33,182 bases of DNA from Micromonospora sp. CPCC 205371 (GTDB lineage: Bacteria > Actinomycetota > Actinomycetes > Mycobacteriales > Micromonosporaceae). Under the pieces are notes generated by a model, which searched no databases, was not told the origin of the DNA, and was given only the letters and a program-made list of their open reading frames with translations. Positions 1-33,182 of the stretch are shown here, one piece after another; the stretch's first letter is position 1; every line of letters starts with the position of its first letter. A program made the translations under genes and the position numbers. Location: positions 19,630 through 52,811 of the forward strand of contig NZ_JAIBNX010000021.1 of NCBI RefSeq assembly GCF_026130045.1. Direction: 5' to 3'.

Positions 1-1098
1 GGGCGGCCCCGCCCAAGCCGGGCCCCCGCCGCCTGTGGGCCCAGGACAGCCCCCGACGCGGCGGCCGACAGTGCCGCGGTCGACGAGTCGACCGCGAAGG
101 TCGGCGCGCTGCTCGCGGCGAAAGCGGGCGAGGTCGGCGCGCTGGCCCGCGCGTTCGCCGCCGTGCACAAGCAGGCGGTGCGGCTCGCCGCCGACGAGGC
201 GCTCACCCGGATGGAGAGCGAGGCGACGCTGGCCGCCCTCTCGCGGCGCGGGCAGGCCCTGATCGAGCGGCAGCTCCGGCTGATCGAGGAGTTCGTGCGG
301 CTGGAGACCGACCGGGCCGCGCGCGGCCGGCTGCTCGCACTCGACCGGCTGGCCAGCCGGATGCGCCGCAATGAGGAAAACCTGATGGTGCTCGCCGGTG
401 GCGACGCCGGCCGCCGCCCGACCGAGGCGGTGCCGCTGCGCGAGGTGGTCCGCACCGCCGCGGCTGAGCTCGACGACCCCGATCGGGTGAAGGTGGTGGC
501 CACGCCTCTCGTGGCGATCGCCGCCGACGCGGTCGCCGACGTGATCCACGTGCTCGCCGAGCTGCTGGAAAACGCGGCCAACTTCTCGCACCCGGCCAAC
601 CACGTGCGCGTCGACACCCACCAGGGCGTCGACCAGGTGACCCTGACGATCTTCGACGAGGGCATCGGGATGGCGGCCACCAAGCTCGCCGAGGCCAACC
701 GCCGGCTCGCCGAGCCGTCCGCCCTGACCAGCACGCTGGTCGGCACGATGGGCCTGCTGGTCATCGGGCGGCTGGCCCGCCGGCACGGCATCACCGTCAA
801 GCTGTCCAGCGTGCCCGACGGCGGCACGGCTGCGTTCGTGGTGCTGCCGCAATCGGTGCTCGCGCCGTTGCCCACGCTCGACCGGGTGCGCCGCGGGCGG
901 TACGAGCCGCACGCGCTTCCCGCCGTCCCGGCTCCGATGTCGCTTCCCGCGGTTCCCGAGCCGGCTGGCCGCGGTCGCCGTCCGGCCGCACTCCCGGCTG
1001 CCCGGCCGGCCGCCCTGCCCAGCGGCCCCGTGGCCGGCGCGCGTCCCGCACCGGTCGTGCCACAGGTTCCCGAACAGCGGCCCCGGCGGCTGCGCTGA
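1..1098 (+). CDS. Sensor histidine kinase, C-terminal part (5'-truncated)
   Basis: The frame is open from the first base and ends at TGA 1096-1098, so the start lies outside the window; the first internal ATG is at 163. What remains resembles the cytoplasmic half of actinobacterial nitrate/nitrite-sensor-type histidine kinases. A long helical segment with the family-typical ALSRRGQALIERQLRLIEE (about 238-294) and SRMRRNEENLMVLAGG precedes a GHKL ATPase domain with N-box ENAANFSHP (about 568-594), G1 box DEGIGM (about 655-672) and G2-like GTMGLLVIGRLARRHG. The C-terminal 90 residues are a proline/alanine-rich tail. In this family such kinases usually precede roadblock/MglB, DUF742 and small GTPase genes; none follows here, the next gene being an unrelated lipoprotein. 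The first 60 or so bases translate to residues that do not look like family sequence and may be contig-end noise. Confidence 0.85.
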   Translation, partial: GRPRPSRAPAACGPRTAPDAAADSAAVDESTAKVGALLAAKAGEVGALARAFAAVHKQAVRLAADEALTRMESEATLAALSRRGQALIERQLRLIEEFVRLETDRAARGRLLALDRLASRMRRNEENLMVLAGGDAGRRPTEAVPLREVVRTAAAELDDPDRVKVVATPLVAIAADAVADVIHVLAELLENAANFSHPANHVRVDTHQGVDQVTLTIFDEGIGMAATKLAEANRRLAEPSALTSTLVGTMGLLVIGRLARRHGITVKLSSVPDGGTAAFVVLPQSVLAPLPTLDRVRRGRYEPHALPAVPAPMSLPAVPEPAGRGRRPAALPAARPAALPSGPVAGARPAPVVPQVPEQRPRRLR

Positions 1099-1113
1099 CC
1101 GTACCCTGCCTGG

Positions 1114-2142
1114 GTGCGTTTCCTGGCTTATGCCCTTTTCGTCGTTCTGCTCGCCGCTTGCGCGCCACCACCCGCTTCACCCGATTGGGTGGCAGTGCCG
1201 CCGTCCGCCACTCCTACCGTGGCGCCGCCGCCGGGCGAGATCACTCTCGCCTTCGCGGGCGACGTCCACTTCGCCGGCCGCACCGGGCGACTCCTGGACA
1301 ATCCGGAGACCGCCTTCGGGGAGATCGCGACCACGCTCGCCGAAGCCGACGTAACGATGATCAACCTGGAGACCGCCGTCACCACGCGTGGCACGCCGGA
1401 GCCGAAGCAGTTCTTGTTCAGGGCCCCACAGAGCGCGTACGCGGCCGTTAAAGCCGCGGGTGTAGACGTGGTATCTCTGGCGAACAACCACGCCCTGGAC
1501 TACGGCCAGCAAGGCCTGGCGGATACCGTCGAGGCGGCCCGCACGGCCGGTGTACCAACCGTCGGAGCGGGCGCGGACGCCGCGGCCGCCAACGCCGCCT
1601 GGACCACGACGGTGCGCGGCACGACGATCGCGTTTCTGGGATTCAGCCAGGTTCACGAGCTGTGGCGGCGCTGGCGCGCGACCGACAGCCGACCCGGCAT
1701 CGCGATGGCACACGACCGCGACCGCGCCGTCGCCGCAGTACGCGCCGCCCGTCAGATCGCCGACACGGTGGTCGTGTACGTGCACTGGGGGCGCGAGGGA
1801 GAAGAATGCCCAACGGATGAAATGCGCGGTTTCGCGGCGGCGCTGGCGGGCGCGGGAGCGGACATCGTGGTCGGGACCCACGCACACCTCCTGCTCGGTG
1901 AGGCGTGGTTGGGACAGACATACGTGCAGTACGGGTTGGGAAACTTTCTCTGGTGGCGCGACGACGCGTTCAGCAACGACACCGGTGTGCTGCGTGTGAC
2001 GCTGCGCGGCGGCCGCGTGGCCGGTACCGAACTGGTGCCGGCGGTCATCTCTCGCCAAACCGGGCAGCCCCGCGTGGCCACGGGGCCGGCCCGCACCCGG
2101 GTTTTGGCCGCCTATGCCGCCCTCGCTGAGTGCGCTGCGTGA
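1114..2142 (+). CDS. CapA-family lipoprotein (poly-gamma-glutamate capsule protein-like)
   Basis: A 342-residue protein read from GTG 1114, 15 bases after the kinase stop. The N-terminus is a lipoprotein signal (hydrophobic stretch ending LLAAC, Cys16), followed by a proline-rich linker, so it is expected to be anchored on the outer face of the membrane. The rest is a CapA-type metallophosphatase-like fold: GDVHF (about 50-54), NLETA (85-89), SLANNHALDYG (122-132), VHWGREGE and GTHAHL, ending with the family-typical YGLGNFLW. CapA of Bacillus takes part in poly-gamma-glutamate export, but actinobacterial homologues are mostly uncharacterised, and no capB or capC lies nearby. The substrate is therefore unknown. 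Family assignment is firm; the role is not. Confidence 0.88.
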   Translation: MRFLAYALFVVLLAACAPPPASPDWVAVPPSATPTVAPPPGEITLAFAGDVHFAGRTGRLLDNPETAFGEIATTLAEADVTMINLETAVTTRGTPEPKQFLFRAPQSAYAAVKAAGVDVVSLANNHALDYGQQGLADTVEAARTAGVPTVGAGADAAAANAAWTTTVRGTTIAFLGFSQVHELWRRWRATDSRPGIAMAHDRDRAVAAVRAARQIADTVVVYVHWGREGEECPTDEMRGFAAALAGAGADIVVGTHAHLLLGEAWLGQTYVQYGLGNFLWWRDDAFSNDTGVLRVTLRGGRVAGTELVPAVISRQTGQPRVATGPARTRVLAAYAALAECAA

Positions 2143-2184
2143 GTTGCCCTTTTTGTCGGCACGACGCGCCGGAGGGGAACCGAG

Positions 2185-2214
2185 TTGGCAGTTGCTTCGG
2201 GACTGGGCTAAAGT
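2185..2214 (+). promoter_or_regulatory. Promoter of the tRNA cluster
   Basis: TTGGCA (2185-2190) and TAAAGT (2209-2214) are separated by 18 bases, a good housekeeping-sigma match. The predicted start near 2221 lies about 28 bases before tRNA-Gly, and no other promoter-like pair was seen between the three tRNAs, which suggests one transcript. Confidence 0.6.
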
Positions 2215-2248
2215 TCTCATCCGTCGCCCGAAACAGTCGGATGACAGT

Positions 2249-2321
2249 GCGGACGTAGCGCAGTTGGTAGCGCATCACCTTGCCAAGGTGAGGGTCGCGG
2301 GTTCGAGTCCCGTCGTCCGCT
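2249..2321 (+). tRNA. tRNA-Gly(GCC)
   Basis: A complete cloverleaf: acceptor stem GCGGACG/CGTCCGC, anticodon loop TTGCCAA with GCC at 2282-2284, T-loop TTCGAGT on stem GCGGG/CCCGT, discriminator T. The CCA end is not encoded. Confidence 0.97.
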
Positions 2322-2357
2322 CGGAGTGAGGCCGCGACAAACGTCGGGGGTCACCTC

Positions 2358-2428
2358 GGTGGAGTGGCCGAGAGGCGAGGCAACGGCCTGCAAAGCCGTG
2401 TACACGGGTTCAAATCCCGTCTCCACCT
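2358..2428 (+). tRNA. tRNA-Cys(GCA)
   Basis: Acceptor stem GGTGGAG/CTCCACC, anticodon stem ACGGC/GCCGT with loop CTGCAAA (GCA at 2390-2392), T-loop TTCAAAT. CCA is not encoded. It lies 36 bases after tRNA-Gly. Confidence 0.97.
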
Positions 2429-2441
2429 CGGCACCACGCTC

Positions 2442-2516
2442 GGGCGATTGGCGCAGTGGGAGCGCGCTTCCTTGACACGGAAGAGGTCACTGGTTCAAAC
2501 CCAGTATCGCCCACCA
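2442..2516 (+). tRNA. tRNA-Val(GAC)
   Basis: Acceptor stem GGGCGAT/ATCGCCC, anticodon stem CTTCC/GGAAG with loop TTGACAC (GAC at 2474-2476), T-loop TTCAAAC. Unlike its two neighbours, the 3' CCA is encoded (2514-2516). The Gly-Cys-Val order is common in actinobacterial genomes. Confidence 0.97.
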
Positions 2517-2529
2517 TCAACAACAGCTC

Positions 2530-2560
2530 AGGCCCGCGTCGACACACCCGACGTGGGCCT
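2530..2560 (+). terminator. Hairpin terminator after the tRNA cluster
   Basis: A 12-bp stem (2530-2541 with 2549-2560, one G-U wobble) closes a 7-base loop just after tRNA-Val. It is followed by a pyrimidine-rich stretch (CCTGCTTCCCC) rather than a clean U-tract, as is usual in very GC-rich genomes. Confidence 0.6.
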
Positions 2561-2620
2561 CCTGCTTCCCCGCACTCTCCGCGCCACGCTCTCCGCGCCG
2601 CAGGAGCGCTCCCTCCCGCC

Positions 2621-2677
2621 GATCAAGGGCGAACGCACGTGGTTGGATCTCACTTCCGCGTGCATTCGCCCTTGATC
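2621..2677 (+). repeat. 57-bp palindromic repeat, family I, copy A
   Basis: Two 22-base arms (2621-2642 and 2656-2677; 20 of 22 positions complementary) flank a 13-base loop. The ends read GATCAAGGGCG inward on both strands. A second copy in opposite orientation lies at 17874-17930, with the same arm and loop lengths and about 51 of 57 bases identical. REP-like, or a non-autonomous mobile palindrome. Confidence 0.8.
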
Positions 2678-2682
2678 CATGC

Positions 2683-2715
2683 AAACGGCCTTGATCGACG
2701 CGCAGAAGGCCGTTT
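2683..2715. repeat. Perfect 10-bp-stem hairpin
   Basis: AAACGGCCTT (2683-2692) and AAGGCCGTTT (2706-2715) are perfect complements around a 13-base loop, 5 bases after the family I repeat. The left arm runs into TTGATC, the same end word as the neighbouring repeat. No U-tract follows, so a terminator role is not evident. Confidence 0.6.
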
Positions 2716-2839
2716 CCCGGGCGTGCCGACCCTTGCTAGCGCACGCGACCTGAACCGCCGGCAGAAGGACGGGGAAACCGTCGGTCGGCGCCCTCGGCAG
2801 CGGTGAATGTCGATCGACGAACGGGCATGACAGGTACAG

Positions 2840-2853
2840 TCTATATATGTAGA
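2840..2853 (+). promoter_or_regulatory. Possible PadR operator and promoter
   Basis: TCTATATATGTAGA is a near-palindrome (12 of 14 positions) in an unusually AT-rich patch 8 bases before the PadR ATG. PadR proteins often repress their own operon through AT-rich dyads. TGACAG (2828-2833) and TAGAGT (2850-2855), 16 bases apart, could be -35/-10 boxes overlapping it. That would place the transcript start at about the ATG, giving a leaderless mRNA, consistent with the lack of a ribosome binding site. Inference. Confidence 0.45.
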
Positions 2854-2861
2854 GTTTACTC

Positions 2862-3185
2862 ATGCCTCGAACTCCCAACTCATCGCCGCAAACGCTGAGC
2901 GTGCTGGCGGCCCTGCTAGCGGAGCCGTCGCGCTGGCGACACGGTTACGAGCTCTCCAAGGAGACAGGGCTCGCGAGTGGCTCTCTCTATCCGATCCTGA
3001 TGCGGCTGACGCAGCAAGGCATGCTCGAAGCCGAGTGGCAGTCTCCTGTGGCCCCGGGGCGACCGGCGCGCCATGCCTACCGGCTCACGTCAGGAGGCGT
3101 CGCCTTGGCACGGACCCGGTTGGCGGAACGTGATAGGCACAGCGCGCCGGCGCAGGCGAGGCCCGCGATGAGGGTGGCGTGGTGA
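2862..3185 (+). CDS. PadR-family transcriptional regulator
   Basis: A 107-residue protein from ATG 2862. It is essentially a single PadR winged helix: SVLAALLAEPSRWRHGYEL, then the recognition-helix region GLASGSLYPILMRLTQQGMLEAEW, then a wing (GRPARHAYRLTSGG), ending in a short helix and a basic tail. It lacks the long C-terminal coiled-coil of larger PadR proteins, as do many small family members that act as dimers. No ribosome binding site precedes the start. Its stop overlaps the GTG start of the next gene, so the two are translationally coupled. PadR regulators commonly sit directly upstream of the membrane protein they control, so the signal-peptidase-like gene is the likely target. Confidence 0.9.
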   Translation: MPRTPNSSPQTLSVLAALLAEPSRWRHGYELSKETGLASGSLYPILMRLTQQGMLEAEWQSPVAPGRPARHAYRLTSGGVALARTRLAERDRHSAPAQARPAMRVAW

Positions 3186-3913
3186 CCGCCTCCGAGACGC
3201 CGACCAGCGTCTCGGGAAGCGTGGTCCGACGGTGTGCGCGCGCGATCCTGACCAGAGCCGTCCGGCGCGGCGCTGCCCGAGGCGGCGTCTGGGGAGAAGC
3301 GGTGCTAGCCGAGATGGAGGAGGCGCGCACAGACGTGGAAGCCATCCGCTGGGCGGCTGGCGGCCTGTGGGTGTCCTGGCGGGAGCGCACGGGCCGGGTC
3401 GGCATCGTCGCGGCGGTGTTCGGCTGGCTCTTCGGTGGTGGCTGGATCAGAAGGTTGGCCGTCGTCGCGGTTCTGCTGGTCGGCCTTGCTCTCCTGATCC
3501 ACCAGTTCGTCCTGACGGTCGTCTACGTGCCTTCCGTGACGATGGAGCCGGGCGTCCGGGCCGGCGATCGGGTGTTGGTCGACAGGGTCGGCTTTCGGCT
3601 GACGGGCCTGGACGTGGGGGACACCATCGTCGTGTCACCGATGGGCTCCGGATACACGCTGCGGGTGGTGGGCCTTCCCGGTGATGAGCTCGCGTGCCGC
3701 GACGGAAAGCTGTTCCGCAACGGCAGTCCGGCCAACGAGCCATATCTGGCGGCGGACACCACCACCGAGTGCCAGGCGGTGGCGGTTCCCGACGGCCACG
3801 TCTACCTCTTGGGGGACAACCGGGCGAGCGCCCGTGACTCCCGGGTCGACGGTCCGATGGCGGAGGACAAGGTGGCCGGCCGCGTCGTCACCAGGGTCTC
3901 GGCGGCAGACTAA
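3182..3913 (+). CDS. Signal-peptidase-fold (S26) membrane protein lacking the catalytic dyad
   Basis: GTG 3182 overlaps the PadR stop (GTGA) with GAGGG a few bases upstream; GTG 3179 is one codon earlier and residue numbers here count from it (244 residues). About 70 polar residues of unknown function precede a hydrophobic region with a membrane segment (about 92-113), followed by an S26 signal peptidase domain. Box B reads VPSVTMEP where active enzymes have PSxSM, so the nucleophile serine is Thr121 (ACG). Box D reads TLRVVGLPGD where enzymes have KR before the GLPGD, so the general-base lysine is Leu161 (CTG). Box E (LLGDNRASARDSR) is kept but its internal serine is displaced. The fold is clear, but normal Ser/Lys or Ser/His peptidase chemistry is not supported. 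A binding, regulatory or atypical threonine enzyme role is possible. PadR coupling suggests a conditional membrane function. Confidence 0.85.
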   Translation: MTASETPTSVSGSVVRRCARAILTRAVRRGAARGGVWGEAVLAEMEEARTDVEAIRWAAGGLWVSWRERTGRVGIVAAVFGWLFGGGWIRRLAVVAVLLVGLALLIHQFVLTVVYVPSVTMEPGVRAGDRVLVDRVGFRLTGLDVGDTIVVSPMGSGYTLRVVGLPGDELACRDGKLFRNGSPANEPYLAADTTTECQAVAVPDGHVYLLGDNRASARDSRVDGPMAEDKVAGRVVTRVSAAD

Positions 3914-3955
3914 CGACCTCGGGAAGACGGGCCCAATGACGATGACGAAGGCGCT

Positions 3956-4138
3956 TCAGCAGCAGCTTGCCGTTGGGTTGTCGTCGCGCCGGTCGCAGCG
4001 CTGGCGTTCGAAGTCTCGCCGGGACAGCACCGGCTCCTCCGGGTGGAGGCGCCGGTACCGCTCGACGTAATGGTCGTACTCGGCCCCGCCGGTCAGCTCT
4101 CGCAAGTACCAGCGGATGGCGGCGAGCACTCGCCTCAT
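3956..4138 (-). CDS. ybdD: YbdD/YjiX-family small protein, CstA partner
   Basis: A 60-residue protein whose ATG (4138-4136) overlaps the cstA stop as ATGA. It matches the YbdD/YjiX family (putative selenoprotein family, formerly DUF466): RWYLRELTGGAEYDHYVERY, then RRLHPEEPVLSRRDFERQR, and a terminal Cys-Cys. Members are nearly always encoded directly after CstA- or BtsT-type pyruvate/peptide transporters and are needed with them in Escherichia coli, where the exact function remains unclear. The tail before the CC is more polar than the usual glycine-rich RCC ending. Easy to miss because a much longer spurious frame covers it. Its stop is 42 bases from the convergent signal-peptidase-like gene, with no clear terminator between. 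Confidence 0.88.
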   Translation of the reverse strand: MRRVLAAIRWYLRELTGGAEYDHYVERYRRLHPEEPVLSRRDFERQRCDRRDDNPTASCC

Positions 4139-6261
4139 GTGCCCGTCCCGACGAGTTCCCGCTTCTCCTCGGCGGTGGCGAACAGGCCGGACGGGGCGAC
4201 GATCTTCGACTCCACGAAGGGTTCCTCGGTCGTGGGCAGCGGCTCCCGGGATCGGATCGCCTTCCAGCACACCCACAACGCGTTGGCGATGACGAGTATG
4301 ACGAGGATCGCGAAGAGCGCCGACAGCACACCGTCCACGGTGGAGTTGGTGACGACGGCTCGCATGTCGTCGAGGCTCTTGGCAGGTGCCAGTACCTCGC
4401 CGCGGTCGAGGGCGTCGGCGTACCGGTCGCGCTGTGCGAAGAAGCCGATCGCCGGGTTTTCGGAGAACACCTTCTGCCAGCTCGCGGTCAGCGTGACGGC
4501 GGCGTCCCACGCGAGCGGCACGCCGGTGACCCAGGCCCACTTGAGGCGGCCGCTCTTGACCAGGATCGTCGTGGCGACCGCCAAGGCGACCGCGGCGAGG
4601 AGCTGGTTGGCGATACCGAAGAGCGGGAAGAGCTGGTTGATGCCGCCGAGCGGGTTGGTCACGCCGGTGTAGAGGAAGTAGCCCCAGGCGAGCACGACGA
4701 CGGCACTGGTGGCCCACAGTCCCGGCTTCCAGCTGACCCGGCCGATCGGCTTCCAGATGTTGCCGAGCGTGTCCTGCAGCATGAATCGCCCGACGCGGGT
4801 GCCGGCGTCCACTGTGGTCAGGATGAAGAGCGCCTCGAACATGATGGCGAAGTGGTACCAGAATGCCTTCAGGGAGGCGCCGCCGAGTACAGAGGCGAAG
4901 ATCTCGGACATGCCCACGGCGAGTGTGGGCGCGCCGCCCGTGCGCGCGACCAGCGTCTGCTCTTCGACCGCCGCGGCGGCGGCGCTCAGCTCCTGGGGTG
5001 AGATGGTGAAGCCCAGGTTGGCGACGGCGGCCGACGCGCTCTCCACTGTAGAGCCGACGACGCCGGCCGGGGAGTTCATCGCGAAGTACAGGCCCGGTTC
5101 GAGGGCGCAGGCCGCGATGAGCGCCATGACGGCGACGAAGGACTCCATCAGCATGGCGCCGTAGCCGACGAGCCGCACCTGCGACTCCTTCTGGATCATC
5201 TTGGGTGTCGTGCCGGAGGCGATCAGGGCGTGGAACCCGGACAGCGCGCCGCAGGCGATGATGATGAACACGAACGGGAAGAGCTCGCCGGAGAAGACCG
5301 GGCCGGTGCCGGTGCTAGCGAACTTCGTGACCGCCTCGGTCTGTAGCGCGGGGGCGGCGATGAGCACGCCGATGGCGAGCAGGCCGATGGTGCCTACCTT
5401 CATGAACGTCGACAGGTAGTCACGGGGCGCCAGGAGCATCCAGACCGGCAGCACCGAGGCGAAGAAGCCGTACACGACCAGGCAGATCGCGAGCGTCTCG
5501 GGGCTGAGCGTAAACGTGTCGGCGAGACTGGACTCCTGCACCCAGCCGCCGGCGGCGATCGCGAGCAGCAGCAGGCCGACGCCGATGACGGTGGTCTCGA
5601 TGACCCGGCCGGGTCGCAGTATCCGCAGGTAGAAGCCCATGAAGAGGGCGATCGGGATGGTCATCGCGATCGAGAAGGTGCCCCACGGCGACTTGGCCAG
5701 GGCGTTGACGACCACGAGCGCCAGCACCGCCAGCAGGATGATCATGATGGAGAAGACGGCCACGAGCGCGGCGATGCCGCCGACCGCGCCGATCTCGTCC
5801 CGCGCCATCTGCCCCAGGCTCTTGCCGTTGCGGCGCATCGAGAAGAACAGGATCACCATGTCCTGCACCGCGCCGGCGAAGATCACGCCGAAGACGATCC
5901 ACATCGTGCCGGGCAGGTACCCCATCTGCGCGGCGAGCACGGGGCCGACCAGCGGGCCGGCGCCGGCGATCGCGGCGAAGTGGTGCCCGACCAGGATGCG
6001 GCGGTCGGTCGGCTGGTAGTCGATGCCGTTGTCGAGCCGCTCGCCGGGTGTGGCCCGTCGGTCGTCGACCCTCAGCACCTTGTTGGCGATGAAGCGGGCG
6101 TAGAACCGGTACGCGATCACGTAGGACGCGATGGCGGCGACGACCAGCCAGACCGCGGAGATCTCCTCGCCGCGGGAGAGGGCGAGGACGCCCCAGGCGA
6201 TGGCACCGGCGATTGCCACAGTGGACCAGATGATTACGGAGCGTAGTTTCGATCGGGACAC
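4135..6261 (-). CDS. cstA: Carbon starvation protein CstA (pyruvate/peptide transporter)
   Basis: A 708-residue polytopic membrane protein. The GTG start at 6261 is supported by AGGAGG four bases upstream. The family signature is present: GHHFAAIAGAGPLVGPVLAA, then GYLPGTMWIVFGVIFAGAVQDM, and later SGFHALIASGTTPKMI. Hydrophobic segments throughout are consistent with the 15 or more helices of the family. In E. coli CstA takes up pyruvate (and was first linked to peptides) under carbon limitation. The gene is coupled to ybdD by an ATGA overlap and is divergent from a sodium:solute symporter across about 148 bases, so both may share a control region. No obvious CRP-like site was found there. 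Confidence 0.93.
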   Translation of the reverse strand: MSRSKLRSVIIWSTVAIAGAIAWGVLALSRGEEISAVWLVVAAIASYVIAYRFYARFIANKVLRVDDRRATPGERLDNGIDYQPTDRRILVGHHFAAIAGAGPLVGPVLAAQMGYLPGTMWIVFGVIFAGAVQDMVILFFSMRRNGKSLGQMARDEIGAVGGIAALVAVFSIMIILLAVLALVVVNALAKSPWGTFSIAMTIPIALFMGFYLRILRPGRVIETTVIGVGLLLLAIAAGGWVQESSLADTFTLSPETLAICLVVYGFFASVLPVWMLLAPRDYLSTFMKVGTIGLLAIGVLIAAPALQTEAVTKFASTGTGPVFSGELFPFVFIIIACGALSGFHALIASGTTPKMIQKESQVRLVGYGAMLMESFVAVMALIAACALEPGLYFAMNSPAGVVGSTVESASAAVANLGFTISPQELSAAAAAVEEQTLVARTGGAPTLAVGMSEIFASVLGGASLKAFWYHFAIMFEALFILTTVDAGTRVGRFMLQDTLGNIWKPIGRVSWKPGLWATSAVVVLAWGYFLYTGVTNPLGGINQLFPLFGIANQLLAAVALAVATTILVKSGRLKWAWVTGVPLAWDAAVTLTASWQKVFSENPAIGFFAQRDRYADALDRGEVLAPAKSLDDMRAVVTNSTVDGVLSALFAILVILVIANALWVCWKAIRSREPLPTTEEPFVESKIVAPSGLFATAEEKRELVGTGT

Positions 6262-6409
6262 GGGGCCTCCTGAGGGTCAGCGGCGCGTTACATGGCAGAG
6301 TTGCCGGACCCGTGGATCTGGTTTACCGGAGATTTCGCCGCTGTTTCGTGTCAACCAGATGCCACCCGTGCGCAACATCGACGTGAAGTCCCCCGACCGG
6401 GTGGTGATC

Positions 6410-7876
6410 ATGCCCGACTCCGCAACCGTGGCCGCGTTCCTCGCCGTCGTCGGCGGTACGTCGCTGGTCGCGGTTGGAGCGCGCTGGTTCCGGCGGGACG
6501 ACTCCCTGCCCACGTTGGAGGGTTGGGCCCTGGCCAACCGGCGGTTCGGGGCGCCCACCACCTGGTTCCTGCTCGGCGGAACGATCTACACGGCGTATAC
6601 GTTCGCGGCGATGCCCGGCCTGGTGTACGGGGTGGGCGCGCTCGGGTTCTTCGCGCTCCCGTACACGGTGATCATCTATCCGATGGCGTTCGTGCTGCTG
6701 CCGCGGCTGTGGTCGGTGGCGCGCGAGCACGGGTACATCACGGTGGCCGACTACGTGAAGGGCCGGTACGACTCGGCGCCGCTCGCGCTGGTGGTGGCGC
6801 TGACCGGGATTCTGGCCACGATGCCGTACATCGCGCTCCAGTTGCTGGGCATCCGGGCGGTGTTGACGGCGGGTGGCCTATACCCGCGTGGGCTGGCCGG
6901 CGACCTGGCCATGATCGCGGTGTTCGCGGTGCTCGCGGCGGCCACGTACCGGCATGGCATCCGCGCCCCCGCGGTGATCTCGATGGTCAAGGGCGCGGCG
7001 ATCTTCGGGGCGATCCTCGCCGTGGTGGCGGTCGTCCTCGACGAGCTCGGTGGCCCGGGCCGGATCTTCGAGAGCGCCGAGTCGCGGAACGCGGCCCTCA
7101 CGCTGGACCCGGACCTGTACCCGGCGTTCGCCACCCTCGCCATCGGGTCCGCGATGGCGCTGCTGATGTACCCGCACGTCCTGACCGCCGCGTTCGCCGC
7201 GTCGGGCCCGCGGGCGCTACGGAAGGTCACGATCGCCCTGCCGGCGTGGACGGCGGTGCTGGGCCTGTTCGCGATGCTTGGGGTCGCCGCGCTCGCCGCC
7301 GGCGTCGAGGCACCGCCCGGCAACGCCGAGTCGGCGGTGCCGCTGCTGGTCGAGCAGCTCATGCCGGCGGCGCTCACCGGGGTGCTCTTCGGGGCGTTCG
7401 TCGTCGGCGCGCTCGTGCCTGCGGCGGTGATGTCCATCGCGGCGGCGACCGCGTTCGTGCGGAACATCTACGTCGAGTACTTCCACCCGACCGCCACGCC
7501 GAAGCACCAGACCCGGATCGCGCAGTTCGTGTCGCTGACCGCCAAGGTGGGCGCGGTCGCGTTCGTGCTTGGCCTGCGCAACCAGGACGCGATCAACCTG
7601 CAACTGCTCGGCGGGGTGTGGATCCTGCAGACGTTCCCGGCGGTCGCGATCGGCCTGTTCACCACGTGGCTACACAGGAACGCGCTGCTCGCCGGCTGGG
7701 CGGTCGGCATGGTCAGCGGCACGCTGCTGGTGGTGTGGGGCGGCTTTTCGGCGGTGGTGTCCGTGGCGGGCGTCCCGATGTACGCGGCGCTGGTCGCGTT
7801 CGTTCTGAACCTCGCCGTCGCGGCCGGTCTGACGCCGCTCTTCGCCAGCCCCCATCCTGCGGTGAGGGTCGTATGA
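6410..7876 (+). CDS. Sodium:solute symporter (SSS/SLC5 family), monocarboxylate-type
   Basis: About 488 residues from ATG 6410; earlier in-frame starts (for example 6359 and 6131) add non-hydrophobic sequence or run into the divergent cstA gene, so I prefer 6410 although no strong ribosome binding site decides it. The protein is nearly all membrane helices with SSS hallmarks: WALANRRFGAPTTWFLLGG near the N-terminus, YTAYTFAAMPG, and HGYITVADYVKGRYDS after the third helix, then ATMPYIALQLLGI. The overall pattern resembles actinobacterial monocarboxylate (acetate/pyruvate/lactate) symporters, but the substrate is not provable from sequence. Its stop overlaps the start of an ECF sigma gene (ATGA), an uncommon pairing. 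Opposite lies cstA, another likely pyruvate importer. Confidence 0.88.
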   Translation: MPDSATVAAFLAVVGGTSLVAVGARWFRRDDSLPTLEGWALANRRFGAPTTWFLLGGTIYTAYTFAAMPGLVYGVGALGFFALPYTVIIYPMAFVLLPRLWSVAREHGYITVADYVKGRYDSAPLALVVALTGILATMPYIALQLLGIRAVLTAGGLYPRGLAGDLAMIAVFAVLAAATYRHGIRAPAVISMVKGAAIFGAILAVVAVVLDELGGPGRIFESAESRNAALTLDPDLYPAFATLAIGSAMALLMYPHVLTAAFAASGPRALRKVTIALPAWTAVLGLFAMLGVAALAAGVEAPPGNAESAVPLLVEQLMPAALTGVLFGAFVVGALVPAAVMSIAAATAFVRNIYVEYFHPTATPKHQTRIAQFVSLTAKVGAVAFVLGLRNQDAINLQLLGGVWILQTFPAVAIGLFTTWLHRNALLAGWAVGMVSGTLLVVWGGFSAVVSVAGVPMYAALVAFVLNLAVAAGLTPLFASPHPAVRVV

Positions 7877-8388
7877 CCACACCTCTGAAGATCGCCACGG
7901 ATCAGGATGCCGCGCTCGCCGAGATCTTCCATTCCCAGTACGGGGCGATGCTGCGGCTCGCCGTGCTGCTCGGCGCCGACGACGCCGAAGACATCGTGGC
8001 CGAGGCGTTCTATCAGCTGTACCGGCGCTGGAAGAAGCTGCGCGAGACCGACGCGGCGGTCCCGTATTTGCGTTCCGTGGTCTGCAACCTCACCCGGATG
8101 CGCCTGCGCCACCTGCAGGTCGTGCGCAAACACTCCACTCCGGACGCCACCGAGCGGGCCGGCAGCTCCGCGGAGGCGGAGGCGCTGCTCCAGGACGACC
8201 AGCGGGCACTGGTGGCGGCGCTCAAGGAGCTGCCCGCCCGGTAGCGGGAGGCGCTCGTCCTGCGACACTGGTTGGGGCTGCGGGAAGCCGAAATCGCCGC
8301 CGCGATGGGCATTTCCTGCGGCGCCGTGAAATCGCATACCTCGCGCGGGATGGCCGCCCTCACGCGCGTGCTGGAGGAAAGACGATGA
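7873..8388 (+). pseudogene. ECF (group 4) sigma factor interrupted by TAG at region 4
   Basis: ATG 7873 overlaps the symporter stop. The frame encodes sigma region 2 (FHSQYGAMLRLAVLLGADDAEDIV, then EAFYQLYRRWKKL and PYLRSVVCNL), then a linker ending LKELPAR, then TAG at 8242-8244. The same frame continues without another stop: REALVLRHWLGLREAEIAAAMGISCGAV and so on, a complete region 4 helix-turn-helix ending at TGA 8386-8388, itself overlapping the next start. In homologues the residue at the stop is normally Gln (LPxRQREALVLR), so one CAG-to-TAG change explains it. As written, the product is 123 residues without the -35-binding domain; with Gln restored it is 171 residues. It may be a true nonsense allele, a readthrough site or a base-calling error. 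Confidence 0.88.
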
Positions 8389-8669
8389 CAACCGGCAGTA
8401 CCGAGGAACGGTTGCGGGAGACGCTGGACGCGTTCGCCGCGCAGGTCGACGCGGCGCCGCCCGCGTACGGGCCCGCGCACGCGCAGTGGCGGCGGCGTGA
8501 ACGCCGGCGCCGCCTCATCCTCGCCGTGCTGATCGCGATCGTCTTCGCGGTGGCGGACCTGATCGGGCTGTGGGCCCTGAACCAGACACAGGACCGGACG
8601 CCGGTCATCTTCGACGACCGCACCCGCATCAACGAGCCGGTCTCGCCGGCCGATGTCAACCCGCCCTAG
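8385..8669 (+). CDS. Small one-pass membrane protein of the sigma operon
   Basis: A 94-residue protein starting with ATG 8385, overlapping the stop of the sigma frame. Residues 1-47 are polar with a strongly basic cluster (QWRRRERRRR), residues about 49-67 form one membrane helix (LILAVLIAIVFAVADLIGLW), and the remaining 27 residues are polar and extracellular, assuming the basic side faces the cytoplasm. No domain is recognised. Position directly behind an ECF sigma factor and the single-helix topology make an anti-sigma-like role possible, but there is no recognisable zinc-binding anti-sigma motif (HxxxCxxC). If the upstream TAG blocks translation, coupling to this gene should also suffer. 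Confidence 0.7.
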   Translation: MTTGSTEERLRETLDAFAAQVDAAPPAYGPAHAQWRRRERRRRLILAVLIAIVFAVADLIGLWALNQTQDRTPVIFDDRTRINEPVSPADVNPP

Positions 8670-8723
8670 GACGATGGCGCGAGAGTGGCGCGGCGAGAGC
8701 GGGTTCCTCTATGGTCTGCGGCC

Positions 8724-9176
8724 ATGATCAAGATTCGTAGGGTTCTTACGGTGGTCGCCGCGGTGGCGGCCATTATCGGCGCGACCGGGACGCCGGCCTT
8801 GGCCGTGGACGACGGCTTCTACACCACCAGCGCCACACCGAGCAACTGCCCGGACGACGACGATCCCGCTGGGTACGTCTACTTCGTGGACTACGGCGAG
8901 GGTGACCTGAGCAACCCGGCGAAGAACGACGACTACGTGTCGATCCGGGACACCTGTGCCGACGGCGACGGCGTGGCCGCCTACGCCTGGCACAAGGGTG
9001 TGAAGCACGGTCCCAAGTACAACGGGCGGGGCTTCGACGAGTTCATGGTCTGGGACCCGTTCGGAAACGTCCTCCCCGGCGAGCGGATCGGCATCCAGAT
9101 CTGCTCGCAGAACGGGACGTACGGCACGCCGTACGACTGCGGCAGCGTCATCTACCGCACAAGCCAGGACGGCTGA
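8724..9176 (+). CDS. Secreted hypothetical protein with four cysteines
   Basis: ATG 8724 gives 150 residues with a classical signal peptide: KIRR, a hydrophobic core, and cleavage after TPALA (about residue 27). An upstream in-frame ATG at 8685 would bury the signal behind 13 charged residues, so 8724 is preferred. The mature part of about 123 residues is acidic early (CPDDDDPAGYVYFVDYG) and has four cysteines (SNC, DTC, IQIC, YDC), enough for two disulfides. Aromatic and glycine residues suggest a compact beta-rich fold. I recognise no family. Similar short exported proteins are frequent in Micromonosporaceae and Streptomyces. It has its own transcript or follows the sigma operon after 54 bases; a palindromic repeat lies just downstream. 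Confidence 0.75.
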   Translation: MIKIRRVLTVVAAVAAIIGATGTPALAVDDGFYTTSATPSNCPDDDDPAGYVYFVDYGEGDLSNPAKNDDYVSIRDTCADGDGVAAYAWHKGVKHGPKYNGRGFDEFMVWDPFGNVLPGERIGIQICSQNGTYGTPYDCGSVIYRTSQDG

Positions 9177-9190
9177 CCGCTCCCTTTCAT

Positions 9191-9240
9191 GGTCAGGGCG
9201 TCCTTCAAGTCGCCCTAACGACTTGAGGGACGCCCTGATC
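9191..9240. repeat. 50-bp palindromic repeat, family II, copy C
   Basis: Arms 9191-9212 and 9219-9240 (20 of 22 complementary) enclose a 6-base loop CCCTAA. It fills the gap between two convergent genes, so it could terminate both. A second copy is at 25804-25853 (about 43 of 50 identical). Confidence 0.8.
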
Positions 9241-9251
9241 ACAGTAGGGTG

Positions 9252-11858
9252 CTACACGGACGGCTCCAGGTGGATGGCGTGCAGGGCGGGCGCTGCCGGG
9301 CCCGCCGTGCCCCGCAGCAGCAGGGTCAGCCGGGTGCCGGCGGCGGCCCAGGCGCCCGGCACCCACAGGATCTCGGCGTCACCGCCGGAAAACCGTGGCC
9401 GCCTCGGGTCGTCGAGCCACACCCGCCCGATGCATTCCCCCGCGGCCCAGCCGGTCGCCCGTATCTGCGCACCCTCCAGCCGGATGACCCAGCCCACAGT
9501 GGACGGTGGCAGTTCGACGTCGAGCCAGGTCTCCTCGCCTGCTTCGAGAACGACCGGCAGCTCGACCGCCTCACCCTTGGAAGCAGTGTTGGCATACGCC
9601 GTCAGCGCCGCGTCATCCTCAGTCGTGCAGGACCAGCCGGTCACCGGCCGCAGGCTGAGCAGCTCAGCCCGGACGTCCTGACCGCTGGGATTGTGCGGCA
9701 TCGTCACCGACACGCGATCGGTGCTCGCCGGCAGCAGCAGCCAAGGATTTTCGGGGTGGACGGTCACCGCCTCACCACCGTCGACCGCGACTCGCACCGG
9801 TTCGGCCAGACCGACGAGGTGCAGAGCCGAATCACCAGCACCGGGGATCACTCGCGTGTACGTCACGGGAAGCCCCACCCGGGTGCTGCTCCAGCCGCCG
9901 AGCGTGCGCGTCGGTGCGGGCCGGCCGGCCCACTGCTCGTCGCCGCTCACGGTCCACAGCGCCGACAGGTCGCGCACCGCCTCGACCGTCCACACTGTTC
10001 CAAGGCCGCGCAGAGCGCCCAGCTTCAGAGCGGGCAGGCGGTCGTCGTCGAAGTTGGCGTGTCCCCATATCTCGACCGTGGCCCGGATGTCGACTGGCCC
10101 GGATACGTCCCGTACGCCGACGAGTGACGTGGCACCGAAGCCGGCGATCGTCGGCCTGGCCTGGCCCGCTATCGAGAGGTCGACCATGTCGGCGGCGCCG
10201 ACGATGAGCAGCTCGTCGACGCCGGTCAGGTCGGCGGTCGTGGTGTAGGTGCCGCGTCCACGGTAGACACCCAGCGCCTCCAGGGCCGGCGGCAGCTCGT
10301 GCACAGTGCCCGCCTTCGCTGGCGCCCTGCTGGGCCGCCGCTGTCCCGATACCAGGCCAGTGGCCCCCTTGGTGTGACCTTCGACCGGTGCTGGCGCTAG
10401 GTCGGTGACGCCGTCGGCGTGCAGCGCGGTGAGCCGGGCCGCTTCCGCCGGCGGCAGCACCACCAGCGTCACGGCTGTGCCGGGCACGTCGACGACCGTC
10501 CCCACCGGAATCACGAGCGGCGGGTGTCCAGAAAGGACGACCGTGACCGGTACAGGGGAGGAGAAGGCCAGCGCCACGCGGCCGTCTTCCGCGCCGACCG
10601 CCGCGAGGTCGGCGGACGCCAGCGCCAGTGTCAGGTCGGTGCCCCACGCGTGCAGCGGCACGTCGATCAGCACCAGCGGGCACGCGTCGGCGGGCACCTG
10701 GACCGTCACGCCGTCCAAGGTTGCCGTTCCGCATTCGGCGCCCAGGTTCGGCAGCGCGAGCAGCTGCCCGCCGCCGTCAAGGTCGAGCGCCGCCAGCGTG
10801 GTACTGGTCGGGAAGTCGGTCGTGACCTCGAAGCGCGGTACGCCCGACGTGGCAAGCGCCAGCCGCGGCCCGAGCGCGTCGACGACCCGCGCCAGCACCT
10901 GCGCCTCGACGAACTCCGGCCGTTCGACGCCGGTCGACGAGACGTACCCGCCGAAGTCGTACCCGTGGCTCATCAGGTTGCCCGGTGCACCCCAGTTGCC
11001 GCTCGACGGCGTATACCCGAAGTTCCAGCCGGACGACTGGAGGTACGGGGCGATCAGCGACGCGCCGCTCGCCAGCAGCCGCCGCAGCGTCCGGTGCCGG
11101 CGATTGGTCTCCGTGACGAGAAGCGGCAGCCCGCGGTCGGCGAGCAGGCCCGCGTACCGGCGCACCTCGCCTTCGATGTGCGGCGAGTCGTCGTCGGGGT
11201 AAAAGTTGCAGGCCGGTACGACACCGGACACGTCGCCGGTCGCCCCGGCCAGGTCGCCCTGGCCCGCACACGCGATCATCGGCACGGTGATGCCGTAGTC
11301 GACCGACTGGTCGCGCAGCGCCGTGATGTAGCTCGTGCGGTCGGCGCAGTCGAAGAAGTCCAGCTCGTTTTCGAGCTGCACCATGATGACCGGGCCACCG
11401 TTGGTGCACTGCCGTTCGGCGATCAGCGGCAGCACCTGGTCGAACCAGGCGCGCACCTGCGATAGGTACCGTGGCTCGCTCTGCCGCACTCGCAGCTGGG
11501 GGTCGAGGCCCAGCCAGGCCGGCAGCGCGCCACCGTCCCATTCGGAGCAGATGTACGGGCCGGGCCGCGCGATGACGTACAGGCCGGCGGCGTGCGCCAG
11601 ATCCAGGAAGGTGGCGACGTCACGCCGGCCCTCGAACGACCACTCGCCGGGCGCCGTCTCGTGGAAGTTCCACGGCAGGTACACGTCGACGCACGTGTAG
11701 CCGGACGCCCGCACCTGCGCCAGCCGCGCGGCCCACTCCTCGCGCGGCAGGCGGAAGTAGAACAACGAGGCGCAGAGCAGCAGCCTGGGCTGGCCGCCGA
11801 TCCGGATGCCACGTGCGTCGAGCTCGACGCCGCTCCTGACAATGGTCTGAACGCTCAC
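9252..11858 (-). CDS. Glycoside hydrolase family 35 beta-galactosidase
   Basis: GTG 11858 overlaps the stop of the upstream permease (GTGA), giving 868 residues; longer in-frame extensions would run through the permease. The N-terminal half is a GH35 TIM barrel: LPWNFHETAPGEWSFEG (61-77), the family motif RPGPYICSEWDGG (98-110), and MVQLENELDFF (159-169), with Glu165 the likely acid/base. Glu250 in LLVTETN is the probable nucleophile by position, though the sequence around it departs from the usual EYWNGW. The C-terminal half is made of beta-rich domains as in large GH35 enzymes. No signal peptide is present, so it should act in the cytoplasm on oligosaccharides imported by the adjacent ABC transporter, releasing terminal beta-galactose, for instance from galactan or arabinogalactan side chains. 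Confidence 0.9.
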   Translation of the reverse strand: MSVQTIVRSGVELDARGIRIGGQPRLLLCASLFYFRLPREEWAARLAQVRASGYTCVDVYLPWNFHETAPGEWSFEGRRDVATFLDLAHAAGLYVIARPGPYICSEWDGGALPAWLGLDPQLRVRQSEPRYLSQVRAWFDQVLPLIAERQCTNGGPVIMVQLENELDFFDCADRTSYITALRDQSVDYGITVPMIACAGQGDLAGATGDVSGVVPACNFYPDDDSPHIEGEVRRYAGLLADRGLPLLVTETNRRHRTLRRLLASGASLIAPYLQSSGWNFGYTPSSGNWGAPGNLMSHGYDFGGYVSSTGVERPEFVEAQVLARVVDALGPRLALATSGVPRFEVTTDFPTSTTLAALDLDGGGQLLALPNLGAECGTATLDGVTVQVPADACPLVLIDVPLHAWGTDLTLALASADLAAVGAEDGRVALAFSSPVPVTVVLSGHPPLVIPVGTVVDVPGTAVTLVVLPPAEAARLTALHADGVTDLAPAPVEGHTKGATGLVSGQRRPSRAPAKAGTVHELPPALEALGVYRGRGTYTTTADLTGVDELLIVGAADMVDLSIAGQARPTIAGFGATSLVGVRDVSGPVDIRATVEIWGHANFDDDRLPALKLGALRGLGTVWTVEAVRDLSALWTVSGDEQWAGRPAPTRTLGGWSSTRVGLPVTYTRVIPGAGDSALHLVGLAEPVRVAVDGGEAVTVHPENPWLLLPASTDRVSVTMPHNPSGQDVRAELLSLRPVTGWSCTTEDDAALTAYANTASKGEAVELPVVLEAGEETWLDVELPPSTVGWVIRLEGAQIRATGWAAGECIGRVWLDDPRRPRFSGGDAEILWVPGAWAAAGTRLTLLLRGTAGPAAPALHAIHLEPSV

Positions 11859-12757
11859 TTGACCCCCGCGCTTCCACCGCTGATGTCCATCTCGTACAGG
11901 TACCGCTGGCCCAGGTAGTACACGATGATCATGGGCAGCGTGAGCAGAATCGAGCCCACCATCACCAGGTTCCATGGTGGCGCCTGCATCGCCGCCGACG
12001 TGCTGCTGATGTACTGGATGCCGAGTGCCAGCGGCATCTTCGACTCGTCGTTCAGGTAGATCAGCGGGCCCATGAAGTCACCCCACGTGTAGGTGAGGGT
12101 GAAGATGCCGATCGCGATGAGAGCTGGCGTCAGCATCGGCAACATGATCCGGCGGTAGACGCCGAAGAAGCCCAGACCGTCGATCATCGCGGCCTCGTCG
12201 ATCTCCCTGGGCAGCCGAGAGACGAACTGCCGCACCAGGAAGACGTTGAAGCCGTTCGAGAAGAAGTTCGGGATGATGAGCGGCAGGAACGTGTTGATCC
12301 AGCCCAGCTCCTTGAACAGGATGAACTGCGGGATCATGGTGATCTGGGTCGGGATCATCATGGTCGCGATGACCACCATGAAGAGCACGTTCTTGCCCGG
12401 TGCCCGCAGGCGCGCGAAGGCGTACCCGATCAGCCCGCTGGAGAGCATCTGGCCGGCCACCGCGAAGATCGAGATGATCACGGAGTTCAGCAGGAAGCGG
12501 CCCATCGGCAGGCTGGTGTCGAAGACCCGGGTGAAGTTCTCCCAGTGAAACTCCCGCGGGATGATCGTGAACGCGTTCGCGTTGACCGTCTGGTCGGACG
12601 ACAGCGCGATCGACACCACCAGCACCAGCGGCACGCTGAGCACCGCTGAGACGATCATCAGCGTCGCGTACGTGAAGGGCGTGGCCCGGAAGGCACGTAC
12701 GGTGCGGGTTTGCCTAGCCGTCGGCCGCTCTACGGCGACGCCGGTCAGGACCGCCAT
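11855..12757 (-). CDS. ABC sugar transporter permease, MalG/GanQ type
   Basis: 300 residues from ATG 12757, which shares one base with the stop of the preceding permease (TGATG). Six hydrophobic segments and the inner-loop EAA motif (EIDEAAMIDGLGFFGVYRRIMLP) mark a carbohydrate importer permease of the second (MalG-like) subunit type. The extended periplasmic segment after the first helix (SSDQTVNANAFTIIP) is typical. It pairs with the upstream MalF-like subunit. No ATPase gene is in the operon, so a shared multiple-sugar ATPase such as MsiK of Streptomyces is the expected partner (family knowledge, not seen here). Confidence 0.93.
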   Translation of the reverse strand: MAVLTGVAVERPTARQTRTVRAFRATPFTYATLMIVSAVLSVPLVLVVSIALSSDQTVNANAFTIIPREFHWENFTRVFDTSLPMGRFLLNSVIISIFAVAGQMLSSGLIGYAFARLRAPGKNVLFMVVIATMMIPTQITMIPQFILFKELGWINTFLPLIIPNFFSNGFNVFLVRQFVSRLPREIDEAAMIDGLGFFGVYRRIMLPMLTPALIAIGIFTLTYTWGDFMGPLIYLNDESKMPLALGIQYISSTSAAMQAPPWNLVMVGSILLTLPMIIVYYLGQRYLYEMDISGGSAGVK

Positions 12758-13728
12758 CACTTCACCTCCGTCTCGTAGAACACCCACTTGCGCGCGGTCC
12801 GGAAGGCGATGAGGGTGAAGCCGAGGATGACGAGGAACAGCAGCCACGAGATCGCCGACGCGTATCCCATGTGGTAGAAGGCGAACGCCTGGTCGAAGAG
12901 GAACGGCACCAGGGTGATGCTCGCTTCCTCCGGCGCCTGGGTCTGGCCGCGCGTCAGCACATACACCTGCGAAAAGACCTGGAACGCGCCGATCAGACCC
13001 ATCACCAGGTTGAAGAAGATGATCGGGGTGAGCTGCGGGACCGTGATGCTCCAGAACTGCCGCGTCGGGCTGGCACCGTCCACTTCGGCCGCCTCGTACA
13101 GCTCCCTGGGGATGCCCTTCATCGCGGCGAGCAGGAGGACGGTGGCGCTGCCGACGCCCCAGACCGACAGCAGGATCAGCGACGGCTTGACCCAGGTCGG
13201 ATCCAGCAGCCACGTCGGGCCCGGAATGCCGGCGAGGCCGAGTACGTCGTTGAGGGGGCCCGAGGGCGCCAGCACCATCTTGAAGACCATCGCGGCCGCT
13301 ACGAGCGGCACCAGCGTCGGCAGGTAGATGAGGGTGCGGAACAGCTTGCGGGCCCGCACCTGCTTGTTGAGCAGGTTGGCGAGCCAGAGCCCGAGCAACA
13401 GGCCCAGCGGCACCGAGACCGCCGAGTAGTAGATGGTGTTCTTCAGCGCGATCCAGAAGACCGGGTCGTCGGTCAGCAACTGGCGGTAGTTGTCCAGCCC
13501 CACGAAGTTGGGCGTGGTGAACGAGTCCCAGTCGGTCAGCGAAAGGTAGATGGAGGCGACCATCGGCCCGAACAGAAACACCAGGAAGCCGATGATCCAT
13601 GGCGAGGCGAAGAGGTAGAACCAGAGCGCTTCCCGCCGGCGGCGCTTGCGCAGCGCGGCCGGACGGGCGGGAGTGCGCTCCGGGGCGGCACCGGCGCGAG
13701 CCGGTGCCGCCTCCGCGAGGTTGGTCAT
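12757..13728 (-). CDS. ABC sugar transporter permease, MalF/GanP type
   Basis: 323 residues from ATG 13728, two bases after the binding-protein stop. A basic, proline-rich cytoplasmic N-terminus (about 35 residues) is followed by WFYLFASPWIIGFLVFLFGPM and five further hydrophobic segments. The EAA loop reads ELYEAAEVDGASPTRQFW, the canonical contact site for the transporter ATPase. Together with the MalG-like subunit it forms the membrane channel of a CUT1-type oligosaccharide importer. Confidence 0.93.
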   Translation of the reverse strand: MTNLAEAAPARAGAAPERTPARPAALRKRRRREALWFYLFASPWIIGFLVFLFGPMVASIYLSLTDWDSFTTPNFVGLDNYRQLLTDDPVFWIALKNTIYYSAVSVPLGLLLGLWLANLLNKQVRARKLFRTLIYLPTLVPLVAAAMVFKMVLAPSGPLNDVLGLAGIPGPTWLLDPTWVKPSLILLSVWGVGSATVLLLAAMKGIPRELYEAAEVDGASPTRQFWSITVPQLTPIIFFNLVMGLIGAFQVFSQVYVLTRGQTQAPEEASITLVPFLFDQAFAFYHMGYASAISWLLFLVILGFTLIAFRTARKWVFYETEVK

Positions 13729-13730
13729 GG

Positions 13731-15035
13731 CTACCCCGCAGGCTTGATGATGGTTTCAAGCCGCTTCTGGATGGCATTCAAAGCGGTGCGGGCGTCTTCC
13801 TTGCCGATCCAGACGTTGTTGAGCCCATTCTCGAACGCCTTCTGCATCTCGTTCCACTCGGGAATGAACGGCGCCCGGTAGATGAAGGAGCTCGACTCGC
13901 CGAAGACGTCCATGTCGACCGGCTTGGTCATCCAGGTCGGCTTGAGGAACGCGTCGCTCTTCTGGACATCGAGGTTCGCGGGCACGTCCTGGCCGGTCTC
14001 GATGATGACCTTCTGCGCGTCCGGCGCGGTCAGGAACTCGATCGCCTTGAGGGCCGCTTCCGGGTTCTTGGCCGTGCGGGAGACGGCGAGGCCGCTGCCG
14101 AACGCGGTGACCGCCTGCTGCTTGCCCCGCCAGAGCGGCGCGATGTCCCATTCGATGTTGCTCTTCAGCAGCCCGCTGATGGCCCAGAATCCGGTGGCGT
14201 TGACCGCGATCTTGCCCTGTGCGAACGCGCCGTCGCCGCCGACGTCGGCGCCGAAGTCCGCGAACTGCTTCTGGGTCGGCACCACGCCGTGCTTGTTGAC
14301 GAGGTCACCGGCCCACTGCACCGCCTCGATGACCGGGTCGCTGTTCGCGGCCGGCTTGCCGCTGTCGTCGATGATCTTGCCGCCGTTCTGGTAGGCGAGG
14401 CTCCACCACTGAGCCCACCAGCCGGCACCCGCGAAGCCCCACTGCTTGCCCGGCACCGTGAGCTCCTTGAACGCGGACAGCGTGGTGTCCCAGGTCCAAT
14501 CCGCCGTGGGCGGCTGGATGCCCTTCGCCGCGAACAGAGTCTTGTTGTAGTAGACGATCATCGCGCCGGAGCGGTCCGGGATCGCGTAGACCTTGTCCTT
14601 GTACGAGTACAGCGAGCCGATCGGGCCGAACCGCTGCTCGAGGTCGATCCCCGCACCCTTGGCCAGATCGTCGAGCGGCGAAAGCTGGTTCTTGCTGGAG
14701 TACACGTTGACGTTCTCGGCGACCTGCATGATGTCCGGGCCGCTGCCGCCCGCGATCATCGTCTGGACCTTCTGCTCGTACGTCTCGCTCGGGATGAGCT
14801 GGAGCGTGATCGAGATGTCGGGGTACTTCTTGACCAACAGGTCGATGCGCTTCTGGTACGCGGTCTTGTCGGTCTCGCCGCCCCAGACCGTCATGACGAG
14901 CTTGCCGCCGCCGCTGCTGCTGGAGCCGCTGTCACCGTCACTGTCGGAACCGCACGCGGTGAGCGTGATGATGCCCGCCGCCGCACCGAGGCCGAGGAAA
15001 CCCCGGCGCGTCACTCGCGCTCTGTCGATCGTCAT
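13731..15035 (-). CDS. ABC sugar transporter substrate-binding lipoprotein
   Basis: ATG 15035 has AGGAGG nine bases upstream, which decides the start over an in-frame ATG at 15116. The 434-residue product begins with a twin-arginine-like signal (TRRGFLGLG, residues 9-17) ending in a lipobox LTAC (Cys28), then a Ser/Gly linker and a family 1 extracellular solute-binding fold (KLVMTVWGGETDKTAYQKR, GSGPDIMQVAENVNVY, KVYAIPDRSGAMIVYYNK). It should sit on the outer face of the membrane and deliver an oligosaccharide to the two permeases encoded downstream. The GH35 enzyme in the same operon points to a beta-galactoside such as galacto-oligosaccharide; this is inference. Confidence 0.92.
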   Translation of the reverse strand: MTIDRARVTRRGFLGLGAAAGIITLTACGSDSDGDSGSSSSGGGKLVMTVWGGETDKTAYQKRIDLLVKKYPDISITLQLIPSETYEQKVQTMIAGGSGPDIMQVAENVNVYSSKNQLSPLDDLAKGAGIDLEQRFGPIGSLYSYKDKVYAIPDRSGAMIVYYNKTLFAAKGIQPPTADWTWDTTLSAFKELTVPGKQWGFAGAGWWAQWWSLAYQNGGKIIDDSGKPAANSDPVIEAVQWAGDLVNKHGVVPTQKQFADFGADVGGDGAFAQGKIAVNATGFWAISGLLKSNIEWDIAPLWRGKQQAVTAFGSGLAVSRTAKNPEAALKAIEFLTAPDAQKVIIETGQDVPANLDVQKSDAFLKPTWMTKPVDMDVFGESSSFIYRAPFIPEWNEMQKAFENGLNNVWIGKEDARTALNAIQKRLETIIKPAG

Positions 15036-15115
15036 CGCGCAATGCCTCCTATCGAACCCGGCCTTCTGGATGCGACGGCGTCGCGTCGGCCCCGAGGCTG
15101 GATTGGGGGATGTCA

Positions 15116-15174
15116 ACTAAATTTCCAGCCGGTTAAGTGATCGGTAGCCTAAGTTTGCGATGACCCTTCGTCAA
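15116..15174 (-). promoter_or_regulatory. Promoter and possible operator of the sugar operon
   Basis: Read on the minus strand, TTGACG (15174-15169) and TAGGCT (15151-15146) are 17 bases apart, predicting a start near 15139 and a leader of about 105 bases. From there to 15116 runs an AT-rich segment with imperfectly symmetric ends (ACTTAA and TTTAGT), placed where a LacI-type repressor would block transcription. The promoter is likely; the operator is tentative. Confidence 0.55.
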
Positions 15175-15186
15175 GGGCTAAGAATA

Positions 15187-15220
15187 AGCCTTCGCGTAAC
15201 GTGACCTCTTGCTCACGTAA
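15187..15220 (+). promoter_or_regulatory. Paired CGTAA boxes upstream of the sugar operon
   Basis: CGCGTAA (ending 15199) and CACGTAA (ending 15220) are direct repeats 21 bases apart, upstream of the -35 box. The 13 bases AGCCTTCGCGTAA (15187-15199) recur exactly at 18890-18902, upstream of the rhamnogalacturonan lyase. Possible shared regulator site. Confidence 0.4.
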
Positions 15221-15246
15221 CCGTGTGTGCCCAGGTCAGGCCATGG

Positions 15247-15789
15247 TCAAGGCAGGACGGCGCGGTGTGCGTCCAGCGCCAGGAACACCACGAACGCAAC
15301 GCCGGCGGCAAGCGCCGTCGCAAGCGCACTCACCGCGCGTTTCTCCAGCTGTACCGCCAGCGCGGCGCGCCAAAGCGCGACCGTCCACAGTGCTGCGAGT
15401 ACCGCCGACACCGCCACCAGGAACCCGGCGTGATACCAGCCGGCGGCGGTGAAGTGGTGCGGCTGCGGAAGCGTCCAGTTGAGCTGCGGCGCGTCCGCCG
15501 ACAGCCACGAGATCTGGGTGGCGACGCCGAGCCCGCCGCCGACCAGCCCGGCCACGGCGGCGAGCACGGCGTCACGCCGCGTCGGCGGCAACGCGCGGAC
15601 GGCGCACGTGAGGGAACCGGTCATCAGCGGCAACGCCACCCCGTCGCCCCAGGTCGCGCTGGCGAAATCCCACAGGCCGGGCAGGTGCCCGGGTGCCGGC
15701 TGAAGCAGGGAAAGCACGGCGAGCACACCGAAGCCGGCGGCCAGGGTGGCGCCCGCCACGCACAATGGCGCCTTTCCGGGTACCTTCAT
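15247..15789 (-). CDS. Hypothetical membrane protein
   Basis: 180 residues from ATG 15789. Hydrophobicity suggests about five membrane segments: 10-29, 50-66, 76-92, 115-137 and 155-173. A conserved-looking loop NWTLPQPHHFTAAGWYH lies between the third and fourth, probably outside. I recognise no family, and it has no transport or enzyme motif that I can identify. It is divergent from the glycosyltransferase gene with only about 33 bases between the two starts, so the two may be co-regulated, which weakly suggests an envelope role. The weak GAAG upstream is the only ribosome-binding-site candidate. Confidence 0.7.
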   Translation of the reverse strand: MKVPGKAPLCVAGATLAAGFGVLAVLSLLQPAPGHLPGLWDFASATWGDGVALPLMTGSLTCAVRALPPTRRDAVLAAVAGLVGGGLGVATQISWLSADAPQLNWTLPQPHHFTAAGWYHAGFLVAVSAVLAALWTVALWRAALAVQLEKRAVSALATALAAGVAFVVFLALDAHRAVLP

Positions 15790-15822
15790 CGTGAATCTTC
15801 AAGGTTGAGGGATGCGACGGCG

Positions 15823-17049
15823 TTGACCAGGATCGCACACTTCACAGACGCTTCTTTTCGGGGCGTCAACGGCATCGCGGCCTCCATCCGGCTGCTCACC
15901 GGCATGCTAGGCCAGCGCGGCCATGAGTCCGTCGTCGTGACGACCGGTCCACTGTGGAAAGCGCCGGTGGAGGGTGGCGTCATCTCGGTGCCGTCGATGC
16001 CGACGGGGATGGGTGACTTCCGGTTCGCGCTGATGCCGATCCGCGCGATGCGTGACCGCGTACGCGCCTGGCGGCCAGACGTCGCGCACGTGCACACCCC
16101 GGGCCCGCTCGGCGCCGCGGGGCTGACCGTGGCGCGGCAGCTCGGCGTCCCAGCGGTGTACACGTACCACACCGACATGCACGGATACGCCGAGCATTAC
16201 TACATCCCGACGCCCATCGTCCGCGCCGGCACCGCCCTGTACGGTCGCCACCTGCGGCGCGGACCGACGGGCCGGCTGTTGAACACCTACGACGCGATCG
16301 AGGAAGCCAACGCGCGCATCTTCGACGCGGCACACATCATCGTCGCGCCGACCGCGGGTGCGCTGCGCCGCTGTCGGATGGCGGCCTTCGCCGGCCGGGT
16401 ACGGGTCATCGCCACACCGGCGAGCCTCCCGCCGGCCGCCATGACCGGTGCCGAGTTCCGCACCCGCCATGGCATCGCGCCGGACGCCTCGGTGGTGCTT
16501 TTCGTGGGTCGGCTGTCCGCCGAAAAGGGCATCAAGCTGTTGATAGAAGCGTTCGGGCTCGTGCGGCAGCGGGTGGCGGACGCGACGCTGCTGCTCGTCG
16601 GTCCGAGCGATGCCCGGCTCCGACTGCGGCGCCTCCTCGACCGATCCGGCCTGGCGGCGCACGCGGTCACCACCGGTGCGCTGGGCGGCGGCGACGTGCA
16701 CGCCGCCTACACTGCCAGTGACGTGTTCGCGTTTCCGTCCGCGACCGACACCCAGGGCATCGTGCTGCACGAGGCCGCCCTCGCCGGCGTGCCCATCGTG
16801 ATGACCGACCGACTGCTGCACGCCAGCCATCCGCTCGCCGGCGCCATGTGCCTCACCGACCCGGCTCCGGCGGCCTTCGCGGCCGGCCTTGCCGCGCTGC
16901 TCTCGGCGCCCGCCGAGGCCAGACACCGTGGGCAGCGCGCCCGCTCCATCGCCAAGGAACACACCCCGGACCGTTTCGCCACCGAGACCCTCCAGGCCTA
17001 CCGCGACGCCGCCACCAGCGCAGCGGAATGGGTCATAGGTGGGACGTGA
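15823..17049 (+). CDS. Glycosyltransferase family 4
   Basis: About 408 residues. The start is most likely TTG 15823, because translation then begins MTRIAHFTD, the usual GT4 opening, with GAGGG 11 bases upstream; no in-frame ATG or GTG lies close. The frame extends to 15223 but that part is antisense to the membrane-protein gene and unlike the family. The N-terminal domain shows GVNGIAASIRLLTGMLGQRGH and the acceptor-side DVAHVHTPGPLG. The C-terminal GT-B domain has VVLFVGRLSAEKGIKLLIEAF (nucleotide-sugar binding) and SDVFAFPSATDTQGIVLHEA, a variant of the EX7E motif region. It transfers a sugar from a nucleotide donor, probably at the inner face of the membrane. Donor and acceptor are unknown. 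The 3' end overlaps the convergent hydrolase by 17 bases. Confidence 0.88.
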   Translation: MTRIAHFTDASFRGVNGIAASIRLLTGMLGQRGHESVVVTTGPLWKAPVEGGVISVPSMPTGMGDFRFALMPIRAMRDRVRAWRPDVAHVHTPGPLGAAGLTVARQLGVPAVYTYHTDMHGYAEHYYIPTPIVRAGTALYGRHLRRGPTGRLLNTYDAIEEANARIFDAAHIIVAPTAGALRRCRMAAFAGRVRVIATPASLPPAAMTGAEFRTRHGIAPDASVVLFVGRLSAEKGIKLLIEAFGLVRQRVADATLLLVGPSDARLRLRRLLDRSGLAAHAVTTGALGGGDVHAAYTASDVFAFPSATDTQGIVLHEAALAGVPIVMTDRLLHASHPLAGAMCLTDPAPAAFAAGLAALLSAPAEARHRGQRARSIAKEHTPDRFATETLQAYRDAATSAAEWVIGGT

Positions 17050-17821
17050 GCCAGTCGAGGGTGGCGGGGGCGCTGGACAGGATGGAGATGTGGCCCTCGC
17101 CGGGGCGTAGCCACAGCTGCGCCGAAGCGATCCGTGCGGCAAGCCACTCCGAGTGTGCACTCGGGACCATCCGGTCGGCTTCGCCGTGTACAAAGAGGAC
17201 TGGCACTTTGATCGTCGTGGGGTCGAAGCCCCACGGGCCGACGTTCGCCAGGTTGTCGTCGACGGTGCCGCCCTGGTCGGTGTGTGCGCCATCCGCGGCG
17301 ATGCGGCCGATCCAGCCCCACTCGCCGTCGAGCGCGGCGAAGTCCCCTGGTGTGAACTGCTCCGGGTCGAACTCGCTGGCGGCGATGTGCCGTTCCAGCG
17401 CCTCACGCCCACGGGCGGCCGCCCGCAGGTCCGCCTCTTCCGCCCCCGCGGGGGCCCCGCTCCAGTCCGGGCCCCCGCTGCGCCACCGTGCCGGCCCGGA
17501 GATGGAGACGGCGGCGAGCACGCGGTCGGGGAGCAGCGCGGCGCACGCCAGCGCGTGTGGGCCGCCGCTGGAGTGGCCCATGACCGCGAAGCGGTCGATG
17601 CCCAGCCGGTCGGCGATGGCCGACACGTGCGCGGCGGCCGACGCCATGGTGCGGCCGGGCTCGCGCGGTGAGCCGCCGTACCCCGGGCGGTCGTAACCGA
17701 TCCACCGGATGCCGTGCCGCGCGGCGGCGGGGAAGAGCGGCTCGGGCGGCGCGCCGGTGTTCGGCGTGCCGTGCAGCCAGAACAGCGCCGGTCCGGTGCC
17801 CCCGGTGTCATAGACCCGCAT
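17033..17821 (-). CDS. Alpha/beta hydrolase
   Basis: ATG 17821 gives 262 residues starting MRVYDTGGTGPALFWLHG, the usual family opening. An ATG at 17872 would add 17 residues but no ribosome binding site. The oxyanion-hole motif HGTP (17-20), nucleophile elbow GHSSG (82-86, Ser84), the acid in VLFVHGEADRMVP and the histidine in GEGHISI complete a canonical triad. No signal peptide is present, so it is cytoplasmic. The acyl or ester substrate cannot be told. Its last 17 bases overlap the end of the convergent glycosyltransferase gene. Confidence 0.9.
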   Translation of the reverse strand: MRVYDTGGTGPALFWLHGTPNTGAPPEPLFPAAARHGIRWIGYDRPGYGGSPREPGRTMASAAAHVSAIADRLGIDRFAVMGHSSGGPHALACAALLPDRVLAAVSISGPARWRSGGPDWSGAPAGAEEADLRAAARGREALERHIAASEFDPEQFTPGDFAALDGEWGWIGRIAADGAHTDQGGTVDDNLANVGPWGFDPTTIKVPVLFVHGEADRMVPSAHSEWLAARIASAQLWLRPGEGHISILSSAPATLDWLTSHL

Positions 17822-17854
17822 CCGCCCGAGCCTAGCGCTCCCTGACCGCGCACC

Positions 17855-17872
17855 GATCAAGGAGAATCGCAT
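17855..17872 (+). repeat. Partial family I repeat arm
   Basis: GATCAAGGAGAATCGCAT resembles the first 18 bases of a family I arm with changes, directly before the complete copy. It may be the remnant of a tandem or older insertion. Confidence 0.4.
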
Positions 17873-17873
17873 C

Positions 17874-17930
17874 GATCAAGGGCGAATGCACGCGGAAAAG
17901 AGATCGAACCGCGTGCATTCGTCCTTGATC
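17874..17930 (-). repeat. 57-bp palindromic repeat, family I, copy B
   Basis: Arms 17874-17895 and 17909-17930 (21 of 22 complementary) flank a 13-base loop. In reverse orientation it aligns with copy A (2621-2677) along its whole length, loop included (10 of 13 loop bases). It lies between divergent genes. Confidence 0.8.
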
Positions 17931-18005
17931 GGCGAAAGAGGCGACGAGGCGGCGAGACGAGGAGGCGAAGAGGCGGCGAGGCGGGGAGAAGGGGAGCGCG
18001 CGCCG
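17931..18005 (+). repeat. T-free purine-rich GGCGA tract
   Basis: Seventy-five bases without a T, made of irregular GAGGCGGCGAG-like units. It lies between the palindromic repeat and the patatin gene start. Low-complexity sequence with strong strand asymmetry; no promoter is recognisable within it. Confidence 0.6.
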
Positions 18006-18009
18006 TAGG

Positions 18010-18849
18010 GTGAGGCGGGTGAAGGGGCTTGTGCTCGGTGGGGGCGGGGTTACTGGGGTTGCGTGGGAGCTCGGGGTGCTTGCCGGGCTCGCGGACGCTG
18101 GCATCGATCTGCTCGACGCAGACGTGTTCGTCGGCACCTCGGCCGGGTCGGTGGTGGCCGCGCAGGTCACGTCCGGCGTGCCGCTGGATGAGCTGTACTC
18201 GCGGCAGCTCGCCGGACCGGGCGCGGAGGTCGCCGCCAGGATCGGACTCCGCACGCTGCTCGCGGGCGGGTTCGCCATGCTCGGCGCCCGCGATGAGCTG
18301 GTCTTTCGACGGCGGTTGGGTCGGATGGCGCTGGCCGCGCCCACCGGGCCGGCGGCCGAGCGGATCGCGCTGATCGCGAGCCGCCTGCCGGTGCACGACT
18401 GGCCCGATCGGCGCCTGCTGGTCACGGCGATCGACGCGGACACGGGCGAGTTCGTCGTGTTCGACCGCGACGGGGGAGTTGGCCTGGTCGAGGCGGTCGC
18501 GGCGAGCTGCGCGGTGCCGGGCGTGTGGGCCCCGGTACCCATCGGGGAGCGCCGGTTCATCGACGGCGGGATGCGGTCGGCGGCGAACGCCGACCTCGCC
18601 AACGGCGCCGGCCAGGTCGTTGTCATCGCGCCGATCGCGCGCGGCGCCGGGCGGATCGCGCGCCTGTCCGATCAGGTGGTGGCGTTGCGCCGCACCGCGC
18701 GGGTCGCGGTTGTCACGCCCGACCGGGCCGCGCGCCAGGCCATCGGCCGCAACGTGCTCGACCCGGCGCGAAGGGCGCCGTCCGCCCGCGCCGGACGGGC
18801 ACAGGCGGCCGCGATCGCGGATGAGATCGCGCAGGTCTGGGCTTCTTGA
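18010..18849 (+). CDS. Patatin-like phospholipase
   Basis: 279 residues from GTG 18010 (GTG 18019 is three codons later and equally possible; ribosome-binding signals do not decide). It has all patatin features: glycine-rich oxyanion loop LGGGGVTG (9-16), nucleophile GTSAG (Ser44), and catalytic DGG (Asp185-Gly187) in RRFIDGGM. Length and the absence of a signal peptide match cytoplasmic bacterial patatin-like serine lipases. The likely activity is hydrolysis of phospholipid or acylglycerol esters. It is not a predicted effector: no CBASS-type nucleotidyltransferase or other signalling partner is near. Confidence 0.9.
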   Translation: MRRVKGLVLGGGGVTGVAWELGVLAGLADAGIDLLDADVFVGTSAGSVVAAQVTSGVPLDELYSRQLAGPGAEVAARIGLRTLLAGGFAMLGARDELVFRRRLGRMALAAPTGPAAERIALIASRLPVHDWPDRRLLVTAIDADTGEFVVFDRDGGVGLVEAVAASCAVPGVWAPVPIGERRFIDGGMRSAANADLANGAGQVVVIAPIARGAGRIARLSDQVVALRRTARVAVVTPDRAARQAIGRNVLDPARRAPSARAGRAQAAAIADEIAQVWAS

Positions 18850-18865
18850 CGGGCGCTTGACCTTC

Positions 18866-18902
18866 TTGACACGCGCGTAAGACATCCATAGCCTTCGCGT
18901 AA
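18866..18902 (+). promoter_or_regulatory. Promoter and CGTAA boxes upstream of the rhamnogalacturonan lyase
   Basis: TTGACA (18866-18871) and TAGCCT (18889-18894) are 17 bases apart. CGCGTAA occurs twice, ending at 18880 and 18902, 22 bases apart, and AGCCTTCGCGTAA at 18890-18902 repeats the motif upstream of the sugar operon. Overlap of the boxes with the promoter would suit repression. An alternative AT-rich -10 (TTATAT, 18903-18908) lies just downstream. Confidence 0.5.
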
Positions 18903-18943
18903 TTATATCGTTTCATCCCCCACGATGCCGAGGAGCGCTGGGC

Positions 18944-21241
18944 ATGAATCCTCGCGCCATAATCACGATCCCGACTCTCATCGCGTTAGTACTCGGAGTT
19001 CCCGGCACGGCCGCTGGCGCGCCGGCCGGCGAACGCCACCGCGCCGCACAGCTCGAAGAGCTCGACCGCGGCCTGGTCGCCGCCGCCACCACCGAGGGTG
19101 TCTTCCTCAGCTGGCGGCTGCTGGGCTCGGAGGTCACCGGGCACAGCGAGACCGGAATGACCGGACCCGCGTTCCGTGTGTATCGAAACGGAAAGCACAT
19201 AGCGACCGTCACGGACAGCACGAACTACATCGACACCGGCGCCGAACCCGGCGCCAAATACCGCGTGGCCGCCGTCGTGCGCGGGCGCGAGGTCGACCGC
19301 AGCGCCGCCGTCACGGCCTGGACCAACGGGTACTACGACCTGCCGCTCCGCAAGCCAGCCGATGGCGTGACCCCGGCCGGCGAGGCGTACACGTACGCGG
19401 CCAACGACATCAGCGTCGGTGACGTCGACGGCGATGGGCAGTACGAGTACGTGGTCAAGTGGGACCCGTCGAACTCCAAAGACGTGTCGCAGGTGGGATA
19501 CACCGGCAGCGTCTACATCGACACGTACGAGCTCGACGGCACCCTGCTGAACCGCATCGACCTCGGCGTCAACGTGCGGGCCGGCGCGCACTACGCGCAG
19601 TTCCTCGTGTACGACTTCGACGGCGACGGCCGCTCCGAGATGATGTTCAAGACGGCACCCGGCACCAAGGTGATCCGGTACGACCGGGCGGGCAACGTGG
19701 TCTCCGAGCGGTACATCACCATGCCGGCGGCGGACATCCGCGCGGGGTACACGCACAAGGACGACTACCGGATGAGCGCGGCGGACTACTACCAGTACGT
19801 CGTCGACATGTTCCTCGGATGGCACAAGCATCCCGAGGTGGTGGCCGGACGGTGGCCCGCGACGCTGGAGCAGGCGTTCGGCACGACACCCCAGTACCAG
19901 TACCCGCTGTCGCGCGCCGACGCGGAGGCGCTGGCCGACTACTTCATCGACGTGTACGCGCCGAGCCGCAGCACCCGCAACGCGCTGCGGAACTTCCAGG
20001 GCTTCATCATCACCGGCCCGGAGTACCTGACGGTGTTCCAGGGCGCCACCGGCCGCGAATTGCAGACCATCCGGTACAAGCCCGGCCGCTCCGACGACGG
20101 TCTCATGTGGGGCGACTACGCGATGGCGCGCATCGAGCCGGGCAACCGGGTCGACCGGTTCCTCGCCGGCGTGGCGTACCTGGACGGCAAGCACGCGTCG
20201 GCCATCTTCGCGCGCGGCTACTACACCCGCACCACCCTGGTCGCGTACCGGTGGAACGGGCACCGGCTGGTCGAGCAGTGGTTCGTCGACAGCGGCTGGA
20301 CGCCGATGACGAACCCGTTCAACGACAGTCCACACGGGCGTGACGGCACGAACCCCGAGTACGCCACGATCACCACTCAAGGCGATCACTCGCTGAGCGT
20401 GGCCGACGTGGACGCCGACGGGAAACAGGAGATCGTGTACGGCGCGGCGACCTTCGACGACGACGGCAGCCTGCTGTACAGCTCGTTCGCCGAGATGCCA
20501 CCCGGCAGCGCCACGCCCGGCGTACAGGCGCGGCTCGGGCACGGCGACGCGTTGCATGTCACCGACATCGACCCGAACCGCCCCGGCCTGGAGATCTACG
20601 GGGTGCACGAGGGCGGCACGTGGGCGCCGTACGGGCACGCCATGCGCGACGCGGCCACCGGTGAGGTCATCTTCGGCGACTACACCGGCCGCGACACCGG
20701 GCGTGGCATGATCGGCGACGTGCTGCCGGAGGTGCCCGGCCTGGAGGCCTGGCCCGCCATGCCGCCGAACGCGGCTGACCTGGGGATCGGGCTCTTCTCG
20801 GCGGACGGCGACCTGCTCGCCAACACCACGCCCGGCACCAACATGAGCATCCGCTGGGCGGCCGACCTGACCACCCAGATCGTCACCGGCGCGTTCGGCA
20901 CCCCCGTCACCCTGCCGAAGATCGAGGACTGGCGGCGCGGCACCGTGCTCACGGCCACCGGCACCTACACCAACAACCACACCAAGGGCAACCCTGGCCT
21001 GGTCGCGGACGTGTTCGGCGACTGGCGCGAGGAGTTGCTCCTGCGCACCGAAGACAGCAACGCCGTGCGGATCTACCTCAGCACCGAGGTGACCGGCCAC
21101 AAGATGTACACGCTCATGCACGACCCGCAGTACCGGGTCGACATCGCGCGGCAGCAGACCGGGTACAACCAGCCGGCGTACCCGGGCTTCTATCTGGCAT
21201 CCGACACCGACTGGTCGAAGGTGCCCGTGCCGCGTTTGTAA
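18944..21241 (+). CDS. Secreted rhamnogalacturonan lyase, PL11 family
   Basis: 765 residues from ATG 18944, with AGGAG eight bases upstream. A signal peptide (about 1-25, ending AAGA) exports it. The mature protein matches PL11 YesW/YesX-type endolyases: AAQLEELDRGLVAA and GVFLSWRLLGSE at the start of the beta-sandwich domain, then a beta-propeller with calcium-type loops (GDVDGDGQYEYV, YDFDGDGRSE, ADVDADGKQE) and RLGHGDALHVTDIDPNRPGLE, which carries residues of the catalytic face. It cleaves the rhamnose-galacturonate backbone of pectin rhamnogalacturonan I by beta-elimination outside the cell. No carbohydrate-binding module is attached. Residue 15 is a TTA leucine codon (18986-18988), rare in such genomes. 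Shared upstream boxes link it to the GH35/ABC operon. Confidence 0.93.
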   Translation: MNPRAIITIPTLIALVLGVPGTAAGAPAGERHRAAQLEELDRGLVAAATTEGVFLSWRLLGSEVTGHSETGMTGPAFRVYRNGKHIATVTDSTNYIDTGAEPGAKYRVAAVVRGREVDRSAAVTAWTNGYYDLPLRKPADGVTPAGEAYTYAANDISVGDVDGDGQYEYVVKWDPSNSKDVSQVGYTGSVYIDTYELDGTLLNRIDLGVNVRAGAHYAQFLVYDFDGDGRSEMMFKTAPGTKVIRYDRAGNVVSERYITMPAADIRAGYTHKDDYRMSAADYYQYVVDMFLGWHKHPEVVAGRWPATLEQAFGTTPQYQYPLSRADAEALADYFIDVYAPSRSTRNALRNFQGFIITGPEYLTVFQGATGRELQTIRYKPGRSDDGLMWGDYAMARIEPGNRVDRFLAGVAYLDGKHASAIFARGYYTRTTLVAYRWNGHRLVEQWFVDSGWTPMTNPFNDSPHGRDGTNPEYATITTQGDHSLSVADVDADGKQEIVYGAATFDDDGSLLYSSFAEMPPGSATPGVQARLGHGDALHVTDIDPNRPGLEIYGVHEGGTWAPYGHAMRDAATGEVIFGDYTGRDTGRGMIGDVLPEVPGLEAWPAMPPNAADLGIGLFSADGDLLANTTPGTNMSIRWAADLTTQIVTGAFGTPVTLPKIEDWRRGTVLTATGTYTNNHTKGNPGLVADVFGDWREELLLRTEDSNAVRIYLSTEVTGHKMYTLMHDPQYRVDIARQQTGYNQPAYPGFYLASDTDWSKVPVPRL

Positions 21242-21286
21242 GGGGCGTTACACGGGATTGTCGGGCTGCGCCGCTACGCTGGCGCC

Positions 21287-23290
21287 GTGACTGCGCAGCC
21301 CGAGACCGTGTACGGCGCCGATGACCTCACCCACCTGGAGGGGCTCGACGCCGTTCGCAAGCGACCCGGCATGTATATCGGGTCCACCGACAGCCGCGGC
21401 GTCAACCACCTCCTCAACGAGATCGTCGACAACTCGACCGATGAGGGTGTCGCGGGTCACGCCACCCGCATCGAGGTGACCCTGCACGACGACGGCTCGG
21501 TGCAGGTCGACGACGACGGCCGAGGCATTCCCACCGATGTGCACGCCAAGTCGGGCCTGTCCGGCGTCGAGCTCGTGCTGACCCGGCTGCACGCCGGTGG
21601 CAAGTTCGGCGGCTCGGGATACAAGACCTCCGGCGGTCTGCACGGTGTCGGCGCCTCGGCGGTCAACGCGCTGTCCAGCAAGTTCGAGGTCACCGTGCGG
21701 CGCGCCGGCAAGGTGCACCAGATGACGTTCCACCGCGGCGTGCCCGAGGCCGGCCTGCAGGTGATCCGCAAGATGAAGGCCAGCGAGTCCACCGGCACCT
21801 CGATCCGCTACTGGCACGACGCGCGCTACTTCGAGAGGGGCGCCGCCCTCGACGTCGACGCCGTCCGCGCGAAGCTGCGCAACACCGCGTTCCTCGTGCC
21901 GGGCGTCACCTATGTGCTGCGCCACCCCGAGGGCGAAGAGTCGTTCGTGGCGCCGCACGGGCTGGTCGACATGGTCGACTTCCTCGCGCCGGCCGGCGAC
22001 CGCCCGGTCTGCGGCACGCTGGTGATCAACGGCTCCGGCACATACCGGGAAAACGCCGCCGACCAAAACGGCGTCATGCAGTCCAACGTGGAGCGTCGCG
22101 CCGAGGTCGAGGTCGCGTTGCGCTGGGGCACCGGCTACGAGCGCACCGTCGAGTGCTTCACCAACACGATCCGCAACGTGCACGGCGGCACCCACCGCAA
22201 GGGCTTCGACCGGGCGATCACACGGGCGCTGGTCGAGGCCATCCGCAACACCCGCGGGCTGCTCCGCCCCAAAGAAGACGCGCCGGTCCTCGACGACGTG
22301 CTCGAAGGCATGACCGCGGTCATCCACGTGCGCATCCCCGAGCCGCAGTTCACGTCGCAGACCAAGGACGAGCTGTCCACCGCGGGCATCACCAAGGTCA
22401 TCCAGTCGGTGGTCGAGCAGCACGTCAAGGCGTGGGTCGACGCGCGCAAGACCAAGACCGAGGCGCGCACGGTCCTTCAGAAGATCGTCGACGCGGCCCG
22501 GGTACGACTCACCCAGAAGCAGCAGAAAGACGCCGCCCGGCGCAAGACCGCGCTCGAAGGCGCGGCGATGCCGGCCAAGCTGGTCGACTGCCGGTCCACC
22601 GGCGTCGAGCGCAGCGAGCTCTTCATCGTCGAGGGCGACAGCGCGCTCGGCACCGCGCGCCTGGCGAGGTCTTCCGAGTACCAGGCGCTGCTGCCGATCC
22701 GCGGCAAGATTCTCAACGTCCAGAAGGCGACCATGCAGCAGGTGCTCGACAACGTCGAGTGCTCCGCGATCGTGCAGGTGCTCGGCGCCGGCTCGGGCCG
22801 CACGTTCGACATCGGCTCGATGCGCTATGGCCGCGTGCTCATCATGGCCGACGCCGACGTCGACGGCTCGCACATCCGCACGCTGCTCATCACGCTCTTC
22901 GCCAAGTACATGCGCCCGGTCATCGAGGCTGGCCGCCTCTACGCCGCGATGCCGCCCCTCCATAAGATCGTCACCAAGGGCCGCGACCCGCGCACCACGT
23001 ACACGTACACGCAGAACGAGATGCTGAGCACCGTCGCGCGCCTGGAAAAGGCCGGCAAGCAGATCGTCACCCCGATCCCGCGGTTCAAGGGTCTCGGCGA
23101 GATGAACGCCGACGAGCTGTGGGACACCACCATGAACCCGGCCACCCGCTCGGTACGCCGCATCACCCTCGACGACGTCGACGCGGCCGAGCGCGTGCTC
23201 GAACTGCTCATGGGCGACGCTGTCCCGCCGCGCCGCTCGTGGCTGATCGACTCGTCCAGCCGGGTCGACGAAGAGATGATCGACGCGTGA
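21287..23290 (+). CDS. parE: Type IIA topoisomerase B subunit (topoisomerase IV ParE-like)
   Basis: 667 residues from GTG 21287. Residues about 20-220 form a GHKL ATPase: LNEIVDNSTDE (43-53), DDDGRGIP (75-82), GGLHGVGASAVNALS (116-130). A transducer domain follows, then the TOPRIM domain with FIVEGDSALG and MADADVDGSHIRTLL (metal-binding acidic residues), and the C-terminal PRFKGLGEMN motif. It lacks the large insertion of enterobacterial GyrB. Pairing with a GyrA/ParC-type gene 14 bases downstream, outside any visible dnaA-recF-gyrBA context, fits the second type IIA topoisomerase of actinomycetes (ParE, which decatenates chromosomes). Family membership is certain; the gyrase versus topoisomerase IV name is by context. 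Confidence 0.93.
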   Translation: MTAQPETVYGADDLTHLEGLDAVRKRPGMYIGSTDSRGVNHLLNEIVDNSTDEGVAGHATRIEVTLHDDGSVQVDDDGRGIPTDVHAKSGLSGVELVLTRLHAGGKFGGSGYKTSGGLHGVGASAVNALSSKFEVTVRRAGKVHQMTFHRGVPEAGLQVIRKMKASESTGTSIRYWHDARYFERGAALDVDAVRAKLRNTAFLVPGVTYVLRHPEGEESFVAPHGLVDMVDFLAPAGDRPVCGTLVINGSGTYRENAADQNGVMQSNVERRAEVEVALRWGTGYERTVECFTNTIRNVHGGTHRKGFDRAITRALVEAIRNTRGLLRPKEDAPVLDDVLEGMTAVIHVRIPEPQFTSQTKDELSTAGITKVIQSVVEQHVKAWVDARKTKTEARTVLQKIVDAARVRLTQKQQKDAARRKTALEGAAMPAKLVDCRSTGVERSELFIVEGDSALGTARLARSSEYQALLPIRGKILNVQKATMQQVLDNVECSAIVQVLGAGSGRTFDIGSMRYGRVLIMADADVDGSHIRTLLITLFAKYMRPVIEAGRLYAAMPPLHKIVTKGRDPRTTYTYTQNEMLSTVARLEKAGKQIVTPIPRFKGLGEMNADELWDTTMNPATRSVRRITLDDVDAAERVLELLMGDAVPPRRSWLIDSSSRVDEEMIDA

Positions 23291-23304
23291 GGAGCGCACG
23301 GTAG

Positions 23305-25785
23305 ATGGCACGCCGCAAGGGCACCCAGCCAAAGGCCGATCTGGCCGCATTCGACCAGGCGGGCGCGCACGTCCACGACAACCCGCTCGTGCGCGAGGTC
23401 GAAGACTCCTATCTGGAGTACGCCTTCTCGGTCATCCACTCCCGCGCGCTGCCCGACGCGCGCGACGGGTTGAAGCCGGTGCACCGCCGCATCCTGTACT
23501 CGATGAGCGAGCAGGGCCACCGCCCCGATCGCGGCTACGTCAAGTCCGCCCGCGTCGTCGGTGATGTCATGGGTAAGTATCATCCGCACGGGGATGGTGC
23601 GATCTACGACGCTATGGTCCGGCTTGCCCAAGACTTCTCGCTCAACGTGCCGCTCATCGACGGGCACGGCAACTTCGGATCGCCAGACGACGGCCCGGCC
23701 GCTTCCCGATACACCGAGGCGCGCATGTCGCGCGAGGCGATGCTGCTCGTCGGCGAGCTGGGCGAAGGCACCGTCGACTTCAAGCCCAACTACGACGGGT
23801 CTCTCGAAGAGCCCAAGGTGCTGCCGGCGGCGTTTCCCAACCTGCTGGTCAACGGCACGTCCGGCATCGCGGTCGGCATGGCCACCAACATGATCCCGCA
23901 CAACCTCGCCGAGGTCATCGCGGCGACCCGCTGGCTGATCAACCACCCCGACGCCACGCTCGACAAGCTCATGCAGTTCGTGCCCGGGCCCGACCTGCCC
24001 ACCGGCGGCCTGCTGCTGGGCCTCGACGAGGTGCGCAAGGCGTACGAGACCGGGCGCGGCGTGGTGCGGATGCGCGGCAAGGTCGAGATCGGTCCGCTGG
24101 AAGGCAGCCGCGGCCGGCAGGCCATCACGGTGACCGAGCTGCCGTACGGGATCGGCGCCGAGAAGGTCATCGAAAAGATCACCGACGAGGTGCAGAAGAC
24201 CAAGCGCTTGCAGGGCATCGCCGACGTCAAAGACCTCACCGACCGGGAAAACGGCACCCGGCTGGTCATCGAGTGCAAGGTCGGCGTCAACCCGCAGGCG
24301 CTGCTGGCCGACCTGTACCGGCTGACGCCGCTGGAGCAGTCGTTCGGCGTCAACAACCTGGTACTGGTCAACGGGCAGCCGCAGACACTCGGGCTCAAGC
24401 AGCTCCTCGAGGTCTTCCTCGCCCACCGATACGAGGTCATCACCCGGCGCACCACGTTCCGCCGGCGCAAGCGGCAGGAGCGGCTGCACCTGGTCGAGGG
24501 CCTGCTCATCGCGCTGCTCGACATCGACAAAGTGGTCCGGCTGATCCGCGCCAGCGAAAACGCACAGGACGCCAAAGAGGGCCTGATGCGGCAGTTCAAG
24601 CTCTCCGAGATCCAGGCCACCTACATCCTCGACACGCCACTGCGCCGGCTCACCAAGTTCGACCGGCTGGAGCTGGAGACCGAGGGCGAAAGGCTTCGCG
24701 GTGAGATCGCCGAGCTGTCCGCGATCCTCGACGACGAGTCGGTGCTGAAGAAGGTGGTCTCCGACGAGTTGGCGAAGATCTCCAAGGAGTTCGGAAGCGA
24801 GCGGCGCACCACGCTGATAGACGGCGACCTCAAGGAGACGCTGGCCGCGTCGGTGCCCGCTGGGCCGCTGGAGATCGGCGACGACCCGTGCCAGGTGATC
24901 CTGTCGGCTACCGGCCTGGTCGCCCGCACGGCCGTCGAGTCCGAAGAGGCGCCGGAAGGCCGAAGCCGCAAGGGCCGTGTCAAGCACGACAGCGTCCGCG
25001 CCCTCGTCCACTCCACCGCCCGCGGCCGGGTGCTGCTGGTCACCAACCGGGGCCGCGCCTTCAAGACCGACGTGCTGCCGCTGCCGGTACTGCCGGAGCA
25101 CGCCGGCACGGTCTCGCTGAGCGGCGGCATGTCCGCGTCCGAGCTGCTGCCGCTGGAGCCCGGAGAAAAGGTCATCAGCCTGGCGCCGCTGTCCGACACC
25201 GACTCGCCCGGCCTCGCGCTGGGCACCCGTGAGGGCGTGGTCAAGGTGTGTGCGCCGGAGTGGCCCGTGCGTTCCGACGAGTTCGAGGTGATCAGTCTCC
25301 GCGAGGGCGACGAGGTGGTCGGCGCCACCTGGCTGACCGACGGCTCCGAGACCTTGGTGTTCGTCAGCTCCGACTCGTCGCTGCTGCGATACGAGGCGAA
25401 GGCGGTGCGGCCGCAGGGCCTCAAAGGCGGCGGCATGGCGGGCATCAACCTGGCGGCCGGGGCGCAGGCGGTGTTCTTCGGCGCGATCCGCACCGATGAT
25501 CCCGAGCACGGTGAGCCGATGGTGGTCACCTCGACGGGTGCCAGCGTCAAGGTCACGCCGTTCGCCCAGTACCCGGCGAAGGGGCGCGCGACGGGCGGCG
25601 TACGGTCGCAGCGCTTCCTCAAGGGTGAGACCAAGCTGACGCTGGCGTGGGTCGGCCCTCGCCCGGCGGCCGCGACGACGACGGGCGACCCGCGCGAGCT
25701 GCCCCCGGTCGACGACCGCCGCGACGCCTCCGGCGCCCCTCTGTACGGCCCCAGCGTCGTGGGCCACCTGATCGAACGCGGCTAA
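23305..25785 (+). CDS. parC: Type IIA topoisomerase A subunit (topoisomerase IV ParC-like)
   Basis: 826 residues from ATG 23305, with AGGAG ten bases upstream. The breakage-reunion domain has [27 protein letters not shown], the quinolone-determining helix [20 protein letters not shown] (90-109) and catalytic Tyr136 in [10 protein letters not shown] long coiled-coil arm follows (about 370-500). The C-terminal beta-pinwheel (about 520-790) lacks a recognisable GyrA box (QRRGGKG), which argues for a topoisomerase IV-type rather than a supercoiling enzyme. At the position of E. coli GyrA Ser83 it has Gly98 (GGT 23596-23598), while Asp87 is kept as Asp102. It forms a heterotetramer with the preceding ParE. 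A family II palindrome lies just after the stop. Confidence 0.93.
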
Positions 25786-25803
25786 CCACCCCGCCCCACC
25801 CGA

Positions 25804-25853
25804 GATCAGGGCGTCCCACTAGTTGCTCTAACGACTTGAGGGGCGCCCTGATC
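25804..25853. repeat. 50-bp palindromic repeat, family II, copy D
   Basis: Arms 25804-25825 and 25832-25853 (18 of 22 complementary, two more as G-U in one strand) around a 6-base loop CTCTAA. It fills the gap between convergent parC and the DapA-like gene, the same setting as copy C at 9191-9240. Confidence 0.8.
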
Positions 25854-25859
25854 ACGGGG

Positions 25860-26768
25860 TTAGCGGGATGCGAGGTAGCGCAGCGCCGCCTCGACGTCGG
25901 CGCGGACACCTGCCTCGTGCTCGGGGGTCAGCGGGCCGCGCGGCGGGCGGGTCGGGCCGCCATAGCTGCGGCCGACGATGTCGATGCTCAGCTTGATGGC
26001 CTGTACGAACTCGGTGCGCGAGTCCCACCGGAACGCGGGCACGAGGTGGCGGTACAGCTCGCGCGCCTCGACGATCCGGTCGGCCCGCGCCAGCTCGTAC
26101 AGCTCGACGGCCTCGGCGGGGAACGCGTTCGGGTACCCGGCGAACCATCCGACAGCGCCGTTGACCAGGCTCTCGAAGAGCAGGTCGTCGGCGCCCGCGA
26201 TCACGTCGATGTCGCAGCGTTCCCGGATCTCGTACACACGCCGCACGTCGCCGGAGAACTCCTTGATGGCGACCACGTTCGGGATCGAGGCCAGCTTCGC
26301 CACCAGCGACGGCACCAGGTCGACCTTGGTGTCGATCGGGTTGTTGTACATCATGATCGGCAGGCCGACCTCGGCGACTCGCGTGTAGTGCTCGATGACC
26401 TCCGCCTCGGACGCCCGGTACAGGGTTGGCGGCAGCAGCAGCACCCCGTCGGCACCGTCTTCCTTGGCGAGCTCGGCCCAGTGCTTGGCCTGGTGCCAGC
26501 CGACCCCGTGCACCCCAGCGACGACGAGCCCGCGCCCACCGACCGCCTCGACCGCCACCTGCACGACCTTGCGGCGCTCGGCGTCGGTGAGCGACGAGTA
26601 CTCGCCGAGCGAGCCGTTGGGGCCGACGCCGCGGCATCCGTTGCTGATCAGCCAGTCGCAGTGCGCCGCGAAGCGCTCGTAGTCGACGGCGAGGCCACCG
26701 GGCGCGGCCGGGTCGGGTGTGAACGGAAGCGTGGTGGCGACGATGACGCCGCCCAGGTCGATGGTCAT
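25860..26768 (-). CDS. DapA-superfamily lyase/aldolase (dihydrodipicolinate synthase family)
   Basis: 302 residues from ATG 26768, which overlaps the stop of the upstream HD gene (ATGA). This is a TIM barrel of the class I aldolase DHDPS/NAL superfamily: the GSLGE phosphate/carboxylate-binding loop (52-56), Tyr141 in MMYNNP, and Schiff-base Lys169 in VAIKEFSGD. Superfamily members condense or cleave pyruvate with an aldehyde (DapA, NanA, KDG aldolase and others). I cannot pick the reaction. No lysine-biosynthesis gene is near and the residues differ from housekeeping DapA, so a catabolic or specialised lyase is more likely. It is co-translated with an alarmone-hydrolase-like protein, an unusual partner. 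Confidence 0.88.
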   Translation of the reverse strand: MTIDLGGVIVATTLPFTPDPAAPGGLAVDYERFAAHCDWLISNGCRGVGPNGSLGEYSSLTDAERRKVVQVAVEAVGGRGLVVAGVHGVGWHQAKHWAELAKEDGADGVLLLPPTLYRASEAEVIEHYTRVAEVGLPIMMYNNPIDTKVDLVPSLVAKLASIPNVVAIKEFSGDVRRVYEIRERCDIDVIAGADDLLFESLVNGAVGWFAGYPNAFPAEAVELYELARADRIVEARELYRHLVPAFRWDSRTEFVQAIKLSIDIVGRSYGGPTRPPRGPLTPEHEAGVRADVEAALRYLASR

Positions 26769-27481
26769 TCTCCCAGGATGGCGGCGAATCGCCGTTCCGC
26801 CAGGTCGAGTTGGTCGGCGATGTGCTGCTTGGCGTCGTCGTCGAGTGGCGTGTCGGCGCGGCCGACCAGTTCGCGGAGGATCGGCACCAGCGGCCGGTAC
26901 TTGGTGGCCGCCCGGTGCACCTTCGGTCCCGTGGTGTGGATGACGCCGACGCCGTTGTCGGTGAAGTCGGAGGCCTTGATGACCCGCGCCCACGGGTGCC
27001 GGTCGAGGCTTTCGGCCAGGTGCTCGCGGTACTGCTCGTCACTGTCGCGGCCGGGGTCGTACTCGGGGTTGGTCACCGACCGCACCAGGTCGGCGACGCG
27101 CGGCCCGAAGTCGCGGGTCAGTACGGCGAGCGCGGCTTCCGTCGGGTCGGTGGGCGCCCCGCCGGCCAGCGCTTCCGGGTGATCTTCGACCGCGTCGTGC
27201 AGGAGGGCGGCCACGATGACGTCGATGTCGCGCACCCGGTAGTACGTGATGATCCTGGTCGCGACCCGCAGCAGGTGATTCAGATAAGGTTCGCGGACGC
27301 GGCGGTGGTCGCGGTGCAGCCGCGAGGCGAGCTCCAGCGCCCGCTCGATCCGCGCCTGGTCGGCCTGGTCGAAACGCTCGATCTCCAGAGCGAACCGCCG
27401 ACGTAGTCCCTCCTCGCCGTAGACCTCAGTGATCGCGTGCAGCGGCAGACTCAACAGGTACGTCGGGTTGGCGTCCTCCAT
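26765..27481 (-). CDS. HD-domain protein, RelA/SpoT-type (small alarmone hydrolase-like)
   Basis: 238 residues from ATG 27481. The HD domain has the RelA/SpoT hydrolase pattern: REPYLNHLLRVA with His69, AALLHDAVED (His95-Asp96, Glu99-Asp100), FGPRVADLVRSVTNPEY, and KASDFTDN (Asp172, Asn176) where (p)ppGpp hydrolases have KxADxxHN. These supply the Mn-binding and catalytic residues of ppGpp hydrolysis. There is no synthetase, TGS or ACT domain, so it resembles stand-alone small alarmone hydrolases (Mesh1-like). The substrate could be (p)ppGpp, a related alarmone or another nucleotide. It is translationally coupled to the DapA-like gene and divergent, by 86 bases, from the helicase-nuclease gene. 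Confidence 0.82.
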   Translation of the reverse strand: MEDANPTYLLSLPLHAITEVYGEEGLRRRFALEIERFDQADQARIERALELASRLHRDHRRVREPYLNHLLRVATRIITYYRVRDIDVIVAALLHDAVEDHPEALAGGAPTDPTEAALAVLTRDFGPRVADLVRSVTNPEYDPGRDSDEQYREHLAESLDRHPWARVIKASDFTDNGVGVIHTTGPKVHRAATKYRPLVPILRELVGRADTPLDDDAKQHIADQLDLAERRFAAILGE

Positions 27482-27567
27482 GGAGCCTGTCTACACGATC
27501 GCTTCCAATCGCGATGACCGCCGCGTGTGGCCTGCGGTGGTGGGCACGGCGCGTTACCGTCGGAGTG

Positions 27568-30500
27568 ATGGCGGGTGTGCAGCGGGAGGGCGAGGAAGAG
27601 GTCGCGGCCGGGGAAGCCGGCGGTGACCCGCCGGGTGCCGTCCACCGCCGGGGGCGCCCCCCCAGCGAGGACCCGCGGGTCCGGCGGGGGCGGCTGGACA
27701 AGCCGGTCCGCACCGTGCCCGCCACCGACGCGTACTGGCAGCACGACCTGCCCGAATCCGAGGATTGCGCACTCGGCCCCCGCCAGCCCGGCGGTAGCTG
27801 GCTGCGCGTGGGCCGGCCGGAGCCGCCGACTCCACCGTCGATTCCGACCGGGCTGCTGCGCTACCTGGCCTGGGATCTCTCCGCGACCGCGTCGCCCACG
27901 CTCGGTGACGACGCGCCGGAGGAGGCGCGCGTCGAGTTCACGACCTGGCATGAGCAGGAGTGGGCGCCCTGGTCGCGGGCGCATCTGCGGGCGGAGGCGG
28001 CGCGGCGCCTACACGACCGGCTCTACGACCTGCGGTACCGCGTCGACATCGACGCCGCGCGGGTCGAGCTGGTCTGGGGCCATGCGGTTCTGCGTCACGC
28101 CGGCATCGAGTACCCGTTGCTGGCCACGCCGGTGGCGATCGAGTACGACCCGGACGCGGCCGTGGTCACGGTCGTGCCGCAGGGGCCGGCCCGCCTTCAG
28201 GCGGACGCCCTGGCCGAGGTCGACGAGCGGCGCGTGGCCGACCTGATCGACCTGGGCGGGCCCGGTGGCCAGGTCGACGTCGACCCATGGGATCCGGCGG
28301 AGCGGCAGGATTTCGCCCGCCGGGCACTACGCCGCTTGGGGCTCGACGCGACCGTGTGGACGGGTATCGGCGAGCCGCCGGACAGCGGCCATGTCTACGA
28401 CACGGGCGTGCTGTTCGTGCGCCCTCGGCAGCGGATGGTCCGCCGCTTCCTCGAACGCCTCCGCGACCGCCTGGCGCACGATCCCGACGCGGCCGTTGGC
28501 GCGCTTGCCGCCGTGCTCGCGCACGAGCCCAGCAAGCTGCGGATGCCCGACGACGACCCCGCCGACTGGACCCGCGTCGGTGAGCGGCTGCTCATGCCGA
28601 TGGCCACCAACGACGCCCAGGAGTCGATCGCCCGCCGCCTCGCGGCGCACCGGGCGGTGGCGGTGCAGGGCCCGCCGGGTACCGGAAAGACCCACACGAT
28701 CCGCAACCTCATCTGCCACCTGGTGGCGCACGGCAAGCGGGTCCTTGTGCTCGCGCAGAAGGAGGACCCGTTGCGGGTCCTGCGCGACGGCCTGCCCGCC
28801 GACATCCAGCCGCTGTGCCTCGCCGTGCTGGGCCGTTCCGCCGATCAGCTCGTGCAGCTTCAGGTGGCGGCGCGCGAGCTCTCCGACCGGGCGGCGACGC
28901 TCGACCAGGAGGCCGAGGCCGCGTGGGTGCGCCGGCTGGTCGCCGACATCGAGGCCGCGGAGGCCGGCTTCGCGCAGGCCAGGTCGCTGCTGCTCGACAC
29001 CGCCGAGCGCGAGGCCGCGACCTATGAGGGACGCGGCGCGGGCGAGGTCGGCGAGTGGCTGCGCCGGCACGAGGCCGACGATCTGGTACCCGACGCCGTG
29101 CCGCCCGGCACCCCGCCGCCCCTCGACGCGGCCGACTTCACCGTGCTGGCCGACCTCGCGCGGCGCATCTCGCCCGCCGACCGCGCGGCCGCGCTCGCCC
29201 CGCTGCCCGAAGATGGCGTGCTGCCGGCGGGCGAAGAGATCGCCGCGGCGAAAGACGCGTTGCGCGACGCGCGCAAGGTGGTCGACGCGCTCCGCGATCG
29301 CGGTCTGTCCATCGAGGGGGTACGCCGGCTCGGCGCGACCGCCGTCGACGAGCTGGCCACCGCACTGCGCGGCGCGGCCGACGAGCTGACCCGGCGCGAA
29401 GGAAGCTGGACCGATCGGCTCGGCCAGCTCATCCGCGACCCGAGCTGGCGCGTGGTGTGGGACGACCACGTGGCGGCGTGCCAGCAACTCCTCACCGAGC
29501 TTGGCCGCCGCACCGCGTTCGTGGCCGGCCGCCGCGTAACGGTCCCCGAGCCGCACGCCGCCCAGCCGCGCAGGCTGCTCACTCAGCTCAGCGAGGTGCG
29601 GGCGCGATACGCGGCCGGCAAGCCGGTGCGCCGCCTCACGCACGCCGAGCTGGCCCGGCTGGTCGCCGAGGTCCAGGTCGACGGCGAGCCCGTGCGCACG
29701 ACAGAAGACGTCGACCTGGTGGTGGCGACCGTCCAACGTGACCAGTTGCGCCAGCAGCTCGCCGCCCGCTGGGAGGAGTGGCGCACCCGCCTCGACGCTC
29801 CAGTCCCGGAGACCGGGCCTGAGCCGGAGCTGTGGGCCGGTCGGCTGCTGAGCGTGGCGGTCGAGGCGCTCGACTGGGAGAGTCGCCGCTGGCCCGCGCT
29901 GCGCGCGACCCTGGCCGTGGCGCACCCGCGCTACCCGGCCGACGTCGACGCCCGACGGCTCGCGGAGCTGGCCGGCGAGGTCGAGGCCGCCAGCAACGTG
30001 TTCGTGCTCGACCGGCTGACCGCGGAGCACTCGGAGATGACCGATTGGCTGCGGTCTTTGGATGGTCAGCCAGCGTTGGTGACGGCCTGGGAGCGTGGCG
30101 ACCTGGTCGCCTGGGACGCCGAGCTGGCCGAGATACGTCGACTGTGGATGCTGCGGCCGGATGCCACCCGGTACGCGGCCCTGCACGCCCAGTTGGCGAC
30201 CGTGGCGCCGCAGTGGGCCGCGGCCATCGACAGTGGGGTGACGCCGGCAGACGGTGCGGCGGCGCTCCGGGCGTGGTCGTGGCGGCAGGCGCAGACCTGG
30301 TTCGACGGCGTGGTGGGCGATGTCGACGGTGCCGATCTAGGCCGCCGCCTGGAGCGCGCCCGCGACCAGATCCGCCGCCTCACCTCCGACCTCGTGGTGT
30401 CGTCGGCCTGGCTGGAGGTGTCGCTCACCCTCGACGACCGTCGCAAGGCGGCCCTCGCCGACTGGACCGCCGCGCTTCGCAAGATCGGCAAGGGTACCGG

Positions 30501-31818
30501 CAAGAGCGCGGCCCACTGGCAGGCGGCCGCCCAGCGCGCCATGGCCGAGGCCGTCACCGCCGTCCCCGTCTGGATCATGTCGATCGACCGGGCGCTGGAG
30601 CAGTTTGCGGGGCGGCCGCCGATCTTCGACGTGGTGATCGTCGACGAGGCGTCGCAGGCCGACGTGTTCGCCCTGCCGGTGCTGAGCCTCGCCCGCCGCG
30701 CCGTCGTGGTCGGCGATGACCAGCAGATCGGTCCGCAGCTCGTGGGCGTACCGGGCGAGCGCGTCAACGCGCTGATCGCCACCCACCTTGGCGAGGTACC
30801 GTCCGCCGAGCACTTCGACACCGAGAGCAGCCTGTACGACCACGCGGTGCGGCGGTCACCGCAGCGCATCCTGCTGACCGAGCATTTCCGCAGTGTGCCG
30901 ACGATCATCGGGTTCTCCAGCGCCGCCTACTACGACGGCAAGATCCAGCCGCTGCGCGCCTCGCGGAGCGGGCTCGACGCGTCGGTGGTGGCGGTGCACG
31001 TGCCCGACGGCCGGCGGCAGACGCTGCCTGAGTATGGCGAGGTCAACGTCGCCGAAGCCGAGGCCCTGGTCAAGCGGGTCGCGTCGATCGTCGCCGACCC
31101 CTCGTACGCGGGCCGCTCGCTCGGGGTGGTCAGCCTGCTGTCCGGCAGCGGGCAGGCGGGGTACCTGCTGCACCGGCTGCGCGAAGAGATCGGCCCCGAC
31201 GAGCTGGAACGCCGCCAGTTGCGCGTCGGCGACCCGTACACGTTCCAGGGCGACGAGCGCGACATCGTGCTCGTGTCGATGGTGGTAGCCAGCGCGGATG
31301 GCGCGATCGGCGCGTTCACCAAGCGCGACTTCCACCGCCGGGTCAACGTCGCCGCGTCACGTGCCCGCGACCAGATGTGGGTCTTCCACTCGGTGACGCT
31401 GGCCGACCTGCACGCCGACGACGCCAGAGCCGCCCTGCTTGCGTACGCCCAGCGCCCACCGGCCGCGCAGCCGGTTGCCGGGGAGCCGGTGACCGACTTC
31501 CAGCGGGCGGTTCTGCGCCGGCTGACCGCGGGTGGGCTGCGACCGGTGCCGCAGTACCGGATCGGCACCTTCACCGTCGACTTCGTGGTGGCCGCGCCGG
31601 ATGGCCGGCGGCTGGCGATCGAGTGTGACGGCGACACCTACCACGGGGCGGAGGCGTTCGCGCACGAGCTGCGCCGGCAGGCGATCCTGGAACGCGTCGG
31701 CAACTGCGTCTTCGTACGCCTGCGCGCCAGCTCCTTCCACCGCGACCCGGAAGCCGCCCTCCGCCCGGTCTGGGCCCGCGCCGACGACCTGGGCATAGTC
31801 ACAACCCCCTCGCCCTGA
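27568..31818 (+). CDS. SF1 (UPF1-like) helicase fused to Vsr-like nuclease
   Basis: About 1416 residues from ATG 27568 (GTG 27565 is adjacent; GGAG lies just upstream). Residues 1-350 are an uncharacterised N-terminal region. An SF1 helicase core follows: Walker A GPPGTGKT (368-375), a roughly 650-residue mostly helical insertion, Walker B VDEAS (Asp1026-Glu1027), GDDQQ (1049-1053), TEHFRS, DPYTFQGDERD and RRVNVAASRAR (around 1260). The last 100 residues form a PD-(D/E)XK-type Vsr/DUF559-like domain: FTVDFVV (Asp1338), IECDGDTYHG (Glu1352, Asp1354), then RRQAILERVGNCVFVRL. The intact active sites suggest an ATP-driven translocase that cuts nucleic acid. Helicase-Vsr fusions are known among reported antiphage proteins; a repair role is the alternative. 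The stop abuts the stop of the convergent TPR gene. Confidence 0.88.
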   Translation: MAGVQREGEEEVAAGEAGGDPPGAVHRRGRPPSEDPRVRRGRLDKPVRTVPATDAYWQHDLPESEDCALGPRQPGGSWLRVGRPEPPTPPSIPTGLLRYLAWDLSATASPTLGDDAPEEARVEFTTWHEQEWAPWSRAHLRAEAARRLHDRLYDLRYRVDIDAARVELVWGHAVLRHAGIEYPLLATPVAIEYDPDAAVVTVVPQGPARLQADALAEVDERRVADLIDLGGPGGQVDVDPWDPAERQDFARRALRRLGLDATVWTGIGEPPDSGHVYDTGVLFVRPRQRMVRRFLERLRDRLAHDPDAAVGALAAVLAHEPSKLRMPDDDPADWTRVGERLLMPMATNDAQESIARRLAAHRAVAVQGPPGTGKTHTIRNLICHLVAHGKRVLVLAQKEDPLRVLRDGLPADIQPLCLAVLGRSADQLVQLQVAARELSDRAATLDQEAEAAWVRRLVADIEAAEAGFAQARSLLLDTAEREAATYEGRGAGEVGEWLRRHEADDLVPDAVPPGTPPPLDAADFTVLADLARRISPADRAAALAPLPEDGVLPAGEEIAAAKDALRDARKVVDALRDRGLSIEGVRRLGATAVDELATALRGAADELTRREGSWTDRLGQLIRDPSWRVVWDDHVAACQQLLTELGRRTAFVAGRRVTVPEPHAAQPRRLLTQLSEVRARYAAGKPVRRLTHAELARLVAEVQVDGEPVRTTEDVDLVVATVQRDQLRQQLAARWEEWRTRLDAPVPETGPEPELWAGRLLSVAVEALDWESRRWPALRATLAVAHPRYPADVDARRLAELAGEVEAASNVFVLDRLTAEHSEMTDWLRSLDGQPALVTAWERGDLVAWDAELAEIRRLWMLRPDATRYAALHAQLATVAPQWAAAIDSGVTPADGAAALRAWSWRQAQTWFDGVVGDVDGADLGRRLERARDQIRRLTSDLVVSSAWLEVSLTLDDRRKAALADWTAALRKIGKGTGKSAAHWQAAAQRAMAEAVTAVPVWIMSIDRALEQFAGRPPIFDVVIVDEASQADVFALPVLSLARRAVVVGDDQQIGPQLVGVPGERVNALIATHLGEVPSAEHFDTESSLYDHAVRRSPQRILLTEHFRSVPTIIGFSSAAYYDGKIQPLRASRSGLDASVVAVHVPDGRRQTLPEYGEVNVAEAEALVKRVASIVADPSYAGRSLGVVSLLSGSGQAGYLLHRLREEIGPDELERRQLRVGDPYTFQGDERDIVLVSMVVASADGAIGAFTKRDFHRRVNVAASRARDQMWVFHSVTLADLHADDARAALLAYAQRPPAAQPVAGEPVTDFQRAVLRRLTAGGLRPVPQYRIGTFTVDFVVAAPDGRRLAIECDGDTYHGAEAFAHELRRQAILERVGNCVFVRLRASSFHRDPEAALRPVWARADDLGIVTTPSP

Positions 31819-31827
31819 TCACGGGGT
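31811..31827. repeat. 17-bp remnant of family II repeat
   Basis: CGCCCTGATCACGGGGT is identical to 25844-25860, the right end and flank of copy D. It contains TGATCA, which is the stop codon of both convergent genes (TGA 31816-31818 on plus; TGA read from 31821-31819 on minus). Confidence 0.5.
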
Positions 31828-33141
31828 GGCGTCGTCGAGCTGGGCCTGGACGCTGTCGGCTTCGGCGTCGCGGTTCAGTGTGCGGAGGGCGTCGGCTAGG
31901 GCGTAGCCGGCGCGGTACCACAGGTTGGTGCCGTGCTCCACGGACTCGAAGACCTGGCGCAGCAGCGGCTCCGCCGCCGGCTCGTCGAGCAACTCGGCCT
32001 GGGTGATACGCGCGTCGGCGGCGTTGTCGGCGGCGCCGATCCGGTCGTACCCCTCTGCCGCACGCGCGGCCAGCGTCGCCGCCTCCTCGCGCCGTCCCAA
32101 CCGGTCGGCGAGCGCGGACCGGTCGTAGTCGAGGCCGGCCGCGTGGAACACGACCGCCGGCTCGGCGGACGGCAGCGGGAACAGCGCGGCCTCGACGGCG
32201 TCGAGCAGCCGGGCGGTGTCGTCGAGCTGACCGGCGTACCGGGCGGACCGGGCCGCCTTGCGAAGGGCGCGCACTCCGTCCAATGGGGACTCGGCGGTCT
32301 GATACGCGGTGGCGGCCGCCTCGTACGCGGGCACCGCCTCGCCGTCGCGGTCGGCGGCTTCGAGGATGTCGCCCTCATCTTCGTGGAGCCTCGCCAACGC
32401 GTACGGGTCGTTGTCGCCGGAGCCGATGTTGGCTCGGACCAGATCGAGGGCCGCGTCCAGTTCGCCGATCTGGCGGTAGGCGCTGGCCAGTACGTGCCGG
32501 GCGCGGGGCAGCTCCGCGGCCACGCCGGAGCCGGGCAGTGCCGCCACGGCCTCTTCCGCGGTCTCGGCCGCCTCGTGGGCCCGGCCGCTGTTCAGGTACG
32601 CGACGGCGAGTTCGATGCGCGCGAGCGCCGGCGGCTCGACCGCGCCGTACACGGTGAACTCGGCGACGGCCTCGACCAGGTCGGGCACCGCCTCGGCGGC
32701 GCGTGGCCCTCCGGCGAGCAACCGTCCACGGTGGAACCGTGCCTCGGCGGCCATGGGCCCGCTGGTGAGCGCGGCCGCTTCGGCGTACGCGTCGACGGCG
32801 CCCTCGACATCGTCGCGGTGCAGCAGCAGGCCGCCGAGGCGGAACGCGGCGTATCCGCGCTGCGTGTCGTCGGCAGCCTCGGTGGCCTGGACGGCGCGCA
32901 GCTCAGGCTCGGCCTCGTCGGCGCGGTCGAGCGCGAGCAGGACGGTGGCGCGCAGCAGCCGCATCTCGACACCGATCTCCGGAGTGCCGGAGAGCTCGAC
33001 GAGCGGCTCGGCGCGGTTGAGCACGTCGAGCGCCTCGGTGGGCCGGCCAGCGGTGAGCTGCATGGCGGCCAGCGAGATGCCCCAGCCGGCACGGGTGGCG
33101 GGGTCGCCTTCGGGGGAGGGGCTCCACCGGGGGGCCTCCAC
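31819..33141 (-). CDS. Tetratricopeptide-repeat protein (5' end uncertain at window edge)
   Basis: 440 residues from GTG 33141, but the frame stays open through the C-homopolymer stretch to the window end, so the true start may lie outside. The whole protein is alpha-helical, with TPR-like pairs about every 35-40 residues (for example EALDVLNRAEPLVE, AVDAYAEAAALT, HEAAETAEEAVAAL, AALDLVRANIGSGD, AVPAYEAAATAYQ, EAATLAARAAEGYD). Composition is rich in Ala, Glu and Asp. No enzymatic domain or signal peptide is visible. It is probably a cytoplasmic scaffold; homologues are often longer. It is convergent with the helicase-nuclease with zero bases between the two stops. Confidence 0.8.
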   Translation of the reverse strand: MEAPRWSPSPEGDPATRAGWGISLAAMQLTAGRPTEALDVLNRAEPLVELSGTPEIGVEMRLLRATVLLALDRADEAEPELRAVQATEAADDTQRGYAAFRLGGLLLHRDDVEGAVDAYAEAAALTSGPMAAEARFHRGRLLAGGPRAAEAVPDLVEAVAEFTVYGAVEPPALARIELAVAYLNSGRAHEAAETAEEAVAALPGSGVAAELPRARHVLASAYRQIGELDAALDLVRANIGSGDNDPYALARLHEDEGDILEAADRDGEAVPAYEAAATAYQTAESPLDGVRALRKAARSARYAGQLDDTARLLDAVEAALFPLPSAEPAVVFHAAGLDYDRSALADRLGRREEAATLAARAAEGYDRIGAADNAADARITQAELLDEPAAEPLLRQVFESVEHGTNLWYRAGYALADALRTLNRDAEADSVQAQLDDATP

Positions 33142-33182
33142 CCTCCCCCCCCCCTCGGCCGCCCCCCCCCCCCCGCGCGCCT
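33142..33182. other. C-homopolymer window edge, probable assembly artefact
   Basis: Runs of 10 and 13 C residues separated by a few bases end the window. Such runs within an actinobacterial coding frame are not typical and look like low-quality contig-end sequence. The first 30 or so bases of the window are similarly suspect. Confidence 0.6.

Follow-up and report, generated by a model that had tools for sequence, protein, structure and literature searches.

The window analysed here (the whole 33,182-nucleotide stretch of Micromonospora sp. CPCC 205371 DNA) contains a gene for a PadR-family regulator and, overlapping its end by 4 bases, an open reading frame for a membrane-anchored homologue of type I signal peptidases (SPases; family S26) that lacks the Ser-Lys dyad (Table 1). 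Three tRNA genes (Gly-GCC, Cys-GCA and Val-GAC, positions 2249-2516) lie directly upstream of the PadR-S26 unit.

Table 1. Features of the PadR-S26 locus, in positions of the window
Feature	Position	Strand	Remarks
Sigma-70-like promoter ATGACA-17-TAGAGT of the PadR-S26 operon	2827..2855	+	predicted; consensus match
Operator-like element AGTCTATATATGTAGAGTTT	2838..2857	+	20 bp; 4 nt before PadR start codon; overlaps predicted -10
PadR-family transcriptional regulator	2862..3185	+	107 aa; Pfam PadR E 8.9e-11
S26 signal-peptidase homologue without Ser-Lys dyad	3182..3913	+	243 aa; GTG start overlaps PadR stop; alternative GTG 3179
N-terminal PadR-partner domain (WGEAVLAE...RWAAGG...RER)	3218..3406	+	residues 13-75; predicted helices; probably cytoplasmic
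Peptidase_S26 domain	3449..3895	+	Pfam match, residues 90-238
Transmembrane helix, about residues 92-112, Arg-Arg ahead of helix	3455..3517	+	hydropathy peak windows start at 92-93; model helix 88-110
Thr120 (ACG), position of catalytic Ser	3539..3541	+	alignment and codons
Leu160 (CTG), position of catalytic Lys	3659..3661	+	alignment and codons
Cys172	3695..3697	+	invariant in 45/45 members
Cys197	3770..3772	+	invariant in 45/45 members
Ala217, position of E. coli SPase I Ser278 (Lys-stabilising residue)	3830..3832	+	alignment

Catalytic residues of the S26 protein

The S26 gene has a codon-position GC of 0.72/0.535/0.86, which is consistent with a real gene, and its product matched both Peptidase_S26 of Pfam (E 1.1e-29) and TIGR02227 of NCBIfam (E 5.1e-31). 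The S26 fold with boxes B, D and E is present, with VPSVTMEP as box B, GYTLRVVGLPGD as box D and the sequence GDNRASARDSR, whereas the catalytic Ser and Lys (or Ser and His) are absent. Alignment against SpsB of Staphylococcus aureus placed Thr120 at the catalytic Ser and Leu160 at the catalytic Lys. A preliminary description of this DNA had claimed this reading frame, these motifs and both substitutions, and all were borne out; its residue numbers, 121 and 161, match the alternative GTG start, but counted from the start at 3182 the residues are 120 and 160. A third loss went unmentioned there, namely Ala217 in place of Ser278, which in E. coli SPase I helps to stabilise the catalytic Lys, according to the accessible part of PMC4049620. 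Cys197 is a possible disulfide partner of Cys172. The same genome also encodes two ordinary SPases with the S and K motifs, and gave weaker S26 matches on three further contigs. With two ordinary SPases at hand, the cell presumably need not rely on the window protein for signal peptide cleavage.

An AlphaFold2 model of the window protein, made from an 18-row alignment, reached a mean pLDDT of 75.0 and a pTM of 0.49, with residues 111-127 below 50; because this low confidence falls around box B, the active site and cleft are not readable from the model. A Foldseek search of the PDB returned 22 matches at E ≤0.001, all of them SPases and SipA, with SipA at the top (4n31, E 5.2e-7) followed by SpsB.

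Promoter and operator-like element

The predicted promoter is the sole such site within positions 2500-4200, where shuffled sequences gave a mean of 0.1. The operator-like element belongs to a consensus found before padR across the family, AGTC(G/T)A..TATGTAGAnTTT, in which the core TATGTAGAnTTT is nearly invariant, and a related element was present in all 45 upstream regions. It occurred with at most 4 mismatches in 35 of the 45 real upstreams, and the best shuffled sequences had 5 mismatches (2 of 2250), the consensus being derived from the same sequences that it scores. The sites end 4-6 nt before the assigned start codon in 41 of 45 members; in the others (L085, L087, L091 and L092) the assigned TTG start is probably too far downstream, which accounts for their distance of 13-14 nt. 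Two members, L034 and L035, have an additional inverted copy of the element further upstream of padR.

We also examined how often the element occurs elsewhere, in scans that find only sites within the stated mismatches and miss more divergent ones. With up to 3 mismatches, a single copy was found in the 9.36 Mb genome that contains the window. With up to 2 mismatches, 30 genomes of one genus (that of G068) had one copy per carrier of the family (10 of 10, each at the family locus) and none in the 20 non-carriers. A half-site search of the window's own genome with up to 1 mismatch returned four places: the element of Table 1, one site before another PadR gene (contig C454), and two sites with no PadR gene in view. 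The PadR gene on C454 (locus L177) is of a related kind, has an operator-like element of its own and precedes a membrane partner that is apparently split over several frames. Since the element is single-copy and bound to the locus, PadR is probably dedicated to its own operon, and the near-private character of the element suggests a self-contained regulated unit.

The PadR-linked family

An initial search of 41 genomes yielded three relatives. All three loci contain PadR, and the proteins carry Ala in the Ser column and, respectively, Lys, Arg and Lys in the Lys column. A scan of genome contigs with only two peptide patterns gave 17 named loci in eight genera, all Micromonosporaceae. The search of 354 Micromonosporaceae genomes found relatives in 45, all at E ≤7.5e-53 and one (G334) without the N-terminal domain; a further genome, G330, carries a degraded copy, and 46 genomes of the 354 are thus carriers when it is counted. 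Together with one member from the peptide-pattern scan, this search set makes up 47 distinct members.

The coupling to PadR claimed in the preliminary description, seen in the window as the overlap GTGA (3182-3185), recurs in nearly the whole family: PadR lies directly upstream in 45 of the 47 members, the exceptions being L078, with a PadR frame of only 57 residues, and L097, with no detectable PadR. The junction was a 4-base overlap in 39 of 45 members, a 1-base overlap in 4 and a 2-base gap in 2, where each start was taken as the ATG or GTG nearest the PadR stop, a choice that favours overlaps. L078 (S/I state) and L097 (degraded, without box B) were excluded from the 45-member alignment, from the tree and from all counts based on them. 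The window has the traits of this family, namely an overlapping PadR gene upstream, the N-terminal WGEAxLAE...RW domain and the operator-like element; L090 is the only member noted without that domain. Besides PadR, no gene beside the S26 gene was common to the 18 loci compared, and the remaining shared clusters, among the 14 largest listed, were either a four-locus Actinoplanes group or opposite-strand frames of the two genes themselves.

Beyond Micromonosporaceae, no member was found among 397 genomes sampled from the order, with at most 7 candidates scored per genome; long-form matches came only from G000, G011 and G239, all Micromonosporaceae, and the other matches at E ≤1e-35 started at model position 48 or later, which is the S26 part.

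The N-terminal domain

The preliminary description had noted an extra N-terminal region; new here is that this region recurs in other PadR-linked membrane proteins. Five of its residues (L23, W37, A40, E44 and W57) are invariant in 25 members, and it gave no convincing Pfam match in the 45 members. A profile of the domain also found membrane proteins outside the S26 family, apparently multi-spanning as judged by eye. Among 18 such Micromonosporaceae loci that were fetched, 13 have a WGxAM motif, and PadR adjoins 12 of these 13 (none was in view at L141); the five others (L140 and L144-L147) lack the motif and were set aside as probable chance matches. Of 148 genomes of the class searched with a profile built from the 13 motif-bearing loci, 7 gave matches at E ≤1e-4: the window's own genome (E 1.1e-5) and, spread over five other families, six more (E ≤7.6e-14). 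PadR is directly upstream in all six loci of the other families, although that of L182 is only partly within an open frame.

Recurrent linkage to PadR in both S26 and non-S26 proteins makes the N-terminal domain look like a general PadR-partner module. A helical domain resembling RxxWGxAMxxE...RWxFAxG was observed in the PadR-adjoining membrane proteins of L106, L107, L132-L139, L142, L143 and L178-L183, and of the 11 PadR genes of non-S26 carriers whose upstreams were read, 6 are preceded by a palindromic CTCTA...TAGAGTT element. The domain had no Pfam match in the two such proteins scanned, and we regard it as a candidate for a new domain family.

Loss of the dyad and selection

Among homologues with the same N-terminus and a PadR neighbour, collected as the preliminary description had proposed, loss of the dyad is widespread. 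Only 16 of the 45 aligned members keep both Ser and Lys, and in the remaining 29 the dyad is incomplete. Column by column, Ser is kept in 27 members and lost in 18, Lys is kept in 19 and lost in 26, and both are lost in 15. The replacements are varied: A, G, T, E or P for Ser, and R, D, L, Q, M, E, V, Y or S for Lys. The position equivalent to Ser278 (residue 217) is Ser in all 16 dyad-bearing members, versus 7 of the 29 dyad-less ones. Lys and this Ser were lost together in 22 members and kept together in 19, with Lys lost and Ser kept in 4 and the reverse in none; however, the correlation is not significant on the tree, because only 3 independent pairs fall on its starred branches. Ten positions are invariant in all 45 members, including Arg161, Gly167, Asp168, Cys172, Cys197, Asp212 and Arg214.

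A tree of the 45 members and 8 ordinary SPases, built without the two catalytic columns, placed the family in one clade against the ordinary enzymes (support 99/98). The best tree requires a minimum of 7 changes in dyad state, with minima of 12 for the Ser column and 6 for the Lys column; these counts carry no direction and depend on this one tree because several deep branches within the family are weakly supported. Clades entirely without Lys have diversified further. Among close pairs chosen by hand, in which L036 and L039 were used twice and the N-terminally truncated L090 was included, dN/dS (Nei-Gojobori) ranged from 0.18 to 0.50 across nine pairs lacking the dyad and from 0.18 to 0.43 across seven pairs that retain it. 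For the window protein and its nearest full-length relative, L069, it was about 0.50 overall, with values of 0.33 for the N-terminal domain and 0.45 for the S26 part. These figures indicate repeated loss of catalysis in a protein that remained under selection. Decay does happen close to the window protein, as L090, which lost the N-terminal domain, and the degraded L097 are among its nearest relatives.

The proposal that the protein is a pseudo-protease fits the window protein and the 29 dyad-less members but not the family throughout, as the other 16 retain Ser and Lys and the dyad state has changed several times; the family as such cannot be called dead, and catalysis may matter in part of it. 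A lone decayed or misread gene was rejected as the main reading, given the 29 dyad-less relatives and a dN/dS below 1 in nine close pairs. Sequencing error was rejected on the same two grounds, and it would need two separate codons and a third, linked position all to be wrong.

A proposed function

We favour, with moderate confidence, reading the locus as an autoregulated PadR unit, complete in itself, with a membrane product that binds exported peptides or an inhibitor resembling a peptide. PadR would repress its own promoter from the operator over the -10 region, a step read from the sequence, in which we have good confidence. The second, co-translated protein would sit in the membrane with its small helical domain inside the cell and its S26 fold outside. 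Given the residues at its active site, we are highly confident that it is non-catalytic in this species; with substitutions at the Ser, at the Lys and at the Ser that supports the Lys, binding is its most likely mode of action. The helical domain would touch PadR inside the cell, which the recurrent PadR linkage makes somewhat probable. The old substrate cleft might hold an extended exported peptide or a peptide-like inhibitor, the most likely class of ligand, and the role of the S26 domain as the signal-binding part is a tentative assignment to which we give slightly less than an even chance. As the operator-like element seems to be confined to this operon, the S26 protein itself is most likely the regulated output, and its level would rise on relief of PadR, through a ligand bound to PadR or via the N-terminal domain. 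If PadR has a single target, a pure sensor role would lack an output.

The S26 protein could instead be a chaperone without catalytic activity, presenting exported proteins to a sortase, a translocase or LepB, with PadR merely sensing a small molecule. Its best fold match, SipA, which likewise has neither Ser nor Lys and which the accessible part of PMC4049620 describes as essential for pilus polymerisation, speaks for such an accessory role. However, no gene besides PadR was common to the 18 compared loci, and this reading leaves the PadR-partner domain unexplained; we consider it unlikely.

It also seems doubtful, at a similarly low probability, that the protein is a signal-peptidase-shaped receptor, whose outer S26 fold would bind unprocessed signal peptides or arylomycin-type lipopeptides that inhibit signal peptidase, and signal to PadR via the N-terminal domain. 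Were the receptor reading true, a PadR-partner domain and a worn-out enzyme would replace a two-component system for sensing export stress, and the members that keep Ser and Lys would serve the same switch as inducible reserve peptidases.

Decay offers a further explanation, in which the gene for a second, inducible signal peptidase has fallen out of use and is on the way to becoming a pseudogene. The repeated loss of the dyad with varied replacements at both residues, the truncated and degraded genes among the nearest relatives, and the patchy presence of the family (46 of 354 genomes, including the degraded copy) are all in keeping with this. However, dN/dS in the dyad-less pairs is similar to that in the dyad-bearing pairs, ten positions are invariant, the open frame, the PadR coupling and the operator-like element are all retained in dyad-less members, and whole Lys-less clades have diversified further. 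We therefore consider decay quite improbable. That the protein still cuts, with Thr120 or some other residue doing the work of the dyad, is conceivable insofar as a Thr nucleophile is possible in principle and 16 of 45 relatives retain a normal dyad, but with no Lys or His at the base position, the Ser278 equivalent lost as well, and Ala, Gly, Glu or Pro at the position of Thr120 in relatives, it is highly improbable.

Comparison with known systems

The window protein shares with ordinary LepB/SPase I enzymes the S26 domain, boxes D and E and the PSxxM sequence, and differs from them in lacking the Ser-Lys dyad, in its extra N-terminal domain and in its coupling to PadR. In S. aureus, spsA adjoins the gene of the active SPase. 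SpsA is, like the window protein, a dispensable SPase homologue without two conserved catalytic residues in a cell that has an active SPase; a PadR link is not mentioned in the accessible part of the source (PMC12445088).

SipA of Streptococcus pyogenes (PDB 4n31 and 4k8w) is alike in its S26 fold, its membrane helix, the replacement of both Ser and Lys and the loss of the Ser278 equivalent. As far as the accessible part of PMC4049620 goes, it has no detected peptidase activity and keeps the peptide cleft, and in the crystal it binds a peptide in a manner similar to that of SPase I with arylomycin. Unlike the window protein, SipA belongs to a pilus gene cluster and carries Asp and Gly as its replacements, and the same part of that source mentions neither a PadR partner nor a PadR-partner domain. 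A pilus or sortase cluster was not apparent in the PadR-linked family, where PadR was the only gene common beside the S26 gene when 18 loci were compared collectively.

On the regulatory side, LstR and LltR of Listeria are PadR repressors that mainly control their own operons, and that of LstR includes a RodA/FtsW homologue unable to replace that essential envelope enzyme (accessible part of PMC6624303). The likeness thus extends to a PadR that mainly regulates its own operon and, with LstR, to a homologue of an essential envelope enzyme; in that same part, the Listeria operons differ in enzyme family, in extra genes such as sigC and in phylum. HAAS-PadR dyads are alike in that a PadR gene is coupled to a membrane protein with a helical domain proposed to talk to PadR (accessible part of PMC11237479), and the window does have a standalone PadR gene coupled to a membrane protein gene. 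The outer part of the window protein, in contrast, is an S26 fold. The 12 Pfam families that the 45 members matched at E ≤5 do not include HAAS/DUF1700 (DUF1129-like), nor did it match in the two non-S26 carriers scanned, although a distant relation is possible. Titles and abstract openings, with subscription journals thinly covered, yielded no publication on a PadR-signal peptidase pair.

What is new is the combination, as both dead SPases and units of PadR with a membrane protein are already known kinds. The dead signal peptidases in print, SipA and SpsA, are described singly in the accessible parts of their sources, whereas here one family has lost the dyad many times under continued selection. 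Here the loss is linked with a dedicated PadR gene as well as with a partner domain, one with no match in our Pfam scans, that recurs in other PadR-linked membrane proteins, and the family allows a direct test of whether a peptidase fold became a binder or a receptor.
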